In this document: positions 1 to 64,000 of the stretch, one piece after another
How positions within the stretch are numbered: the first letter of the stretch is position 1
Layout of the letters: each line of letters opens with the position of its first letter
Assembly: GCA_027068075.1 (NCBI GenBank)
Contig: JAMOUJ010000005.1
Coordinates: 248,001-312,000, forward strand
Direction: 5' to 3'
Source: Candidatus Aminicenantota bacterium
Lineage (GTDB): Bacteria > Acidobacteriota > Aminicenantia > S016-38
DNA: 64,000 nucleotides
Notes under the pieces: generated by a model
Databases searched by the model: none
The model's input: the letters and a program-made list of their open reading frames with translations, nothing else
Told to the model about the DNA's origin: nothing
Position numbers and translations under genes: made by a program

Positions 1-1135
1 TGGAACCCGCCTGGAACCAATCCCGGGCCTTCCTGAAATAGGCTTCGGCCTTCCTGTACAATTCCTCCTTCTTTATGCCGTCCGTTTCCCTATCCGCCAG
101 TTCCTTCAGGATTCCCCCGGCCTTGCCGAATTCCCCGGCCTTTTCGTAGGATTCCAGGGCCTTCTCCAGGTTCTCGGAAAGTTTAAAAAGTTCTCCGGCC
201 CGGTTCCAAGCCCCCTCCTTGTAGTAGCACTCTGCGGCCTTATCCAGCAGACCGTTCCATTCGTAGAGTTCCGCTGCCCGGGCGTAATCGCCTCCCTTCT
301 CAAAATGCTCCGCCGCCTCCAGTTGCTTGCCTTCCTCGTGTAAATACTCCCCCAGCAGAAGGTGATACTTCTTTTCGTCCCCGGCTTTCCTGTAAAGTTC
401 CGCCGCCTTCATAAGTTCGCCCGCTTCTTCGTATTCCCGGGCGGCCTCTTCGTACTTACCCTGTTTTTCCAGGATGCTTCCCGCCACCTCGTGCCACTTG
501 ACCTTTCTGGCCAGGGAAAGGGCTTCATCCCAATTGCCGGCCTTCGCGTAAAGACCTATGGCCTTCTGAAGGGCCTGCCTGGCCGGCGGCCTGAGTTCCC
601 TTGAATCCAGGAGCATGTGGTCAACCCAGTCCTTAAAACACCGGGCTGCATCACTAAATTTCCCGGCCTTTTCGTAGCAGGTCCCTGCCCGGTCCAGCAA
701 TCCTATCTCCTCGTAGAGCCTTCCGGCCTTCTCCCATTTGCCGATTTTCTCCAGGAGTTGGGCAGCCTCCTGCTTTCTTCCCACCTCCTCGTAAACCTTT
801 ACCGCCGCATCTATGTCCTTCAATTGATTCAGGAAAATTCTAACGGCCATGTCGTAGTTGCCGCTTTCCTTGTAGAGTTCCGCCGCCTTCCTGAGTTTTC
901 CCGCCTCCTCGTACATGGCGGCGGCCTCCCAGAGGGTGTTGGCCTTTCTGTACAACTCCTCCGCCTTCTCCAGCATTCCCAATTCCCTGTAATACTGAGC
1001 AGCCAGGGGATAGTCCTCCGCCTTTTGAGCCTTGCGGGCGGCCCGGAGTTTGGCCTCCCTCTTTCCGAAGAAGAATCCCACCAACTTGTCTATTCCGCTG
1101 AACTGCCGGGTCTTCTCCTCTTTACCCTCCAACAA
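1..1135 (-). CDS. TPR-like repeat protein, 3' end beyond the left edge
   Basis: An open frame of 378 codons runs without a stop to the left edge, so the C-terminus is missing. The protein is built almost entirely of repeated helical units of the pattern A-x-x-Y-E-x-A-G-x-x-x-K-A-A-E-L-Y, typical of tetratricopeptide-like solenoids that act as protein-binding scaffolds. No signal peptide or membrane segment is visible in the first 40 residues. The start is a TTG: an in-frame TAG at 1136-1138 directly precedes tandem TTG codons at 1135 and 1132, and a strong AGGAGGT ribosome site sits just upstream; the second TTG has the better spacing. No enzymatic domain is seen. It follows the phosphatase-superfamily gene by 56 nt on the same strand. 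The solenoid class is clear; the partner and role are unknown. Confidence 0.8.
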   Translation of the reverse strand, partial: MLEGKEEKTRQFSGIDKLVGFFFGKREAKLRAARKAQKAEDYPLAAQYYRELGMLEKAEELYRKANTLWEAAAMYEEAGKLRKAAELYKESGNYDMAVRIFLNQLKDIDAAVKVYEEVGRKQEAAQLLEKIGKWEKAGRLYEEIGLLDRAGTCYEKAGKFSDAARCFKDWVDHMLLDSRELRPPARQALQKAIGLYAKAGNWDEALSLARKVKWHEVAGSILEKQGKYEEAAREYEEAGELMKAAELYRKAGDEKKYHLLLGEYLHEEGKQLEAAEHFEKGGDYARAAELYEWNGLLDKAAECYYKEGAWNRAGELFKLSENLEKALESYEKAGEFGKAGGILKELADRETDGIKKEELYRKAEAYFRKARDWFQAGS

Positions 1136-1191
1136 CTACCTCCTTTCTTACAAAAAGTATGCCATCCTCATTTCCCCCTGTCAACAACACC

Positions 1192-2517
1192 TCATTTAAC
1201 ATATCCCAAACTTTTGAGGTTCTCCATGGTTTTTCGGGAAATCTTCCCCTGTCCCCGATGTCCCCTGAATTTTTTGCTCTGCTTTATGTATTTTCCAAGA
1301 AACCAGTCCCTCAGGTGGGTGAATCTGGAAATTTTGAGGGAGGTGAGGGGCAGGGGGTGGTGTTCCAGAGGGTCCTCTTTTACATCGTAAAGGTAATAGG
1401 ACCCCAGACCGAGATACTGCCGCCCCCTTTCGGAGATAAAGTTCATTTTCTCAGGGAAATCAACAACCGCATGGCCCATAAGTCCAAGAATGAGGAGCCG
1501 CCGCCCTGGCTGAGGGTGCAAAAGACTGGAGCCCGTGAGGGAATAGGGAAACTGGAGGTTTAACACCTCCGCCACCGTGGGCACCACATCCATGAGGCTA
1601 ACCGCATCCTTTATCCTGCCGGGCTTCTCCCCTGGAAGATAAAGGATCAATGGAATCCTTACGGAGGAGTTGAAGGGCAAGGGACCGTGGTCAAAAAAGA
1701 GGTTGTGTTCCCCTAATTCCTCCCCGTGGTCCGCTGAAATAATCACCATGGTTTTATTCAAAAGCCCCAGGCCCTTCAGTTCTTCCAGAACCTTGCCCAC
1801 ATAATAATCTGCCTTCCTTATTTCCCCATCGTATCTGGCCACATAATATCCCAGGTGGGGATGCCCCTCCAGGTCAACCCATTCCCCTTCCCCCACCACT
1901 ATTCTGGGGTTTACCTCTCTGATGTCCATCCCCCCTGAAGTTTCCTCCACCCATTTTTCCTGAGGTTGGTAGGGGGCGTGGGGATCTATGTAATGAAGCC
2001 ACAGGAAAAAGGAATGATCGGCGTTTTCCCTGAGAAATTTCACCGCCGTGCGGGTAATTAAGTCGGCGGAAAGTTCCTTGCGGGAATCCCTCTTCCACAC
2101 CTCATCGTAGAAGTCAAAACCCTGGGCGAAACCGAAGGCCCTGTCCAGGTTTCCGTTGAAGACGGAGGCTCCGGTCGTATATCCCTTCTCCTTGAGGGCC
2201 TCTGCCAGGGTAAGGAACCCCTTCCGGAGGGTTCCCAGGTTGGGTTTTATTTTCAAGACCGAGGGATGAAGCCCTGTGAGCATGGAGGCCAAGGAAGCGG
2301 AGGTTTTAGGAATGGTGCAGAAGGCGTTTTCAAAGACCCGGGCTCTGCGGGAAAACTCGTCAAGGTTCGGAGAAGTTCTGCGGGAATATCCGTAAAGGGA
2401 CATGTGGTCAGCCCTGAGGGCATCTATGGTGATTATGAGAAGGTTCAACCTATCCTGCCTTCCCCTGCAGGAAGAAAACAGAAAAAGGACCAGAAGAAAC
2501 ATCCCAATCTTTTTCAT
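1192..2517 (-). CDS. Alkaline-phosphatase-superfamily (sulfatase-like) lipoprotein
   Basis: A 441-residue protein with a lipoprotein signal (hydrophobic stretch then FLFSSCRG, lipidated Cys near residue 15). The sulfatase/phosphotransferase fold follows: NLLIITIDALRADHMS supplies the metal Asp and IISADHGEELGEHN the second metal site. The nucleophile position reads KTSASLASMLTG, a Thr where true sulfatases have Cys or Ser in C/S-x-P-S-R, so formylglycine sulfatase activity is unlikely. A phosphodiester or phosphoglycerol/phosphoethanolamine transferase-type role at the envelope is an inference. The ATG at 2517 was chosen over upstream in-frame codons because it begins the signal peptide. A TATAAT ends 6 nt before it and there is no ribosome site, suggesting leaderless translation. 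It lies 14 nt downstream of the glycosyltransferase gene. Confidence 0.8.
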   Translation of the reverse strand: MKKIGMFLLVLFLFSSCRGRQDRLNLLIITIDALRADHMSLYGYSRRTSPNLDEFSRRARVFENAFCTIPKTSASLASMLTGLHPSVLKIKPNLGTLRKGFLTLAEALKEKGYTTGASVFNGNLDRAFGFAQGFDFYDEVWKRDSRKELSADLITRTAVKFLRENADHSFFLWLHYIDPHAPYQPQEKWVEETSGGMDIREVNPRIVVGEGEWVDLEGHPHLGYYVARYDGEIRKADYYVGKVLEELKGLGLLNKTMVIISADHGEELGEHNLFFDHGPLPFNSSVRIPLILYLPGEKPGRIKDAVSLMDVVPTVAEVLNLQFPYSLTGSSLLHPQPGRRLLILGLMGHAVVDFPEKMNFISERGRQYLGLGSYYLYDVKEDPLEHHPLPLTSLKISRFTHLRDWFLGKYIKQSKKFRGHRGQGKISRKTMENLKSLGYVK

Positions 2518-2531
2518 GAGGAAATTATACT

Positions 2532-3467
2532 CTATTTGGGGGTTTCCTGGATATCCAGAACTATAGCCTCCAGAACCAACTGAAACCCCAGAATGAGGGG
2601 AAGGACCGCGAGCATAACCGTGCCTGTGCTGGCAGGGATTCCCGTCTTTACGCTCTTTATCCAGTGGTAGGCCCCGAAGACGGCCCCCCAGAAAAGAAGG
2701 AAAAGCCCCAGGAATAGAAAAAGGGCGATGGGCGAAAAATCCCTGAGAACATACTTGTGATATATGCGGTAGAAGAATCTCTTGAAGAGGAGCCAAGGAA
2801 AAGTCAGGATTACGGAACTCAACCTTATCCCGGATTTCTCCTCACCGTAAATGGCCGGCATGGGTACATCCTTAACCCTGAAACGCATGATGTTAAGATG
2901 AACCAGCATGTCGTTTTCAAAGAAATACCCCCGATGGAGCCTGTCCAGGGGTATGGCCTGAAGGGCTTTTCTTTCCACGGCTATGTAACCGTTTTGAGGA
3001 TCAAATATGTGCCAGTAGCCCGAGGCCAATTTCGTCAGGAAGGTCAAAATTATGTTTCCCACCAGACGGACCAGGGGCATTTTCTTCAGGGTATGGGCTT
3101 CCAGGAAGCGGTTACCCTTAGCATAGTGATATCCCTCTTCTATTATGGCATCCAGAAGTAAATGAAGCCTTTCCAGGGGCATCTGGCCGTCCCCGTCCAC
3201 CTTCACCACGATTTCCGCTCCCATTTCCAGGGCCTTCTTAAAGCCTCTTACGGTGGCCCCCCCCACCCCCAGGTTCTTTTCGTTTCTAAGCAGAATCACC
3301 CTGGGGTCCTGAAAATTCTTTACCCTCTCTGCGGTTTCATCGGTGCTGGCATCGTCCACCACGATAACGGTATCCACATAATCGGGAATCTCCCTCAAAA
3401 CCCCCCCGATGAATTTTTCCTCGTTATGGGCCGGAATTACCACTGCGATTTTCCTACCCTTATACAT
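2532..3467 (-). CDS. GT2 glycosyltransferase, dolichol-phosphate mannosyltransferase-like
   Basis: The 311-residue protein starts with a GT-A domain: VVIPAHNEEKFIGGVL, then VVDDASTDETAE and VKVDGDGQM (the DxD metal motif), followed by GNRF. This order matches family 2 enzymes of the DPM1/polyprenyl-phosphate glycosyltransferase group, which move a sugar from a nucleotide sugar to a lipid carrier on the cytoplasmic membrane face. After about residue 235 come two hydrophobic segments (SPIALFLFLGLFLLF and VMLAVLPLILGFQLVL) that would anchor it. The adjoining phosphatase-superfamily lipoprotein and methyltransferase suggest a small envelope-glycan group. The sugar and acceptor cannot be read from sequence. 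Confidence 0.85.
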   Translation of the reverse strand: MYKGRKIAVVIPAHNEEKFIGGVLREIPDYVDTVIVVDDASTDETAERVKNFQDPRVILLRNEKNLGVGGATVRGFKKALEMGAEIVVKVDGDGQMPLERLHLLLDAIIEEGYHYAKGNRFLEAHTLKKMPLVRLVGNIILTFLTKLASGYWHIFDPQNGYIAVERKALQAIPLDRLHRGYFFENDMLVHLNIMRFRVKDVPMPAIYGEEKSGIRLSSVILTFPWLLFKRFFYRIYHKYVLRDFSPIALFLFLGLFLLFWGAVFGAYHWIKSVKTGIPASTGTVMLAVLPLILGFQLVLEAIVLDIQETPK

Positions 3468-3498
3468 GGCAAAAGAATTTTAACAGATAGGGAAGAAG

Positions 3499-4140
3499 TT
3501 AGTAAGGCTTCCTGGCCAGAACCCCCACGAAACTTCCCCGACCCCTCCCCGGTGAGGGAAGTTCCAATTCCTCCCTCTGGTCGGGACGGCGGAAAAGGGT
3601 CTGGGCTACCCTTTCCAGGGTGAAACCCGACTTTTTTAGCATGTCTTCTACCTCTTCATAGGAATAAAAACGAGCCACTTTGTAAAAGGGGGATTCCTTT
3701 TTCCGATAAAAATTCCCCCAGGCGGAATTTTTGTCTATAAAGGCCACCACCACCTCTCCTCCGGGATAAAGGACCCTGTAAATCTCGTCAAAGGCGGCCC
3801 GGGGATCCTCCAGGAAACAGAGGGTTATGGCCAGAAGGGAGGAAGCCATGGCCCCCCAACGAAAGGGAAGAGATTCCCCAACCCCCTGAACGGCCTTTAT
3901 CCCCCTTTTCTGTGCTATCCTCAGCATGGGTAGGGATGGATCAAGGCCAAATCCTATCCTCAGGGGCTGGGCAAACCTTCCTGTGCCCACCCCCACCTCC
4001 AGAGAGGGGGAGGGAAAGGAGGAGAGGGAGGTTATCAGTTTTAATTCTGAAAGATAGGTGAGGCGGTTCTCATCATACCAGAGGTCGTATCTTGAAGCCC
4101 TCCGGGAAAAAACTTCAACCCTGGGCCTTGAGAAAGGCAT
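3499..4140 (-). CDS. Class I SAM-dependent methyltransferase
   Basis: A 213-residue protein of the Methyltransf_11 type. Motif I is LEVGVGTGRFAQPL, motif II has GLDPSLPML, and the post-I/III region reads LAITLCFLEDPRAAFDEIYR then VLYPGGEVVVAFID. These are the S-adenosylmethionine-binding landmarks of small-molecule methyltransferases. The start overlaps the end of rpsT by 26 nt in another frame and no ribosome site is visible, so translation is probably coupled to rpsT. It is followed by the glycosyltransferase gene. The substrate is unknown; family members often act on lipids, quinones or sugars. Confidence 0.8.
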   Translation of the reverse strand: MPFSRPRVEVFSRRASRYDLWYDENRLTYLSELKLITSLSSFPSPSLEVGVGTGRFAQPLRIGFGLDPSLPMLRIAQKRGIKAVQGVGESLPFRWGAMASSLLAITLCFLEDPRAAFDEIYRVLYPGGEVVVAFIDKNSAWGNFYRKKESPFYKVARFYSYEEVEDMLKKSGFTLERVAQTLFRRPDQREELELPSPGRGRGSFVGVLARKPY

Positions 4141-4390
4141 TCAATAGTTTGGAAAGTTTGGATTTATACCTGTTTCCTTTGTTTTCGTGAAAGGCTCCCT
4201 TCTTAACGGCCCGGTCTATTTCTCCCATAACCCTGGGATAAAGGGCCACGGCGGCATCCTTATCCCCGGCCTCTATGGCCTTCTTCAGTTTTTTCATGAA
4301 GGTTTTGGTTCTGGACCTCACGGCCTTATTTCTGGCCCTTCTCTTAAGGCTAATTTTTAACTGTCTTTTGGCTGATCTTGTATTGGGCAT
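4115..4390 (-). CDS. rpsT: 30S ribosomal protein S20
   Basis: The 91-residue, very basic protein begins MPNTRSAKRQLKISLKRR and ends in helices rich in Lys, with the family segment KGAFHENKGNRYKSKLSKLL. S20 binds the 5' domain of 16S rRNA early in small-subunit assembly. Length and charge match the family. The ATG is preceded by a good ribosome site (GGAGGTAGAG) and a sigma70-like promoter (separate entry). The 3' end overlaps the methyltransferase gene by 26 nt, an unusual pairing for rpsT. Confidence 0.97.
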   Translation of the reverse strand: MPNTRSAKRQLKISLKRRARNKAVRSRTKTFMKKLKKAIEAGDKDAAVALYPRVMGEIDRAVKKGAFHENKGNRYKSKLSKLLNAFLKAQG

Positions 4391-4409
4391 CTCTACCTCC
4401 GGAACCTAT

Positions 4410-4437
4410 ATTTTACATCATTGCGTTTTTTTGTCAA
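4410..4437 (-). promoter_or_regulatory. rpsT promoter
   Basis: On the minus strand TTGACA (4437-4432) is followed after 16 bp by TAAAAT (4415-4410), close to sigma70 consensus. A transcript would begin about 13-15 nt before the rpsT ribosome-binding site. Confidence 0.75.
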
Positions 4438-4446
4438 TATTTTAGC

Positions 4447-5217
4447 ATGAAAAGGATACTCCTCTGGGTTTTGGCCTTTCTTTTAACCGTAGCCCTGGCG
4501 GCATACCAGAGACTCACCGGCCCAACCCATCCCAAGAGGATTAAGATCGCCGGAAAAACCTACAGGCTTCCCAGGAGCGGCGTATCGGGCAAACCGGCCT
4601 GTATAAACCTGCCCTTTGAAGGGAAAATTTTATACCGCCACCACAAGACCCGGGAACCCTGGAAAGAAATCCCCCTGGTGAAGAAGGGCCAAGAATTCCA
4701 GGGTTGTCTTCCCACGGAACCCCCCGCCGGAAAACTTGACTACGAGGTCCTCCTGAAAATTGACGGGAAGGAAGTCCCTGCCACCAAAAACCTGGTGACC
4801 ATCCGATTTAAGGGAGAAGTTCCCCCCTTGGTTTTGATCCTACACATCCTGGTGATCTTCTCCGCCATGCTTCTGGCCACCCGAACTTTCCTGGCGGCCC
4901 TTTTCGGAGAGAACCTGAGGGTTTATGTCTTCTGGACCTTCTACCTCTTCCTGGCCGGGGCCTTTCTTCTGGGACCCCTGGTTCAAAAATACGCCTTCGG
5001 GGTTTTCTGGAGCGGATTTCCCTTCGGTTTTGACCTCACCGACAACAAATCCCTCATAGCCCTTTTGGCATGGCTTTATCCCTACCTAAGGGCCCTCAAG
5101 GGAAAGGTCACGACGAAATCCGTGGCGGTGGCCTGGTTGATCATGCTGGTGGTCTTTCTAATTCCCCACAGCCTCCTGGGCTCCGAACTTAAGTACACGA
5201 ATTCTTCCCAGGGCTGA
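4447..5217 (+). CDS. Four-helix membrane protein of unknown function
   Basis: A 256-residue protein. An N-terminal anchor (RILLWVLAFLLTVALAAY) is followed by an extracytoplasmic region of about 100 residues with beta character. Then come three or four membrane helices (PLVLILHILVIFSAMLLA, VFWTFYLFLAGAFLLG, a middle segment, and VAVAWLIMLVVFLIP). The ATG at 4447 was chosen because the anchor starts there; upstream codons in the frame would cross the rpsT promoter. No ribosome site is visible. The last 60 nt run antisense to the end of the pseudopilin gene at 5158. I do not recognise a named family and infer no function. Confidence 0.7.
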   Translation: MKRILLWVLAFLLTVALAAYQRLTGPTHPKRIKIAGKTYRLPRSGVSGKPACINLPFEGKILYRHHKTREPWKEIPLVKKGQEFQGCLPTEPPAGKLDYEVLLKIDGKEVPATKNLVTIRFKGEVPPLVLILHILVIFSAMLLATRTFLAALFGENLRVYVFWTFYLFLAGAFLLGPLVQKYAFGVFWSGFPFGFDLTDNKSLIALLAWLYPYLRALKGKVTTKSVAVAWLIMLVVFLIPHSLLGSELKYTNSSQG

Positions 5218-5541
5218 AATCACGAACCTCCACCGGCGGTTCCCACAGCGAAGAATCAGACTTCCTGCGGGTGTTACATAGCCCGAGGGGTGAAAAACCA
5301 CGGCGTTGCAGGAAACCGAACAAACCCGGAGGGAAAGGGTCTCCATCGCCTGAAGTTCATTCCCGAAGCACCTGATCTCAACCTTCTTCCGGGAGAAGAC
5401 GGAGGCCCAGCGGGCCCTTACCAGTTGCTGATAAACCGCCTCCCTTTCCCAGGAAGGACTCCTGGCCGGAAGCACCAGGGTTATCAAGAGGGAAATAATA
5501 AAAACCACCACCAGGAGTTCCAGGAGGCTGTAACCCCTCAC
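5158..5541 (-). CDS. GspH-like type II pseudopilin / minor pilin
   Basis: A 127-residue prepilin-like protein. It opens with the class III signal: a short basic leader, Gly-Tyr in the +1 region (RGYSLLELLVVVFIISLL), Glu at +5 and a long hydrophobic helix ending in Pro. Prepilin peptidase would cut after the Gly. The C-terminal part has two Cys-containing strands as in GspH/FimT domains. The GTG at 5541 was chosen because it overlaps the upstream stop in a GTGA arrangement and leaves the short leader typical of prepilins. It is the last of four coupled pilin-like genes. Its 3' end overlaps the convergent membrane protein gene by 60 nt. Confidence 0.78.
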   Translation of the reverse strand: MRGYSLLELLVVVFIISLLITLVLPARSPSWEREAVYQQLVRARWASVFSRKKVEIRCFGNELQAMETLSLRVCSVSCNAVVFHPSGYVTPAGSLILRCGNRRWRFVISALGRIRVLKFGAQEAVGN

Positions 5542-6389
5542 TTTTCCACCTCCACCACCTTCTTTTCCTTGTAGCAAAAAGCGTAGGAGAGAAAATAAAG
5601 TTTTGGAAAATCCTCAACGACCATCCCCCTTTTCTTGTGGATCCAGTTTCCCTGGGCATGAAGCGCCTGAAGACTCCCCTGGAAGGTCCCCCGTCCCCGG
5701 AAGAGAACATCTCCCCCCAATATTTCCCCCTGGTATTCGCCGGAGGTCACCCTGATCCAGGACTGGAAACTTCCTTCCTGGAGAAACCCCCTTCCGGTGG
5801 AAACCACCACGGCTCCCTTTAATTTTCCCTTGAGGTATATCCTTCCGGCGCAGAGCAGGTACAGGCTACCGCTGCCCTCCACCAGACAATCGCCGTCCAC
5901 TATCGTTGGAAGTTTCGGATATTTTCTTTCATCTATCCAGAGGTTCCTGCCCACCCTTATCCTCACGGAGTGAGGAAAATAAAGGGCCTTTCTTTTTCCC
6001 CGGAGGATAAAGTGGCCCTCCCGGGCCTCCACCTTGAACTTTCCCAGAAAGGCCAAAAAATCCTCCGGGGGTGGAACCTCCCTCAGTTCCAGGTCCGGAA
6101 AAAGGCTCAGGGGAACTTCTCCCCGGGCCCACACTTCCTCCTCCACCATCACTGATCCCCCCTGCGCCTTAACCACCTGTTCTACGCGCTTAACGAAATC
6201 TCCCCCTTCCTCCCGAATCCCGGAATACACGGTCCTCTCCACGGAAACCTGGCCCTCATACTCCGCCTTCGTCCTTCTCAGGGCTTCCCTCTGGGTTCTC
6301 AAAATTCCCCGGGCTATAAGGCCTATTTGAAGGGCAGTGGCGGCAAGGAAAAGAAGGAAAATCACCATGAGATATGCGCTTCCCCTCAC
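5538..6389 (-). CDS. Pilus/secretion-associated protein with N-terminal anchor
   Basis: A 283-residue protein with an N-terminal hydrophobic helix (SAYLMVIFLLFLAATALQIGLI) and a long hydrophilic part rich in beta strands, including repeats of the type L-x-G-x-x-x-G-A-V-V that resemble a polymer-forming (bactofilin-like) or PilX-like domain. The leader MRGSAYLM has a Gly but no Glu at +5, so PilX/GspK-like membership is likely but not proven. The GTG start overlaps the stop of the upstream pilin gene (GTGA), and its own stop overlaps the next start. Position inside the pilin operon supports a role in the same pseudopilus. Confidence 0.6.
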   Translation of the reverse strand: MRGSAYLMVIFLLFLAATALQIGLIARGILRTQREALRRTKAEYEGQVSVERTVYSGIREEGGDFVKRVEQVVKAQGGSVMVEEEVWARGEVPLSLFPDLELREVPPPEDFLAFLGKFKVEAREGHFILRGKRKALYFPHSVRIRVGRNLWIDERKYPKLPTIVDGDCLVEGSGSLYLLCAGRIYLKGKLKGAVVVSTGRGFLQEGSFQSWIRVTSGEYQGEILGGDVLFRGRGTFQGSLQALHAQGNWIHKKRGMVVEDFPKLYFLSYAFCYKEKKVVEVEK

Positions 6390-6889
6390 TTCAACCTCCT
6401 TACAACCTCCCTTCCATTCACCGAAACCCTGACGAATTTACCCTGCCTTGTTAGGCGAAAACTCCTTATTCCGGAAGCCATGGGTTGAACCCTTCCCCCC
6501 ACTTCCAGGAAAATCCCGTCCCCCTGCAGGAAAACCCTCTTTTTCCTCAAAAACAAGACAACTTCTCCCTCCGGACAGGAAGTTATCAACCTTCCCCTGT
6601 GGAATACAGTGGGCGTCTTCTTTCCGTAAACCCGCCTGCACCTGCCGCTCTGTCCCACCCCTACGCCCACGGCCCTGTAATAACTCTTCCCCTGGTAAAG
6701 AACCGCCCGGGAATAGTCCTCGGCGATCCTGGAGGCCAGGAGATAAGGCGAAAGATTGCGCTGGAACGCCTCCACCCTCTCCAGTGCCCTGGCCCCAGCC
6801 AGGAAGAGCCCCCAGATTCCCGCGGCCAGAACCAGGGTGAGGAGAAGGGAAATCTGGGCTTCAACGAGGGTAAATCCCGATGCCCTCAT
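6386..6889 (-). CDS. Type IV prepilin-like protein (PilW/GspJ position)
   Basis: A 167-residue prepilin. The class III signal is clear: MRASGFTLVEAQISLLLTL, with Gly at -1, Phe at +1 and Glu at +5. The rest is a globular beta-rich domain with a Cys pair (GRCRR, TSCPEG) that could form a disulfide. Size and operon position between GspI-like and anchor proteins suggest a GspJ/PilW role. It overlaps the upstream prepilin gene by 29 nt and the downstream gene by 4 nt. Confidence 0.75.
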   Translation of the reverse strand: MRASGFTLVEAQISLLLTLVLAAGIWGLFLAGARALERVEAFQRNLSPYLLASRIAEDYSRAVLYQGKSYYRAVGVGVGQSGRCRRVYGKKTPTVFHRGRLITSCPEGEVVLFLRKKRVFLQGDGIFLEVGGRVQPMASGIRSFRLTRQGKFVRVSVNGREVVRRLK

Positions 6890-7151
6890 CCCTTTCCCTC
6901 CTCCTCAGGAGCATCCGGCGGTCTCCCCTTTTTAAAGTCAGCACATCCCCCTTCTTCTTCCACTTTACCCCGGAATATACACCCTTCTCCCACACCTCCG
7001 CCCTTTTTATGGCCTCCCTGAACTTCAGGTTATCTTCGGCCCTTTGCATGGCCACCAGGGAGCGGAGGGCCACATGAAGGAAAAGGAGGGATACCAAAGC
7101 CCATATGGCCATGGCCACCAGAACTTCAATGTAACTGAACCCTCTCTTCAT
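6861..7151 (-). CDS. Short type IV prepilin-like protein (GspI/PilV position)
   Basis: A 96-residue prepilin with leader MKRGFSYIEVLVAMAIWAL: Gly at -1, Phe at +1, Glu at +5, then a hydrophobic helix. The globular part is very short and ends in an Arg-rich tail, close to minimal GspI/PilV proteins. It opens a four-gene operon, with a strong ribosome site (AAGGAGGTGAGAG) before the ATG and a hairpin just upstream at 7174-7194. Confidence 0.75.
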   Translation of the reverse strand: MKRGFSYIEVLVAMAIWALVSLLFLHVALRSLVAMQRAEDNLKFREAIKRAEVWEKGVYSGVKWKKKGDVLTLKRGDRRMLLRRRERDEGIGIYPR

Positions 7152-7173
7152 CTCTCACCTCCTTTAAAAGGTA

Positions 7174-7194
7174 GGCCCCCGCAAGGCGGGGGCC
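7174..7194 (-). terminator. GC-rich hairpin between comEA-like and pilin genes
   Basis: A perfect 9-bp stem (GGCCCCCGC / GCGGGGGCC) with a 3-nt loop. On the minus strand it follows the comEA-like stop by 6 nt and is followed by only a weak T stretch (CCTTTT). It is probably a partial terminator or an mRNA 3' end stabiliser that sets pilin levels below comEA levels. Confidence 0.6.
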
Positions 7195-7200
7195 CTGGCC

Positions 7201-7497
7201 TTACCTTACCGTGATGAACTTCCGGAGTTTCAAAAAGGTCTTTTCCCCTATCCCCTTGACCTTCATGATGTCTTCAACCCTCTTGAACCTCCCCAGCCTC
7301 TTTCGGGTCTCCACTATCCTCCTGGCCTTCTTCGGCCCTATCCCCGGAAGTTTCACCAGTTGAGAAACCGAAGCGGAATTGATATTAACCACCAGGGTTG
7401 CAGAGGGCCTGGCCTTGGCCTTGGTCTTGGCAGCCATCAAAGGAAAAGCCCCCATAACCAGAACTACCATGGCAAGGATCGCCACAAATTTTCTCAT
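7201..7497 (-). CDS. comEA: Secreted ComEA-like helix-hairpin-helix DNA-binding protein
   Basis: A 98-residue protein with a signal peptide (MRKFVAILAMVVLVMGAFPLMA) followed by a basic linker and tandem helix-hairpin-helix motifs: INSASVSQLVKLPGIGPKKA and IMKVKGIGEKTFLKLRKF. This is the ComEA domain, which binds DNA outside the cytoplasmic membrane during uptake by competence pili. The ATG at 7497 has a strong ribosome site (AAGGAGGTGCAGG). It lies directly upstream of four pilin-like genes on the same strand, which supports a DNA-uptake or surface-pilus role. Small secreted ComEA-domain proteins also occur without competence, so function is inferred. Confidence 0.8.
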   Translation of the reverse strand: MRKFVAILAMVVLVMGAFPLMAAKTKAKARPSATLVVNINSASVSQLVKLPGIGPKKARRIVETRKRLGRFKRVEDIMKVKGIGEKTFLKLRKFITVR

Positions 7498-7580
7498 CCT
7501 GCACCTCCTTTTTTTTCTGCCTTTTAAAAGAAAATTCCCTTCCATTTTTTGCCCGCTCCACCAAAGCCCGGAGTTCTCGT

Positions 7581-7602
7581 CCTGTAAACTTCCTTTTACA
7601 GG
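7581..7602. repeat. Inverted repeat over the murB -35 region
   Basis: CCTGTAAA (7581-7588) and TTTACAGG (7595-7602) form a perfect 8-bp inverted repeat with a 6-bp centre. The right arm includes the proposed murB -35 box, so it could be an operator, or a weak hairpin. It lies between the divergent comEA-like and murB genes. Confidence 0.55.
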
Positions 7603-7623
7603 GGTGGGCGTGTGATGTAAACT
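7595..7623 (+). promoter_or_regulatory. murB promoter (near-leaderless)
   Basis: TTTACA (7595-7600), a 17-bp spacer, then TAAACT (7618-7623). The -10 box ends 9 nt before the murB ATG, and no ribosome site lies between. Confidence 0.6.
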
Positions 7624-7632
7624 TTTTTTGAC

Positions 7633-8481
7633 ATGAAGGTCTTCAACAACCTACCCCTCAAAAATTTTTCCAGGTTCAGAATAGGTGGCCCGGCCCGGCA
7701 GATAATCCTGGCAGAGAACAGGGACGAACTCCTTTCCGTGGTGGAACCCCCGGATCTGGTATTCGGAGAAGGGACCAATGTTCTCTTTCCTGACGAGGGC
7801 CTGGATAAAAGAGTAATTTTCTTTCGGGGAGGGAGTTTTCACCTGGACGGGAGGTGGGTGGTGGCCGAGGCCGGGGTTAACCTCCAGGAGGTAGTGGAGA
7901 AAAGCCTGGACCACGGTCTGGCCGGCCTGGAAAATCTGGCGGGAATACCCGGCACTCTGGGGGGAGCCATTTACGGAAACGCAGGGGCCTTCGGCTCTCA
8001 GATAGGGGACCTGGTAAGGGAAGTGGAAGTATGGAAGGAGGGGGAGATAGTGAGGTTGAAAAACCCGTGGTTCGGTTACAGGGACTCCGTCTTCAAAAGG
8101 GAAGGGGGCGTGATATTAAGGGCCTGGCTTAAACTGCGGAAGGGAACGGGCCGGGAAAGGGAGGTGGCCCGGGAAAGGCTCAAACTCCGGGAAATAAAGC
8201 ACCCCTCACCGGAGGTTCCGTGCGCTGGGAGTTTTTTCAAAAACATCCTCCTTCCCGACGGCGAGAAAATTCCGGCGGGAAAACTCCTGGAAGAGGTGGG
8301 GGCCAAGGGTATGAAAATAGGGGGAGCCGGGGTTTTTCCGGGACACGCCAATTTTATAATTAACTTGGGAAACGCCAGGGCCGAGGATGTCCTTCGCCTG
8401 GCAAGTATACTGAAGAGAAGGGTAAGAGAAAGGTTCGGGATAGAACTGGAGGAGGAGGTGATAATTGTCAGAAGTACTTAG
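7633..8481 (+). CDS. murB: UDP-N-acetylenolpyruvoylglucosamine reductase
   Basis: A 282-residue FAD enzyme that reduces UDP-GlcNAc-enolpyruvate with NADPH to UDP-MurNAc in the cytoplasmic phase of peptidoglycan synthesis. Seen: the FAD-binding opening KNFSRFRIGGPA, FGEGTNVLF, the PCMH core GLENLAGIPGTLGGAIYGN, YRDSVFK with the conserved Arg, and CAGSFFKN with the proton-donor Ser. Length fits the shorter type II MurB. The ATG at 7633 has no ribosome site but sits just after a promoter. It overlaps pgeF by 17 nt. Confidence 0.95.
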   Translation: MKVFNNLPLKNFSRFRIGGPARQIILAENRDELLSVVEPPDLVFGEGTNVLFPDEGLDKRVIFFRGGSFHLDGRWVVAEAGVNLQEVVEKSLDHGLAGLENLAGIPGTLGGAIYGNAGAFGSQIGDLVREVEVWKEGEIVRLKNPWFGYRDSVFKREGGVILRAWLKLRKGTGREREVARERLKLREIKHPSPEVPCAGSFFKNILLPDGEKIPAGKLLEEVGAKGMKIGGAGVFPGHANFIINLGNARAEDVLRLASILKRRVRERFGIELEEEVIIVRST

Positions 8482-9100
8482 AATTTCCACCTTTAACCCC
8501 CCGGGAGTCGTCTACGGCTTCGGAACCCGACACCTGGATTGGGAAAGGCTTAGGTCCCTATACCCCGACCACACCATAGCCCAACTTCGCCAGGTCCACT
8601 CCACCCGGGTCCTGGAAACCGAGGGGGAGGGAGACGGGATCTTCACCACGAAGAGGGGAAAACTCCTGGTAATAAAGACAGCGGATTGCCTTCCTATCCT
8701 CCTGGCGGATAAGGAAGGGAAGGTAGCGGCAGCCCTCCACGCCGGCTGGAGGGGACTCTGTGGGGGTATAATCCCCCAGGGACTGAGGGCCTTGAGAGAA
8801 AAAGGATTTCCACCGGAGAAACTCCTGGTTGCCCTGGGACCTTCCATCGGGCCCTGTTGTTATCGGGTGGGAGAAGAAGTGCGGGAGTGCTTCAAAAACA
8901 GCGGACTTCCCTACAGATTCCACGGGGAAAACCTGGACCTCCCCACCACCGCCCGTCTTCACCTCCTGGGATTGGGGGTGGCAGAAGTTCACACCCTTCC
9001 CCTGTGCACTCATTGCCATCCGGATCTGTTTTTCTCCTTCAGAAGGGGAGATAAAAAATCCAGGATGCTTTCCTTCATCGGCCTTGTTGATATAAAATAA
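8465..9100 (+). CDS. pgeF: Peptidoglycan editing factor PgeF (laccase-domain, YfiH family)
   Basis: A 211-residue protein of the multicopper-oxidase-like YfiH family. In Escherichia coli, PgeF removes UDP-MurNAc-L-Ser errors so that the right first peptide residue is used; other members act on purine nucleosides. Family residues are present: RQVHS, KTADCLPILL, ALHAGWRGL, GPSIGPCCYRVG and CTHCHPDLFFSFRR, including the His and Cys metal ligands. It starts with TTG inside the last codons of murB (17-nt overlap), giving a peptidoglycan-precursor pair. No other start gives the family N-terminus. Confidence 0.9.
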   Translation: MSEVLRISTFNPPGVVYGFGTRHLDWERLRSLYPDHTIAQLRQVHSTRVLETEGEGDGIFTTKRGKLLVIKTADCLPILLADKEGKVAAALHAGWRGLCGGIIPQGLRALREKGFPPEKLLVALGPSIGPCCYRVGEEVRECFKNSGLPYRFHGENLDLPTTARLHLLGLGVAEVHTLPLCTHCHPDLFFSFRRGDKKSRMLSFIGLVDIK

Positions 9101-9104
9101 TCCC

Positions 9105-9482
9105 ATGAAGCAGAGGGAAAAATACGACCATGCCCTCCTGGAAAGGAAGATTAAAAGGGAGGAACTGGAGGAAAGGCTCCGGCACATTTTTTATCCCAAG
9201 GAGAAAAGGGAGGTGTTCGTGGTCATAAGGTTCAGGGAGGAGAACTCCGAGGATTTCCGAAGGGCCCTGTCCTGGGCAAGGGCCTGGGAGAAATACTGGA
9301 CAGAGGGCGAGGGGAAATGGAGATGGCATTACCTCAGATTTGAAAAGCCCCAGGTAAAGGAATTAAAGGATTTTTTTGACATAGTACAAAATGTGGAGGA
9401 AATGGAGGTGTTAATTGAAGGCAAAAGGATACCCTTTGGAAGGGACCTGTGGCTCCCTCTCCTCTGGTTTTATCTCTACTGA
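9105..9482 (+). CDS. Hypothetical protein, 125 residues
   Basis: A charged protein with an N-terminal helical, probably coiled-coil segment (YDHALLERKIKREELEERL), a beta segment (REVFVVIRF) and a hydrophobic C-terminus (LWLPLLWFYLY). No family is recognised. TAAAAT ends 6 nt before the ATG and no ribosome site is seen. It begins 4 nt after pgeF and is followed after 9 nt by a gene with a domain found next to signalling proteins, so it may belong to the kinase operon that ends at 12931. Confidence 0.6.
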   Translation: MKQREKYDHALLERKIKREELEERLRHIFYPKEKREVFVVIRFREENSEDFRRALSWARAWEKYWTEGEGKWRWHYLRFEKPQVKELKDFFDIVQNVEEMEVLIEGKRIPFGRDLWLPLLWFYLY

Positions 9483-9491
9483 GGGTGTGAT

Positions 9492-10085
9492 ATGAAGGGC
9501 GGAAAAAGAGAGGATCTTCCCCGGGATCTCAAGCGGCTTCTTCCCATATTGGAGACCCGGTTTGAGGAACTTTACAGGAAATTTGAAAACTTTTTCCTGG
9601 GCCTGGAGAAAAGGCCGCCTCTGAGGGAAAGGGACGAATTGAAAAGGATTCTGTTAAAACTGGTGGACATAAAGGGTTATCAATACAATCTTATTTACAG
9701 GGCCAAACAACTGGTCCTGAAATTCAACACCTACAACGCCATGTGGGAGAGGATGCTGAGAAGGCTTGAAGAGGGAGAACCCCTGGAAAGGGTGAGAAGC
9801 ACGGGTAGAACCTCCCCCGGGAAAGGGGAAAAGAAAAGCGAAAAACCTTCAGGTAAAGAGTGGGTGGAAGTATCCTCCCCCGGGGAACTGGAAAGGAGTT
9901 TGGACGAACTTTACGACTGGCTCAAAAGGGAAAGCGAAAAGAGGGGTTTAAAGGTCCTGGACAGGGAAAGTTTCAAAAAGAAACTAAAACCCCAACTGGA
10001 AAACAAGGTGAGTTCTTCAAAATTGAAAATGAGGATTGACATCTCTTCGGGAAAGCCAAAGGTAAAGGTCAAGAAGGAAAAATGA
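9492..10085 (+). CDS. MXAN_5187 C-terminal-like helical protein
   Basis: A 197-residue, strongly charged protein. The first 95 residues (ILETRFEELYRKFENFFLGL through KFNTYNAMWERMLRRLEEG) match my memory of the MXAN_5187 C-terminal region of delta-proteobacterial and acidobacterial proteins. The last part (YDWLKRESEKRGLKVLDRES, then a basic tail) matches the second conserved block. A linker of Ser/Gly/Lys lies between. The biochemical function of the family is not known to me. A ribosome site GAGGGTG precedes the ATG. Its stop overlaps the kinase start (ATGA), so the two are co-translated; the kinase may phosphorylate it, which is speculation. Confidence 0.6.
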   Translation: MKGGKREDLPRDLKRLLPILETRFEELYRKFENFFLGLEKRPPLRERDELKRILLKLVDIKGYQYNLIYRAKQLVLKFNTYNAMWERMLRRLEEGEPLERVRSTGRTSPGKGEKKSEKPSGKEWVEVSSPGELERSLDELYDWLKRESEKRGLKVLDRESFKKKLKPQLENKVSSSKLKMRIDISSGKPKVKVKKEK

Positions 10086-12931
10086 AGTGTTCCCTCTGCG
10101 GAAAAGAAAATCCTCCGGACCGCTTCACCTGTAAGCACTGCGGATTCCCCCTGAGGAATATTGAAAACATTCCCCCCGGGGAAAAGATAAAGGGTAGATT
10201 TGAGGTCATCCAGTTCCTTGAAAAGGGGGGTATGGGGGTGGTTTACAAGGTGAAGGACATAAAATTGAACAGGGTGGTGGCCCTGAAAATTCTCCCCCTG
10301 GAACTAAAGGCCGACGAAAAGGCCAGGAAAAGATTCCTCAGGGAAGCCCAAGCCGCCGCACAACTGGAACATCCCAATATTTGTACGATTTACGAAATTT
10401 ATGAAAGCGACGACATAGACTTCATCGTGATGCAATACATTGAGGGGAAGGACCTTCGCAAAGTTCTGAGGGAGGAGGGCCCCTTCCCTCCCTGGAAGTT
10501 TTTGAAATACGCCAGGCAAATGGCCTCGGCCCTGGAGGCAGCCCACGGCAGGGGAATTATCCACCGGGACATAAAACCCTCCAACATAATGATAACCCCC
10601 GGAGGCCAGGTGAAAATACTTGATTTCGGCCTGGCAAAATTCACGGGAGCCGAAGATTCCCTCACCGCCGCCGATGCGGTGGTGGGCACCCTGGCCTACA
10701 TGTCCCCGGAGCAGTGCCGGGGAGAGAAACTCACTCCCGCCTCGGATGTCTTCTCCATGGGCATAGTTTTCTACGAGATGCTTACGGGGAAAAATCCCTT
10801 CCGGGGCGACGACGCCGGGTCCACCTTTTACAAACTCATCCACGAAAAACCGGAACCCCCTTCCAGGCTCCACCCTCTGCCACGGGGTCTGGATTCTCTG
10901 GTAATGAAAGCCCTGGAAAAGGATCCCTCCCGCCGGTTCAAAGACGGGGGAGAACTCCTGAAGGCCCTGGAGGGAATTGATCTCCAGGAGGACAGCCTCC
11001 ATCCCACGGTGGCTACCCCCAGGCCACGAACCCTCCTCCGCAAGAACTCCCTGAAACTTCTGCCCATGGTGGCCCTTTTGATAGGTCTCGTCGCCGCCCT
11101 GGCCATGATCAATTTACTGGGGCCTCCGGTTCCCATGCCCTCCTCCATTGTGGTGAGGGATTTTTCCGTGGGAGAAGGCGTCTCCCGGGATGCGGCGGAT
11201 GTTCTTTCCTTCCTTTTGAGGAAAAAATTAAACCTCCTTAAAAACGCCACGGTAATAGACGAGGAGACCTTCGGGGATCTGAGGAAAAGGATGTCCCAGG
11301 AGGAGGTTTTCAAAAAATTCAAGATCATAGGCGTGGTCTCCGGGAACATAAAGAAATACGGGAAAATGATAAGCCTGGAAGCCACCCTCTCCCGGGGAGG
11401 CGAACTTTATCCCATAACGGTCTCCGGAGAGGGAGAAAAATCCCTCCTTGATTTCCAGGTGGACTCCCTGGGGGAAAAGATTTCCAACCTTCTTTCCCTG
11501 AAGTTCCGCCACAGGAAACGCCTGAAGGAAATGACAACCTCCAGTTACAAAGCCCTTCTTTCATACATAAAAGCGAAAAAAGACTGGGAAAAACTTTCTG
11601 TGACCCGGGCCAGGAACTATGTGTCCCAGGCCATCTCACTGGACAAAGATTTTTCCCTGGCCCACTTTCTCCACGCCAAAATCCTCGTTTTTCTGGACGA
11701 AATAGAGAAGGCCAAAAAGGAAGTCTCCCTGGCCCTGGGAAGGGGAAGTTCCTCCCTTCTGGACATAGACCTCTGGAAGATAAAGGCCCTGGAGGCGGAA
11801 CTCAACATGAAGTTCAGGGAAAAAATAAAGTATCTGGAGAAGGTGAAGAACAGGGCGCCCTACGATAGGCATTCGTACTACGAACTGGCGGAAGCGTATT
11901 TCCACAGGGCTTCCCCCCGCCGGGCCATACCCCTCTATCAGAAGGCCCTGGAACTCAAGGAAGACTTCCTGCCGGTGTTGAATCACCTGGGCTATTGCTA
12001 TCTTTACATAGGGGAACATCTCCGAGGAATCCAGTTTTTTGAAAAATACAAGATGCTCAGCGACGAGGCCAACGCCTTTGACTCCCTGGGGGACGGGTAT
12101 TTTTATTCGGGAAACTATCTGGAAGCCATTACCAACAAGGAAACCGCCCTGGAAAAGGACCCCTCCCTTACATGGATATACCACAGCCTCGCACACATTT
12201 ACTTCATAAAGGGGGCCACATCCCGGGCCTTCCAGTACAACTCCTTCTACCTGACCAGGGTCAGGGATAAAAAATCCCGGGCCAGGGCCTTCATCCAGAG
12301 GGCCCTTTTCCGAATGGAGGCTGGAAAACCCGGGGCCCTTCAGGACATTCAAAGGGCCCTTTCCCTCTACGATCCCGAAGAACCCCACATCCTCATCCCG
12401 GAACTTCACTGGGTGGCGCTCAGGATACTGCTGAAGGAAGGAAATATCAAGGAAGCCTGTGAGCACATGAAGTGGATGGAGAGGGTGGTAAAAAAATACT
12501 CTGTGGGCAGGGAGAACTATTTTCCCCTTTACAAATTTTACCTTCAGGCCAAGGCAGAATGCCTGCTTGCCCGGGGCGAGGAAAGGGGCCTGGCCTACTA
12601 CGAGAAACTACTTAAAATCAAGGATAAACTGGGATACTGGGCCACCCCCTTTGAGAGGGCCTATTTCACAGGAGAAAAGGCCCTGAGGGAGATAAAATTG
12701 GGGAAAATCTCCAGGGCAAAGATCACCCTGAACGACGGATTTTCCTATAATCCCAACCATCCCCTGCTCATGCTGGCGAGGATTTTCATCCTTAAGGCCC
12801 AGGGGCAAAAGGATGAATTTTCCCGGCGGGTGGAGGAACTCCTGGGTTTCTACCGCTCTTATCCTCCGGCGGATCAGAGTTTCATCCGGGGCATCCTGGA
12901 GAGGATAAAAAAAGCGCCTGGGGGGATTTGA
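10082..12931 (+). CDS. Membrane Ser/Thr protein kinase with zinc ribbon and TPR repeats
   Basis: A 949-residue signalling protein. Residues 3-21 form a zinc ribbon (CSLCGKEN ... CKHCG). Residues about 40-300 are a Hanks-type kinase: glycine loop FLEKGGMGVVY (first Gly replaced by Glu), VALKILP with the ATP Lys, IIHRDIKPSNIM catalytic loop, DFGLAKF metal motif and GTLAYMSPEQ. A membrane helix lies near 325-345 (LLPMVALLIGLVAALAMI). Next is a TolB/FlgO-like region (IVVRDFS ... IIGVVSG), then TPR-type repeats to the C-terminus. This cytoplasmic-kinase/periplasmic-TPR layout is common in Acidobacteriota. The start overlaps the preceding stop. The final residues (KAPGGI) are encoded opposite a tRNA-Arg gene, with 19 nt of overlap. 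Confidence 0.92.
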   Translation: MKCSLCGKENPPDRFTCKHCGFPLRNIENIPPGEKIKGRFEVIQFLEKGGMGVVYKVKDIKLNRVVALKILPLELKADEKARKRFLREAQAAAQLEHPNICTIYEIYESDDIDFIVMQYIEGKDLRKVLREEGPFPPWKFLKYARQMASALEAAHGRGIIHRDIKPSNIMITPGGQVKILDFGLAKFTGAEDSLTAADAVVGTLAYMSPEQCRGEKLTPASDVFSMGIVFYEMLTGKNPFRGDDAGSTFYKLIHEKPEPPSRLHPLPRGLDSLVMKALEKDPSRRFKDGGELLKALEGIDLQEDSLHPTVATPRPRTLLRKNSLKLLPMVALLIGLVAALAMINLLGPPVPMPSSIVVRDFSVGEGVSRDAADVLSFLLRKKLNLLKNATVIDEETFGDLRKRMSQEEVFKKFKIIGVVSGNIKKYGKMISLEATLSRGGELYPITVSGEGEKSLLDFQVDSLGEKISNLLSLKFRHRKRLKEMTTSSYKALLSYIKAKKDWEKLSVTRARNYVSQAISLDKDFSLAHFLHAKILVFLDEIEKAKKEVSLALGRGSSSLLDIDLWKIKALEAELNMKFREKIKYLEKVKNRAPYDRHSYYELAEAYFHRASPRRAIPLYQKALELKEDFLPVLNHLGYCYLYIGEHLRGIQFFEKYKMLSDEANAFDSLGDGYFYSGNYLEAITNKETALEKDPSLTWIYHSLAHIYFIKGATSRAFQYNSFYLTRVRDKKSRARAFIQRALFRMEAGKPGALQDIQRALSLYDPEEPHILIPELHWVALRILLKEGNIKEACEHMKWMERVVKKYSVGRENYFPLYKFYLQAKAECLLARGEERGLAYYEKLLKIKDKLGYWATPFERAYFTGEKALREIKLGKISRAKITLNDGFSYNPNHPLLMLARIFILKAQGQKDEFSRRVEELLGFYRSYPPADQSFIRGILERIKKAPGGI

Positions 12932-12986
12932 ACCCCCGACCTTCGGCTCCGGAGGCCGACGCTCTATCCAACTGAGCCACAGGCGC
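12913..12986 (-). tRNA. tRNA-Arg (CCG)
   Basis: A full cloverleaf on the minus strand: acceptor GCGCCTG/CAGGCGC, D arm with AGTTGGATA loop, anticodon arm TCGGC-CTCCGGA-GCCGA (anticodon CCG), T arm GGGGG-TTCAAAT-CCCCC. CCA is not encoded. The discriminator is T and runs into seven Ts, a likely terminator. The 5' end is 2 nt after the pepT stop, so it is probably cut from the pepT mRNA. The last 19 nt are antisense to the kinase gene 3' end. Confidence 0.95.
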
Positions 12987-12988
12987 TT

Positions 12989-14215
12989 CTATTTTTCCTT
13001 GGACCACAACTCCATTAATTTTACCAGAAGGTCCACGGCCTTTTCCATGTCCTGAAGGGAAATCCATTCCTGGCGGGAGTGGAAATTATGTCCGCCGGTA
13101 AAAAGGTTGGGCGTCAAAAGCCCCCGATAGGAGAGCATGGCCCCATCGGTTCCTCCCCTTATGCTGGTTCTCCTGGGCTCTATACCCACCTCCCGGGCCG
13201 CCCTTATGGCCAGGTCCACCACCCGGGGCTCCTCCTGGAGTTTATACTTCATGTTCCTGTATTGCTCCTTTATCTCAAGGGAAACTTCCGCCCGGGGATA
13301 ATCCGCCCTGACCACATCAAGAATTTTGCCCAGAAGGGCCTCTATCTCCTTCAACTCTTCCACTTCAAAGGCCCGGAAGATAAAATCCACCTCTGCCTTC
13401 TCCACATTTCCCCTTATGTCCGTAGGATGAAGATACCCTTCCTTGCCCTCGGTGGTCTCCGGGGAGAGGGTAAACTTGGGAAGGCGGGCGACCACCTCCG
13501 AAGCGATCTTGATGGCGTTCACCAGTTTACCCTTGGCATATCCAGGATGAACATTTATCCCTTTGATCACCAGTTTTCCAGAATCGGCGCAGAAGGTCTC
13601 GTCCTCTATCTCCCCCAAGGCTCCTCCGTCCACGGTGTAGGCAAAATCCGCTCCGAACCTTTCCAGGTCAAACTTCACAGTGCCTCTGCCGATTTCCTCG
13701 TCCGGCGTGAAGGCTATTTTTATTTCCGGATGGGGGATCTCCGGATGAGAAAGGAGGTATTCCACGGCGGTAATTATTTCCGCAATGCCCGCCTTATCAT
13801 CGGCTCCCAGAAGGGTGGTGCCGTCGGAGGTGATTATGGTCTCCCCCTTCTTTACCCGCAGGTCCGGGTTCTCGTCCACCTTGATAACCACGCCTTCGTT
13901 TAGAACTATGTCCTTCCCATCGTAATTCTCCCATACCCGGGGGTTTACATTTGCCCCGGAGACATCGGGGGAAGTGTCCATGTGGGCTATGAGTCCTATT
14001 TTGTATTTGGAAGGGGTATTGGCGGGTAAAGAGGAGTATACATAACCGTACTCGTCCATCTCCGCCTCCAGGCCCATCTTCCTAAGTTCCTCCACCAGCA
14101 TTCTACCCAGTTCCTTCTGTTTCTCCGTGGAAGGAATGGTATCAGACCTTGGATCCGACTGGGTATCCACCCTTACATATTTCAAAAACCTTTCAAGGAG
14201 TCCGGGATATTTCAT
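12989..14215 (-). CDS. pepT: Peptidase T (tripeptide aminopeptidase)
   Basis: A 408-residue M20 zinc peptidase that removes N-terminal residues from tripeptides in the cytoplasm. Metal and catalytic motifs in order: IAHMDTSPD (His and Asp), LLGADDKAGIAEI (bridging Asp), FTPDEEIGRGT (catalytic Glu), TVDGG, and GGHNFHS near the C-terminus (last His). Length and order are those of PepT. ATG at 14215 follows a GGAGGT ribosome site, 9 nt after the PFK stop. The tRNA-Arg follows 2 nt after the stop. Confidence 0.95.
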   Translation of the reverse strand: MKYPGLLERFLKYVRVDTQSDPRSDTIPSTEKQKELGRMLVEELRKMGLEAEMDEYGYVYSSLPANTPSKYKIGLIAHMDTSPDVSGANVNPRVWENYDGKDIVLNEGVVIKVDENPDLRVKKGETIITSDGTTLLGADDKAGIAEIITAVEYLLSHPEIPHPEIKIAFTPDEEIGRGTVKFDLERFGADFAYTVDGGALGEIEDETFCADSGKLVIKGINVHPGYAKGKLVNAIKIASEVVARLPKFTLSPETTEGKEGYLHPTDIRGNVEKAEVDFIFRAFEVEELKEIEALLGKILDVVRADYPRAEVSLEIKEQYRNMKYKLQEEPRVVDLAIRAAREVGIEPRRTSIRGGTDGAMLSYRGLLTPNLFTGGHNFHSRQEWISLQDMEKAVDLLVKLMELWSKEK

Positions 14216-14224
14216 GTTACCTCC

Positions 14225-15412
14225 TTATTCAAAGGGCTTATAGGAAAGGGCCTCCTTCAGATTGTAAAAATCGCTGCCCTTGTTCACCAGCCTCACCCGG
14301 GTGAGCAGGGTTTGAGGGTCTATAAGGTCCTCAAAGGGAATGCCCTTTATATCAAAATTATCCGTTACCGAAACCATGTGGCCGAACTGTCCCCTTTTGA
14401 AAAGGATGTGCCCCCCGTATCCCAGCATGGACCCCAGAACTATGTCAAAACTTATAGGAGGGGCGGAGCGGGTCTCATACCCTATCTGCCTTCCCACCAC
14501 CTTCTTTTTCTTCCCTGTTTTTTCGCTGTACCGCCGGGCAACCCGCTCTGCCAGCACCTTCCCTATCTCGGCGGCGCCGTATATAACATTGCCGTGCCGG
14601 TCCTTCTTCTGGGGACGAAGTTCCAGGGGCAATCTTTCGGCGAGACCCTCGGACACGCAGACCACACCGTAGAGTTTGTGCTCCCTCTCCCTCTGAAGTA
14701 TTACCTCCACTATCCTCTCGGCCACATCGTCAACATTGAAGTCCTCGCCTTCAAAATCCTCCCCGGAAAGCATTAGGACCGCTTCCCCGGCGATCCCTGC
14801 GGCATAGGTAAGCCAGCCGCTTTTTCTTCCCATTATCTCCACTATAAAGTAGGCGTCGGTGGCCTCGGCATCGGCTCTCAGGTTTAAGAGGAGTCTCCTG
14901 TAAATGTCCACGGCGCTCCAGTAGCCGAAGGTCCAGGCTATCCCGTAGTAATCGTTGTCTATGGTCTTGGGGATGTGAATCACGGGAAAACCGAGAAGGC
15001 GGAGGTAATTGGCGGTTTTAAGGGTATCGTCTCCTCCTATGGTAAAGAGAGCCTCTATCTTCAAAAACCTGAGGGCCTCTATTATGTTCAGCAAGGGCTT
15101 CGCCTTTCTTCTATCCTTCAGGTCCCCGGGGGCCTTTATATTCCTTCCGGGATTGGCCCTGGAGGTTTTGAGGTAAATTCCACTGCTGTGTCTTATCTTT
15201 GTAACCTCTCCGCTGAGTTCCCTGTAGTGATAATCCCGAAGAAGGGACATGGGATCCCTGGGGTCAAACTTCTCCAGGTATTCAAATCCCCGGATGAAGC
15301 CGAGGACAGAAAACCCCTCGTTTAAAAAACTGAGGGTCAGGGAAGAGATCACCGAATTGGCCGCCGGAGCCGGACCCCCGGAAAACAAAATTCCTATCTT
15401 CCTCCTTTCCAT
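14225..15412 (-). CDS. pfp: 6-phosphofructokinase, pyrophosphate-dependent type
   Basis: A 395-residue PfkA-superfamily enzyme of glycolysis/gluconeogenesis. The phosphoryl-donor site reads IGGDDTLKTA, with Asp where ATP enzymes have Gly (GGDG), and the catalytic loop is PKTIDNDYYG, with the Lys diagnostic of pyrophosphate enzymes. MGRKSGWL and YETRSAPPISFD follow as expected. Reversible PPi use fits an energy-limited anaerobe. The ATG at 15412 starts the fold (RRKIGILFSGGPAPAAN); the longer frame upstream would run into the divergent mpl gene. No ribosome site is present and TATTAT lies 6 nt upstream, so the mRNA is likely leaderless. Confidence 0.9.
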   Translation of the reverse strand: MERRKIGILFSGGPAPAANSVISSLTLSFLNEGFSVLGFIRGFEYLEKFDPRDPMSLLRDYHYRELSGEVTKIRHSSGIYLKTSRANPGRNIKAPGDLKDRRKAKPLLNIIEALRFLKIEALFTIGGDDTLKTANYLRLLGFPVIHIPKTIDNDYYGIAWTFGYWSAVDIYRRLLLNLRADAEATDAYFIVEIMGRKSGWLTYAAGIAGEAVLMLSGEDFEGEDFNVDDVAERIVEVILQREREHKLYGVVCVSEGLAERLPLELRPQKKDRHGNVIYGAAEIGKVLAERVARRYSEKTGKKKKVVGRQIGYETRSAPPISFDIVLGSMLGYGGHILFKRGQFGHMVSVTDNFDIKGIPFEDLIDPQTLLTRVRLVNKGSDFYNLKEALSYKPFE

Positions 15413-15430
15413 GTTTATAATAATAACACA
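15413..15430. promoter_or_regulatory. 18-bp divergent leaderless promoter region (pfp/mpl)
   Basis: Only 18 bp separate two divergent ATG codons. On the plus strand TATAAT (15416-15421) ends 9 nt before the mpl ATG; on the minus strand TATTAT (15424-15419) ends 6 nt before the pfp ATG. The two -10 elements overlap, so only one can be used at a time. No ribosome site fits for either gene. The -35 elements, if any, must lie inside the opposite coding region and are not convincing. Confidence 0.6.
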
Positions 15431-16804
15431 ATGAAAATACACATTATAGCCGTCTCGGGCACCGCCACCGCCACCCTGGCGGCCATCCTGAGGGAAAGGG
15501 GATTTAAACTTTCGGGCTCTGATACAGGATTTTATCCCCCCATGGGGGAGTTCGTTAAAAAACTGGGACTGAGAATCCACCAGGGTTTTTCCAGGGAAAA
15601 TATTGACCGTTCCCTTCCCCTGGACGGTGTGGTCGTGGGGAACTTCGTATCCTCCTCCAATCCCGAAGCGGAGAGGGTTATAGAACTGGGCCTGGACATT
15701 TTCTCAGTTCCAGAAGCCCTTTACCACTTCGCCATGAAGAAAAAAAGGAGAATCGTGGTGGCAGGGACTCACGGAAAAACCACCACCTCGGCCCTGGTCT
15801 CCACCATCCTTCACGAAGCGGGCTGGAACCCCGGCTTTTTCATAGGGGGTCTTCCCCTTAATTTCCCCTCCAGCGGCCGGCTCGGGGGGGAATGGTTCGT
15901 AGCCGAGGGGGACGAATACGAGACTTCCTTCTTTGACAAGGGTCCTAAATTCCTCCACCTCTTTCCCAATTACCTCATTCTGGGGCCCGTGGAAATGGAC
16001 CATTACGACATATACGAAACCATGGACGGCATAAAAAGGGTTTTTTCACTCCTGGTAAATCTGGTGCCCTCTTCAGGTCTGATCGTTTCCCATCCTTCAC
16101 GGATCAACGAGGAAATCCTTGCCCGCTCCAGGGCCAGAAGCATAATCCTCGGCAGGGAATGGGCCCTGGAAGAAATCCAGGAAAAGGGCGGAGGAATGAT
16201 AATCCATGTAAAAACCCCCAAGGGCAAGGAGGAATTTTTCCACCCCACCTATTCAACTCCCCTGGCGGTTAATTTCTCCCTGGCTCTTCCCCTCCTTTGG
16301 GAGATCGGTTTGAAAATGGAGGAAATAAAACGGGGATTTTCAAGGTTTTCCGGAGTAAAACGGAGGATGGAACTTCTGGCTGAAGGGGAAGGCATAATGT
16401 TCTTCACCGACTTCGCCCATCATCCCACCTCCCTGAGGGTAAACCTTCAGGACCTGAAAAAAAGGTTTCCGGGCTGGAAGGTTATAGCGGTGGTGGAACC
16501 TGCCAGTTGGAGCATGAGGTCCGGTATCTTCCAAAAAGAACTCCCCGGGGCCCTTTCCCCGGCAGAAACGGTGATCCTTGCTCCTCCTCCCTCCCGGAAG
16601 GTGAAAAAAGGCCGGGGCCTCAACAGGGAGGAAGTGGCCCTCAAACTTCAGGGCCTGGGAAGGCTGGCCTATGCCCCCCGGAGTTGGGAGGAGGTCTTTG
16701 AACTCCTGAGACGGCTCCGGGAGGGAAAAACCGTGGTGGTCCTTTTCTCCAACGGGAATTTAGAAGGCAAGGTGGAAGGCATCAAATCTGCCCTTTCTTT
16801 ATGA
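15431..16804 (+). CDS. mpl: UDP-MurNAc:L-alanyl-gamma-D-glutamyl-meso-DAP ligase (Mpl)
   Basis: A 457-residue Mur ligase that reattaches recycled murein tripeptide to UDP-MurNAc. Seen: an MurC/Mpl N-domain (HIIAVSGTATATLAAIL, SGSDTGFYPPM), the ATP loop VAGTHGKTTTSALVS, AEGDEYETSFFDKGPKF and the middle-domain end FTDFAHHPTSLRVNL. AEGDEY followed by FFDK separates Mpl from MurC. This implies meso-DAP peptidoglycan and cell-wall recycling, in line with nearby murB and pgeF. The start is ATG at 15431 in the 18-bp divergent spacer. Its 3' end overlaps the convergent phosphatase-superfamily gene by 23 nt. Confidence 0.88.
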   Translation: MKIHIIAVSGTATATLAAILRERGFKLSGSDTGFYPPMGEFVKKLGLRIHQGFSRENIDRSLPLDGVVVGNFVSSSNPEAERVIELGLDIFSVPEALYHFAMKKKRRIVVAGTHGKTTTSALVSTILHEAGWNPGFFIGGLPLNFPSSGRLGGEWFVAEGDEYETSFFDKGPKFLHLFPNYLILGPVEMDHYDIYETMDGIKRVFSLLVNLVPSSGLIVSHPSRINEEILARSRARSIILGREWALEEIQEKGGGMIIHVKTPKGKEEFFHPTYSTPLAVNFSLALPLLWEIGLKMEEIKRGFSRFSGVKRRMELLAEGEGIMFFTDFAHHPTSLRVNLQDLKKRFPGWKVIAVVEPASWSMRSGIFQKELPGALSPAETVILAPPPSRKVKKGRGLNREEVALKLQGLGRLAYAPRSWEEVFELLRRLREGKTVVVLFSNGNLEGKVEGIKSALSL

Positions 16805-18011
16805 TCCGTCGGGGAACCAGATGAAAATCTTCGGGATTTTTTATAAGGGAAACCAGGTAATCCAGCCTGGGGATTTCAGCCACGGCCTCCCGCCGTTCTC
16901 CCTTCCAGGGAGAGACGGAGGAGAGGGGATGGGGAAAGGGACTTTCAACCACATCCAGTATCAGGGGAAATAAGTCGTTCACCTGGACCAGGTCCTCCCT
17001 CTCCTCAAAGCCCCCACGGCCGGGCAATTTAACCCAGAGAGGAACCCTTATATTGGGGTCCTCCAGGGAGACCATGTGCTCCATGTGTCCCCCCTCCCCG
17101 AAGGCCTCCCCGTGGTCCGAGGTTATTATCCATAGGGTAGAATCAAATTTTTCCCTATCCTCCTTTGCAAAGGCCAAAAAATCGGCCAGAACCTTCTGGG
17201 TAAAAAGTATTTCTTCGTCGTAAAGATCCCTCAGGTGGTCCACCACCTCCCGGGGGAACCTTTCCCTGGTGTAATGCTTTCTGGGCGGCCTCTTTTCCCA
17301 TTTCCCCATCGTCCCCCGGGACCATGTTCCCCGGAAGGGCCTGGGGGGCGTATATCTGTGGTGAACCTCCATTATGTTCAAAAAGAGGAAGAATTTCTCC
17401 TCCTGGGAATACACTTTTTTGGCCAACTCAAAGGCCTTTTCGGTATAGGGTTTGGAGTAACGAACCACCGAGGGACCTATTCCCAATTTATGCTTGAGGG
17501 TTCTGAAGAAAACCGAAAGGAGAAACTGCAGGGGCTCCTTCAAGGATTTTTCCTTCCATATCCACATGGGGATGGCCTTTAATCTACCGTTCTCCAGGGC
17601 CATTTCCTTGAATTTTTTAAAACTCCTCGCACGAAGGAATATCTCCCATCTGCTCATCTGAACATAATGGGAAAAACCCCGGGAAAAACCCAGTTCCTTG
17701 ATTATGAGACCGTTGCAGGAAATTCCTATGGTTTTAAACCCTCCCAGGGAAAGAACCTCCGCCAGGGTGTAAAAATCCTCCCCCAGCCTTATGTCCACCT
17801 CGTTGACGCCGTGCTCCGAAGGGTAAAGGCCGGTAAAAATAGATGCGTGGGCCGGGGCTGTCCAGCAGGAGGTGGAATAAGCGTTCTTAAAAAGAACAAA
17901 ACCCTCCTTTTCCAAAAGGGGACTCAACTGGGGAAGGGTGTTCCGGCTATAACCCCATTGAGGGAGGTGAAGGGCAGAGAGGGTGTCCAGAACAATAAGG
18001 ACCACATTCAT
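16782..18011 (-). CDS. Alkaline-phosphatase-superfamily (sulfatase-like) protein
   Basis: A 409-residue protein with the sulfatase/phosphotransferase fold: NVVLIVLDTLSALHLPQWGY (metal Asp), nucleophile region SCWTAPAHASIFTGLYPSEH, NIMEVHHRYTPP and WIITSDHGEAFGEGGH. The nucleophile position is Thr in T-A-P-A-H rather than Cys/Ser followed by x-P-S-R, so a phosphodiesterase or phosphotransferase activity is more likely than sulfatase. No signal peptide is evident. It is the last gene after the TonB receptor, 33 nt downstream, and may act on the receptor's substrate. It overlaps mpl by 23 nt tail to tail. Confidence 0.8.
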   Translation of the reverse strand: MNVVLIVLDTLSALHLPQWGYSRNTLPQLSPLLEKEGFVLFKNAYSTSCWTAPAHASIFTGLYPSEHGVNEVDIRLGEDFYTLAEVLSLGGFKTIGISCNGLIIKELGFSRGFSHYVQMSRWEIFLRARSFKKFKEMALENGRLKAIPMWIWKEKSLKEPLQFLLSVFFRTLKHKLGIGPSVVRYSKPYTEKAFELAKKVYSQEEKFFLFLNIMEVHHRYTPPRPFRGTWSRGTMGKWEKRPPRKHYTRERFPREVVDHLRDLYDEEILFTQKVLADFLAFAKEDREKFDSTLWIITSDHGEAFGEGGHMEHMVSLEDPNIRVPLWVKLPGRGGFEEREDLVQVNDLFPLILDVVESPFPHPLSSVSPWKGERREAVAEIPRLDYLVSLIKNPEDFHLVPRRIIKKGQI

Positions 18012-18044
18012 CGGATATCTAAGTATACTCCAAAAACCCTGAGT

Positions 18045-20825
18045 TTACCAGCGAAGCCTGAGGCCAACCCTGGCCTGCCGGGGCTCCTGCCGTCCCCAAA
18101 CCTTCCCGAAGGCCGGAGTGTCCACCCTGACGAAGGAGACGGGCCTCTGGGAGTTTAAAAGGTTGAAAACATCGGCCCTCACCCCCAGGACAAATCGCCC
18201 CCCCAGATGAAATTCCTTTTCCATCCCGGCGTCCAGGAAGAAAACGGGCGGGGTAGTTCTGGAACCCCTTCCCTCCGGGAATGCGTAATACCCGAAGAAG
18301 GGGACCAGGGCCCTTCTTTCCCAATGAAAACCGGAGAGGTATCCCCCAGCCAGGGAAAGAACGAAACCCCTGGGCAGGAAGGCTATGGCGTTAAGTTTAA
18401 CCTGATGATCCACGCTGTAGGGAAGTTTGCCGTACCATCCCTCGTCACCGAACATGGGCCCACCGAGACCGCCGAATCCCCAATCAAAAAGCCTTCTCAA
18501 GGGCTCCAGTTCCGGAAGAGGGGGAACATAGATGTGCTTTCCGAAGAGGCTAACATAATAGGTGCCCCCCTCCTCATCTCCCCAGGCACCGGTTTCCACC
18601 TGACCCGGGTTAGTCCCCCGGGCAGAGGAGTGGGAATAAGAAGCCCTCACCAGCAGGATCTTCTTCACGGAACCCTGAACCTCCAGTTCAAATCCCCTAT
18701 AATCCCTCCGTTTAAACTTAAAATTCTCAAAAACGAATTTGTAGTAAGGGGGGGATGGGTCAAAATAACCTACGAGTTCCAGAAGGTTTTTGGCCCGGGT
18801 GAAAACATACCTGGCCCGGAGAATCCAATCCTTTCCCAGTTCCCTGTCAAATTCCAGGAGGAACCGGCTCAGGGAGTTGGGTTTGAGACCCGGGTTTATT
18901 TCGTAAGGCCCCCTCCTTTCTTCGTTTATAAATTCCCAATTATGGGGGTCGTGGAGATCCTCCTGGCCTGGATTTTCCGGACCCACCCACCTGTATCTTC
19001 TGAACTGGACGGGAGATTGGGGGTTAAAAAAGCCCAGATGAAGGGTAGTGGAGACATCCTTGAAAATCCCCCACCCGAATTTCACCACATTTTTTCCATC
19101 CCCAAGAAGGTCCAGGGCCAGAAATACCCTGGGGGATAGAAAATCGGATAGTCCCCAGCCCCAAATTTCCCTTCCCTGGCTGTCCAGATTGTGCTGAACA
19201 AAACTTCTCAAGCCCACCATCCCGGAGAGGCGTCCCCAGGAGAATCTATCCATGGCGTAAAGGCCGAAGCCCCACACCGAATTTGAGAAGGAAAAGGGGC
19301 CGTATTCCCAAAGAAGGGCAGGAGTTCTCTGCCCCTCCCTCCAGGAACGAAAGGAATACTTGGTGCCGCTGTCAAAACCGTTTCCCGGAAAGGGGTCTTC
19401 TTCCTTCCCGGAAAAATCCACTTGGAAATCTGACCATTGCCGGAAAAATTCAAGCCCCACACCGAACTCGTGTTGTCCTAAATTTCCTGGAGGAGGCATA
19501 AAGTTGAGCCTCAACACGAAGTTCAACCTTCCTTCCTCGTCTCTGGTTCGGCCCAGGGCGTTGTGAACGTTCTGGGCCACATCCTCTATGAAATAGAGGG
19601 CTGGACCCAGGTCCCCGTGGGCGGGCTCAAAAGAACTTTTCCTGTGGGCCCTTCCCAGGGAGGCCTCCATGTAAAACTCCGGGGAAAATACACCCTTATA
19701 GTTCAAGATGGCCAGATGGTCGCTGAAGTTCTCCTTCCGGCGGGTTTCGTATACCCCGATCCCTCCCCTCTGGGTCAAAAGTCCCCTGTTAAGAAGGGTA
19801 AGGTAAAGGGTATGGCCCCGGCTCACGGAATAACTGGCCTTCAGGAAAAGGCTGCTGGCCACCCTTTCCCTGGTTCCTCCAGGGACGAAAAGATAGTCCA
19901 CGAAACCGTCCCGGGTGGTATCCTGGGTGTAAAATACATCCTCGGAAAGAAAGAACCACAGTTTATCCTTTATCAAAGGACCTCCCAGGTTAAAGTATCC
20001 GCTGTAATGGGAGAATTTATCCGGTTCAAAGGAAAGGGAAAGTTGAGGAAGTTTTTCCGCCTGCAACGCCCGGTCGGAGAAAAGGAGGCCCAGTTCCCCG
20101 TGAAATTCGTTTCCACCGCTGCGGGTGAGGATGTTAACCACTCCCCCAAAGGCAGAAGCCAGGTCCGGGCTGAAGGGATCCGCTATTATTTGGATCTCCT
20201 CTATGGCATCGTAGTTCACCACTATGCCCTGGTTGGCCAGCCTCACCCCCCGGACGGAAAGCCCGTCCACCAGCCAGTTGTTTCCCTCCTCGCCCTCTCC
20301 CCGGAAACTGGGAAGCCCCCGGCCCTTTCCCCTCCTGGTGCTGGTCCTTACGCCCACCACCCCGGGAACGAACTTGGTTACATCCACAGGATCCCTCCCG
20401 GAGGAGGGGAGAAGGTCCAGTTCCTCTGTGCCCAACTGGTAACTGGTATCCGCCGAAAACCTCTCCGAAGGCGGAGCCTCCGCCTCCACCACCACCTCCT
20501 CCTTCAGTTCCCGGGAGCGCATTTTAACCATCAGATATGTTTCCCGGCCAAGCCTCACCACCACATCCTTCAGAATTACCGGGGAATATCCTTCCAGGGA
20601 GAACTTAAGGGTGTATCGCCCCGGAGGAAGAAGGGGCAGGAGGAAGGAACCATCCCTGCGGGAGAAGGCGGTCCTCGTTCCCTGAATGGTCTTGCCCTGA
20701 ACCCTGATCTCAACGCCGGGGAGGGGAAGACCCCGGGAGTCGGTAACCTTTCCCCTTATTCTCCCCGTCTCACCGGCAATGAGGAGGAGGGGCAAAAGGA
20801 GAAAAATTAAAGCCCTGGTTTTCAC
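18045..20825 (-). CDS. TonB-dependent receptor with carboxypeptidase-regulatory-like domain
   Basis: A 926-residue outer-membrane receptor. After a signal peptide (MKTRALIFLLLPLLLIAGET) comes a carboxypeptidase-regulatory-like Ig domain (GRIRGKVTDSRGLPLPGVEI to about residue 105). A plug domain follows (LPSSGRDPVDVTKFVPGVVG, SAFGGVVNILTRSGGNEFHG) and then a long aromatic-rich beta-barrel ending in ARVGLRLRW with terminal aromatic. This is the Oar/SusC-like architecture common in Acidobacteriota. No TonB box is obvious. GTG start, 8 nt after the porin gene, so the two are probably co-transcribed. The ligand is not evident. Confidence 0.92.
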   Translation of the reverse strand: MKTRALIFLLLPLLLIAGETGRIRGKVTDSRGLPLPGVEIRVQGKTIQGTRTAFSRRDGSFLLPLLPPGRYTLKFSLEGYSPVILKDVVVRLGRETYLMVKMRSRELKEEVVVEAEAPPSERFSADTSYQLGTEELDLLPSSGRDPVDVTKFVPGVVGVRTSTRRGKGRGLPSFRGEGEEGNNWLVDGLSVRGVRLANQGIVVNYDAIEEIQIIADPFSPDLASAFGGVVNILTRSGGNEFHGELGLLFSDRALQAEKLPQLSLSFEPDKFSHYSGYFNLGGPLIKDKLWFFLSEDVFYTQDTTRDGFVDYLFVPGGTRERVASSLFLKASYSVSRGHTLYLTLLNRGLLTQRGGIGVYETRRKENFSDHLAILNYKGVFSPEFYMEASLGRAHRKSSFEPAHGDLGPALYFIEDVAQNVHNALGRTRDEEGRLNFVLRLNFMPPPGNLGQHEFGVGLEFFRQWSDFQVDFSGKEEDPFPGNGFDSGTKYSFRSWREGQRTPALLWEYGPFSFSNSVWGFGLYAMDRFSWGRLSGMVGLRSFVQHNLDSQGREIWGWGLSDFLSPRVFLALDLLGDGKNVVKFGWGIFKDVSTTLHLGFFNPQSPVQFRRYRWVGPENPGQEDLHDPHNWEFINEERRGPYEINPGLKPNSLSRFLLEFDRELGKDWILRARYVFTRAKNLLELVGYFDPSPPYYKFVFENFKFKRRDYRGFELEVQGSVKKILLVRASYSHSSARGTNPGQVETGAWGDEEGGTYYVSLFGKHIYVPPLPELEPLRRLFDWGFGGLGGPMFGDEGWYGKLPYSVDHQVKLNAIAFLPRGFVLSLAGGYLSGFHWERRALVPFFGYYAFPEGRGSRTTPPVFFLDAGMEKEFHLGGRFVLGVRADVFNLLNSQRPVSFVRVDTPAFGKVWGRQEPRQARVGLRLRW

Positions 20826-20833
20826 CCGGAATC

Positions 20834-22072
20834 TTAGAATTTATAGGTAAAGGTTACCGAAGGAGCCAATATGTTCATCTTGTAGACGCCGGGCATATTG
20901 TGCTGACTGGGGGCTATGTTCCTCTCCTTTCCCATGAGGTATTCAAGGCCAAGATCCAGGTTGTAAGCGTCTCCTCTGAACCCCAGGCCCAGGGTGATAA
21001 CATTGAAATCAAAACTGGGAAGGAGCACATTCATAGTTTCGTCGGGGGCCGGAGAAGGGTCAATGTAGTAGCCCAGCCTCACCGCCAGATTCTCCTTTAA
21101 AAGATATTCCATGCCCAGCCTGACCTGGGTGGTGTCTTTCCAGTTCAGAACCATCTCGCCCTCGTTTTCAGGGGTGGTGGCGAAGACTAATTTCCATAGG
21201 CTGTTTTCATAATCGGTGACCAGAACATCCTCCTTGCTCCACTGGGTCCAGTGCAGGTCCGCAGAAAGAAGGAGTTTATCGGTGGGCCTGAAGGAGATTC
21301 CGAAACCTATCCACATGGGCCAGGTTATATCCCTGGTGAATCCCGAGGTGGTAGAAATTTCGGTTCCGTAAAGGGCAGAGACTACCCTCATAAACTCCAT
21401 GGTGACATCCCCGGAAAGGGAAATCTTGGAGGCGCTTTTAAAGGAAAGACCCAGGCTCAGCCTGTCGGAGGGCCTGGCCATAATTCCCGCCGTTACGCTG
21501 AAGCCCCATCCGGAGGATTCTTCCGCATACTGAAAGCCACCGGCGGATGTTTTTAAACTCATCATTCCGTAGTTAGCGTTAAGGGCTAATCCCACAGAGA
21601 CCGCATCGGAAAGTTTATAGGAGATTGCCGGAGAGACCGTAAGCATTCCTATTTTGCTATTCCATTCCAGTTCGTTGCCGCCGACAAAGGCTGCAAAATC
21701 CTTTCCGTCCCACTGGGTTCCCAGACCGGAGGGGGTGTAAATTGCCACCCCGGCCACCAGTCTTTCGTTGAGGGGAACATAGATTGAAAAAAGTCCCGCG
21801 AAGTAATTTTTGGAGTAGGAAGCATCCACCCCTAAGGGAGCGAACTGATAGGATCCGGAAGGTATTATATCCGTCAGGTAAACTCCCAGGGTTTTATCCT
21901 TAAAAGAGGTTATGCCGGCAGGATTCCAGAAGACGGCGCTGGGACCCTCGGCCACGGCCACATAGGCTCCTCCCATGGCCTGGGCCCTGGACCCCAGGCT
22001 ATTCAGGTTTAGCCCATTGGCCAGCAGTCCTAAAGAAAGAACGAATAGAAAAATCAGTTTCTTCCCTTTCAT
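20834..22072 (-). CDS. FadL/OmpP1-type outer-membrane transport protein
   Basis: A 412-residue beta-barrel of the FadL family, which passes hydrophobic compounds such as long-chain fatty acids across the outer membrane. Signs: a signal peptide (KLIFLFVLSLGLLANG), the family N-terminus LNSLGSRAQAMGGAYVAVAE followed by SAVFWNPAGI, repeated amphipathic strands, and a C-terminal Phe (VTFTYKF). The ATG at 22072 was chosen for its ribosome site (AAAGGAGGAGAGT) and signal peptide. Own promoter at 22093-22120. It lies 44 nt after the Rex operon and 8 nt before the TonB receptor gene. Confidence 0.9.
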   Translation of the reverse strand: MKGKKLIFLFVLSLGLLANGLNLNSLGSRAQAMGGAYVAVAEGPSAVFWNPAGITSFKDKTLGVYLTDIIPSGSYQFAPLGVDASYSKNYFAGLFSIYVPLNERLVAGVAIYTPSGLGTQWDGKDFAAFVGGNELEWNSKIGMLTVSPAISYKLSDAVSVGLALNANYGMMSLKTSAGGFQYAEESSGWGFSVTAGIMARPSDRLSLGLSFKSASKISLSGDVTMEFMRVVSALYGTEISTTSGFTRDITWPMWIGFGISFRPTDKLLLSADLHWTQWSKEDVLVTDYENSLWKLVFATTPENEGEMVLNWKDTTQVRLGMEYLLKENLAVRLGYYIDPSPAPDETMNVLLPSFDFNVITLGLGFRGDAYNLDLGLEYLMGKERNIAPSQHNMPGVYKMNILAPSVTFTYKF

Positions 22073-22092
22073 ACTCTCCTCCTTTCGGGTTT

Positions 22093-22120
22093 TATATATT
22101 CTAAAACGATTGAGATTCAA
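22093..22120 (-). promoter_or_regulatory. Promoter of the porin/TonB-receptor operon
   Basis: On the minus strand TTGAAT (22120-22115), 16 bp, TATATA (22098-22093). It overlaps the last codon of the DsrE2-like gene and precedes a clear ribosome site, so the porin operon can be expressed separately from cluster A. Confidence 0.6.
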
Positions 22121-22581
22121 ATGAAAAGTACAAATTGGGCTTCCTGGGCCTCGGCCAGAAAGGAGGCCACACCCCCGGTTTCTACTCCCTCTATAAGGTC
22201 CTCTTTGCCGATCTCCATCACATCCATGCTCATCTGACAGGCCACCAATTTAGCACCGGCCTGGACGGCGCTGTCCAGGAGTTCTTCCAGGGTCATAACT
22301 CCGTGCTTCTTCATCATTTTTTTGAACATCCATCGTCCCATACCTCCGAAATTCATCTTGCTGGGACCTATCCGGGATATGTCCTTCAAAAAGAAGCCCA
22401 GGAGTTTTCCGAAGAAGGTCTTTCCCGTTTTCTTCCTCTTCTTTATAGCCTGAAGTCCCCAGAAGGTAAAGAACAGAGTAACCTCCATGTCGTAGGCCAG
22501 GGCTCCGTTGGCGATTATCAACGCCGCCATCACCTTGTCCATGTCCCCGCTGAAAACCACCATGGAAAGTTTGTCTTTCAT
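22117..22581 (-). CDS. DsrE2-type (DsrE/F/H-like) protein, cluster A
   Basis: A 154-residue DsrE/DsrF/DsrH-like protein: LSMVVFSGDMDKVMAALIIA at the N-terminus, a hydrophobic middle (MEVTLFFTFWGLQAI) and the key motif LVACQMSMDVMEI with the persulfide-carrying Cys. Family members trade sulfane sulfur with TusA and Hdr-like complexes, and the longer DsrE2 type is often membrane-linked. The ATG shares its A with the TAA stop of the upstream QmoC-like gene, so translation is coupled. Last gene of cluster A. The sulfur role is inferred from family and neighbours. Confidence 0.85.
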   Translation of the reverse strand: MKDKLSMVVFSGDMDKVMAALIIANGALAYDMEVTLFFTFWGLQAIKKRKKTGKTFFGKLLGFFLKDISRIGPSKMNFGGMGRWMFKKMMKKHGVMTLEELLDSAVQAGAKLVACQMSMDVMEIGKEDLIEGVETGGVASFLAEAQEAQFVLFI

Positions 22582-23675
22582 TAAGCCTCCTTTGTTTTTT
22601 CCCTGTAAACGCCGCTCAGCCATAGGGCCATGGGCCTATAAAGGGCGTGGGCGAATTTAGTGAAGGGAGCCGCCACGAGAAGGTCAAAAACCACAGCCAG
22701 GTGAAGGGCGAAGACCAGATATGTGGGCCAGGGAAGGTTAAGAAGGTGAAAAAGGTCCATTAAAAATCCGGTGAAACCCGCCAACCAAAGCAGAAGGAGA
22801 AAAATCCAATCGCTGTGATGGGAATATTTGCTGTAGTAGTCCTCCCTTGAAAGCCTTTTGACTATGTAGTATCCCGCCCCGTAAAGAAGACCCACTCCAC
22901 CCAGTATCCCCAGAACCCTGGCCAGGGTTTTTGCCGCCGGCGGGAAAACCTGGAAGTCCTGGCCAAAGGCCAGTAAGGTGGCGATGAAGAGGAGGGAAAA
23001 ACCCCAGAACATGCTGAGGTGGGGGATTCGTCTTCCCTTCTCCTCGCAGTCCTGGAATCTCTTCTGGAGGAAGACCTCGTTCCAAAGAACCTCCATCAGG
23101 GACTTCCCCCAGGAACCCGAGGGCTTCCTTCCCCGGGAAATATGCCTCCACATAGTATAAAGTTGAATTACCACCGCCAGGCCTATAAAACCTCCCAGGA
23201 AAAGACCGGCGTCGTGAAGAAAATCCAGGGAAACAAAGGAAAGAGGGTTAACCCGGGTAAGGTCCGGCTGGGGTTGGCGAAAGGCGAAAACACCCCACAG
23301 GGCCAGAAGGGTTAGGATTATCCAGAAGAAGACCGAACCCACCCCCCTGTAGAAGAGGTCGGCCAGTTTCCCCGGAGAATAACTCCTTATGGCATATCTC
23401 CTGAGGGCCATCATAAGCCCTCCGGGGTCCGCATCCCGGGGACATGTCTCCGAACATTCCCCGCAGTAGTAGCATAACCACAGTTCAGGGCTCTGAAGAA
23501 CTTTCTCCTCCAATCCCAGAAGGCTGTACCTTATCATCCTCCGGGGGAAGGAATTTTCCCCTTCGGAAAGGGGACAGATGGCAGTACAGTTCCCGCAACT
23601 GTAGCAGGCGTTTATGTCAAAGGCTCCCAGTTTCTTTACTTTCTCTATAAAGGTAGGGTTGACCTTAAGGCTCAT
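22581..23675 (-). CDS. QmoC/HdrC-HdrE-like iron-sulfur membrane subunit, cluster A
   Basis: A 364-residue fusion. Residues 1-100 are an HdrC-like domain with two 4Fe-4S motifs (CYSCGNCTAICPL and CYYCGECSETCPRD). The rest is a HdrE/QmoC-type membrane part with about six helices and the His residues expected for b-type heme (TMWRHIS, HLSMFWGFSLLFI, FALHLAVVFDLL). QmoC connects menaquinone to cytoplasmic HdrA-like flavoproteins. The ATG at 23675 was chosen because it overlaps the stop of the winged-helix gene (ATGA) and gives the family N-terminus. It gives cluster A a membrane electron exit or entry that cluster B lacks. Confidence 0.85.
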   Translation of the reverse strand: MSLKVNPTFIEKVKKLGAFDINACYSCGNCTAICPLSEGENSFPRRMIRYSLLGLEEKVLQSPELWLCYYCGECSETCPRDADPGGLMMALRRYAIRSYSPGKLADLFYRGVGSVFFWIILTLLALWGVFAFRQPQPDLTRVNPLSFVSLDFLHDAGLFLGGFIGLAVVIQLYTMWRHISRGRKPSGSWGKSLMEVLWNEVFLQKRFQDCEEKGRRIPHLSMFWGFSLLFIATLLAFGQDFQVFPPAAKTLARVLGILGGVGLLYGAGYYIVKRLSREDYYSKYSHHSDWIFLLLLWLAGFTGFLMDLFHLLNLPWPTYLVFALHLAVVFDLLVAAPFTKFAHALYRPMALWLSGVYREKTKEA

Positions 23676-23905
23676 TTTCTGCCCTCCTTTAACCTGTATT
23701 TGTAATATCCATCCTCGGTCATTTCCTCGGTCTCCTCTATCAACCCGTATTTCCTCATGGCCATCATCCAGAACATGACTTCCTCGGTGGGACGCCCCAG
23801 GGCCGTGGCCACTTCGGGGACGGTTTTCGCCCCCTCCTTTAATATCTCCAGAATCTTCCCCCTCATGGCCATTTCTTCCCTTATGATTTCCCTTTTGTCC
23901 TTCAT
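23672..23905 (-). CDS. Small winged-helix-like protein inside cluster A
   Basis: A 77-residue protein with an N-terminal charged helix (DKREIIREEMAMRGKILEIL) and a helix-turn-helix-like region (KTVPEVATALGRPTEEVMFW MMAMRKYGLI split by a short turn), then a beta wing (DGYYKYRL). It reads like a minimal winged-helix domain. Starts and stops overlap both neighbours by 4 nt, so it is made in step with the redox subunits. That suggests a structural or sensory part of the complex as much as a DNA-binding regulator; neither is proven. Confidence 0.7.
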   Translation of the reverse strand: MKDKREIIREEMAMRGKILEILKEGAKTVPEVATALGRPTEEVMFWMMAMRKYGLIEETEEMTEDGYYKYRLKEGRK

Positions 23906-25599
23906 CTCTCACCCCCTGCCAGCAGTTCATCTATCATGGCTTTAATGGTGGCATCCTCGTACCCCTTAACATCTATGGCATCCTCCGGGCATACGGGAAC
24001 GCAGGCGCCGCAACCCTTGCAAAGGGCCTCTATCACCCTGGCCACTTCCTTCTCACCGTGTTTTACCTTCTCAAAGGCGTTGTAGGGACAGGCTTCCAGG
24101 CACAGTCCACACCAAGTACACCTTTCGGCATCCACCGCCGCCACCTGGGGCTCCAGTTCCGCATAGCCCTTGAGGAGCAGGGTGGCCGACTTGGCCGCCG
24201 CCGCCAGGGAAGAAGCCACCGCCTCGTAGGAATTTTTGGGACCCTGGGCCGCTCCGGCGATAAATACTCCGTCTATAACCGTCTCCACCGGCCTCAGTTT
24301 TGGGTGAATTTCGTTGTAAAATCCGTCCATTCCAATGGGAAGTTTCAATATCTCGTTGAGGGAATCGTTGGAGCGAGGCACCATTCCCGTAACCAGCACC
24401 ACCAGGTCCGTCTCTATCTCCACCTCCTGCCCTTCGGTTAGCAGGTCCTTAACCCTTACCCTTACCCGGCCGTTCTCCGCTTCCACCTCCGGGGGCGAAT
24501 CCGGTGAAAACTTCAAAAATACGGAACCCAGCCTGGAAGCCTCCTCGTAGAGGAGTTCGTTTTTACCGTAGGTCCTTATGTCCCGGTAGATGTGAAACTG
24601 CCGGGCGGAGGGATTGAGTTTGTACGCCAGAAGGGAGGAATGTAGGGCCGCATTGCAACAATACCGGGAGCAATAGGTATTCCCCTGAGCCTGGCGTGAA
24701 CCCACGCAGTATATGAAGGTTATGGTCCTTATGTGACCGTTGAATTTTCCATCCTCCACCATTTCTTTAAAGGCCGAAAGGGTAACCACCCGGGGATGGC
24801 CGTAGCCAAATTCTCCCTGGGAGGGTTTGTACTCTTCAAACCCCGTGGCCACGATTATGGAACCCACCTCCAGGAGTATTTCCTCTCCCTGAACCCTTAT
24901 TTTCACTTCAAAATCTCCCAGGACTCCCCTTTTTTCCACCAACTCTGCCTGGGTAAAGATGGTTATGTTCTCCCGGGACTTGGCCTCCCTGATTAAACCC
25001 TCCACCAGGGCCCTACCGCTTTTCCCCGAGGGATAGATTGAGGAAAATTTCCTCAACCATCCCCCCACCTCCTTTCCCTTTTCCACCAGAAACACATGAA
25101 TCCCCATGTCCGCCAGGGAAAGGGCTGCCCTTAGTCCGGAAATTCCTCCCCCCAGGATAAGGACCCTCTTTTCCGTCTCCACCCGGATGGGCTCCAGGGG
25201 TCTGGAGGCCCTGGCCCTGGCCACACCGGCCCTGACGAGGTTTATAGCCTTAACGGTGGCCCCCTCCGGGTCGTCGGTATGGGCCCAGGAATCCTGTTCC
25301 CTCAGGTTAACCTGAACATATTTATAAGGATTGAGTCCGGCCCTCTGGGCCATAGCCCGGAAGGTGAATAGATGAAGCCTGGGGGAGCAGGAGGCTATAA
25401 CTATGGCGTCCAGACCCTTTTCCTTTATATCCTGGATAATCTCCTGTTGGGCTGCATCGGAGCAGGCGAACATGGTGGTTTTGGCCACCACCACCCCCTC
25501 TTCCTCTTCCACCGCCCTCCTCACCTTTTCCACATCCACATAATCGGAGATATTGCCTCCACAGTGACAAATGTAAACGCCTATTTTCCTGTTGCTCAT
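23902..25599 (-). CDS. hdrA: HdrA/QmoA-like flavoprotein, cluster A
   Basis: A 565-residue HdrA-type flavoprotein. Residues 1-140 form the HdrA N-terminal domain (GVYICHCGGNISDYV, FACSDAAQQEII, VIASCSPRLH). An FAD Rossmann motif follows (VLILGGGISGLRAALSLAD), then the Cys-rich YCVGSRQ ... YCSRYCCN segment, and near residues 490-540 two 4Fe-4S motifs (CTWCGLCLEACPY, CKGCGACVPVCPE). It lacks the CASC motif and inserted ferredoxin found in its two paralogues here. It overlaps both neighbours by 4 nt. It probably moves electrons between the GltD-fused HdrA and the QmoC-like subunit; substrate is inferred. Confidence 0.88.
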   Translation of the reverse strand: MSNRKIGVYICHCGGNISDYVDVEKVRRAVEEEEGVVVAKTTMFACSDAAQQEIIQDIKEKGLDAIVIASCSPRLHLFTFRAMAQRAGLNPYKYVQVNLREQDSWAHTDDPEGATVKAINLVRAGVARARASRPLEPIRVETEKRVLILGGGISGLRAALSLADMGIHVFLVEKGKEVGGWLRKFSSIYPSGKSGRALVEGLIREAKSRENITIFTQAELVEKRGVLGDFEVKIRVQGEEILLEVGSIIVATGFEEYKPSQGEFGYGHPRVVTLSAFKEMVEDGKFNGHIRTITFIYCVGSRQAQGNTYCSRYCCNAALHSSLLAYKLNPSARQFHIYRDIRTYGKNELLYEEASRLGSVFLKFSPDSPPEVEAENGRVRVRVKDLLTEGQEVEIETDLVVLVTGMVPRSNDSLNEILKLPIGMDGFYNEIHPKLRPVETVIDGVFIAGAAQGPKNSYEAVASSLAAAAKSATLLLKGYAELEPQVAAVDAERCTWCGLCLEACPYNAFEKVKHGEKEVARVIEALCKGCGACVPVCPEDAIDVKGYEDATIKAMIDELLAGGER

Positions 25600-28307
25600 C
25601 TCCCCCTCCTTTTGGATTCAATGTAAGCGGCCACCTCCGCGGAAGCGGCTCCAGCGGTAAGGATGGAGTCGGGGATATCCTTGGGACCGGCGGCGGTTCC
25701 TGCCACGAAAACCCCCTCCAAACTGGTCCTGGCGGGGCTCACATCTTCCTCCACTTGCTTTACCCAGTAAAATTCGTCCAGTTCCAGTTTTTCGTCCTTG
25801 AATATTCGGGTTATTTCCGGATTGGGAAGGAGTCCCACCGAAAGAACCACCAAGTCGTGTTCCGCCACCTTTTTGACCCCACCGTTTTCTATATCCTCGT
25901 AGTGGAGGAGAAGGTTGCCGTCTTCCTTTTCCTCAATCTTGGCCACCCTTCCCTTGATGAACTGTACCCCCATGTCTGAAGCCTGCTGGAAAAATTCCTC
26001 GTAGCCTTTGCCGAAGGCCCTTATGTCCATGTAATAAACGGTTATGTCCGCCAGGGGTAAAGCCCCCATGAGGAGTTGGGCCTGTTTTATGGAGTACATA
26101 CAGCAAATCTGGGAACATATTGGGTTGTTGACGGTTCTATCCCTGGAACCAGTGCAGAGGACATAGGCTATGTTCTCCGGAACCTTGCCGTCGGAGGGCC
26201 TGAGTATGGTGTTGTAGGGTCTGGTAGGGGCCAGGAGCCTGTCCATCTGCATGGCGTTTATCACATTAAAGAACCTTCCGAAGCCATAGCGCGGTTTTCT
26301 CTCCGCCGGGAAGAGTTTGAATCCCTGGGAGACCACCACCGCCTCGGCCTCCACCTCAAATTCCTGGGCCTTCTGGGAAAAATCTATGGCATCCGCCGGG
26401 CAGGCCAGTATACATTGATGGCACTCGGAGCATATCCCACAATCCAGACATCGGGCAGAGGAGTAAAGAACTTCCTCCTGGGTCATGGGAAGTTCCACCT
26501 CCCTGAAGTCCTTGATCCTCTCCTCCGGAGGGAGGAGCTTCTTCTTGACGGGATTCAGCCTGGTATGGGTAAGTTGCCTGGAAAGAACCTCTTCCTTCTT
26601 CGCCGGCGGAAGTTTGTATTCAAACTCGGCCTCCTGGAGGTCTTCTCCCCGAAGGAACCTGTCTATGAAAAAGGCGGCCCTTTTTCCCTGCCCCATGGCC
26701 TCCACCATGGTGGAAGGCCCCAGGACCGCATCACCGCCGGCAAATACATAGGGAAGGGAAGTCTGAAGTGTGGTGGGATTCACCTTCACCGTGCCGTTTT
26801 TGTTAAGTTCTATCTCGTCCTGGAAGGGACTGGTGCTGGGCTTAAGGCCTATGGCAAGGACTACGAAATCCACCCTCATTCTCTCCTCCGAACCCTCCAC
26901 AGGAATGGGCCTCCTCCTTCCGCTTTCGTCGGGCTCCCCAAGCCTCATGCGAATGCTTTCCACCTCTCGCAGTTGTCCATCCTCCCCTATAAACCTCACA
27001 GGATTTTTAAGGTATTGGAATTCCACCCCTTCCTCCTCGGCTTCCTCCACTTCCCAGCGGAAGGCGGGCATTTCCTTTTCGCTTCTTCTGTACTGAACGA
27101 CCACCCTGGAAGCCCCCAGGCGACGGGCAACCCGGGCGGCGTCTATGGCCACATTTCCTCCTCCCACTACCAGGACAGTCTTTCCCGCCAGGTCAAAACT
27201 TTCCCCTTCGCTAACCCTCTTGAGAAAGTCTATACTGTCCACCACCCCCCTGAGGTTCTCCCCTTCTATGCCCATTTTCCGGGCCTTCCAGGTGCCCACC
27301 GCCAGAAACACCGCATGATAACCTTCCTCCCTGAGTTTTTTCAGGGATTCCACCCGGTGATTGGTCTTTATTTCCACGCCCAGGGCCGTTATGTTCTTTA
27401 CATCCCTGGAGACCACATCCCTGGGAAGACGGTAGGAGGGGAGGGCATACCTCAGCATTCCTCCCGGCTCCGCCTGGGCTTCAAACACCGTCACCTCGTA
27501 CCCATTTCTGGCCAGGAAGTATGCGGCGGAGAGTCCTGCGGGTCCGGACCCTACCACCGCCACCCTCTTGCCGTTTCTCTTTTCCGGAGGGCCGTATTCC
27601 GGCTCAGGATGGCGGGAGTAATAATACTCGGCAATGAACCTCTTTATCCTTCTTATGGGAAGGGGACCCTCCAGCAACCCCCGGGTGCACTCCCCTTCAC
27701 AGGGAGCGTAGCAGGCCCTTCCCAGGGAACCCACCAGGGGAGCATCCTCCATAATGAGGTGGAAGGCCTCCTCAAACTTCCCGCTTCGGGCCAGGGAAAT
27801 GTAACCGTGGGCCTTTATGTAGGTGGGACAGGCGAAGGAGCAGGGCGAGGTTCCCGCCCTCTCTATAACTGCTTTTTTGGGAACTGCCTGGGGAAAGGGA
27901 ATGAAGGCAGCCCTTCTGGCCACCAGGCCAAAATTGAACTCGTCGGGCACTGCCACGGTGCAGGCGAACTCGCATTCCTGGCAGCCCGTACACTTGGCCG
28001 GATCTACGAACACGGCTCTCCTGAAAACCCGGGCCCTGAAGTTTCCGTTTTTCCTGCTAACCTCCTTAACCTCGGAGGATGTCATCAGGTGAATATTGGG
28101 GTGATTGGCAGTGGCCGCCATTTTGGGGGTGGATATACAACTGGCACAGTCCAGGGTGGGAAAAACCTTGCTTAGAAGTATCATCTTTCCACCGATGGAA
28201 GGCTCCCTCTCCACCAGGAGGACCTTGTAACCCATGTCCCCCAGGTTGAGGGCGGTCTCCATGCCGGCGATGCCCGCACCCACTATCAGAACATCATACT
28301 TTTTCAT
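25596..28307 (-). CDS. hdrA: HdrA with inserted GltD/NfnB-like NAD(P)H module, cluster A
   Basis: A 903-residue mosaic. It starts directly with the HdrA FAD motif (DVLIVGAGIAGMETAL), lacking the usual 145-residue N-domain, then TLDCASCISTPK and a 4Fe-4S motif CTGCQECEFACTV. From about 155 to 550 a GltD/NfnB-like module is inserted: Cys-rich entry (SPCSFACPT, RACYAPCEGEC), FAD motif VAVVGSGPAGLSAAYFLA, and NAD(P)H motif VVGGGNVAIDAARVARRLGA with VVQYRRSEKEMPA. HdrA sequence resumes at CLDCGICSECHQCILACP and continues to the FVAGTAAGPKDIPDS end without C-terminal ferredoxins. The missing ends are both present in the next gene, so the two may pair. Ribosome site GGAGG; overlaps the MvhD-like gene by 14 nt. 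Confidence 0.88.
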   Translation of the reverse strand: MKKYDVLIVGAGIAGMETALNLGDMGYKVLLVEREPSIGGKMILLSKVFPTLDCASCISTPKMAATANHPNIHLMTSSEVKEVSRKNGNFRARVFRRAVFVDPAKCTGCQECEFACTVAVPDEFNFGLVARRAAFIPFPQAVPKKAVIERAGTSPCSFACPTYIKAHGYISLARSGKFEEAFHLIMEDAPLVGSLGRACYAPCEGECTRGLLEGPLPIRRIKRFIAEYYYSRHPEPEYGPPEKRNGKRVAVVGSGPAGLSAAYFLARNGYEVTVFEAQAEPGGMLRYALPSYRLPRDVVSRDVKNITALGVEIKTNHRVESLKKLREEGYHAVFLAVGTWKARKMGIEGENLRGVVDSIDFLKRVSEGESFDLAGKTVLVVGGGNVAIDAARVARRLGASRVVVQYRRSEKEMPAFRWEVEEAEEEGVEFQYLKNPVRFIGEDGQLREVESIRMRLGEPDESGRRRPIPVEGSEERMRVDFVVLAIGLKPSTSPFQDEIELNKNGTVKVNPTTLQTSLPYVFAGGDAVLGPSTMVEAMGQGKRAAFFIDRFLRGEDLQEAEFEYKLPPAKKEEVLSRQLTHTRLNPVKKKLLPPEERIKDFREVELPMTQEEVLYSSARCLDCGICSECHQCILACPADAIDFSQKAQEFEVEAEAVVVSQGFKLFPAERKPRYGFGRFFNVINAMQMDRLLAPTRPYNTILRPSDGKVPENIAYVLCTGSRDRTVNNPICSQICCMYSIKQAQLLMGALPLADITVYYMDIRAFGKGYEEFFQQASDMGVQFIKGRVAKIEEKEDGNLLLHYEDIENGGVKKVAEHDLVVLSVGLLPNPEITRIFKDEKLELDEFYWVKQVEEDVSPARTSLEGVFVAGTAAGPKDIPDSILTAGAASAEVAAYIESKRRGR

Positions 28308-28743
28308 CCTTCACCTCCCCTTCTCTGGAGGGTCCTAATTTTTTAAGGGTGTTGTAAAAATTCTTCATGTGCTTGACGAAGGGTTCAGCGCACACGGAGC
28401 ATATGGCCGCCATCTTCAGCCTGATGGGGTTATAGCCCTTCTCCTTGAAAAGTTCCTGAGCCTCTCCAGCAATCCTGGCCGTCCGCGTGGTGCAATCCTC
28501 CACATACGGACAATCGGTCCCGTCGGCGGCGATGAAAACCCCGTCAAAACCCCTTTCAATGGCGTAGAGTATCCAGGAGGGTTTTATTCCGCTGGAACAT
28601 GGAACCGCTATGGTGTAAACCGTGGGAGGATAATGCATGTGCATGCTACCCGCCAGGTCTATTCCCAGATCTGAGATGTTGTTGGTGGAGAAGACGAGGA
28701 TTTTGGGGCGGAATTCCTCCGCCCCTTTAACTTCTGCTTCCAT
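28294..28743 (-). CDS. MvhD-like protein lacking the CNWC motif, cluster A
   Basis: A 149-residue relative of MvhD, the [2Fe-2S] adaptor between hydrogenase and HdrA. The fold signature is kept (PKILVFSTNNISDLGIDLAG, then FDGVFIAADGTDCPYVEDC and ICSVCAEPFVKHM). The N-terminal CNWC pair of canonical MvhD is replaced by STNN, and the CSGRV position reads CSSGI. The iron-sulfur site must therefore differ or be lost. Since no hydrogenase genes occur in cluster A, it may dock another partner, for example DsrE or TusA; that is inference. It starts 2 nt after tusA and overlaps the HdrA gene by 14 nt. Confidence 0.75.
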   Translation of the reverse strand: MEAEVKGAEEFRPKILVFSTNNISDLGIDLAGSMHMHYPPTVYTIAVPCSSGIKPSWILYAIERGFDGVFIAADGTDCPYVEDCTTRTARIAGEAQELFKEKGYNPIRLKMAAICSVCAEPFVKHMKNFYNTLKKLGPSREGEVKDEKV

Positions 28744-28745
28744 TT

Positions 28746-29000
28746 TTACTTGGTCTTCTTTACGAAGATTCTCCAGTATCCCGGCTCCTCCACGCTGCCC
28801 AGATATTCGTACCCCATCTTCTTAGCCCACAGAGGGATGTCCCTGTTGGTGCCGGGATCCGAAGATAGAACCTCCAGGATTCCGCCCACGGGAACCTCGG
28901 CTATGGCCCTCTTGGCAGCCAGAAGGGGTCCGGGGCAAGAGGTTCCCCTGGCATCCACCACCTTATCTGCCTTGAGTTCTCTCAGTTCCTGTTCCGTCAT
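28746..29000 (-). CDS. tusA: TusA-family sulfur carrier, cluster A
   Basis: An 84-residue TusA/SirA protein. The family motif with the persulfide Cys is present: VDARGTSCPGPLLAAKRAIA, followed by VLSSDPGTNRDIPLWAKKMG, the second conserved block. TusA passes sulfane sulfur between rhodanese, DsrE and Hdr-type proteins in the cytoplasm. Strong ribosome site (AAGGAGGTGAATT). It sits between the DsrE and MvhD-like genes in cluster A, consistent with a sulfur relay. Confidence 0.9.
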   Translation of the reverse strand: MTEQELRELKADKVVDARGTSCPGPLLAAKRAIAEVPVGGILEVLSSDPGTNRDIPLWAKKMGYEYLGSVEEPGYWRIFVKKTK

Positions 29001-29011
29001 AATTCACCTCC

Positions 29012-29425
29012 TTAAAGTATTACGCTGAGGTCCGCTTCCTCGGCGGAACTTATATATTCGCCTATGCCGCAGACCTCGTCCACCAGGTGGAAATCATCCT
29101 TGTCGGCCGATTTCCAGATCTTTCCCGCCGTGCCGCAGAGGTAGAACTTAACATTTCCCATCTCCTTGGCGTTCTTGTAGAACTCCAGCCAGTGGGGAAC
29201 ATTGGCCTTTTTCAAGCCTTCCTGGAAGGCCTCGGTGGAGAGATTCGCCTCCCCCACCGCCTTGTGCCCCTCGGCAAAGTCCTTCCTGAAGGCATAGGCA
29301 CCTCCCAGCAGAAGGAAAACCGTGCATTCCATATCCTGAGCCACCGCTCCGCTCAGGATAATTCCTCCAGCGGTGAGTTTCTCAGATCCGCTGCTTACCA
29401 AGGCAAGAACAAATTTTTTGGCCAT
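29012..29425 (-). CDS. DsrE-family protein, cluster A
   Basis: A 137-residue DsrE/F-like protein (FVLALVSSGSEKLTAGGIIL, then MECTVFLLLGGAYAFRKDFA and NVKFYLCGTAGKIW). A Cys lies in the position expected for the active-site loop (YLCGT), with another near the end (EVCGIGEY). Family members bind or transfer persulfide sulfur. Clear ribosome site (AGGAGGTTATC). It follows rex by 11 nt and precedes tusA by 11 nt. Its distance from the DsrE2-type protein at the far end of the operon shows two different DsrE forms are used. Confidence 0.8.
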   Translation of the reverse strand: MAKKFVLALVSSGSEKLTAGGIILSGAVAQDMECTVFLLLGGAYAFRKDFAEGHKAVGEANLSTEAFQEGLKKANVPHWLEFYKNAKEMGNVKFYLCGTAGKIWKSADKDDFHLVDEVCGIGEYISSAEEADLSVIL

Positions 29426-29436
29426 GATAACCTCCT

Positions 29437-30054
29437 TTATGTTTTTAATTTATTGGCCTTGTAATACAGAAACTCCAGTTCGGCGGCGATGTCCACGAAT
29501 TCCAGGACCATATTCCTGGGGACTTCAAACTCCGCCAGGGCAAAACTAAGGACCCCCCTCACACCTCCCCTTTCCAAGGTATCCACCACCTCCTCAACCC
29601 CCTCCGGAGGGATGGCGATAACCCCCAGGTCCACCGGGTTTTCCTCCAGAAACCTGCGGAGGAAATGGGCCGGAAGAACTTCCACCCTCCCCACCCTCCT
29701 TCCCCACTTTTTTTCGTCGTTGTCAAAGGCCCCCAGGATGTTGAAATATGGAACCTCCTGGAGATATCTGAGAATGGCTCTGCCGAGGCTTCCCACACCC
29801 ACCAAAATAAGGGCTATAGGCTTGTTTATCCCCAGGATGGATTCAATGGCATGTATGAGATCCGCCACCCGATAGCCCTTCCCCTTTATGCCGAAGCCCC
29901 CGAAATAGGAGAGGTCCTTCCTTACCAGCGATGCAGAGGTGCCACACCGCCGGGCCAACTGGGTGGAAAGCACTAACTCTTCGCCCCTTCTCAGGCCCCG
30001 CCTCAGGCATCTTAAATAAACGCTCAATCTCCTTATGGTGGCCTCAGGAATCAT
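29437..30054 (-). CDS. rex: Redox-sensing repressor Rex
   Basis: A 205-residue Rex protein, which binds DNA when NAD+ is high and lets go when NADH rises. N-terminal winged helix (IPEATIRRLSVYLRCL, ELVLSTQLARRCGTSASLVR KDLSYFG over the next turn) and the NAD(H) Rossmann domain (ALILVGVGSLGRAIL, FDNDEKKWG, VIAIPPEGVEEVV) are clear. ATG at 30054 is preferred to an in-frame GTG at 30066. It is the first gene of cluster A, with a strong promoter and a Rex-like half site upstream, so autoregulation and NADH control of the whole operon are likely. Confidence 0.93.
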   Translation of the reverse strand: MIPEATIRRLSVYLRCLRRGLRRGEELVLSTQLARRCGTSASLVRKDLSYFGGFGIKGKGYRVADLIHAIESILGINKPIALILVGVGSLGRAILRYLQEVPYFNILGAFDNDEKKWGRRVGRVEVLPAHFLRRFLEENPVDLGVIAIPPEGVEEVVDTLERGGVRGVLSFALAEFEVPRNMVLEFVDIAAELEFLYYKANKLKT

Positions 30055-30083
30055 GGCACCAACCACCTGTTAAAGTTCTCACA

Positions 30084-30122
30084 TTCACAAATTTATTATA
30101 CAACAAAATTTCGGAATTTCAA
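30084..30122 (-). promoter_or_regulatory. Cluster A promoter with Rex-like half site
   Basis: On the minus strand TTGAAA (30122-30117), 16 bp, TATAAT (30100-30095), near consensus. Just downstream, TTGTGAA (30090-30084) equals one half of the known Rex operator (TTGTGAA-N-TTCACAA type). A matching second half is not evident; GTGAGAA nearby is imperfect. The half site would overlap the transcription start, a good place for repression. Confidence 0.65.
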
Positions 30123-30167
30123 TATAGAGGAATATCTTTTGCCATAAATTTCGTATTTTAGGACTAA

Positions 30168-31760
30168 CTAAAACCCTAATCCCACCAGCGCCCACACGAG
30201 GACCGGCTTCCTTATCTTGGGCTGAGGATCCGCCGTTCCCTTGAAATACCCCTTTTTCCCCTTTATCTCGGTGCTCATGTAGTTATCGTATTGAATGGGA
30301 AAATCAAGGAAGATTCCGAAACTAACCGGACCCTGCCTCAAAAATCCCGCGGTTCCGCTCAGCCAGAACTCCTTTAAATAGGAATTTCTCCGGGCCTCTT
30401 CTTCAAAGCGGAAACCGTCCCCCTCCTTCCTCGTCCTCCCGTAGAATTTCCTGGTGAAATAAAAGGCATGGTGGGTCCAGAGGTGGAACAAAGCGCGGAG
30501 GGAGCGACTAAGCCCTATCTCCAGATCAGCCTCCGAAAACACCACAATCCTCCAGTAGTTTCCATAACTGGGCCTTTCCCACCTTTTTTCCCAGCCGTAA
30601 TAGGCCCAGCCCCCTCCGTACACCTCCCTGCCCCCCCAGATCTCCGCCCGCTTAAAATAACCCCGGGTAAGGCTTAGGGAAGTGCCCACCCGGAGGAATC
30701 CGTTCCTGGGAAGGGTGAAGTGTATAAACGGAAGGACCTCTGCCTCGTAGTCGTTTTCGCTGTATCCGTCCAGAAGAACCTCCCCGGACCACTTGTCGTG
30801 ATTCCTCACAAAGGAAGTTTCCAGAAAGGTGACCACATAGAGAATAGCCCCGGGGGAAATTTCTCCCATTTTCCATACCCCGTAACTCCTCAGGGTAAGC
30901 CTTCCCAGGGTATTCCCCCACTTCTCCCTGGAGTAGGTATTGGACTGAGAGTCGTATTCAAAATAATCCTGGTCCCCGGAAACTCTCCTCACTCTGAACC
31001 CCACCCTGTTCCCCCCGAAATCCATCCCCAGGACCAGGTCCATCTGGGAGTATGAGGTGGAGGCATAGTAGTCCTGCCAGAAGGAATCTATGTTAGCGGA
31101 GACGCCGAAGATGTGGTTGCATCCGTGGGATGTGGACCATCCCCAATTGAAAATTCCCAGTTCCCTTTCCTGGCCCCCTATGGCGTATCTCAAAAAGCCC
31201 CGGGGATTTCCTTCTTGAAATTTCGTGTACTTCATCAAAAAGCCCAGGGTCCTATCGCCCACCTTTCCTGCCCCTACAAACCCCAGGGAATAGGAAGAAT
31301 TGCTCTGGGAAAGTTCCGATGAAAAGGGGATGGGAAACCTCCTTTCCCCCTCCTCTCCGATGGCGGTTCCCCCGGCCTTTAAAGAAAATAGGTCCCATTT
31401 GGTAGAAACCATGGGCATTACGGTGAAGCCTCCGGCGCCAAAGGAGTAGGGCAGGAGAACCAGGCTGGGAGCCCTCCATGTGCCCTTGAATCTTGCCGTA
31501 TAAATTTCCCCACCAAGTTCTTCGCTTACGCTTTCTTCGGTGGAAACATATGTGGGGCTGGGAGAGGCCGCCGGATCGTCCAGGTTGCCCATCCATCCTC
31601 TCCTCTGAAAAGAGAGAAAGAGCAGGATTTTATTTTTAAAAAGCAGGGTGTCCTGGGGAAAGGTTTGATACGAAAAATAGGGGTTGGGTCCTACGAAAAG
31701 AAGACGACACCAGAGGGGAGCGAGAAGCACCCCCAGAAAAAACAGGATTTTTCTTATCAT
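30168..31760 (-). CDS. Probable outer-membrane beta-barrel protein, unknown family
   Basis: A 530-residue protein with an N-terminal signal (MIRKILFFLGVLLAPLW), many alternating aromatic strands (for example SFRRVSG-type turns, WRIVVFSEADLEIGL) and a terminal LVWALVGLGF, the C-terminal Phe signature recognised by the outer-membrane assembly machinery. Composition is rich in Tyr, Trp and Gly. No named family is recognised. Ribosome site GTGGAGGAGTC before the ATG. It lies upstream of rex on the same strand, 113 nt away; the rex promoter sits between them, so it need not be part of cluster A. Confidence 0.65.
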   Translation of the reverse strand: MIRKILFFLGVLLAPLWCRLLFVGPNPYFSYQTFPQDTLLFKNKILLFLSFQRRGWMGNLDDPAASPSPTYVSTEESVSEELGGEIYTARFKGTWRAPSLVLLPYSFGAGGFTVMPMVSTKWDLFSLKAGGTAIGEEGERRFPIPFSSELSQSNSSYSLGFVGAGKVGDRTLGFLMKYTKFQEGNPRGFLRYAIGGQERELGIFNWGWSTSHGCNHIFGVSANIDSFWQDYYASTSYSQMDLVLGMDFGGNRVGFRVRRVSGDQDYFEYDSQSNTYSREKWGNTLGRLTLRSYGVWKMGEISPGAILYVVTFLETSFVRNHDKWSGEVLLDGYSENDYEAEVLPFIHFTLPRNGFLRVGTSLSLTRGYFKRAEIWGGREVYGGGWAYYGWEKRWERPSYGNYWRIVVFSEADLEIGLSRSLRALFHLWTHHAFYFTRKFYGRTRKEGDGFRFEEEARRNSYLKEFWLSGTAGFLRQGPVSFGIFLDFPIQYDNYMSTEIKGKKGYFKGTADPQPKIRKPVLVWALVGLGF

Positions 31761-31813
31761 GACTCCTCCACTTAAAATGATGGCACAGGGGGCGTGAATT
31801 TTCCATCCTGCCC

Positions 31814-31841
31814 TTGACTTTCCTTCAGGGAAGATTATAAT
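31814..31841 (+). promoter_or_regulatory. tRNA-Val promoter
   Basis: TTGACT (31814-31819), 16 bp, TATAAT (31836-31841). Transcription would start about 4 nt before the tRNA 5' end and would also cover the response-regulator gene. Confidence 0.75.
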
Positions 31842-31851
31842 TTTTAACAGT

Positions 31852-31926
31852 GGGCGGCTAACTCAGCGGTAGAGTGCTACCTTCACACGGTAGTGGTCAG
31901 AGGTTCGAATCCTCTGCCGCCCACCA
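31852..31926 (+). tRNA. tRNA-Val (CAC)
   Basis: Full cloverleaf: acceptor GGGCGGC/GCCGCCC, D loop AGCGGTA, anticodon arm CTACC-TTCACAC-GGTAG (anticodon CAC), T arm AGAGG-TTCGAAT-CCTCT, discriminator A, and CCA encoded at 31924-31926. The response-regulator ATG follows 10 nt later. Confidence 0.96.
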
Positions 31927-31936
31927 TTTTATTTTT

Positions 31937-33262
31937 ATGAAGGTCCTCCTGGTAGAAGATAACCGAAGGTTGGCCTCTGCCCTGGGCGAATTCCTGGAGG
32001 GGGAAGGCTTCTCAGTGGTTCAGGCCCACAGCCTCTCTTCGGCAAGGAAAAAAATGCTGAGGGAGGAGTTTGACGCCATAGTTACGGACCTCAAACTGCC
32101 GGACGGCGAAGGAAGCACCCTGATTGAAGAAGCCCTGGAAACCTCCACCCCCGTCATAATGATCACCGCCTACGGGGATGTAAGACAGGCAGTGGAAGCC
32201 ATGAAAAGAGGTGCCTTCCACTTCATAGAAAAACCAGTGGACCCGGATCACCTAAGGGATGTGCTGATGAGGGCGGTGGAGGGGAAAATGCTGAGGACCC
32301 GGGCAGTCCTCTTCAAAGAATCTTATCCCCCGGTGGAAATCGTGGGTAACTCCCCGGCCTTTCTTCAGGCCTTCGCCAAGGCCCAGAAGGCGGCGGAGGC
32401 GGAGGTCACCGTTCTCCTTACCGGGGAAACCGGCGTAGGAAAGGAGGTCTTCGCCAGGGCCATCCACGCCTTGAGCCCCAGGAAAAACCATCCCTTCGTG
32501 GCCATAAACTGCGCTTCCATTCCAGAAACCCTCCTGGAAAGCGAACTCTTCGGCTACGAAAGGGGGGCTTTTACCGGAGCCACCAGGACCAAGCCTGGAA
32601 GGATTGAATTGGCCCGGGGAGGAACCCTGTTTCTGGATGAAATAGGAGAAATGAGTCCTGCTCTCCAGGCGAAACTACTGAGGGTAATTGAGGAAAAGAG
32701 AATAGAGAGGTTGGGAGGGACCCGGGAAATTGAGGTGGATACCAGGTTCATAGTGGCCACCAACAGGGACCTTACCGCCCTGGTACAGGAAGGAAAATTC
32801 CGCCAGGACCTTTACTACCGCCTGTCGGTTTTCCCCATTGAAATCCCTCCCCTGAGGGAGAGAAAGGAGGACATTATTCCCCTGGCTGAACACTTCCTCC
32901 ACAAACTGCGGGAGGAAGGAAAACCTCCTAAAAAAATGACGGAGGGGGCGAAGAAAAAACTCCTCTCCTATTCCTGGCCCGGAAATGTGAGGGAGTTGAA
33001 AAATGTAATAGAAAGGGCCTGCGTTCTCTCCGACGGTCCCTTCATTTCGGAGAAAGACATCGTGCTCCAGGAAAGCAATCTTCCCCTGGACCTTTCCGGA
33101 ACCCTGGAGGAGGCCGTGGAAAGGGCAAAAAACTGGGCCGAGAAGGAAAAAATCCTCAGGGCCCTGCGGGCCTCCAGAGGAAACATAAAGGAAGCGGCCT
33201 CGCTCCTGGGTATATCTCCTAAAACCCTTTACGGGAAGATAAAAAAACACGGCCTGGAATGA
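31937..33262 (+). CDS. NtrC-type sigma54 response regulator
   Basis: A 441-residue regulator. Residues 1-120 form a receiver domain (VLLVEDNRRLA acidic pair, VTDLKLPDGEG phospho-Asp, MITAYGDV, EKPVD Lys). Residues about 135-370 are the AAA+ activator: LTGETGVGKEVFARAIH Walker A, ELFGYERGAFTGAT with the GAFTGA loop that touches sigma54, GGTLFLDEIGEM Walker B, and the arginine-finger region. The C-terminus has a Fis-type helix-turn-helix (GNIKEAASLLGISPKTLYGK). The ATG lies 10 nt after tRNA-Val with no ribosome site. No histidine kinase is adjacent. It overlaps the acyltransferase-like gene by 4 nt. Confidence 0.93.
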   Translation: MKVLLVEDNRRLASALGEFLEGEGFSVVQAHSLSSARKKMLREEFDAIVTDLKLPDGEGSTLIEEALETSTPVIMITAYGDVRQAVEAMKRGAFHFIEKPVDPDHLRDVLMRAVEGKMLRTRAVLFKESYPPVEIVGNSPAFLQAFAKAQKAAEAEVTVLLTGETGVGKEVFARAIHALSPRKNHPFVAINCASIPETLLESELFGYERGAFTGATRTKPGRIELARGGTLFLDEIGEMSPALQAKLLRVIEEKRIERLGGTREIEVDTRFIVATNRDLTALVQEGKFRQDLYYRLSVFPIEIPPLRERKEDIIPLAEHFLHKLREEGKPPKKMTEGAKKKLLSYSWPGNVRELKNVIERACVLSDGPFISEKDIVLQESNLPLDLSGTLEEAVERAKNWAEKEKILRALRASRGNIKEAASLLGISPKTLYGKIKKHGLE

Positions 33263-33885
33263 AGGAAAGGGTGCTCAGCCTCATAGTAAAATTTCTGGGG
33301 TCAACCTCCAGGTCAAGGATAAGGGGACTGGAACCTTACCAGGAACACAAGTCCCGGGGCCAGGGAGCCGTCCTTTGTCTCTGGCACGGTAAGATGCTCT
33401 TCCCCCTGTATTTCTTCAGAAACCGGGGAATACGGCCCATCATAAGCAGGCATCGGGACGGAGAACTCCTGGCCAGGGTTTCACACTTCCTGGGGTATAG
33501 GCCCATTCGGGGCTCATCTTCAAGGTTCGGGGGGGCTGCCCTGACCCAGGCCATAAGGGCTCTGAAGATGGGAGAGGATGTGGTTTTTGCCGCCGACGGT
33601 CCCCGGGGCCCCCTCCACCGCCTGAAACCCGGGTGCCTCTGGGCTGCATCCCGGTCGGGAGCCCCCATTTTCCTGGGCTCCTACGCCTCCCGCCCGGCGA
33701 AGAAACTCCGCTCCTGGGACAGATTTAACCTATTCCCCCCTTTTTCCCGGGTAGTGATGGAAATAAAGGGACCCATCTTCGTACCCCCCGACGCAGACCT
33801 GGAGGAATGGAGGAAGAAAATAGAAGGGGAATTGAGGGAGATGGACCGAAGGTTAGAGGCGGAGGTAAGCGGCAAGATCCGCTAA
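33259..33885 (+). CDS. DUF374 lysophospholipid acyltransferase-like protein
   Basis: A 208-residue DUF374 protein of the LPLAT superfamily. Key segments: LCLWHGKMLFPLYF (His of the acyltransferase-like site), IISRHRDGELLARV, GSSSRFGGAALTQAI and FAADGPRGPLHRLKPG. Members are thought to acylate lipid A or glycerolipid precursors; the exact reaction here is unknown. It is co-translated with the upstream sigma54 regulator (ATGA overlap). Its last 33 nt overlap the convergent aminotransferase gene. Confidence 0.85.
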   Translation: MKERVLSLIVKFLGSTSRSRIRGLEPYQEHKSRGQGAVLCLWHGKMLFPLYFFRNRGIRPIISRHRDGELLARVSHFLGYRPIRGSSSRFGGAALTQAIRALKMGEDVVFAADGPRGPLHRLKPGCLWAASRSGAPIFLGSYASRPAKKLRSWDRFNLFPPFSRVVMEIKGPIFVPPDADLEEWRKKIEGELREMDRRLEAEVSGKIR

Positions 33886-35061
33886 AAACTCCGCCAACAC
33901 CTCCCTTTCGGCAATGAAGGGGGGTACAATCTCCAGAACTTCTCCCGAAAGACCCGAGGGCACCGTTATCCATCCCCTCTGGAGGAGCCAGCGAAAAGCC
34001 CGGAACCCCTCCCCGGGAACGGCAAAATCAAAGGCATGGAGAACCCCCAATCCCCGATGTCTTATACCCCTCACCCGCCCTTTGACCTCCTCCCCAATCC
34101 ACCCCTCTATGAGCAGGGCCCTTTCCCCGGCTTTTATCCTTTCATACTCATCCAGGGCCCTCAGGGCCACCCTGGAGAAGAAGGGATTCCCACTGAAGGT
34201 AAAGGTGTAGGAGGCTTCCCCACTGCTCTTTCCCCAGACTTCCATTATCCATGTTTTCCCCATACACGCTGAGAGGGGAAAGGCGGTGGTCATGGCCTTA
34301 CCCAGGGCTATAAGGTCGGGCTCTACGCCGAAAAGGTCCTTGGCGAAGACCGCCCCGGTCTTGTAAAAACCCGTATAAATTTCGTCAAAGATCAGGGGCA
34401 CCCTGTGCTTTAGAGTTAACTCCCGGAGACCCTCCAAAAGCCTCCGGGGGGCCGGCCTTATGCCTGCCCTGCCCTGAACGGGTTCTATTATAACGGCGGA
34501 AACACCTCCCCTCTTCATCTCCTCCTCCACCCCCTCCAGGCTTCCCTCCTCCAGGGGAAAAAACACCGACTCAAAGGGTAAAATAGAAGAAACCCGGGCC
34601 CGGAACCTCCGGGAATAGGTGGCGGAAAGGGCGCCCAGGGAAGTCCCGTGATAGGCCCCCTCAAAGGCCACTACCCTTTTCCCCTCCTTAAAAAGAAATG
34701 CCGTCCGCAAACAGGCCTCCACCGCATCGGCCCCATCGCTGAGAAGCAACCCCTTCCAGCTCCCTCCCAAGAGTTCTGACAGCCTCTCAAGTAGGAGAAT
34801 CTTCTCCCGGGATGGGAGAAGGTCCCCCATGGAATGGTAGAATCCCCGCCGGGCTTCCTCCTTCACGAAATCAGGAGAATGCCCCAACATGCAGACTCCG
34901 AAGAAGGAGGAAAGGTCCCGATAGGTATTCCCATCCACATCCCGGACATGAAGCCCCCGGGCCCCGGAGAGGACCGGGGGGAAATCTCCTTCCACGAAGG
35001 TAAAATCCCCCTCCTCCACCTCCCTCAGGATTTTTAACAGGTCAAAGGACCTCTGCCTCAA
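33853..35061 (-). CDS. Class III pyridoxal-phosphate aminotransferase
   Basis: A 402-residue fold-type I enzyme of the ornithine/acetylornithine/GABA aminotransferase class. PLP-site segments: LLSDGADAVEACLR, FEGAYHGTSLGALS, VIIEPVQGRAGIRP, PLIFDEIYTGFYKTG (Asp to the ring nitrogen) and LIALGKAMTTAFPLS (Schiff-base Lys). The start appears to be TTG at 35061, overlapping the upstream flippase gene by 20 nt; no ATG lies near the family N-terminus. Acceptor specificity cannot be set from sequence. The downstream 33-nt tail overlap is with the DUF374 gene. Confidence 0.88.
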   Translation of the reverse strand: MRQRSFDLLKILREVEEGDFTFVEGDFPPVLSGARGLHVRDVDGNTYRDLSSFFGVCMLGHSPDFVKEEARRGFYHSMGDLLPSREKILLLERLSELLGGSWKGLLLSDGADAVEACLRTAFLFKEGKRVVAFEGAYHGTSLGALSATYSRRFRARVSSILPFESVFFPLEEGSLEGVEEEMKRGGVSAVIIEPVQGRAGIRPAPRRLLEGLRELTLKHRVPLIFDEIYTGFYKTGAVFAKDLFGVEPDLIALGKAMTTAFPLSACMGKTWIMEVWGKSSGEASYTFTFSGNPFFSRVALRALDEYERIKAGERALLIEGWIGEEVKGRVRGIRHRGLGVLHAFDFAVPGEGFRAFRWLLQRGWITVPSGLSGEVLEIVPPFIAEREVLAEFLADLAAYLRL

Positions 35062-35995
35062 CTTTATCCGCCTCTTTTTCTACTTCCTTAATTTCCCTCT
35101 TCAGACTCAGTCCGAGGAGGAAGGCGAAGAGCACGGCCACCACATTTATGGATAAAAACCTCAGGAAGTGTATCACCAGAGCCAGGGGAAGGGATGCCTC
35201 CTTGGGAATGGAAAGAAGTTTCGTGGCGAAGACTATGGCGTATTCAAAGGTGCCCAGGCTGGCAGGGGCCGCCGGCAGGAGCAACACGAGATTCAGGATG
35301 GCCACCACCAGAAAAATCTCAAGGATCCTCAGGGAAAACCCTGCTGCCAGGAAGAAATAATAGAAGGAGACGCTCTCCACGGTCCAAATAAAAAAGGAAA
35401 ATGCAAGGAGGAAGAGAAAATCCCTGGGGTTTTTAAGGGAATCTATTCCCCGGCTCAGGTTCTGAATGAATCTTCCCTCCCTATGGCCAAATATCCTGAG
35501 AAACAGCAAAAGGATTACGAATACCCCTATGAGCACCCCCAGAAGAGTATAAAGGGTCTTCAGCATGCGGGTATGTATTGCGTAATAAGAACTGGCCACA
35601 ATTCCCATGGTAACGATGACTATCCCGTCGTAAAGCCTTTCCACGCCCAAGCCCACTCCCCCTGAAACCAGGGGAAGGTCCACCATTCTCTTTAGCATTA
35701 TGGTTCTCCAGACATCCCCCATCCTCCAGGGAAGGATGTTGTTGCCAAACTGGCCTATAAATATATTGGCCGTTGCCAGAGGGAGGGAAATCCCGGAGGA
35801 TTTCTTAAGAATCAATTTCCACCTTATTCCCCTTAGAAGAAAGGAAATCACAAAAATCAGGGAACCTGCCAGGAGGTCCCAGGGATTCATCCTCTTCATG
35901 TAGGCGAAGGCTTCTTTGAGGTTAAGGTTGGAAAAGGCCAGATAGAGGGCCAGGGCAGAAATTATCAGCGAGGCGAAAAAGGTTAATTTTTTCAC
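35042..35995 (-). CDS. Flippase-like membrane protein (YbhN/AglD/MprF-type)
   Basis: A 317-residue integral membrane protein with about eight helices and the lysylphosphatidylglycerol-synthase transmembrane signature: ISFLLRGIRWKLIL, FIGQFGNNILPWRMGDVWR, VERLYDGIVIV and LLLPAAPASLGTFEYAIV. This family is linked to lipid or glycolipid flipping. A GTG start at 35995 has TATAAT ending 7 nt upstream (leaderless type). It is divergent from rocA across 29 bp to the alternative rocA ATG. It overlaps the aminotransferase gene by 20 nt; substrate unknown. Confidence 0.85.
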   Translation of the reverse strand: MKKLTFFASLIISALALYLAFSNLNLKEAFAYMKRMNPWDLLAGSLIFVISFLLRGIRWKLILKKSSGISLPLATANIFIGQFGNNILPWRMGDVWRTIMLKRMVDLPLVSGGVGLGVERLYDGIVIVTMGIVASSYYAIHTRMLKTLYTLLGVLIGVFVILLLFLRIFGHREGRFIQNLSRGIDSLKNPRDFLFLLAFSFFIWTVESVSFYYFFLAAGFSLRILEIFLVVAILNLVLLLPAAPASLGTFEYAIVFATKLLSIPKEASLPLALVIHFLRFLSINVVAVLFAFLLGLSLKREIKEVEKEADKVEAEVL

Positions 35996-36024
35996 CTTTT
36001 TTATTATAAGGGGTAAAATTATAT
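35996..36024. promoter_or_regulatory. Compact divergent promoter region (flippase/rocA)
   Basis: On the minus strand TATAAT (36008-36003) ends 7 nt before the flippase GTG. On the plus strand TAAAAT (36014-36019) ends 5 nt before an ATG at 36025 in the rocA frame. The region is 29 bp and AT-rich. No clear -35 boxes. Confidence 0.55.
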
Positions 36025-36054
36025 ATGGAAAGAATAATCAAAAAGGAGGGAGTC

Positions 36055-37605
36055 ATGCTTCCTGAATTCAGGAACGAACCGTTTACGGATTTTACCGTGG
36101 AGGAAAACCGCAGGAAAATGGAGGAGGCCCTGAAGAAGATTCGCTCAGAATTTCCCATGAAGGGCCTTCTTTACATTGACGGACAGTGGGTGGAAAGCGC
36201 CTCGGGGGAAACTTTCACCTCCATAAACCCATCCAAGAAGGATGAGATAATAGGCCACTTCCAGAAGGGAAACGAGAAGGACGGAGAGAGGGCCCTGGAA
36301 GCGGCCACCCGGGCCTTTGAAGAGTGGAAATTCTACCCTGCGGAGGAAAGGGCGGCCATCCTTCTTAAAGCCGCCAAAAGGATGCGGAAACTTAAGTACG
36401 AACTGGCGGCCCTCATGGTCTACGAGGTAGGGAAAAACTGGGCAGAAGCCGACGGAGATGTGGCGGAAGCCATAGATTACCTGGAGTTTTATCCCCGGGA
36501 GATGCTCCGCCTGGCGGGACCCCAGCCCCTGACGCCCTATCCTCCGGAATTTAACGAATACTATTACATACCCCTGGGACCGGTGGTGGTAATTCCTCCC
36601 TGGAATTTCCCCCTGGCCATCCTGGTGGGAATGACCTCCGCCGCCATAGTTACTGGAAACACGGTGGTCTTAAAGCCCGCCTCCGACTCCCCGGCCATTG
36701 CGGTCAAGTTCGTGGAAATAATGGAAGAGGTGGGGCTTCCCCCCGGAGTGCTAAACCTGGTAACAGGTCCCGGGGCAAGGCTGGGGAATTACCTGGTAAC
36801 CCATCCAAAAACCAGGATGATCGCCTTCACCGGTTCCAAGGATGTGGGTCTTAAAATTAACGAACTGGCGGCCAAACTCGCCCCGGGGCAGATATGGATA
36901 AAGAGGGTGATTGCCGAAATGGGCGGTAAGGACCCCATAATAGTGGTAGACGATGCAGACCTGGAAGAAGCAGCCGCCGCCGTGGTAGCCTCTGCCTACG
37001 GCTTCCAGGGGCAGAAATGTTCCGCCGGCTCCAGGCTCATAGCCCTGGAGGGGATCTACGATGAACTTCTGGAAATGGTGGTGGAAAAGACCAAGGCCCT
37101 CTCCATAGGACCCGCCGAGGAAAATCACCCCGTGGGCCCCGTTATAAACGCCGCCGCCGAGGCGAAAATCCTCTCCTACATAGAAATCGGCAAGGGAGAA
37201 GGACGCCTGGTCCTGGGTGGGAAGAAGGCCCGGGAGGACGGATTCTACATTGAACCTACCATTTTCGCCGATGTTCCAGAGAAGGCGAGGATAGCCCAGG
37301 AAGAGATCTTCGGTCCAGTCCTTTCGGTCATAAAGGCCCGGGATTACGACGATGCCCTTCGGATAGCCAACGGCACCGTTTACGGGTTGACCGGTTCGGT
37401 CTTCACCAGGGACAGGTTGAAGATAGAGAAGGCAAAAAAACTCTTCCATGTGGGCAATCTCTACATAAACCGGAAGTGCACCGGAGCCCTGGTGGGGGTC
37501 CATCCCTTCGGCGGATTCAACATGAGTGGAACCGATTCCAAGGCCGGAGGACGGGACTACCTCCTGCTGTTCCTTCAGGGCAAAAGCATCTCGGAGAGAC
37601 TGTGA
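36055..37605 (+). CDS. rocA: 1-pyrroline-5-carboxylate (glutamate semialdehyde) dehydrogenase
   Basis: A 516-residue aldehyde dehydrogenase that oxidises glutamate-5-semialdehyde to glutamate with NAD+, the second step of proline/arginine degradation. Family N-terminus FRNEPFTDFTVEEN, then PWNFPLAILVGM, IAFTGSKDVG (cofactor), IAEMGGKDPIIV (catalytic Glu) and YGFQGQKCSAGSR (catalytic Cys). ATG 36055 has a strong ribosome site (GGAGGGAGTC) and the family N-terminus. An in-frame ATG at 36025 adds 10 residues and could serve a leaderless mRNA. A strong terminator follows. No proline dehydrogenase is adjacent, so peptide or ornithine-derived semialdehyde may be the source. Confidence 0.95.
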   Translation: MLPEFRNEPFTDFTVEENRRKMEEALKKIRSEFPMKGLLYIDGQWVESASGETFTSINPSKKDEIIGHFQKGNEKDGERALEAATRAFEEWKFYPAEERAAILLKAAKRMRKLKYELAALMVYEVGKNWAEADGDVAEAIDYLEFYPREMLRLAGPQPLTPYPPEFNEYYYIPLGPVVVIPPWNFPLAILVGMTSAAIVTGNTVVLKPASDSPAIAVKFVEIMEEVGLPPGVLNLVTGPGARLGNYLVTHPKTRMIAFTGSKDVGLKINELAAKLAPGQIWIKRVIAEMGGKDPIIVVDDADLEEAAAAVVASAYGFQGQKCSAGSRLIALEGIYDELLEMVVEKTKALSIGPAEENHPVGPVINAAAEAKILSYIEIGKGEGRLVLGGKKAREDGFYIEPTIFADVPEKARIAQEEIFGPVLSVIKARDYDDALRIANGTVYGLTGSVFTRDRLKIEKAKKLFHVGNLYINRKCTGALVGVHPFGGFNMSGTDSKAGGRDYLLLFLQGKSISERL

Positions 37606-37613
37606 GCATAGGG

Positions 37614-37640
37614 CCGCCCCGCCAGGAAAAAGCGGGGCGG
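37614..37640 (+). terminator. Rho-independent-like terminator after rocA
   Basis: A 9-bp GC stem CCGCCCCGC (37614-37622) and GCGGGGCGG (37632-37640) with an A-rich loop, followed by TCTCTTAATTTTT. It begins 8 nt after the rocA stop. Confidence 0.85.
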
Positions 37641-37707
37641 TCTCTTAATTTTTAAAACTTATGGGCTTTTTTCGCAAAAGGGCTTAAAATATTATGGGGG
37701 ATAGGAA

Positions 37708-38514
37708 ATGATAAGGGAACCAGCCGTTGCAGGACTTTTTTATCCGGGAAACAGGCAAGAATTGATTTGGTGGTTGAAGGAGCGCCTCTCCGCGCCTCCA
37801 CACAGAATATATCCCGCCGTGGGCATTATGGTTCCCCATGCGGGTTATATATACAGCGGGGATGTAGCGGCCGAGGTTTACCGGCAAATCCCCCCACCGG
37901 ATGTGGCGGTCCTCATGGGACCGAACCACACCGGTCTGGGACCGGAAATTTCCCTGATGCCCCAGGGAGAATGGTTAACTCCCCTGGGAAGGGTTCCCAT
38001 AGAGGAGGATCTGGCCCGGGAGATCCTGGCCGAAGCCCCCTTCGTGGAACCGGACCACCTGGCCCATCTTCGCGAGCATTCCCTGGAAGTTCAACTTCCC
38101 TTTTTGCAATTCATAAATCCTCACATAAAGATAGTCCCCATCGTGCTTTTTCCTACAACCTTTACCAAGGTGGTGTCCCTGGCCGGGGCCCTGGCCTCGG
38201 TTATAGGGAGAAGGAGTGAAAACATCCTCCTGGTGGCCAGTTCCGACATGAGCCATTATCTGCCCTCCTCCCTGGCCAGGCAAAAGGACTTCCTGGCCAT
38301 AGAGAAAATCCTCGCCATGGACGCAGAAGGATTGATGCGGGTCGTTCTGGAAAACGACATCTCCATGTGCGGATACATTCCCACGGCGGTAATGATAGAG
38401 GCCTCCAAACTCCTGGGGGCGAAAAAGGCCACCCTGGTTTCCTATTCCCACTCTGGGAAGGTTACCGGCGAAGAACCCGTGGTAGGGTATGCGGGCATAA
38501 TTGTTCACCGATGA
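37708..38514 (+). CDS. amrB: AmmeMemoRadiSam system protein B (MEMO1 family)
   Basis: A 268-residue Memo-like protein. Signature segments: REPAVAGLFYPGNRQEL, IMVPHAGYIYSGDVAA, VLMGPNHTG, EHSLEVQLPFLQF and ASSDMSHYLP; the His/Asp/Cys residues (including SMCGYIPT) resemble the metal site of extradiol dioxygenase-fold proteins. In many anaerobes it occurs with a radical SAM partner and an AMMECR1 protein, neither visible here. Reaction unknown. It overlaps the next gene by 4 nt (ATGA). A weak ribosome site (GGATAGGAA) precedes the ATG. Confidence 0.88.
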   Translation: MIREPAVAGLFYPGNRQELIWWLKERLSAPPHRIYPAVGIMVPHAGYIYSGDVAAEVYRQIPPPDVAVLMGPNHTGLGPEISLMPQGEWLTPLGRVPIEEDLAREILAEAPFVEPDHLAHLREHSLEVQLPFLQFINPHIKIVPIVLFPTTFTKVVSLAGALASVIGRRSENILLVASSDMSHYLPSSLARQKDFLAIEKILAMDAEGLMRVVLENDISMCGYIPTAVMIEASKLLGAKKATLVSYSHSGKVTGEEPVVGYAGIIVHR

Positions 38515-38813
38515 TAAAAGAAAACTCCCTCATAGTGGCGTATCTGGAGGGCCCAAAGGAGAGGTTCTTCGGGGTTCTTCTGGGATTTCGGGATTCCGGC
38601 CTCATCATAAGGGGTCTCAACATTGAATCCTTCAACACCTGGATCGTAGAGGTCAATCAGGGGAAAAGGGGAAGCGCCATTTCAACCTTCTTCTTTCCCT
38701 GGCGGAGGGTGGAAAAATTAATTCTGGACGAAGAGAGGGACGGGGTAGAATCCCTGGCGGATACCTTTCAGAGAAGAACAGGAAAAGATGTCCTGGACTA
38801 CCTCCTCCCGTAG
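38511..38813 (+). CDS. Hypothetical protein, 100 residues
   Basis: A small beta-rich protein (LIVAYLEGPKERFFGVLLGF, GLIIRGLNIESFNTWIVEV) with a charged helical C-terminus. It shares an ATGA overlap with amrB and a 26-nt overlap with the HAD gene, so it is part of a tight three-gene unit. No family recognised; the strand pattern would suit a small barrel (SH3 or PilZ-like), but this is only a guess. Confidence 0.65.
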   Translation: MIKENSLIVAYLEGPKERFFGVLLGFRDSGLIIRGLNIESFNTWIVEVNQGKRGSAISTFFFPWRRVEKLILDEERDGVESLADTFQRRTGKDVLDYLLP

Positions 38814-39387
38814 GGCCGTCATCTTTGACATGGACGGCACCCTTTTCATTTCTCCCTTCAATTGGGAAAGCATAAAGAAAAGGTTGGGGGTAAAAAATGG
38901 CCTGATTCTGGACCACCTCCGATCCCTGCGCCCCCGGGAGCAGAGAAGAAAATTTGAAATGCTGGAACGGATGGAGCGGGAAGTGGTGGAAAGGGGGAAA
39001 CCTGCGCCGGGGGCGAAGGAAATCCTTGAAGCCCTGAAGCGACGAGGATGGAGGTTAGGGGTTTTGACCAATAATTCCCGTCCCCTCACCTCATGGATCC
39101 TTTCCCGGGTGGGATTCAATTTTGACGCCGTGGTTACCAGGGACGACGGGGTGTGGAAGCCCTATCCCCAATCCGTGGAAAAGATATTGAACCTCCTGGG
39201 AACCTCTCCCCGGGAGAGCGTTTATGTGGGAGACAACCTTCTGGACATTAAAACCGCCCTGCCCTTCCCCTTTCGCCGCATAATCATAATAAACTCCGAT
39301 CCCCACCTTAGGGCAAAATTCAGGGACAGGGTGGATTTCGTGGATCAATTTGACGAAATTCTGGGACTCATCCTGGAAATAAAATGA
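38788..39387 (+). CDS. HAD-superfamily hydrolase
   Basis: A 199-residue phosphatase-like HAD protein: motif I VIFDMDGTLF (nucleophile Asp), a small helical cap, motif II LGVLTNNSR, motif III GVWKPYPQS (Lys) and motif IV YVGDNLLDIKTA. This resembles phosphoglycolate-phosphatase-type enzymes acting on small phosphate esters. The start lies inside the previous gene (26-nt overlap) with GGAAAAG as a modest ribosome site. Substrate unknown. Confidence 0.87.
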   Translation: MSWTTSSRRAVIFDMDGTLFISPFNWESIKKRLGVKNGLILDHLRSLRPREQRRKFEMLERMEREVVERGKPAPGAKEILEALKRRGWRLGVLTNNSRPLTSWILSRVGFNFDAVVTRDDGVWKPYPQSVEKILNLLGTSPRESVYVGDNLLDIKTALPFPFRRIIIINSDPHLRAKFRDRVDFVDQFDEILGLILEIK

Positions 39388-39411
39388 TAAACTAATTTTA
39401 GGAGGTAAAAA

Positions 39412-39924
39412 ATGAAAAAACTTATTATCCCTTTGATGGCAGCACTCCTCTTAATCTCCTGCTCCCAGGGACCCTCTCCGGAGCAGGTTAAACAATGGGT
39501 CAAGGTGGTGGACATAAAAACCCAGTGGGTTCAGAAGGTAGGGCCGGATGTCAGGCCCTGGGAAGTGGTCTTCGTCCCCTCCATCAGGTTCCGCCTCCAG
39601 AATACCGGACCCCAACCGGTGAGGATCCTGTACTTTAACGCTGAATTTAAACTGGAAGACGAAGAAAAGGCCCTGGGCTACGATTACAGAGCCTATCCCA
39701 AAGGCGAACCCATCAAGCCCGGAGAAAAAAGCCCGGAGATCTTTCTTAGATCCCCTTACGGGTTCAGGGCTAAGAGCAGGGAAAGTTTTAAAAACAACCC
39801 CTACTGGAAGAAGGCACAGGTTAGGATCATAGTGGGAATACCGGGGGGTAAACTCGTGGACCTGGGCACCTATCCCATAGAAAATGTCCTGGAGGAACCC
39901 CTTGAAAAATCCCCTGAAAAGTGA
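39412..39924 (+). CDS. Lipoprotein, first of a tandem paralogous pair
   Basis: A 170-residue lipoprotein: MKKLIIPLMAALLLISCSQG, with lipidation at Cys17, then an Ig-like beta domain with PWEVVFVPSIRFRLQNTG and ILYFNAEF. A very strong ribosome site (AGGAGGTAAAAA) precedes the ATG. The following gene encodes the same domain, so the pair arose by tandem duplication. Family not recognised; the domain looks like those of proteins that transport or sense at the envelope, which is speculative. Confidence 0.75.
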   Translation: MKKLIIPLMAALLLISCSQGPSPEQVKQWVKVVDIKTQWVQKVGPDVRPWEVVFVPSIRFRLQNTGPQPVRILYFNAEFKLEDEEKALGYDYRAYPKGEPIKPGEKSPEIFLRSPYGFRAKSRESFKNNPYWKKAQVRIIVGIPGGKLVDLGTYPIENVLEEPLEKSPEK

Positions 39925-40438
39925 AACCGGATTCCTTGCCGTAGCGGTAGTTTTAGGTTTTTTGCTCGCTGGAATAATCTCCCTCTGGGAGCCCTCTGCC
40001 AAAGCCATAGCATCTTCTATAGAAATAGTTGATGTCAACTCCATGTGGGTTCCCTGGCACCCCCCGGCCAGGGCCATGGTAAAGCCCTGGGAGGTATTCA
40101 TAGCCCCCCGCATAGTTTTCAAGGTAAAAAACAAAGGGAGGAGAACCCTCAAGTATGTGGCCTTCAACGCGGTTTTCCTTCGCAAGAGGACGGAAATGAA
40201 ACTGGGGACCGCTTACCTGCTTACCCTCCGAGATGGACTTCCCCCGGGGAAAACCTCCCCTCCCATCGTTATGACCTCCGACGGGGGATATGCTGGCACA
40301 TCCCTCCAGAGGCTCAAGGACAACCCCTTCTGGGAACCCGTCATCTGCCGTCTTTATGTGGTAAAGGGTGAAAAAATAGTTTTACTGGGAACTTACGATA
40401 TCTCCAACGAAATAGTGGAGGAGGAAAAAAACCGCTGA
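39902..40438 (+). CDS. Membrane-anchored paralogue of the preceding lipoprotein
   Basis: A 178-residue protein with an N-terminal membrane anchor (FLAVAVVLGFLLAGIISLW) and the same domain as its neighbour: compare IEIVDVNSMWVP and KPWEVFIAPRIVFKVKNKG with the first copy. TTG at 39902 was chosen because GGAGG lies 6 nt upstream; an in-frame ATG at 39884 would add six residues. It overlaps the first copy by 23 nt, so the two are made together and may form a heteromer. Confidence 0.7.
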   Translation: MKNPLKSETGFLAVAVVLGFLLAGIISLWEPSAKAIASSIEIVDVNSMWVPWHPPARAMVKPWEVFIAPRIVFKVKNKGRRTLKYVAFNAVFLRKRTEMKLGTAYLLTLRDGLPPGKTSPPIVMTSDGGYAGTSLQRLKDNPFWEPVICRLYVVKGEKIVLLGTYDISNEIVEEEKNR

Positions 40439-40458
40439 AAACTTTAGTATAATAGCAT

Positions 40459-41049
40459 GTGTTTAAACGCTTAATTTTTCTCCTCCTCTTTGCCATGGCG
40501 GCGGGCCACCCGCTTTTAATTCAGAACAAACCCCTTCCTTCTTCTGAAATAAACTCCTGCTCTTCATCTCCCTACAGCCCTCATGGCCTGAATAAGACTC
40601 CGGGAAAAAGGAAAGGATTTCGGACTCCGACCGAAAAAGGGAAGGTTGTCGGAAGGGTTATGGGATATGTATTCGTCCTCGTCCTTTCCCTGGTCTTTCT
40701 CCTATCCGGCATTCTCAAGGCAATCTCCCCCGGGGAATTCAAGGAAACTCTCTTGAGTTACGGGATGTTTCCTCCGTGGATGATAAAGATGGCCGTTATT
40801 TTCCTTCCCTGGGCGGAAATCCTCGCCGGAGCGGGTCTTCTGATTCCCTTCCTCCGGAGGCCTGCGGCCCTGGTCCTTGCCTTAATGAACATTGTGTTTA
40901 TCGGAATTTTGACGGTGGCCCTGAAGCGGGGGATACACGCCGCCTGTGGTTGCTTCGGAACCCTGAGCCGGGAAATTTCCTTCCGGGCCGTCCTCCGGGA
41001 CACGGCCTTGCTGGCCATGTCCCTTTACATTTATCTTCACTTCGCCTGA
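40459..41049 (+). CDS. MauE/DoxX-like membrane protein with signal-like N-terminus
   Basis: A 196-residue protein. The C-terminal 130 residues form four helices with the MauE/DoxX signature: LVFLLSGILKAISPGEFKET, LPWAEILAGAGLLIPFL and the redox-like ACGCFG. MauE-type proteins support disulfide or quinone chemistry in the membrane. The first 65 residues look like a signal peptide (FKRLIFLLLFAMAAGHPLL) and a Ser/Pro-rich linker. GTG at 40459 lies 5 nt after TATAAT; an ATG at 40660 would give only the MauE part and cannot be excluded. The last 13 nt overlap the convergent peptidase gene. Confidence 0.7.
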   Translation: MFKRLIFLLLFAMAAGHPLLIQNKPLPSSEINSCSSSPYSPHGLNKTPGKRKGFRTPTEKGKVVGRVMGYVFVLVLSLVFLLSGILKAISPGEFKETLLSYGMFPPWMIKMAVIFLPWAEILAGAGLLIPFLRRPAALVLALMNIVFIGILTVALKRGIHAACGCFGTLSREISFRAVLRDTALLAMSLYIYLHFA

Positions 41050-42386
41050 ATCCGGGCCATCTCCAGGGCTCCGCCTGAGAGGTGAAGAAGAACCTCCTCC
41101 GCCTCTTTAACCAGGCCCTTCTTCAACATTTCCCTTGCCCTTTCTTCCCCCTGGCGGGTAAGGCGGAAAAAGGCCGCCTCAAGCCTCTTCCACCTGTCCC
41201 CGTCCGCTCCTGGGTTGAGATATCGGAGGTCTGCATGGGTTCTAAAGGGATAATATAGGAGGTAAGGAATTTCCCTTCTGAGTTTCGGACTTATCAGGAA
41301 ATGCTCCCTTAAAATCCGGGAATGGGTCTCCCTCCACGGAGGAAATAGTCTTCGGGCGGCAAAGTATATGGGAATGTATGGGGAAGCGTCGGGGCGGGCC
41401 GGAGAAAGCCAAAGCAAAATATCCCCTGGACGGGTTCCCTTGAGGGAGAGAACGAAGGAATCCTTGGTGGTGTAATAGCAGATGGACCTTATGGAAAAGA
41501 GGGAGGGTATGTCCAGACCGGGTTGAGGCCTCTGCCGAAGAACCTCAAAAAGATTCTTAGCCGCCACCTTGTATCCAAGCCTTATGTAAGGTGGAAAGGG
41601 AGGTGCTCCTGGATAATCTTTACCGGTTAGGATTTTGTAGGCGCTCCGCCACCTGCCGGTGTTGTACTCCCGGTGGTAGTTGGCCGAGAAGGTCTGGGAA
41701 AAATGGAAACGGACCTCCCCTTTTTGAAGATAGCCGTTCTTCACGGCGAAACTCAAAAATCCCCTGGAGTGCATGATGTTTTCCCTGTCCCTGAGGTCAA
41801 CTTCTCCGGCGGTAAAATTATTGGGAAGAAGGGCTACGGCATCGTCGGGAACCCTCCAGGCCAGCCAGTGCTTTCCCCCGAGGATGTGCATAAGCCAGCC
41901 TTCCCGGGGATCCACAAAGGTCAGGGTCCTCCCCTCGGGATACCCGTATTTCTCTATGAGTTCACCGGCCTTTAAAACCGCCTCCCGGGCTGAGCGAGCC
42001 CTTTCCACCGCCAGTCGCCGGAGAAAATACCTGATCCCATCCCTGTCTCCGGGAACCCTGGACTGACAGGCATTGGAAACCACCGCCACCCCGTACGAAT
42101 TGACGAAGAAATCGGAAAAATACTTTTGCTTCATCTCCAGCCAGAGCATCTCAGGGTTTCCCCTCCACAGTTCCTGGGCTCCGTTGAGGAGTTTGAACCT
42201 TTCCAGCCCCTTCCTGGCGGGCACCCACCAGATTTTCAGGGGAGGGTCTCCCCTTTCATCCTCGTTGTGAGCCAACAGAACACCTCCGTTCCTGGAGGCC
42301 TCCCGCCCCACCACGATGGTGAAACACGGCATGGCCAGCCGGTAAAACAAAAGAAAACTCAGGAGGAATAGAATTCCTTTTTTCAT
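41037..42386 (-). CDS. C69/C45-type N-terminal-nucleophile hydrolase, secreted
   Basis: A 449-residue protein. A signal peptide ends in MPCFTIVVGREAS, so removal would expose Cys21 as an N-terminal nucleophile. GGVLLAHNEDERGD, SYGVAVVSNACQS and LPNNFTAGEVDL match dipeptidase A (C69) and related acyl-hydrolases. A periplasmic dipeptidase or amidase is likely; substrate unknown. Good ribosome site (GGGAGGTTG). It follows xerC by 4 nt. Confidence 0.8.
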   Translation of the reverse strand: MKKGILFLLSFLLFYRLAMPCFTIVVGREASRNGGVLLAHNEDERGDPPLKIWWVPARKGLERFKLLNGAQELWRGNPEMLWLEMKQKYFSDFFVNSYGVAVVSNACQSRVPGDRDGIRYFLRRLAVERARSAREAVLKAGELIEKYGYPEGRTLTFVDPREGWLMHILGGKHWLAWRVPDDAVALLPNNFTAGEVDLRDRENIMHSRGFLSFAVKNGYLQKGEVRFHFSQTFSANYHREYNTGRWRSAYKILTGKDYPGAPPFPPYIRLGYKVAAKNLFEVLRQRPQPGLDIPSLFSIRSICYYTTKDSFVLSLKGTRPGDILLWLSPARPDASPYIPIYFAARRLFPPWRETHSRILREHFLISPKLRREIPYLLYYPFRTHADLRYLNPGADGDRWKRLEAAFFRLTRQGEERAREMLKKGLVKEAEEVLLHLSGGALEMARIQAK

Positions 42387-42390
42387 TTTT

Positions 42391-43269
42391 TCAACCTCCC
42401 TTCACAACTTTATCGTATTCCTTTCTCAGGGTTTCAAGGTCCAGATGGGTGTATTTCTGGGTGGTGGCCAGGGAGGAATGCCCCAGAAGTTCCTGAATAG
42501 TTCTGACATCTGCCCCCATTTTCAACAGGTGAGTGGCGAAACTGTGCCTTATTTTGTGGGGAGAGATTTTTTTGGAGATGGAGGTCTTCATTATATAATT
42601 CTCCACCAGCCGCTGGACCCATCTCTTAGAAAGCCTTTTACCGAACTTGTTCTGAAACAGGGCGGGTTCCGAGGGGTTTTTTCTTACATCAAGATAGGCG
42701 GAAAGGGCCCGGGCAGCCGGCCTTCCAAAGGGAACCAACCTCTCCTTTCCCCCTTTTCCTTTAACCTTCAAGAACCTCTCCCTCAGATTCACATCCCACA
42801 CATCCAGGGCCACCAGTTCGGAAACCCTTATTCCCGTGGCGTAGAGAATCTCCAGGATGGCCCTGTCCCTCAGGGAGAAAAAATCTTCTCCCCGGGGGAC
42901 TTCCAGGAGTTCCTCCACCTCCTTCCGGGAAAGAATCACCGGAAGTTTCCTTCCCTTTCTGGGGTATTTCACCAGCCTGGCCGGGTTGATTTTTATTGCC
43001 TCCGTGGCCCGCAAATACTTGTACAGGGATTTCAGGGCGGCAAGTTTTCTTTCCACGGAAGCCTTGCTGTAACCCTCCCCCTCCAGCCACAGGAGAAAAT
43101 CGTAAATATCCGCCGGTTTAACCTCCAGAATGTCTTTCCCCTTCACCGAGGCCAGGAAAAACCTGAACTGGGATAAGTCCTTTTTGTAGTTTTTTACGGT
43201 ATTTCCGGAGGCATGCCTTTCCCTCTCCAGAAAGAGCAAAAACTCCCTGGCCGGATCCCATATTTTCAT
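42391..43269 (-). CDS. xerC: Tyrosine recombinase XerC/XerD
   Basis: A 292-residue site-specific recombinase for chromosome dimer resolution at dif. N-terminal SAM-like domain (FLLFLERERHASGNTVKNY), then catalytic residues: Arg in ATGIRVSELV, Lys in KGKGGKERLVPF, H-x-x-R in SPHKIRHSFATHLL, His in LLGHSSL and nucleophile Tyr in TTQKYTHLD. Length is typical of XerC/D rather than of phage integrases, and no attachment site or mobile-element genes are near. It overlaps the M16-like gene by 4 nt. Confidence 0.93.
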   Translation of the reverse strand: MKIWDPAREFLLFLERERHASGNTVKNYKKDLSQFRFFLASVKGKDILEVKPADIYDFLLWLEGEGYSKASVERKLAALKSLYKYLRATEAIKINPARLVKYPRKGRKLPVILSRKEVEELLEVPRGEDFFSLRDRAILEILYATGIRVSELVALDVWDVNLRERFLKVKGKGGKERLVPFGRPAARALSAYLDVRKNPSEPALFQNKFGKRLSKRWVQRLVENYIMKTSISKKISPHKIRHSFATHLLKMGADVRTIQELLGHSSLATTQKYTHLDLETLRKEYDKVVKGG

Positions 43270-44468
43270 TTAGAAACCTGATAAAGAAGTTTTCCCCTGG
43301 AATCAAAAACGCCTATGGAGGCGAATTTCTTTACCAGGCGAGGCAGAAGGGCCTCCCTGGCCCCCACCAACACCGATATGTTCCTGGTGGGATAATCGGA
43401 AAGGGAGGAATTCACTTCTTGAAGAGAGCATTCCTTTTCTTCCATTAAAAAGGCCTCCCTTTCCCTTCGGAATCCAGGCCAGGGGAGTGAATCCGTGTAG
43501 GCCTTCTTTCCCATGAACTGCCTTCTGATCCTATCAAATTCCCTTTTATCCATTTTTATTCTCAGTTTTCCGGCAATGGCCCGGTTCCCCGTGGAGACGA
43601 TACCGAAAACCTCCTCGTCGGATAGCGAAGATACCTTTATCCATCCTATGCTGACATTTCTGCCTTTCTTTATGCCCCAACTAACCTTGCCGTAGGGATA
43701 AAAAACCGAACGCATAAGCCCCTGGGGCCCCATGGCCAGGGAGGCCAGAAAATACCGTATGGCGCAGAGGTCTTCCGCATCTATCACCTTGAAAAACCAC
43801 ATAACGAAAGGCCGTGGTGAAGGAAGGAGACCCACCTTAAGGGGAGTTCTGTCCGGAGGTTCCGTCAGGGGCGGAAGAAAGGAGGGCCTCTTTTCAAGCG
43901 TCATTCTCTTCTTTATCAGATGTTTAAGAAAACTCCCCTCCACCACTATTTTTATCCTCCGGGGATCAAAGCATTTTTCCTTAAAAGCCCTCAAATCGCT
44001 GGTGGAAATTCTGTTGAAATCCCCTGGCTCAGGAAAGGGTTTCGCATAATGGGAAAGGGGATAGAAAAGAAAAATTCCGAAGTCCTGGGGGGAAGGCCTG
44101 TAGAGCCTCAAGGCCAGAAGAGAGCGGGCTTCCACCAGACTGCGGCTTTCAAAATTCCTGTCCTTCACCAGGGACGAGGCCACTCCTATGGCCGTTTCCC
44201 AGAAGTTCTTTAATACGATCACCCGGAAGGAGGAAAAATCGGGGCCTATCTCTGCCTCTACCCTGGCCCCTGAGGAAAAAAGGGCATCCTTCCACCGGAC
44301 TTCCTGGTATGTAAAAACTTCCTCCAGCAAACCCGCTTTATCCTCGTCAGCCCTTCCACAGGGCGAAACTACGGAAATGGAAAGCAAAGGATTTTTCTCG
44401 GGATAAAATTTGATAATCTGGGGGGAAAGGGTCCAGACGAGAAAGAGCATCAAGAAAAATTTCCTCAT
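43266..44468 (-). CDS. M16-fold pseudopeptidase B (no zinc motif)
   Basis: A 400-residue secreted protein with signal (FFLMLFLVWTLSPQI). It keeps the M16 layout of two related halves (LLSISVVSPCGRADEDKAGL, then FYPLSHYAKPFPEPGDFNRI and FDPRRIKIVVEGS) but has no HxxEH. In M16 pairs one subunit usually lacks zinc and helps bind substrate; this fits that role. The partner just upstream also lacks the motif (see findings). Starts 4 nt inside the upstream gene. Confidence 0.72.
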   Translation of the reverse strand: MRKFFLMLFLVWTLSPQIIKFYPEKNPLLSISVVSPCGRADEDKAGLLEEVFTYQEVRWKDALFSSGARVEAEIGPDFSSFRVIVLKNFWETAIGVASSLVKDRNFESRSLVEARSLLALRLYRPSPQDFGIFLFYPLSHYAKPFPEPGDFNRISTSDLRAFKEKCFDPRRIKIVVEGSFLKHLIKKRMTLEKRPSFLPPLTEPPDRTPLKVGLLPSPRPFVMWFFKVIDAEDLCAIRYFLASLAMGPQGLMRSVFYPYGKVSWGIKKGRNVSIGWIKVSSLSDEEVFGIVSTGNRAIAGKLRIKMDKREFDRIRRQFMGKKAYTDSLPWPGFRREREAFLMEEKECSLQEVNSSLSDYPTRNISVLVGAREALLPRLVKKFASIGVFDSRGKLLYQVSK

Positions 44469-45709
44469 GGATTCCCCGGCAATAAAATCAGCCTTACCCG
44501 GTTAAAGGGATAGAAAACCTTTCGTACGGTTTCCCAGAAGGAGGAAGGGGAAAAATTTGAAACTCCCCCGAGAACCTCGCCCTCGGTACATCGGAAAACG
44601 AGATTGTATTTTCCAAGCACCTCTCCCCATAGGGAAGGGTCTATTTCTTGTTCGCGTATACTCCTTATCAAGGATAATTTGAGCCCGGTGAGAACCGACT
44701 TGCCCGGAGGTGAAGTTTTCAAGCGCGTAAAAATCTTCTGAAGGGAAGATTCCCAGGGGGCCAGGCTCTTCCCCTTTACCACCACGCAGAGGGAGGAGGA
44801 ATAGATCAGATGATGAACCTTCACCTCAAAATCACCCCGGAGCCCCCTCTTAACCTTCTCCCCGGCCAGGGCCCTTTGAAGGTAAAGCCGCACGAGTTCC
44901 AGGAAAACCCTTCTGGTGCAGGAGGGGGATGATACCCTGTAACACAAGGCGTAAACCCTATGATTCAGCCCCCTGACCATCAGTTTCCTGTCCACCGCCC
45001 TGGTGGGAAACTCTATTTTTTCCGGAAATATAACCGGACGGGATTTTATAGGGGAAAACATTTTGAGAATCAAATTCCTCTCCTTGGGCCTCATAGCCCC
45101 TATAATGACCATCAGGGCTGTGCGGGGCTGGAAGAATTTCCGGTGAAAATTCTTAACATGTTCCAGGGGGATTTTTTGAAGTTCCTCCGGGGTTCCCAGG
45201 GGAAAGTCGGCATAGGGCGAATCCGAATAAAGGAAGGACTTGACGATCTTGTCAATTCTTGCATCCTCGTCCATCAACATCCCTCCCACTTCCTGGCCGA
45301 GCCTCTTCCTCTCCCTTGCAAAAAAATCCTCGGAAATATTTAGGGACTTCATCCTTTCGTGTTCATACCAGAGGGCCAGGGGAAACTCCCCCCGGGGAAA
45401 ATAACTTTTGAAAACCACGAAGTCCCTATCTATCTTCACCTCAAGGTTTCCCCCCACCCTTTCCAGAAAAAAAATCTGCTCCCAGGGAGCGCTCCGCCGC
45501 GTTCCCGTAAGACTCATCATGGCGGTGAGATACGAAAGCCCCCTTTCTCCTTCAGGGTCAAAGGAGGAACCCGCCCTGTAGAAAACCGTGAGGAAAACCG
45601 AAGGGATGTTCCGGTTTATGAGTATTATCTTCATGCCATTGGGTAGGCGAAAGGTCTCCAGGGCAAGGAGGGAGAAACCGAACAGAAGAAGCAGAAGAAA
45701 ACGCTTCAT
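44465..45709 (-). CDS. M16-fold pseudopeptidase A (HxxEH lost)
   Basis: A 414-residue secreted protein (RFLLLLLFGFSLLALET signal). The M16 start is clear (FRLPNGMKIILINRNIPSVF, FYRAGSSFDPEGERG) and YADFPLGTPEELQKIPLEHV with FFQPRTALMVIIGA matches the second region. The zinc motif, normally H-x-x-E-H before the GT, reads SYLTAMMSLTGT, so both His and the Glu are gone. It should not be a zinc protease. It overlaps its paralogue by 4 nt; together they could be a binding or chaperone-like pair. Confidence 0.78.
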   Translation of the reverse strand: MKRFLLLLLFGFSLLALETFRLPNGMKIILINRNIPSVFLTVFYRAGSSFDPEGERGLSYLTAMMSLTGTRRSAPWEQIFFLERVGGNLEVKIDRDFVVFKSYFPRGEFPLALWYEHERMKSLNISEDFFARERKRLGQEVGGMLMDEDARIDKIVKSFLYSDSPYADFPLGTPEELQKIPLEHVKNFHRKFFQPRTALMVIIGAMRPKERNLILKMFSPIKSRPVIFPEKIEFPTRAVDRKLMVRGLNHRVYALCYRVSSPSCTRRVFLELVRLYLQRALAGEKVKRGLRGDFEVKVHHLIYSSSLCVVVKGKSLAPWESSLQKIFTRLKTSPPGKSVLTGLKLSLIRSIREQEIDPSLWGEVLGKYNLVFRCTEGEVLGGVSNFSPSSFWETVRKVFYPFNRVRLILLPGNP

Positions 45710-45730
45710 AAAGGAATTATAGGACTTTGC

Positions 45731-46387
45731 TTAAGAAACATAAAGGCTTTTGGAGAGGAAATAGTGAAGGGGCCCCCGGTTTATCCCAAGGTCCCTGGCA
45801 ATGTCTTCTGGTCTTTCTCCGAAGAGAACCCTGATAATGGCTCCCTGGGTGAAGTTCCTGAACCCCGAATCCTCCTTCAGGTCTTTAAGGGTAAAGGACT
45901 TAACCTTAACCGGGGTTTTCAAAAGTTCCCTTACCCTGGACGAAGCCCTTTTCTCCGAAGATGCGGCTTCCTTGGGAGAGATATCCGCACCGAAGAGGAG
46001 GATTATACCTATTTCCCTCTCTCCCTTTTCCTTCCTTTCAAAACTCCATATGGACACCAGGGAATCGCTCTCCTTTTGAGAAAGGGCTCCGGTGACCGCC
46101 CTGGCTATCTCCTGGTAGAGTTTCCTCTCCCCCTCAAAAAGGGGTTCCAGGAGTTCCTTGTATAGGGGATGCTCCCGGTTCAGGGAAAAACTATGCCTCC
46201 TCCGGGACCCGTTCTTATAAATAATTTTAAGAGATTCCAATTCCTGTAAGGCTAACTGACAGGACCTTGGATTTATTTCTCCCAGCAGGCTTATCTTCCT
46301 CCCGGAGATTCCGTCTCCTGCGAAGTAAATGGTCCTTAAAACATCAATTTTTGCATGGGTAGAAAACAATAAATTTGCCAGTTTCAT
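45731..46387 (-). CDS. Winged-helix protein with degenerate nucleotidyltransferase-like domain
   Basis: A 218-residue protein. Residues 1-75 look like a winged helix (AKIDVLRTIYFAGDGISGRK, then NPRSCQLALQELESLKII). Residues about 110-160 look like the DNA-linked nucleotidyltransferase fold, but the expected GS-x10-D-x-D is not present (VSIWSFERKEKGEREIGIIL). A second small helical region ends it (DIARDLGINRGPLHYFL). ATG 46387 was chosen because it begins the winged helix and lies 11 nt after the tRNA-Ser 3' end; longer frames would include tRNA sequence. Probably a transcription regulator; target unknown. Confidence 0.65.
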   Translation of the reverse strand: MKLANLLFSTHAKIDVLRTIYFAGDGISGRKISLLGEINPRSCQLALQELESLKIIYKNGSRRRHSFSLNREHPLYKELLEPLFEGERKLYQEIARAVTGALSQKESDSLVSIWSFERKEKGEREIGIILLFGADISPKEAASSEKRASSRVRELLKTPVKVKSFTLKDLKEDSGFRNFTQGAIIRVLFGERPEDIARDLGINRGPLHYFLSKSLYVS

Positions 46388-46398
46388 CTTATAAAGAA

Positions 46399-46491
<93 letters not shown>

Positions 46492-46502
46492 CGCTGTGAG
46501 AA

Positions 46503-46531
46503 ATAATATCATTTGAACTCAGAATAGTAAA
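46503..46531 (-). promoter_or_regulatory. tRNA-Ser promoter within the hisS 3' end
   Basis: On the minus strand TTTACT (46531-46526), 17 bp, TATTAT (46508-46503). The start would be about 5 nt before the tRNA. The -35 box lies inside the last codons of hisS. Confidence 0.6.
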
Positions 46532-47798
46532 GACCTTTTATATATTTTTCCAGTTGGTCCACGCTTATCTTTTTCTGTTCCTTGGTGGAAAGGTTTTTGA
46601 GGCTCACCTCTCCCCTTCTTATCTCCTCTCCCACGATGGCCACCAGGGGAATACCCTTATCCGCCGCGTAACCCAATTGAGCCCTCAATCCCTTTTCTCC
46701 GCAATAGACATCCACCTTAAGTCCCCCCTCCAGCAGGTTGGATGCCAGTTTCAAAGCCTCCTCCCGGGTATCCGGAAAATGGGCTATTAAAACATGGGCC
46801 GGGGGGGACAACTCAGGGGGAAACATCCCCAATTCCTCCATTACGGTTATTATCCTCTCCACTCCCAGGCTGGTTCCGGTGGCCGGAATGTCCACGCCGG
46901 CAAAACTGCCTATCAAACCGTCATACCTTCCTCCGCCGGTTATACTCCCTATCTTCGGCTCCTCCACCACGGTTTCAAATATGGGCCCGGTGTAGTAATC
47001 CAGCCCCCGGGCCAGGGTGGGATCGTAGGCGTAGAAATCCCCAGGGATTCCCATGGCCCTCAGGTACGAAAACAATTCCTCCAACTCCCTTATTCCCTCC
47101 TCCTCACCGAAAAAGGAACGGGCCTGTTTTAGGTGGGAAAACTCCATGGATTGAAGGACCAGTTCCGCCGCCCGGGAAGAAAAACCCCGGGCCAACAACT
47201 CATCCCTCACCCCCTCCCGTCCTATTCTTTCAAACTTATCCATGGCCCGGGCCAGGGAAATCTCGTCCCCCTCTCCAATCTTGCGGTGAAGGGCGGAGAT
47301 AAGTTTCCTGCTGTTTATTCTTATGAGGAATTTTTTAAAGCCCAGCCTGGTTAAACCGTGGTAAATGATCAGAATTATCTGGGCATCCGCCAGAAGGGAG
47401 GAAGTTCCCACCACATCGGCATCGCACTGATAAAATTCCCGGAATCGGCCCTTCTGGGGTCTATCGGCCCTCCACACCCTTTCCATCTGGTATCTCTTGA
47501 AAGGAAATACCAGTTCCGAACGGTGCTGGGCCACGAACCGGGCCAGGGGCACCGTGAGGTCGTATCTGAGCCCTACTTCCCTCCCCTTTCTGTCCTTGAA
47601 CCTGTATATGAGTTTTTCCTCCTCCCCGTATTTCCCGGAAAGCACCTCCCACAACTCTATGGCTGGGGTTTCTATTTTCTCAAAGCCGTGGGCCTCAAAG
47701 ACCTCCTTGAGGACGGAAAATACATACTCCCTTCTCCTCATCTGCCCGGGTAAAAAATCCCTCATTCCCCGATATGTTCTTAAATCCTTTTTGGCCAT
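46509..47798 (-). CDS. hisS: Histidyl-tRNA synthetase
   Basis: A 429-residue class II synthetase that charges tRNA-His. Motif 2 region (RYQMERVWRADRPQKGRFRE), RYDLTVPLARFVA, YYTGPIFET, the family signature GGGRYDGLIG and motif 3 GTSLGVERI are all present, followed by the anticodon-binding domain (VLIAHFPDTREEALKLAS). Length is normal. Its 3' end carries the tRNA-Ser promoter. Upstream is queE, 40 nt away. Confidence 0.97.
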   Translation of the reverse strand: MAKKDLRTYRGMRDFLPGQMRRREYVFSVLKEVFEAHGFEKIETPAIELWEVLSGKYGEEEKLIYRFKDRKGREVGLRYDLTVPLARFVAQHRSELVFPFKRYQMERVWRADRPQKGRFREFYQCDADVVGTSSLLADAQIILIIYHGLTRLGFKKFLIRINSRKLISALHRKIGEGDEISLARAMDKFERIGREGVRDELLARGFSSRAAELVLQSMEFSHLKQARSFFGEEEGIRELEELFSYLRAMGIPGDFYAYDPTLARGLDYYTGPIFETVVEEPKIGSITGGGRYDGLIGSFAGVDIPATGTSLGVERIITVMEELGMFPPELSPPAHVLIAHFPDTREEALKLASNLLEGGLKVDVYCGEKGLRAQLGYAADKGIPLVAIVGEEIRRGEVSLKNLSTKEQKKISVDQLEKYIKGLYYSEFK

Positions 47799-47838
47799 GG
47801 GAAAAATTTTACCCCAATCTCACAACGGACTCAATTTC

Positions 47839-48495
47839 TCAAGGCATGGAAAGGCGGAGGTGAAAACGGTCGGAGTAGCGGAAGCCGTGCTCCACCGCCA
47901 GGAGGGCCACCTCCGGAGCCCTTGTCTTTAAGTCTTCCAGAGAGGCCGCCATGGGCATGAGATACACCCTTTCTCCGGGTATTCCCACCTTCTCCACCAG
48001 AGAAAGGACCTCCTCCACATCCTCCCTTCCCCGGATCACGAATTTAAAAATAGAAGAAAGCCCCAAAAACCTCCTGAGGTTTTCCTCCCTTATCCTTTTA
48101 GAATAGGTCTCACCGGAATTTGAAAGTTTAGGGGAAACATTGTAGCGGAGCCCTGGAATCCCCAGGGGTGGAAGGGTGCCGTTGGTTTCCACTTCAACCC
48201 AGAGGAAACGGTGGATTACCTCCGAAAGCAGAAGTTCAAGCCCCTGGGCCTGAAGAAGCGGCTCCCCCCCGGTGATCACCAGGTTCCTTCTTCTCCCCTG
48301 GGCTTCCAGTATCCTCCTTCCCAGTTCCAGGACGGAGATCCTGCTTCCCCCCTGGAGAGCCTCCTCCGTATCGCAGAAGGAACACCTCAAATTACATCCT
48401 GCGAGACGGAGAAATACCGAAGGCATCCCTGCCAAGGGACCCTCTCCCTGGATTGAAACAAAAAGGGAGTTCACTAAAAGTTCAGGGGATCTCAA
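47839..48495 (-). CDS. queE: 7-carboxy-7-deazaguanine synthase QueE
   Basis: A 218-residue radical SAM enzyme that converts carboxytetrahydropterin to 7-carboxy-7-deazaguanine in queuosine synthesis. Markers: SIQGEGPLAGMPSVFLRLAG, the cluster motif CNLRCSFCDTE (Cx3Cx2C, canonical rather than the extended form) and LVITGGEPLLQ. It overlaps queD by 14 nt. queC is not in the window. Confidence 0.93.
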   Translation of the reverse strand: MRSPELLVNSLFVSIQGEGPLAGMPSVFLRLAGCNLRCSFCDTEEALQGGSRISVLELGRRILEAQGRRRNLVITGGEPLLQAQGLELLLSEVIHRFLWVEVETNGTLPPLGIPGLRYNVSPKLSNSGETYSKRIREENLRRFLGLSSIFKFVIRGREDVEEVLSLVEKVGIPGERVYLMPMAASLEDLKTRAPEVALLAVEHGFRYSDRFHLRLSMP

Positions 48496-48904
48496 ATTTT
48501 ATGTGGGGCAACTTATCCTTGCGGAGAGCGCAGAAGGCACTCTGATTTTCCGTCTCAAATACCTCCACCTCCGCCATCTCCAGTGAAAGTTCCTCTATCA
48601 CCCTTTGGGCTATCAACAGAGCCAGGTTCTCCGCCGTGGGGTTTCTATCCAGCAGAAAAACCCTCTGTCCCCCTTCTTTGAGAACCTTCGCCAGAGGATC
48701 TTCCTTGGAAAGTATCACGCAGTGGTCCAGTTGGTCTATTATGGCCTTAACATCGGCAAAATCCGCTACCATTCCCCGGGGATCCAGGGGGCCCTGGGCT
48801 TTGATTTTGACCCTATAGGAATGCCCGTGAAGAAACCGGCATTTCTGCCGGTGCTGCCACAACCTGTGGGCGGCGTGAAAACTTCTTTCCACCCTTATTT
48901 CCAT
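48482..48904 (-). CDS. queD: 6-carboxy-5,6,7,8-tetrahydropterin synthase QueD
   Basis: A 140-residue PTPS-fold enzyme, upstream step of QueE. Zinc His residues in FHAAHRL and LHGHSYRV, catalytic Cys in RQKCRFLHGH, the DFADVKAIIDQLDHCVI segment, and Glu in EVFETENQSA. TATAAT ends 7 nt before the ATG and no ribosome site is seen (leaderless type). Divergent from the MerR-like gene across 37 bp. Confidence 0.94.
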   Translation of the reverse strand: MEIRVERSFHAAHRLWQHRQKCRFLHGHSYRVKIKAQGPLDPRGMVADFADVKAIIDQLDHCVILSKEDPLAKVLKEGGQRVFLLDRNPTAENLALLIAQRVIEELSLEMAEVEVFETENQSAFCALRKDKLPHIKFEIP

Positions 48905-48941
48905 AGTTCATATTATAAATCAAGGGAGGTATAATTTCCTC
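48905..48941. promoter_or_regulatory. Compact divergent promoter region (queD/MerR-like)
   Basis: Minus strand: TATAAT (48917-48912), 7 nt before the queD ATG. Plus strand: TATAAT (48930-48935), 6 nt before the MerR-like ATG, with TTCATA (48907-48912) 17 bp upstream. The 16 nt GTATAATTTCCTCATG at 48929-48944 occurs again before the gene that starts at 2517. Confidence 0.6.
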
Positions 48942-49223
48942 ATGGAACTAAAGGAGGCGGCGAAAAAAATCGGGATAGAGCCCGTTCGTTTAAGCCAATG
49001 GATAGAGGTGTTTGAATGGCTTAGCGACGACATGGACGAAAAACAGGTGGAGATAGCCCAAAGGATAAAGGAATTGGAGGAAAGGGGATTTACCCTGGCC
49101 GGGATACGGCGCAGGCTTTTTGAGGAGTTCGGCCCCCCCATGCCCCGGAGATTCCTGAGAAGGCTCAGGGGAAAACTGGCGGAGATATTGACTTTCCTGG
49201 AAGGCGATGATAAGATAACTTAA
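48942..49223 (+). CDS. Small MerR-like helix-turn-helix protein
   Basis: A 93-residue protein with the MerR-type winged helix: ELKEAAKKIGIEPVRLSQWI, then QVEIAQRIKELEERGFTLAG IRRRL across the wing. There is no effector domain. A role in controlling queD or the downstream tRNA/surE group is possible from position only. The ATG has TATAAT 6 nt upstream; GGGAGG also lies upstream but at poor spacing. Confidence 0.72.
   Translation: MELKEAAKKIGIEPVRLSQWIEVFEWLSDDMDEKQVEIAQRIKELEERGFTLAGIRRRLFEEFGPPMPRRFLRRLRGKLAEILTFLEGDDKIT
49188..49216 (+). promoter_or_regulatory. tRNA-Pro(GGG) promoter
   Basis: TTGACT (49188-49193), 17 bp, TAAGAT (49211-49216), inside the MerR-like gene end. The start would be about 5 nt before the tRNA. 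The -35 sequence is the same as for tRNA-Val and hdrC. Confidence 0.7.
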
Positions 49224-49227
49224 GGTT

Positions 49228-49304
49228 CGGGACGTGGCGCAGCCTGGAAGCGCACACGCTTGGGGTGCGTGGGGTCGGCGGTTCAAATCCGCTCGTCCCG
49301 ACCA
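49228..49304 (+). tRNA. tRNA-Pro (GGG)
   Basis: 77 nt with CCA encoded. Acceptor CGGGACG/CGTCCCG, anticodon arm CACGC-TTGGGGT-GCGTG (anticodon GGG), T arm GGCGG-TTCAAAT-CCGCT, discriminator A. surE starts 12 nt later. Confidence 0.95.
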
Positions 49305-49316
49305 TTTTTTTATTTT

Positions 49317-50057
49317 ATGAGGATTCTTCTTACCAACGACGACGGTTACCTATCCGCCGGAATTTCCCTTCTGCGCTCGGCCCTGAGGGAGAAGGGACAC
49401 AGGGTTCTGGTGGTAGCCCCCGACAAGGAGCGCTCCGCCGTAAGCAAGGCCCTCACCCTCCACAGACCCCTGAGGATGAGAAAAATAGGGGAAGATTTTT
49501 ACATAACCGATGGAACCCCCAACGATTGCATTTACCTGGCCCTGGGGGTTTTGGAGGAGGGTTATCCCGATCTGGTGGTCTCTGGCATAAACCTTGGAGC
49601 CAATCTGGGAGACGATGTAATATACTCCGGCACCGTGGGGGCAGCCATCCTGGCCACCCATTTCAGGATCCCATCCATCGCCTTTTCCTTTGCTGGAAAG
49701 GAGGTGGAAAGTTTGTCCCCCGTGGCGGAAAAGGCGGCGGAACTGGTGGACCTCCTGAGCCGGAAACCGCTCCCTGATGTGACCCTTAACATAAATTTTC
49801 CCTCCCCTCCCTGGAAGGGAATCAGGGTTACCAAGATGGGCCGGAAAAAATACAGGCCGGAGATAATCACCCGGGAAGACCCCAGGGGGGAAAAATACTA
49901 CTGGATAGGGGTGGGAAGCCCCGTGGCCACCCCGGACAGCGAAACGGATATAAAGGCCGTGGGGGAGGGCTTCATCTCCGTAACCCCCATACACTCGGAC
50001 ATGACCAGTTACCAGCACCTGGAGGAATTGAGGTCCATATTTCATGAAATTTCTTAA
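49317..50057 (+). CDS. surE: 5'/3'-nucleotidase SurE
   Basis: A 246-residue metal-dependent nucleotidase/survival protein. Active-site markers: ILLTNDDGYLSAGI (metal Asp pair), APDKERSAVSKALTL (Ser), TDGTPNDCIYLAL and VSGINLGANLGDDVIYSGTV (Asn). ATG at 49317 begins the fold and lies 12 nt after tRNA-Pro with no ribosome site; the longer frame would read tRNA sequence. It overlaps the next gene by 14 nt. Confidence 0.95.
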   Translation: MRILLTNDDGYLSAGISLLRSALREKGHRVLVVAPDKERSAVSKALTLHRPLRMRKIGEDFYITDGTPNDCIYLALGVLEEGYPDLVVSGINLGANLGDDVIYSGTVGAAILATHFRIPSIAFSFAGKEVESLSPVAEKAAELVDLLSRKPLPDVTLNINFPSPPWKGIRVTKMGRKKYRPEIITREDPRGEKYYWIGVGSPVATPDSETDIKAVGEGFISVTPIHSDMTSYQHLEELRSIFHEIS

Positions 50058-50634
50058 AAAACTCTACGATTGGGTCCTGGGCTGGGCCAACACCCCTTAC
50101 GGAGGCCCCGCCCTTTTCTTTCTGGCCTTTTCGGAAAGCAGTTTTTTCCCGATCCCCCCGGATGTCCTCCTGATACCCCTGGGACTCTCAAGGCCCAGAA
50201 AAGCCTTCTACTACGCAGCCCTTTCCTCGGTGGGCTCGGTGCTGGGGGGAATCTTCGGGTATTTGATAGGTTTATTCCTCATGGACTCCGTGGGAATGCC
50301 CATTCTCAGGGCCTATGGACTTATGGAAAAATACAATTATGTGAGCGCCCTTTACAACCAATACAACGCCCTGGCGGTGGGGATAGCCGGCTTCACCCCC
50401 CTACCCTACAAACTCTTCACCATCGCAGCAGGGGCCTGTAAGATAAACTTCCCTGTTTTCCTCATGGCCTCGGCGGTAAGCCGAAGTGCCCGATTTTTCC
50501 TGGTCTCCACCCTGGTTTATTTCTTCGGGGAAAGGGCCCGGGCTTTTATAGACAAATACTTCAACTGGCTCGCCATAGCCTTCGCCCTTCTTCTAATTGG
50601 CGGTTTCATCGCCGTTAAAATTGCGTTAAAATAA
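50044..50634 (+). CDS. DedA/VTT-domain membrane protein, YqaA type
   Basis: A 196-residue protein with the VTT/SNARE-associated domain: FLAFSESSFFPIPPDVLLIP (re-entrant helix), GSVLGGIFGYLIGLFLM and GFTPLPYKLFTIAAGACKIN, then two C-terminal helices. DedA-family members take part in lipid-carrier recycling and membrane homeostasis; YqaA-type function is not settled. It overlaps surE by 14 nt. tRNA-Pro(CGG) follows by 8 nt. Confidence 0.87.
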   Translation: MKFLKKLYDWVLGWANTPYGGPALFFLAFSESSFFPIPPDVLLIPLGLSRPRKAFYYAALSSVGSVLGGIFGYLIGLFLMDSVGMPILRAYGLMEKYNYVSALYNQYNALAVGIAGFTPLPYKLFTIAAGACKINFPVFLMASAVSRSARFFLVSTLVYFFGERARAFIDKYFNWLAIAFALLLIGGFIAVKIALK

Positions 50635-50642
50635 TCCTGTAT

Positions 50643-50717
50643 CGGGGCGTGGCTCAGCCTGGTTAGAGCGCCTGCTTCGGGAGCAGGAGGTCGGTGGTTC
50701 GAATCCACTCGCCCCGA
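50643..50717 (+). tRNA. tRNA-Pro (CGG)
   Basis: 75 nt, CCA not encoded. Acceptor CGGGGCG/CGCCCCG, anticodon arm CCTGC-TTCGGGA-GCAGG (anticodon CGG), T arm GGTGG-TTCGAAT-CCACT, discriminator A. TAAAAT (50627-50632) lies 10 nt upstream as a possible -10. acyP starts 10 nt later. Confidence 0.95.
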
Positions 50718-50727
50718 TTTTTCCTCC

Positions 50728-51003
50728 ATGATAGCCAGAAGGTATCTCATCTCAGGCCGGGTTCAGGGCGTAGGCTTCAGGTACTTCGTCAAAAAAAGGG
50801 CCGATTTATACGGAATCTCAGGTTGGGTGAGGAATCTTCCCGACGGGAGGGTGGAGGTTTTCGCCCAGGGGGAAGAGGCGGCTCTGGAGGAACTGGAGAA
50901 GGACCTGTGGAGGGGTCCCTCCCTGGCCAGGGTAGAGAAGGTGGAGAAATTTGAAGTTCAACCGGAAAGGGGACTCAACTGGTTTGAAATAAGACTTTAT
51001 TAG
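50728..51003 (+). CDS. acyP: Acylphosphatase
   Basis: A 91-residue acylphosphatase that hydrolyses carboxyl-phosphate bonds. Phosphate-loop and catalytic Arg in YLISGRVQGVGFRYFVKK, catalytic Asn in GWVRNLPDGRVEVFAQG. Length is standard. The ATG is 10 nt after tRNA-Pro with only CCTCC before it, which is not a ribosome site. Next gene starts 8 nt later. Confidence 0.95.
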   Translation: MIARRYLISGRVQGVGFRYFVKKRADLYGISGWVRNLPDGRVEVFAQGEEAALEELEKDLWRGPSLARVEKVEKFEVQPERGLNWFEIRLY

Positions 51004-51011
51004 GAGGGAAA

Positions 51012-51557
51012 ATGAAAAGAGAAGAGGCCCTGGATTTTTTAAAGAAGAACCTGAAACATAAAAACCTGATAAAACACTCCTTGGCAGTGGAGGCCTGCAT
51101 GAGGGCCCTGGCTCAGCACATGGGAGAGGATCCTGAAAGATGGGGCCTGGCCGGTTTGCTTCACGACATAGATTACGAAAAGACCATGGACAGACCTGAT
51201 CAACACGGACTTATGGCCATGGAACTACTCAAGGGGAAAATAGAAGACCAGGAAATCCTCCACGCCATAAGGGCCCATGCCTACAAGGAGGAGCCGAAGA
51301 CGAAAATGGCCTGGGCCCTTTATTCCTCCGATCCCCTCACGGGGCTTATCGTGGCCGCCGCCCTGATGCATCCCACCAGAACCCTGGAAGGCGTGGACTT
51401 AAGGTTTCTCAAAAAAAGATTTAAGGAAAAAAGATTCGCCGCCGGAGCCGACAGGGAGCAGATAAAAAAATGCGAAAACCTGGGCCTGGATCTTGACGGA
51501 TTCATGGAGATATGCCTCAACGCCATGAAGAAGATCAGCGACCAGTTGGGACTTTGA
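51012..51557 (+). CDS. HD-domain phosphohydrolase-like protein
   Basis: A 181-residue HD-domain protein: LIKHSLAVEACMRAL (first His), GLLHDIDYEK (HD pair), DQHGLMAMELL and LHAIRAHAYKEEP (further His). Such small proteins hydrolyse nucleotides or act as regulators. Good ribosome site (TAGGAGGGAAA). The last 23 nt overlap the convergent gene. Substrate unknown. Confidence 0.85.
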   Translation: MKREEALDFLKKNLKHKNLIKHSLAVEACMRALAQHMGEDPERWGLAGLLHDIDYEKTMDRPDQHGLMAMELLKGKIEDQEILHAIRAHAYKEEPKTKMAWALYSSDPLTGLIVAAALMHPTRTLEGVDLRFLKKRFKEKRFAAGADREQIKKCENLGLDLDGFMEICLNAMKKISDQLGL

Positions 51558-52647
51558 CCTTTTCTAAGAGTGAACTCAGGGAAGAATCGCACTGTATGGG
51601 TGAGTTTCTCACCAGGAGAAGGCTTTTCCCCTGAAGGGGAAACTCCACCAGAACCAGGTTCCCCGACCTTTTGACCCGCACCATAATCCCTGCCAGAAAA
51701 CCCATTCCCTCTCCGTCCCGTCCTGCCGTTCTGGAAAAGGCAAGGGCCGTAAGAAAATAACGGGAAAGAACCCCGTATTGCTGGTAAAGGTTATAGGGAT
51801 AAGGACAGGGCCTTCCCCTTTCATCCTGGCTTAAAAAAACTCCCCGGGACAGGGGAAGGGCTAATCTTTCAAACCTTTCCCCGGGAATAAGAAGTCGCCA
51901 CAAGCCCCATTTTCCCAGAAGGGCCCTCCTTTCCGCCCTTATTCCCTCCACCTCCAGGTAGCGGAAAAAGAACCGACTCCCCTGATAAAGGTCGTACATG
52001 TAATCCATTTGTCGCTCCTCCCCCAGGCAAACATATCTTATCAGGGACACATGAAGGGAAAGGGCGGCAAGGGAGAAAAACTCAAAGGGAAGGGGGTTTA
52101 AAAGTTCGCAGGGAAAGGCCCCTGAGGACTGCCTCGGGGAATACACGGGCCACCTGCGGGAAAATCCTTCCATAAAAAGGGAAAGGGTCCCGGGCAAACC
52201 GCTATCCCCCATCCCTTCAAGGGCCTTGTACCTGGAGGCAATCAGTCTTCTCGCAAGGAGGCGGACGAAATTTTCCCGGGAAAAGCCTTCCAGTTTCTTT
52301 AGCCTGGAAGGATTCCTACCCTTACCTTCCTCAACATATTTCCTCAGGTAGAAAAGAAATTCTCCCGTGGGACAAAGAACCCGGGAGGGAGGCGGTGCTT
52401 CGGAATAAACCTCTGAAGGCTTCTTTCCTGCATATTTCTTCCTCAGGGCGAGAATGTAAAACCGGGAGGGCTCGGATATTTTTCTTCCAAGATTGACGCG
52501 CAGGGCAAGATGTCGGGAAACGAGGAAACCGTAACCCAGGACCCCCACACCGAGGAGCACAACGAGAAACCACTTCAGCAGAACCACCCCCTTTCTTTTC
52601 AGGTAAAGCCAGAAAACCACCAGAGGATTAAAGGGCGGAAGATTCAC
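51535..52647 (-). CDS. Membrane-anchored hypothetical protein, 370 residues
   Basis: One N-terminal membrane helix (LLKWFLVVLLGVGVLGYGFL) and a large mostly helical domain probably outside the cytoplasm (FYILALRKKYAGKKPSEVY, FLFYLRKYVEEGKGRN). GTG start overlaps the stop of the phosphohexomutase (GTGA). No family recognised. Co-translation with a sugar-phosphate mutase hints at an envelope-polysaccharide link, but this is weak. Confidence 0.65.
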   Translation of the reverse strand: MNLPPFNPLVVFWLYLKRKGVVLLKWFLVVLLGVGVLGYGFLVSRHLALRVNLGRKISEPSRFYILALRKKYAGKKPSEVYSEAPPPSRVLCPTGEFLFYLRKYVEEGKGRNPSRLKKLEGFSRENFVRLLARRLIASRYKALEGMGDSGLPGTLSLFMEGFSRRWPVYSPRQSSGAFPCELLNPLPFEFFSLAALSLHVSLIRYVCLGEERQMDYMYDLYQGSRFFFRYLEVEGIRAERRALLGKWGLWRLLIPGERFERLALPLSRGVFLSQDERGRPCPYPYNLYQQYGVLSRYFLTALAFSRTAGRDGEGMGFLAGIMVRVKRSGNLVLVEFPLQGKSLLLVRNSPIQCDSSLSSLLEKVKVPTGR

Positions 52648-54005
52648 AGAAACTCCCGGACGATCTCCTCCACTTCCTTCCTTATTCTCTCCAGGGCCTC
52701 GGGGGAGGAAGCCTCAAACCTCATCACCAACACCGGCTGGGTGTTGGAAGCGCGGACCAGGGCCCAGCCATCGGGATATTCTATCCTTACCCCGTCTATG
52801 TCCACCACCGGATAGTCAGGATGAAGGGTCCTGAGTTTTTCTTTCACCTTTTCCACCACTTCAAACTTCTTATCCTCCGTGGTCTCCACCCTGATTTCCG
52901 GTGTGGAAAAGGCCTTGGGCAGGGAATCCACCAGTTCGGAAAGGGGGGTATCCAGCCCGGAAAGGTATTCCACCAGACGGGCCGAAGCGTAAATGGCATC
53001 GTCAAAGCCGTAGTATCTATCGTTGTAGAAGATGTGACCGCTCATCTCACCGGCCAGAAGCGCCCCCTCCTCCCTCATTTTTTTCTTTATGAAGGAATGC
53101 CCTGTTTTCCACATTATGGGGATTCCCCCGAGTTTCTTGATTTCTTCAAATAGGAATTTGGAAGCCTTAACATCGGAAATTATCTTGGCGCCTGGATTTT
53201 TCTCCAGAACCTCCCTGATCAAAATCATCATGATCTGATCGCCGAAGAGAAGCCTGCCCCGGTCGTCCACCACCCCCAGGCGGTCGGCATCGCCGTCGTA
53301 TCCTATACCCAAATCCGCCTTGAGGGCTACGGTTTTGCGGGAAAGGTCCTCCATGTTTTCAGGCACGGTGGGATCAGGATGATGATGGGGAAACCGCCCG
53401 TCCACTTCACAGTAAAGCGGGTGAACTTCATGTCCCATCCTTTCAAAGAGTTCCCGGGCCACAAAGCATCCCACCCCATTCCCACCGTCCACCACCAGTT
53501 TCATTTTTCTGGTGGGATGAATGTTGGCCAGAAGGAAATTAATGTAGGGCTGAACCACATCCCTTTCCCTCACCTTTCCCTGGCCCGACTCAAAGTCTTC
53601 CTTCTGGATCAGGCGGTAAAGGGATTTTATTTCTTCACCGAAAAGGGTTTCTTTCCCGCAAAGAACCTTGAAACCGTTGTATTGGGGTGGGTTGTGGGAT
53701 CCGGTAATCATGACCCCGCCGTCCTTATCCCAGTGGAATATGGCGAAATAAGTCAGGGGAGTGGGAACCATCCCCACATCAATTATCTCCAGGCCCGTGG
53801 AAACCATCCCTTCCACCAGCCAGTCCCTTATTTGAGGAGATGAAAGGCGGCCGTCCCTTCCCACCACCACTTCCTCGCCACCCCTTCTTTTTATGTAAGT
53901 TCCTATGGCCTTGCCGATCAAAACCACGCTTTCTTTCGTAAGGTCCTCGCCGAAAATCCCCCTTATGTCGTAGTTCCGGAAAATGTATTCCTTGACTTTC
54001 TCCAT
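52644..54005 (-). CDS. algC: Phosphomannomutase/phosphoglucomutase
   Basis: A 453-residue alpha-D-phosphohexomutase. Substrate and catalytic loops: NYDIRGIFGEDL, VVGRDGRLSSPQI, catalytic Ser in MITGSHNPPQYNGFK, metal loop GYDGDADRLG, sugar loop AGEMSGHIF, and phosphate loop RASNTQPVLVMRFEA. It interconverts mannose/glucose 1- and 6-phosphates for nucleotide-sugar synthesis. It starts 2 nt before the radC stop region and overlaps the downstream gene by 4 nt. Symbol by family resemblance only. Confidence 0.93.
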   Translation of the reverse strand: MEKVKEYIFRNYDIRGIFGEDLTKESVVLIGKAIGTYIKRRGGEEVVVGRDGRLSSPQIRDWLVEGMVSTGLEIIDVGMVPTPLTYFAIFHWDKDGGVMITGSHNPPQYNGFKVLCGKETLFGEEIKSLYRLIQKEDFESGQGKVRERDVVQPYINFLLANIHPTRKMKLVVDGGNGVGCFVARELFERMGHEVHPLYCEVDGRFPHHHPDPTVPENMEDLSRKTVALKADLGIGYDGDADRLGVVDDRGRLLFGDQIMMILIREVLEKNPGAKIISDVKASKFLFEEIKKLGGIPIMWKTGHSFIKKKMREEGALLAGEMSGHIFYNDRYYGFDDAIYASARLVEYLSGLDTPLSELVDSLPKAFSTPEIRVETTEDKKFEVVEKVKEKLRTLHPDYPVVDIDGVRIEYPDGWALVRASNTQPVLVMRFEASSPEALERIRKEVEEIVREFL

Positions 54006-54007
54006 TT

Positions 54008-54682
54008 TTAACCTCCAGTTTCAAAACTGAAGAACTTATCGCCTCCTATAATTATGTGATCCAGAAGTTCCATGTCAAGGAGGCGGGCTGCTTCCTCTAT
54101 TTTGTGGGTGAGTTTTCGGTCCTCCGGCGAAGGCTCCGGATTTCCAGAGGGATGATTGTGGAAAACGATTAGCCTGGTGGCTCCCACCTCCAGCGCCCTC
54201 TTCATCAGAAACCCCACATCCACCGTGGAGGACTTTCTTCCCCCCGTATGGATAATCTCTGCCCTTATTACGAAACTGGCCTGATTGAGAAAAATGGCCC
54301 CGAAGACCTCCCTTTTTCCCAGAGAAAACCTGGATCTTATAAATTCAGCGGCCTGGCCGGGATTTTTTATCTTCAGCCTTTCGCCGGGCCTGCCTCCAAG
54401 TTTCCTAGCCAGGGTCAGGCAGGCCAGAACCTGGGCCGCCTTGGCCCTGCCCACCCCTGGAAAGGAGGCCAATTTTTCCGCAGACCAGGTGGCAAGTTCC
54501 GCAAGGCTCCCCGCCTCCCGAAGGAGGTCGTAGGCCAGGTCCAGGGCGGATTTTCCCCTCTGTCCGGTTCTCAGGGCGATGGCAAGAAGTTCGGCCTCGG
54601 AAAGGGCTTCCGGTCCCTTTTCCAGGAGTTTCTCCCGGGGACGGGACTCTTCAGGCAGGTCCTTTATTCTGTAATAACTCAT
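54008..54682 (-). CDS. radC: RadC-family JAB1/MPN protein
   Basis: A 224-residue RadC/YicR protein: a helix-hairpin-helix-like part (LASFPGVGRAKAAQVLACL) and the JAB metal motif IVFHNHPSGNPEPSPEDRKL (H-x-H and Asp). The family is conserved but its role is not settled. ATG 54682 was preferred to an upstream TTG/ATG in the frame because family members begin YYRIKDLPEESRPREKLL. It overlaps cobB by 32 nt. Confidence 0.9.
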   Translation of the reverse strand: MSYYRIKDLPEESRPREKLLEKGPEALSEAELLAIALRTGQRGKSALDLAYDLLREAGSLAELATWSAEKLASFPGVGRAKAAQVLACLTLARKLGGRPGERLKIKNPGQAAEFIRSRFSLGKREVFGAIFLNQASFVIRAEIIHTGGRKSSTVDVGFLMKRALEVGATRLIVFHNHPSGNPEPSPEDRKLTHKIEEAARLLDMELLDHIIIGGDKFFSFETGG

Positions 54683-55349
54683 ACACCTTCTCCATTCCCG
54701 TGCTGGCCTTTTCCTCAAGGAAAACATCCGCTATGCGGCTATGGGGCGTTCTCCTGGGGTTAACCACAATCACCCGGGCACCGGAGTTTTTGGCTATAAA
54801 CGGAAGATCGGCTGCGGGCTGAACGACCCCGGAAGTTCCCACCACCACAAAAACATCCGCCTGCCGGGCAAGTTCAAAACTCCTTCTCAGGGCCTCCGCG
54901 GGGAGGGCTTCTCCAAACCACACCACATCAGGACGGGCCAGGGAACCACATCGGGGGCAACGGGGAGGAATGGAGCGGCAAGCCCCGGGGTCCTCCCATA
55001 CCTTCCCGCAGGAAGGGCATCTAAGCCTCCATATGTTCCCGTGGAGTTCTATCACCCTCCGGCTTCCTGCCCGCTGGTGAAGGCCATCCACATTCTGGGT
55101 AATTACCCATAAATCGTGCTCTTTTTCCATTTTAGCAAGAAGTTCGTGGGCCCTGTTGGGTCTGGCTCTGGCAATAATTTCCCTCCTCCAGCAATACCAC
55201 CGCCAGACCTTTTCCGGATCCCTCAGGAAGGCCGCGGGGGTGGCCAATTCCTCCGGCCTGACTCCCTCCCAGAGGCCCTCCTTTCCCCGAAACACGGGAA
55301 CTCCGCTTTCTTCAGATATCCCTGCCCCGGTAAGAACGACCAGTTTCAT
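54651..55349 (-). CDS. cobB: Sir2-family NAD+-dependent protein deacylase
   Basis: A 232-residue sirtuin: LTGAGISEESGVPVFRG (NAD site), VITQNVDGLHQRAG, catalytic His in VIELHGNIW, zinc Cys pairs CPSCG and CPRCG, and VVVGTSGVVQPAADLP. It removes acyl groups from lysines using NAD+. TAAAAT ends 7 nt before the ATG and no ribosome site is seen (leaderless type). It is divergent from cluster B. Confidence 0.94.
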   Translation of the reverse strand: MKLVVLTGAGISEESGVPVFRGKEGLWEGVRPEELATPAAFLRDPEKVWRWYCWRREIIARARPNRAHELLAKMEKEHDLWVITQNVDGLHQRAGSRRVIELHGNIWRLRCPSCGKVWEDPGACRSIPPRCPRCGSLARPDVVWFGEALPAEALRRSFELARQADVFVVVGTSGVVQPAADLPFIAKNSGARVIVVNPRRTPHSRIADVFLEEKASTGMEKVYELLQNKGPA

Positions 55350-55384
55350 CCATTAAATTTTATCATTTAAATTGCCCAAAAGGT

Positions 55385-55413
55385 TTGACTTTTTTCTAAT
55401 TTGTTTATATTAT
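55385..55413 (+). promoter_or_regulatory. Cluster B (hdrCBA-mvhDGA) promoter
   Basis: TTGACT (55385-55390), 17 bp, TATTAT (55408-55413), in a very AT-rich 99-bp spacer. A ribosome site GGGAGG lies before the hdrC ATG. No Rex-like site (TTGTGAA) is seen here, so control differs from cluster A. Confidence 0.7.
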
Positions 55414-55448
55414 AAAATTGATAAATAAATTCCCCCGGGAGGTTCTTT

Positions 55449-56027
55449 ATGGAAATTAAAAGAACCATCGCTTACGAGGGGGAACTGGACAAAAGCCTTC
55501 TCACCCGTCTTTCGGCGCTTCCTGAAGGAAACCTCATACGACGATGCATTCAATGTGGCACCTGTTCCGGAGTTTGTCCCCTATCCATTTACATGGACTC
55601 CTCCCCCAGGAAATTAATAGCCTTGATTCGGGAGGGCTTCGGTAAGGAGGTCCTTTCAAGTTTTACCATATGGCTGTGCTCCTCTTGTTATTCCTGTACC
55701 GTATCCTGCCCCCAGGAAATTCCCATAACCGAAATCATGTATGCCCTAAAGAGAATGGCCCTGGAAGAAAAAACCTATCCCCGGCGTTTTCCTGTACCCG
55801 TGCTGGCCCGGGAATTTTACAGGATGGTTTTCAAAGAGGGAAGAAATACAGAAGCCCTGCTGGTGTTAAGACTTCTCGCCAAGACCAACATCCTCAAGAC
55901 CTTTTCATACCTTCCCATGGGTCTGAACTTAATGCTCACCAGACGCCTTTCCCTGAAGAAGGAGAAAATATCCCGGCCTTCCCAGTTGAGAAAGTTTCTT
56001 GAGGCCATTAAGGAGGTGGGAAAATGA
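55449..56027 (+). CDS. hdrC: Heterodisulfide reductase subunit C
   Basis: A 192-residue iron-sulfur protein with two 4Fe-4S motifs (CIQCGTCSGVCPL and CSSCYSCTVSCPQ), the wiring between HdrA and HdrB. Unlike the QmoC-like protein of cluster A it has no membrane part. First gene of cluster B, ribosome site GGAGG at 6 nt; overlaps hdrB by 4 nt. Confidence 0.93.
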   Translation: MEIKRTIAYEGELDKSLLTRLSALPEGNLIRRCIQCGTCSGVCPLSIYMDSSPRKLIALIREGFGKEVLSSFTIWLCSSCYSCTVSCPQEIPITEIMYALKRMALEEKTYPRRFPVPVLAREFYRMVFKEGRNTEALLVLRLLAKTNILKTFSYLPMGLNLMLTRRLSLKKEKISRPSQLRKFLEAIKEVGK

Positions 56028-56878
56028 ATCTCGCCTATTATCCTGGTTGCTCCCTGAAGGGAACGGGAAAGGCCTACGAAAAGAGCACCCTGGCCGTCTT
56101 CAGTGCCCTGGGGCTGGAACTCCAGGAAATTCCGGACTGGAATTGCTGCGGTGCCACCGCCTACATGGCCGTGGACGCCCTGGCTTCCAAGGCCCTCAGT
56201 TTCAGAAACCTGGTATTGGCCCAGAAAATGGAGGCAAAGTGGGTGGTAGCCCCCTGCAGTGCCTGCTATCTAAACCTCTTCAAGGCCAGAAAAGAGTATC
56301 TTGATAACAAACCGACCAGGGAAAAACTCTGTCGGACCCTTAAAAAAACAGGGTGGGAATACGAATGTTCAGGTCTCCCGGAGGTCCTCCATCCCCTCCA
56401 TGTTCTCACCGAACTGGTGGGGCTGGAGAAAATAAGGGAAAAAATAAGAAGGCCCCTAAAGGGGCTCAGGGTTGTGCCCTATTATGGATGCCAGTTGGTA
56501 AGACCCTACGATGGATACGACGACCCCGTCCACCCGGTAAAAATGGATCTTCTTCTTGAAGTGACCGGAGCGGAGGTAATAAGCGATTATCCTCTAAAAA
56601 CGAGGTGTTGCGGGGCTTCGGTGGCGGGTGTGTTGGAAGAGCCCGGCTTAAATTTGAATGGCGCCTTGATAAAGGAAGCAAAGAGAAGAGGAGGAGAACT
56701 GATAGCCACCGTATGCCCGCTGTGCCAGTTCAACCTTGAAACATATCAGAGAAAAACGGAAAACGCCGGGAGGATGCCCATCCTCTACTTTACCCAGGTT
56801 CTGGGCTTAGCCCTGGGCCTGGAAGGAAAGGCCCTGGGGATGGAGCACCTCCTCTACAGGCCTCGCCTGGAGGTGTAG
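56024..56878 (+). CDS. hdrB: Heterodisulfide reductase subunit B
   Basis: A 284-residue protein with two CCG domains: YYPGCSLKG ... DWNCCGATAYM ... PCSACYLN, and YYGCQLVRP ... TRCCGASVAG ... VCPLCQFN. In HdrB these carry the non-cubane clusters that reduce a disulfide such as CoM-S-S-CoB. In a bacterium the physiological disulfide or other acceptor is unknown. hdrA starts 1 nt after the stop. Confidence 0.94.
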   Translation: MNLAYYPGCSLKGTGKAYEKSTLAVFSALGLELQEIPDWNCCGATAYMAVDALASKALSFRNLVLAQKMEAKWVVAPCSACYLNLFKARKEYLDNKPTREKLCRTLKKTGWEYECSGLPEVLHPLHVLTELVGLEKIREKIRRPLKGLRVVPYYGCQLVRPYDGYDDPVHPVKMDLLLEVTGAEVISDYPLKTRCCGASVAGVLEEPGLNLNGALIKEAKRRGGELIATVCPLCQFNLETYQRKTENAGRMPILYFTQVLGLALGLEGKALGMEHLLYRPRLEV

Positions 56879-56879
56879 C

Positions 56880-59800
56880 ATGGGAGAGGAAATAAGAATC
56901 GGCGTTTACATATGTTATTGTGGCTTCAACATAGCCTCCAGGGTAAGGGTGGAGGAGGTATCGGAATTTGCCAAAACCCTACCCGGGGTTGTGATATCCA
57001 GAGCCTACAAATACATGTGCTCCGACCCCGGCCAGGAACAGATAAAGCAGGATATCAAGGAGCATTCCCTTAACAGGGTGGTGGTAGCCTCGTGCTCTCC
57101 CCTGCTTCACGAATCCACCTTTAGAAAGGCTGTCCAGGAGGGCGGTTTAAATCCCTTCCTCTTCCACATGGTAAACATCAGGGAAAATGTGTCATGGGTT
57201 ACAGAGGATCAAGACCTGGCCACCGAAAAGGCTAAGGCCCTGGTGGCGGCGGGGGTTTACAGGGTAATCCACCAGAAACCCCTGGAAGTCAGAAGGGCAG
57301 AGGTCAGGCCAGAAGTCCTGGTCATCGGAGGAGGGATCGCCGGAATCACCGCCTCCATTAACATAGCCAACTCCGGAAAAAAAGTCTATCTCGTGGAAAG
57401 GGAGCCCTCCATCGGAGGGATGATGGCAAAATTTGATAAAACCTTTCCTACCCTGGACTGTGCCTCCTGCATACTTACCCCGAAAATGGCCGAGGTGGCC
57501 TCCCATCCCAATGTGGAACTTCTAACCTATTCAGAGGTTAAAGAAGTGGGGGGTTACATAGGGAACTTCAAAGTGAAGGTCCTTAAAAAGGCCCGCCGGG
57601 TCATAGAAAGCAAGTGCACCGGTTGCGGCGAATGCGCCATCGTGTGTCCGGTGGAGTTTCCCAGTGATTTTGACGAATTTTTGGGGAAGCGAAAGGCCAT
57701 TTACAGACCCTTTGCCCAGGCCGTCCCCAATGTGTATACCATAGAGAAACTGGGCTGTTCTCCCTGCACCTACACCTGTCCGGCGGGGATAAAGGCCCAC
57801 GGCTATGTTGCCCTGGCCGGCGCACGAAAATTTGAAGAGGCCTTTGAACTTATAATGGAGGCCACACCCCTGGTGGCCACCCTGGGAAGGGCCTGCTATG
57901 CCCCGTGCGAGGAAGAATGCACCTGTAACGAACTGGAAGGAACGGTTTTAATACGGAGAGTTAAGAGATTTTTGGCGGACTTCTACTATTCAAAACATCC
58001 AGAGCCCCCCTATGGTCCACCGGAAAAAACCACTGGGAAAAAGGTGGCGGTGGTGGGTTCCGGCCCCGCAGGCCTGACCGCCGCCTACCACCTGGCCAAA
58101 AAAGGACATAAAGTTACCGTGTTTGAAGCAGAGGGCCAACCAGGAGGGATGCTGAGATTCGGCATTCCCTCCTACAGACTGCCCAAAACGGTTCTTGACA
58201 GGGACATAGCCAATGTTACGGCCCTGGGGGTAGAGATAAAGACGAACCACAGGGTTAAATCCCTGAAAGGGCTCAGGAGAAAAGGCTACGATGCGATTTT
58301 CCTGGCAGTGGGGGCCGGTGAACCCCGATGGCTCGGAGTAGAGGGAGAAGACCTGGAGGGGGTGGTAAGTTGCATAGACTTCCTTAAAAGGGTTAACTAC
58401 GGCAAGAAAGTGGACCTGCGGGGAAAGACGGTAATGGTGGTGGGCGGAGGAAACGCTGCCATAGACCCCGCGCGGGTGGCCGTGAGGTTGGGAGCAGAAA
58501 AGGTAATACTTCTTTATCGCCGCTCCCGGGCGGAGATGCCCGCCTTCCCCGAAGAGGTGGAAGCCGCCGAAAAGGAAGGAGTAGAACTCCAGTTTCTATC
58601 TGTCCCCAAAAGATTTATAGGTAAAGGAGGAAAGGTCCAGAAGGCAGAATGCATAAGAATGAGGCTGGGAGAACCTGATGACTCCGGAAGAAGGAAGCCC
58701 ATTCCCATCCCGGGTTCGGAATTTACCGTGGATGTGGACCTCGTGATAGTAGCCATAGGCCTTAAGCCGGACACGAATCCCTTTGCCGGAGAACTGGCCC
58801 TCAACAGAAACGGCACCGTACAGGTCCATCCGGAAACCCTACAAACCTCCCTTCCCCATGTATTCGCCGGAGGAGACGCAGTCCTCGGACCCTCCATAAT
58901 AGTGGAAGCCTCGGGGCATGGAAGAAGGGCCGCCTATTACATGGACCTTTTCCTGCGGGGAGAAGACATTTCGGTTCCCAGTTTTGAAAAAAATCTGCCC
59001 ATGGTGAACAAACAGGAGGTTCTCAAAAGAAGGCCCTATCCCATATCCTACAGTAAGCCCCGGAGGGAAATTTCCCTGGAGGAGAGAACGAGCACCTTCA
59101 AAGAGGTGGAACTACCCCTCACCCAGGAGGAAGTTGTGGCGGAGGCGAGGAGGTGTTTGAATTGTGCGGTCTGCTCCGACTGCCATCAGTGTGCCAAGGT
59201 CTGCCCGGCCGATGCCATTGATTACTCCCAGCGTGATGAGGAATTAGAAGTGGAAGTGGGAAGCATAATAGTAGCCACGGGGTTCAAGACCTTTGACCCG
59301 GAAAAAATTCCTCAATACGGTTACAGAAGATACCCCAATGTTTATACGGCGGTGGAAGTGGAGAGGCTGGTCAATTCTTCAGGGCCCACGGGAGGAGAGG
59401 TGATACTAAGGGACGGAAAGAAACCAAAAACCATAGGGATAGTCCACTGTGTGGGCTCCAGGGATAGGAGATTCAACCAGTACTGCTCCCGGGTCTGCTG
59501 TATGTATTCGCTAAAACTGGCCCACCTTCTCAAGGAAAGAACAGGTGCCGAAATTTACAACTTCTACATTGACATAAGGACTCCCGGGAAGGGCTACGAA
59601 GAATTTTATCAGAAACTTCTCAACGAAGGGGTTCATTTCATAAGGGGAAGGGTGGCGGAAATCACTGACTGGGCGGTGAAACCGGAAGAAGAAGGGAAAC
59701 TGGTGATCAGGGTGGAAGATACCCTTGCAGGGGTCATCCGGAGAATTCCCGTGGACATGGTGGTCCTGTCGGTGGGCCTTGAGCCCCAGAGGGATGCGGA

Positions 59801-60251
59801 AGAGATGAGAAGGATGCTCAATCTCTCCTGCACCACCGAAGGGTTCTTTTTAGAACGCCATCCCAAGTTGGCTCCGGTTTCCACCTTCACCGACGGAGTT
59901 TTCATAGCCGGAGCCTGCCAGGGTCCCAAGGACATTCCCGACACAGTAGCCCAGGCAGGGGCTGCCGCTGCCGAAGCCATGGCCTTAGGAGACAAGGGAT
60001 TCGTGGAACTGGAACCCAACACCGCCTACATAGAGGAAACCCTGTGTTCAGGATGCCACATCTGTATAGGTCTCTGCCCTTACAGCGCCATAAGTTTCCA
60101 GGAGGAAAAGGGGGTGGCGACGATAAACGAGGTCCTGTGCAAGGGCTGCGGGACATGCGTGGCAGCATGTCCCAGTGGAGCGGCGGAGCAGAGGCTCTTC
60201 GAAACCGCCCAGATCTTAAAGGAATTGGAAGGAGGTCTTGGTTATGTATGA
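56880..60251 (+). CDS. hdrA: HdrA with inserted GltD/NfnB-like NAD(P)H module
   Basis: A 1123-residue mosaic. Residues 1-145: HdrA N-domain (GVYICYCGFNIASRV, YMCSDPGQEQI). 145-260: HdrA FAD motif VLVIGGGIAGITASINIAN, CASCILTPKMAEV and CTGCGECAIVCPV. About 290-700: a GltD/NfnB-like module with SPCTYTCPAGIKAHG, ACYAPCEEECTC, FAD motif VAVVGSGPAGLTAAY and NAD(P)H motif VVGGGNAAIDPARVAVRLGA plus LLYRRSRAEMPA. Then HdrA resumes (CAVCSDCHQCAKVCP near 760, HCVGSRD, YCSRVCCMYS). C-terminal CSGCHICIGLCP and CKGCGTCVAACP ferredoxins lie near 1055-1100. HdrA is the bifurcating flavin subunit; the inserted module suggests a further NAD(P)H port. Confidence 0.92.
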   Translation: MGEEIRIGVYICYCGFNIASRVRVEEVSEFAKTLPGVVISRAYKYMCSDPGQEQIKQDIKEHSLNRVVVASCSPLLHESTFRKAVQEGGLNPFLFHMVNIRENVSWVTEDQDLATEKAKALVAAGVYRVIHQKPLEVRRAEVRPEVLVIGGGIAGITASINIANSGKKVYLVEREPSIGGMMAKFDKTFPTLDCASCILTPKMAEVASHPNVELLTYSEVKEVGGYIGNFKVKVLKKARRVIESKCTGCGECAIVCPVEFPSDFDEFLGKRKAIYRPFAQAVPNVYTIEKLGCSPCTYTCPAGIKAHGYVALAGARKFEEAFELIMEATPLVATLGRACYAPCEEECTCNELEGTVLIRRVKRFLADFYYSKHPEPPYGPPEKTTGKKVAVVGSGPAGLTAAYHLAKKGHKVTVFEAEGQPGGMLRFGIPSYRLPKTVLDRDIANVTALGVEIKTNHRVKSLKGLRRKGYDAIFLAVGAGEPRWLGVEGEDLEGVVSCIDFLKRVNYGKKVDLRGKTVMVVGGGNAAIDPARVAVRLGAEKVILLYRRSRAEMPAFPEEVEAAEKEGVELQFLSVPKRFIGKGGKVQKAECIRMRLGEPDDSGRRKPIPIPGSEFTVDVDLVIVAIGLKPDTNPFAGELALNRNGTVQVHPETLQTSLPHVFAGGDAVLGPSIIVEASGHGRRAAYYMDLFLRGEDISVPSFEKNLPMVNKQEVLKRRPYPISYSKPRREISLEERTSTFKEVELPLTQEEVVAEARRCLNCAVCSDCHQCAKVCPADAIDYSQRDEELEVEVGSIIVATGFKTFDPEKIPQYGYRRYPNVYTAVEVERLVNSSGPTGGEVILRDGKKPKTIGIVHCVGSRDRRFNQYCSRVCCMYSLKLAHLLKERTGAEIYNFYIDIRTPGKGYEEFYQKLLNEGVHFIRGRVAEITDWAVKPEEEGKLVIRVEDTLAGVIRRIPVDMVVLSVGLEPQRDAEEMRRMLNLSCTTEGFFLERHPKLAPVSTFTDGVFIAGACQGPKDIPDTVAQAGAAAAEAMALGDKGFVELEPNTAYIEETLCSGCHICIGLCPYSAISFQEEKGVATINEVLCKGCGTCVAACPSGAAEQRLFETAQILKELEGGLGYV

Positions 60252-60657
60252 ACCCAAAATAATCGCCTTCTTTTGTAACTGGTGCACCTACACCGCGGCG
60301 GACCTGGCGGGGGTCTCCAGGATGCAATACGCCCCCAATGTAAGGATCGTAAGGGTAATGTGCTCAGGCCGGGTGGACCCGGAACTGGTGATAAAGGCCT
60401 TTGACCTGGGGGCGGATGGGGTTCTTATAGGGGGATGTCATCCGGGAGACTGCCATTATCAAAATGGGAATCACAAAACCCTCAGGCGATATCTCCTTCT
60501 AAAAAAACTCCTTCCTCAAGTGGGGATTGAACCGGAAAGGTTGAGGTTGGAATGGATATCCGCTTCCGAAGGTGAGAAAGTTCGTCGGGTCTGCAACGAA
60601 TTTACGGAGGAACTTAAAAAGATGGGCCCCCTGAAAAAGGAGGTAAAAAATGCCTGA
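60244..60657 (+). CDS. mvhD: Hydrogenase iron-sulfur adaptor MvhD
   Basis: A 137-residue [2Fe-2S] protein with all family Cys: FFCNWCTYTAADLAG, VMCSGRVDPELV and GGCHPGDCHYQNGN. It carries electrons from the hydrogenase to HdrA. ATG 60244 was chosen over a TTG at 60238 since GGAGGT lies 8 nt upstream. It overlaps hdrA by 8 nt and mvhG by 8 nt, keeping the adaptor between its two partners in gene order. Confidence 0.95.
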   Translation: MYEPKIIAFFCNWCTYTAADLAGVSRMQYAPNVRIVRVMCSGRVDPELVIKAFDLGADGVLIGGCHPGDCHYQNGNHKTLRRYLLLKKLLPQVGIEPERLRLEWISASEGEKVRRVCNEFTEELKKMGPLKKEVKNA

Positions 60658-61624
60658 TAAACCCTGGGTTGCCTTTTATTGGTGCGCTTCGTGCGGAGGA
60701 TGCGAAGAAGCCGTGGTGGACATCGGGGAAAAAATACTGGAGGTGGTTCAGGCAGTTAATATAGGGTTCTGGCCGGTGGCCATGGACTTTAAAAGGGAAG
60801 ATGTGGAGAAAAAACCCGAGGGCTTTTTCGTGGCTTCCTTTATTAACGGAGGGGTAAGAACCTCGGAGCAGGAAGATATGGTAAAACTCCTCAGGCGTAA
60901 GTCTAAGTTAATTTTCGCCTTCGGCTCCTGCTCCCACCTGGGAGGAATCCCGGGGCTGGCTAATCTTTACTCCCGGAATGAAATTCTGAACTATGTGTAC
61001 AAGGAAAGTCCTTCCACCGATAACTCTCAAAACATATTCCCATTGACATCCTTTGAGGACAACGGTTATGCCCTTCACCTTCCGGAATTCTACGACAGAG
61101 TATATTCCCTTGATCAGGTAATCCCCGTGGATTATTACATACCGGGTTGTGCCCCTCCGCCGGATATAGTCACCGGTGCCCTGGAGGCCCTTATAGAAGG
61201 CAACCTTCCTGAAAAGGGATCTGTCCTTTCGCCCAACAAGGCCCTGTGTAGCACCTGCCCCCTCAACGAAACGAAACCCGAAAAATTGCTTATTCGTCAA
61301 CTCAAAAGGCCCCACGAAGTACAGGCGGATCCGGATAAATGCTTCCTGACTCAGGGCCTTCTCTGCATGGGCCCTGCCACCAGAACCGGCTGCGGAGAAA
61401 GGTGTATAAAGGCAGGGATGCCCTGCCGGGGATGCTTCGGACCCCTGGACAATGTCCTGGACCAGGGCCTTTCCATGCTTTCCGCCCTGGCTTCTATACT
61501 GGACTTTTCCCCGGAAGAACTGAGTAAACTGGAGGAAACCCTGGAAGCCTGTCCCGACCCGGCGGGAACCCTTTACAGGTTTTCCCTGCCGGCCTCCATC
61601 GTGAAGGAAAAAAGGAGGAAATAA
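60650..61624 (+). CDS. mvhG: [NiFe]-hydrogenase small subunit (MvhG)
   Basis: A 324-residue small subunit of group 3c-type hydrogenase. Proximal cluster ligands in WCASCGGCEEAVVDIG, FGSCSHLGGIPG and IPGCAPPPD; the C-terminal half holds two more clusters (CSTCPLN, CFLTQGLLCMGPATRTGC, CIKAGMPCRGCFGP). There is no twin-arginine signal, so it is cytoplasmic. The mvhA ATG shares the last base of its stop. Confidence 0.94.
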   Translation: MPDKPWVAFYWCASCGGCEEAVVDIGEKILEVVQAVNIGFWPVAMDFKREDVEKKPEGFFVASFINGGVRTSEQEDMVKLLRRKSKLIFAFGSCSHLGGIPGLANLYSRNEILNYVYKESPSTDNSQNIFPLTSFEDNGYALHLPEFYDRVYSLDQVIPVDYYIPGCAPPPDIVTGALEALIEGNLPEKGSVLSPNKALCSTCPLNETKPEKLLIRQLKRPHEVQADPDKCFLTQGLLCMGPATRTGCGERCIKAGMPCRGCFGPLDNVLDQGLSMLSALASILDFSPEELSKLEETLEACPDPAGTLYRFSLPASIVKEKRRK

Positions 61625-63084
61625 TGGAGAGGATAAGTATAAACCCCATAACCAGGCTGGAAGGCCATGGAGAGATAGAAATATTTCTGGACGAAGCCGG
61701 GAATGTATCCCGAGCCTATCTGCAGATTCCGGAATTGAGGGGTTTTGAAAAATTCGCCCAGGGAAGGCCTGCCGAAGAGATGCCCAGAATAACTCCCAGA
61801 ATCTGCGGAGTATGTCCCACGGCCCATCACATGGCTTCGGTCAAATGCTTAGATGCCCTGTTTCAGGTACAACCCCCTCCCGCTGCCAAGAAAATCAGGG
61901 AACTCTTCTACAACATGTTCATGTTTGAAGACCATCTTCTCCATTTCTATTATCTCGGAGGGCCGGATTTCATTGTAGGGCCTACTGCCCCCAAGGCCGA
62001 GAGAAACATCCTGGGGGTCATCGGAAAGGTGGGCCTTGAAATAGCAAAGGACCTTATCGCCACCAGAAGGGCCGTGAGAGAACTCATGACTGAAATAGGT
62101 GGCAAGGTAATTCACCCGGTTTTCGGGCTTCCGGGAGGTATTTCCAAATCCCCGAAAAAGGATACCCTGGAAAAACTCAAAACCGTAGCCCGGAAGGCCC
62201 TGGATTTTGCCAGGTTTACCCTGAAGGCTTTTCACGAAATAGTCCTTGCCAATCCCCGCTATCTGGAACTTATAACCAGCCAACCCTATTACTTAAAAAC
62301 CAATTACATGGGTCTTGTGGACGAAAAAAACCGGGTATCTTTCTACGATGGGGAAGTAAGGATCGTGGGGGTAGACGGGAAGGAAATAGGCAGATTTTCA
62401 GGGATAGATTACCTGAATCATATAGCCGAGCATGTGGAGCCCTGGACTTACATTAAATTTCCTTACCTCAAGAAAATCGGGTGGAAAGGATTCGTGGACG
62501 GAGATGGAACCTCCATCTACAGGGTGGCTCCCCTGGCAAGACTCAATGTCTCTGATGGCATGAAAACCCCCGAAGCCCAAGAGGAATACGAAAGATTTTA
62601 CGAAACCCTGGGTGAAAAACCGGTCCACCATACCCTGGCTTACCACTGGGCAAGGGTTATAGAGGTGCTTCAATCTGCCGAAAGGATGGTGGAACTCTCC
62701 TCAGACCCAGAAATAGGCTCTCCGGAGATTAGAAACCTGGATCTCAAAACCCCCCGGGAGGGTGTGGGCATAGTGGAGGCCCCCAGGGGAACCCTCATCC
62801 ATCATTACAAAACCGACGAAAAGGGTATCATCCAGGAGGCAAACCTGATCGTGGCCACCGTGGCCAACGGAGCCTCCATGAACATAAACATAGACAGGGT
62901 AGCCCGGGCCACCATAAAGGAAGGAAAGGTGGACGAGGGCATTTTAAATCTGGTGGAGATGGCCTTCAGGGCCTACGATCCCTGCTTCGCCTGCGCCACC
63001 CATTCCCTTCCCGGAGGCTTTCCAATAAAGATAAAGGTCTTTGACAAAAGCGGCCAAAAGGTAAAGGAGTTGAGCAACCTTTGA
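61624..63084 (+). CDS. mvhA: [NiFe]-hydrogenase large subunit (MvhA)
   Basis: A 486-residue catalytic subunit. Nickel-iron ligands in RICGVCPTAHH (L1) and DPCFACATH (L2). After L2 the protein continues with a 26-residue extension, which the protease encoded next would remove after the His. H2 oxidation (or evolution) feeds MvhD and HdrA. ERISINPITRLEGHGEI is the family start. Group 3c is assigned from gene company and length. Confidence 0.95.
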   Translation: MERISINPITRLEGHGEIEIFLDEAGNVSRAYLQIPELRGFEKFAQGRPAEEMPRITPRICGVCPTAHHMASVKCLDALFQVQPPPAAKKIRELFYNMFMFEDHLLHFYYLGGPDFIVGPTAPKAERNILGVIGKVGLEIAKDLIATRRAVRELMTEIGGKVIHPVFGLPGGISKSPKKDTLEKLKTVARKALDFARFTLKAFHEIVLANPRYLELITSQPYYLKTNYMGLVDEKNRVSFYDGEVRIVGVDGKEIGRFSGIDYLNHIAEHVEPWTYIKFPYLKKIGWKGFVDGDGTSIYRVAPLARLNVSDGMKTPEAQEEYERFYETLGEKPVHHTLAYHWARVIEVLQSAERMVELSSDPEIGSPEIRNLDLKTPREGVGIVEAPRGTLIHHYKTDEKGIIQEANLIVATVANGASMNINIDRVARATIKEGKVDEGILNLVEMAFRAYDPCFACATHSLPGGFPIKIKVFDKSGQKVKELSNL

Positions 63085-63509
63085 AAAGGCTGATCCTTTG
63101 TCTCGGCAACGAAATAGCCGGCGACGACGGAGTGGGCATCTACATCGGGAAAAAACTGAAGGGCTGGGTGAAGGGCTGGGAGGTAAAAATCAGCACCAAG
63201 GCGGGCTTTTATCTCCTGGAAGACATGGAAGGATACGAGGAAGTCATCCTGGTGGACAGCCTGATAAGCAGGGGCGGGAGGGTGGGAGAAATAGTGGAGG
63301 GTGAATTTTCCACAGACCGTCCAGGCACTTCTCCCCACCTTCTTTCCCTTCCCCAGGCCCTGGCCCTGGGGAAACAACTTGGCCTTTCCCTTCCCCACAA
63401 AATCCGCTTTTTAGCCATCACCATCCCTCCCCCCTCCTTCGGAGAGGGTCTTTCCAAACAGGTCAGGGAAGCGGCGGAAAGGGCTCTCAAAAAACTATCT
63501 TCCCTGTAG
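63081..63509 (+). CDS. Hydrogenase maturation endopeptidase
   Basis: A 142-residue HycI/HyaD-type protease: LCLGNEIAGDDGVGIYIGKK with the Asp/Glu that sense nickel, VILVDSLIS and a C-terminal helix. It cuts the MvhA C-terminus after nickel insertion. TTG start overlapping the mvhA stop by 4 nt. hypABCDEF genes are not in the window. Confidence 0.9.
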   Translation: MKRLILCLGNEIAGDDGVGIYIGKKLKGWVKGWEVKISTKAGFYLLEDMEGYEEVILVDSLISRGGRVGEIVEGEFSTDRPGTSPHLLSLPQALALGKQLGLSLPHKIRFLAITIPPPSFGEGLSKQVREAAERALKKLSSL

Positions 63510-63571
63510 TCTTCTTTCCCTGGCAAAAAACCTATATTATAATTGGATGTACTTGAAAAAAGGAGGGCGGG

Positions 63572-64000
63572 ATGAAGTGGTTAAGGCTCTTGGCCGCACT
63601 GGGACTTTCCGTGGCACTGTGGGCAGGGGTGAGATATCGGATACTTCTGGTGGAGTCCGGATACCGGGACCTGGCGGCCTTTCAGGAACACCTCTACGAA
63701 TTCCTTGAGGCTTCCGCCTTCAAGTTTGATGTCCTGGAGCCAGGAGAAGAACTTACCGAAAACTTGCTCTTAAAGGGAGAGGACCTGAACTATTCCACAG
63801 TAATAATCCTCCGCAGGTCCTCGGAACTCCGCTATTGGGAGAAGGAGGCCCTCAAAAAATCCTCGGAGAAGGGAATCTCCCTGATAAGTTTTCCCGATGT
63901 GGTGGAAGAATCCTCGTTTTACATGGAGGTTTTCGGGCTTAAATCCGTTGGTCCCTGGGAAACGGCGGACAACATCCGGGTGAAGGCCACAGGCGGTTTT
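63572..64000 (+). CDS. Secreted protein, 3' end beyond the right edge
   Basis: An open frame of 143 codons runs to the right edge. It begins with a signal peptide (MKWLRLLAALGLSVALWAG) and then YRILLVESGYRDLAAF and VIILRRSSELRYWEKEAL, ending with GISLISFPDVVEES and more. The alternating strand-helix pattern is like a glutamine-amidotransferase/ThuA-type fold, but too little is visible to assign. Ribosome site AAAGGAGGGCGGG before ATG; TATAAT at 63538-63543 could be its -10. It starts 62 nt after cluster B and is probably separate. Confidence 0.7.
   Translation, partial: MKWLRLLAALGLSVALWAGVRYRILLVESGYRDLAAFQEHLYEFLEASAFKFDVLEPGEELTENLLLKGEDLNYSTVIILRRSSELRYWEKEALKKSSEKGISLISFPDVVEESSFYMEVFGLKSVGPWETADNIRVKATGGF

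Follow-up and report, generated by a model that had tools for sequence, protein, structure and literature searches.

A widespread M16 pair of the class Aminicenantia with no zinc motif in either subunit: a putative bacterial counterpart of the bc1 core proteins

Several M16 proteins of bacteria consist of two different subunits. By its chain names, the bacterial M16B pair in structure 3amj joins an active to an inactive subunit, and the remaining bacterial M16B heterodimers named below do likewise; YfmF/YfmH is a further bacterial two-gene M16 pair. Crystal structures of bacterial M16 pairs contradict a published statement that the bacterial homologues of MPP do not form such partnerships. The statement, in the available part of its source, is that these homologues do not work as heterodimers (PMC9291397). 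An R/Y pair completes the active site in most M16 enzymes, though not in MPP or in the mitochondrial core proteins of bc1, according to the accessible text of PMC12731061. According to the same text, yeast core I has no HXXEH and bovine core I reads YFVEH, the core proteins are assumed to be structural, and their function is still not clearly defined (PMC12731061). Here we describe a bacterial M16 pair that, in contrast to the pair in 3amj, has a zinc site in neither subunit.

The window (the whole stretch of DNA analyzed, 64,000 nucleotides) comes from a Candidatus Aminicenantes genome of 1.9 Mb in 9 contigs, and the pair is encoded by two intact ORFs, A and B, at the positions given in Table 1. 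Both are full length, as the original prediction had it, and they are adjacent and co-directional, with an overlap of ATGA, an arrangement that is also expected of the genes for an active M16B heterodimer. The pair had further been described as co-translated and secreted; the overlap agrees with the first of these, and the second is partly supported by a hydrophobic, signal-peptide-like N-terminal stretch that is visible by eye in both proteins. Searches of Pfam and NCBIfam with the gene directly upstream of A returned no match.

Table 1. Positions in the window of the M16 genes, their neighbors, and the sites compared with active M16 subunits
Feature	Positions	Strand	Remarks
Xer-type tyrosine recombinase gene (xer)	42391..43269	-	PF00589, E 1.8e-47; overlaps B by ATGA
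ORF B, second M16 subunit	43266..44468	-	400 aa; without zinc motif and without R/Y pair; no Pfam match
R/Y-pair stretch, codons 256-264 of B	43677..43703	-	approximate placement; K and a gap in the MAFFT alignment
ORF A, first M16 subunit	44465..45709	-	414 aa; without zinc site
Third zinc-ligand position, codon 140 of A	45290..45292	-	E here; Q in 3/7 orthologues
Substrate strand, codons 86-97 of A	45419..45454	-	GGNLEVKIDRDF, compared with GG..NAxT..D in active subunits
Y-L-T-A-M replacing H-x-x-E-H, codons 60-64 of A	45518..45532	-	read by alignment to active subunits of M16 enzymes
Unnamed conserved protein, gene immediately upstream of A	45731..46387	-	helix-turn-helix-like by eye; start probably ATG 46387

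When A was aligned with active M16 subunits, residues Y60, A63, M64, and E140 fell at the positions of the ligands and catalytic residue (H, E, H, and E). The corresponding loop of B is shortened, and the residues that align there are G, E, and E, with no histidine. Scanning the 7 genomes of the window's family for HxxEH, HExxH, and HxxH found none of these motifs in A or B, and hence no hidden or inverted zinc motif, and the only histidine that is invariant across the 7 genomes is H300 of A (B has none). The alignment and the scan bear out the claim that the zinc motif is lost from both members and that the second has nothing in its place; the reading of the site in A as SYLTA was right about the loss and one residue short of the aligned position. 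The pair thus lacks the combination of HxxEH and distal E that one subunit of an active heterodimer carries, E140 alone being still present in A, and it shares with the bc1 core proteins the absence of a complete HxxEH from both subunits. B also lacks the R/Y pair expected of the partner in an active heterodimer: the pair is complete in 0/7 genomes of the window's family, in 21/42 of all partners from dead pairs (those with no motif in either subunit), and in 24/24 partners of active subunits. A missing R/Y pair does not prove inactivity, nor is its presence a general rule, because active MPP also lacks it in the part of PMC12731061 available.

Membership of the M16 family rests on A in sequence searches and on both proteins in structural models. 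A matches Peptidase_M16 in Pfam (PF00675, E 1.1e-7, 32.3 bits, cut-off 22.3), its C-terminal domain scores 17.5 bits, below the cut-off of 23, and B has no match in Pfam or NCBIfam; a profile of the 7 orthologues of B found nothing convincing among PDB sequences (best E 0.68). The AF2 models are of modest confidence (A, pLDDT 72 and pTM 0.60, with the least confident part around the motif and immediately beyond it; B, pLDDT 64.5 and pTM 0.46). In Foldseek, the best match of the A model is PA0372 (4nnz, E 7.2e-26, probability 1.00, TM 0.55), and the B model aligns over its length with M16 subunits (3ami, E 3.7e-14, probability 1.00, TM 0.34). Both proteins are therefore predicted, from models of this quality, to have the fold of an M16 subunit, and the best structural matches are two-subunit bacterial M16 proteins with the same fold: PA0371-PA0372, the Sphingomonas sp. 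A1 pair, and TTHA1264/TTHA1265. We rejected membership of A in the YfmF and YfmH families, which are associated with EF-P modification, as its faint NCBIfam similarities to them (16.9 and 13.8 bits) are far from the equivalog cut-offs of 285 and 250 bits.

Orthologues of A and B, full length and motif-less, occur in each of the 7 family genomes. Across the class, 93/100 genomes yielded a motif-less first subunit of the dead type, three of them from partial reads (the window's own genome is included in both counts). This reach, which the original prediction had not foreseen, rules out an oddity of one genome. Motif absence formed part of the sorting for 63 of these 93 genomes; the remaining 30 were sorted by their scores against dead-type and active-type profiles, and HxxEH occurs in 0/30. 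Among the 7 genomes in which no dead first subunit was found, the place read was of the active type in three (G007, G080, and G093), only the partner was read in one (G067), and no place was fetched in the other three (G023, G074, and G078). Three near-copies were counted as dead and kept out of the trees described below, as were six stretches covered by longer ones, and three first subunits at other loci of G008, G022, and G032 are cut before the motif and were not scored. Most of the more distant matches of A across the class proved to be first subunits that, like their partners, lack the motif, and wherever both dead genes were read they lie next to each other. The profile of B reaches 22/100 class genomes, with weak or partial matches in the 15 outside the family.

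The window's genome also carries two ordinary M16 pairs (one on contig C3 and one on C5), each with an HMLEH subunit and a motif-less partner, and an active-type M16 chain of 797 residues with the motif HFLEH. The search for active M16 proteins elsewhere in the genome, which had been proposed as a check, was thus positive, and the makings of normal M16 proteolysis have been kept. An HxxEH-free partner accompanies the HxxEH first subunit in 24/24 pairs (23 from the class and one from Fibrobacteres), and an HxxEH-free partner is likewise present in 38/38 pairs from elsewhere in the phylum. The assumption that one active and one inactive subunit is the normal bacterial pattern fits these comparison pairs; it is not universal, as homodimeric M16B enzymes bearing HXXEH twice are described as well (PMC12731061, available part). 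In one genome of the class, the partner subunit carries HPYEH. Aligned rows of active first subunits have H, E, and H in 26/26, partly by construction because active and dead rows were sorted on H..EH, and also keep the distal E in 26/26, which was not used in sorting. These rows comprise the 23 first subunits from the class, the one from Fibrobacteres, the 797-residue chain, and a long ORF for which no partner was read. Other M16 matches were read at 19 places (one filler locus aside), and 18 have HxxEH and one is dead. A second M16 gene, at the end of one further stretch, reads HLLEH and is absent from the trees.

NAxT is described as the strand of the binding cavity in bacterial M16 proteins (PMC9291397, in the part available). 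Dead first subunits of families f3, f4, and f6-f11 have its N in 36, its A in 41, and its T in 36 of 43 cases, and their partners have the arginine of the R/Y pair in 30/30 and the tyrosine in 20/30. In the window's family, the corresponding figures are 5/7, 0/7, and 0/7 for the strand, and 1/7 (in G005) and 0/7 for the arginine and tyrosine. Retention of NAxT and of the partner arginine makes capture of peptides without cleavage the likeliest role in most families, and the loss of most substrate features makes a scaffold the likelier one in the window's family.

The presence of the active pairs and the active chain in the same genome raises the alternative that A and B act as a regulator or decoy, sharing the substrates of the active M16 proteins or pairing with them and so tuning them; pseudo-enzymes sometimes regulate their active cousins, according to the accessible part of PMC11266112. 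We consider such a role unlikely, as the dead pair (at 292 kb of C5) is not beside the active pairs (at 552 kb of C5 and on C3), its two subunits remain adjacent to each other, and the substrate features are those mostly gone from the window's family.

The gene neighborhood gave no clue to function. The order in the window's family is hisS, the unnamed gene, A, B, and xer (the unnamed gene adjoins A in 7/7 genomes, and xer adjoins the pair in 6/7, G004 being the exception), and hisS, the unnamed gene, xer, and a C69 peptidase share no common theme. The surroundings differ in the rest of the class: there metK and ahcY (on the other strand) precede A and B, an FTCD-like gene comes after them, and a gene for a TPR lipoprotein and gpsA lie upstream. 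In a table of 59 genomes, with names assigned by eye, the neighbors include FTCD in 25, ahcY in 23, a TPR protein in 20, metK in 16, and gpsA in 14; these counts are minima, as many stretches are too short to show the genes.

This difference in surroundings bears on whether the pair in the window is orthologous to the dead pair of the class or lost its site independently. The site residues also differ (Y, A/G/S, and M/R in the window's family; mostly Y, E/Q, and N elsewhere), the branches leading to the window's family are long (1.97 for A and 2.53 for B), and the B profile has the weak reach noted above. We examined the origin of the loss in trees that included pairs from outside the class. 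These pairs came from a search with a profile of the dead-pair partners in 396 phylum genomes, 47 of which belong to the class. From the top matches listed, we picked by hand 40 outside places, mostly one per genome, and largely avoided ORFs of some 900 aa and longer. Both members were obtained at 38/40 (one M16 gene only at the other two), and the first subunit reads HLFEH in 38/38 pairs, which had been selected through their partners, irrespective of the motif.

In a tree built without the motif columns, a single branch with support of 100/99 separates 27 dead from 41 active first subunits, and the same split is recovered at 100/99 with 21 dead first subunits when families f2 and f5 are left out. 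The partners of dead pairs likewise lie on one side of a branch in quick trees (support of 99 with 42 rows and 100 with 23 rows), remain so at 99/100 with 18 dead-pair rows when f2, f5, and f6 are left out, and nest among the partners of HLFEH pairs from outside the class. Apart from the 42-row partner tree and the 86-row tree mentioned below, the trees used at most 27 of the 60 dead rows and 18 of the 38 outside pairs (one per family); the tree with 41 active rows omitted the 797-residue chain and two long active rows (L087 and L117), and the 42-row partner tree omitted 17/83 rows shorter than 330 aa. When the two long active rows are kept, the dead rows need 2 changes, and in a quick tree of 86 rows the split between dead and active has a support of only 1. 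Independent loss in the window's family is nevertheless improbable in our estimation, as the dead first subunits and their partners fall on one side without the families named above, and no second dead pair was found in the window's genome at the thresholds used, at which Pfam profiles also miss B itself. The most likely history, as the simplest reading of these sequences and not as proof, is a single loss of catalysis in an active pair, close to where the class begins, after which the pair was retained.

The residues that replace the zinc site vary across the class. Among 60 aligned dead first subunits, the position of the first histidine is Y in 42, F in 8, H in 3, N in 3, S in 2, L in 1, and Q in 1; that of the catalytic glutamate is E in 28, Q in 19, and another residue in 13; and that of the second histidine is N in 38, H in 5, and another residue in 17. 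Both histidines are kept in 0/60, and the glutamate of the third ligand is kept in 30/60. With E at 28/60 catalytic and 30/60 third-ligand positions, dead pairs elsewhere in the class may bind metal weakly. These glutamates also offer some support to the idea of a residual or altered enzyme that hydrolyzes peptides through a non-standard site or another metal, as does the low activity of bovine core I (YFVEH) after detergent that is mentioned in the available text of PMC12731061. This idea is very unlikely to be correct given that no aligned row has both histidines, that the site of the window's family retains none of the three residues, and that A has a single invariant histidine and B none, with no alternative motif in the 7 genomes.

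We estimated dN/dS by the Nei-Gojobori method with our own script. Between the window's genome and G003 the values are 0.136 for A and 0.153 for B, and between G001 and G002 they are 0.112 and 0.050; other dead-pair genes gave 0.08-0.23 (0.05-0.23 for all dead pairs). For comparison, hisS and xer gave 0.05-0.07 and the genes of one active pair 0.06-0.07, all of these values being rough because several dS exceed 1. The dead pair is under purifying selection, mostly somewhat weaker than that on housekeeping genes. Decay of a former protease operon, which loss of the catalytic and substrate residues and a family dN/dS of 0.05-0.15 against 0.05-0.07 might suggest, is the least credible alternative and was rejected, as the original prediction had anticipated, on the strength of this selection, the full length of the pair in every family genome, and its presence through the class.

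We conclude, with a probability of about 0.62, that A and B would form a non-catalytic M16 heterodimer of the cell envelope, which arose by one ancestral loss and has been retained for capturing or scaffolding polypeptides; we infer the heterodimer, the envelope location, and the binding or scaffold role, the last in line with the binding or assembly role that the original prediction suggested. The ancestor would have been an ordinary active pair, with an HLFEH first subunit and an R/Y partner, as is still found elsewhere in the phylum. A single loss of the zinc site, no later than the last common ancestor of the class, would have been followed by retention of the clamshell for enclosing or binding a polypeptide. 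Most families would then most probably use the pair to capture peptides without cleaving them, as a chaperone, carrier, or receptor, and in the window's family it would more likely be a structural platform in a protein complex, as the mitochondrial bc1 core proteins are assumed to be. A bolder formulation, to which we give slightly less than an even chance, is that the non-catalytic heterodimer is obligate throughout the class, serving most families as a peptide-capturing clamshell and the window's family purely as a scaffold, and that it is a counterpart of the bc1 core proteins of separate origin and a previously undescribed chaperone, receptor, or platform of the envelope.

A free-standing bacterial case, with active relatives elsewhere in the phylum and with active M16 proteins in the same cells, would make a non-catalytic role of the M16 clamshell directly testable, and the presence of the dead pair across a class advises caution in annotating such genes as proteases in uncultured organisms. 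The usually inactive M16 pair known before is that of the bc1 core proteins, and a bacterial counterpart tentatively appears to be new: among the matches listed in our literature search (titles and the beginnings of abstracts) none dealt with bacterial M16 pairs in which both sites are lost, a weak indication in a search that covered the subscription literature thinly.

Two comparisons with known systems are informative. CspC and CspA of Clostridioides difficile belong to the subtilisin-like and not to the M16 proteins. They offer an analogy only, as two soluble pseudoproteases that work as one heterodimer and could serve as a model for a receptor role (PMC12880746, in the part available). Core I and core II, like A and B, are an M16 pair; it is usually non-catalytic in both members and also lacks R/Y, and the tyrosine of bovine YFVEH resembles Y60 of A (both from the available text of PMC12731061). 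The core proteins are eukaryotic and part of a respiratory complex, whereas A and B are bacterial and secreted-like, and PA0372 receives a higher score than the core I chains from a profile of the dead first subunits. We suggest that A and B may work like a core-protein pair, a likeness that makes no claim of identity with one.

The second subunit (B) of the M16 pair that lacks the HxxEH zinc motif carries two cysteines, at codons 37 and 166, that are invariant in all seven orthologues of the window family. If B is secreted, as predicted, these residues may form a disulphide. Second subunits of motif-less pairs in other families (as in the alignment row L079:2323-3765) have in common an N-terminal segment whose consensus is SQERFRRxPPxPEPL; B lacks it.

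The protein encoded upstream of the first subunit (A) adjoins A and is conserved in 7/7 genomes of the window family, and it matched no family in Pfam or NCBIfam. Its true start is probably the ATG at 46387 rather than the GTG. The listed TTG start of the surE-like ORF falls within tRNA-Pro; its real start lies further in. The two overlapping neighbour genes are probably a tandem duplicate; their counterparts in G001 and G002, two other genomes of the family, group in one cluster.

Features in the window and at locus L048
Feature	Position	Strand	Remark
tRNA-Ser	46399-46491		overlaps GTG start of upstream ORF
Upstream ORF	45731-46426	-	
B Cys codon 37	44358-44360	-	SPCGRAD
B Cys codon 166	43971-43973	-	KCF.P
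tRNA-Pro	49228-49304		covers listed surE-like start
surE-like ORF	49260-50057		as listed, TTG start; named by eye
Overlapping neighbour genes	39412-39924, 39884-40438		no Pfam match
C69-family peptidase, motif-less pair	41037-42386		
C69-family peptidase, active pair	L048:1760-3364		named by eye
Single-chain M16	L048:13594-15987	-	797 aa, HFLEH

Elsewhere in the class, the motif-less pair lies within a recurrent stretch in families f4, f7, f8, f10, and f11 and at one f9 locus (among the loci concerned are L078, L079, L081, and L082). The stretch comprises gpsA, TPR lipoprotein, ahcY and/or metK (other strand), A, B, and an FTCD-like gene, with gene names assigned by eye.

The motif-less pair and the active pair on another contig of the genome (C3) each have a C69-family peptidase gene beside them. 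The single-chain M16 protein has a very long branch in the tree, and its length is below that usual for fused M16 enzymes.
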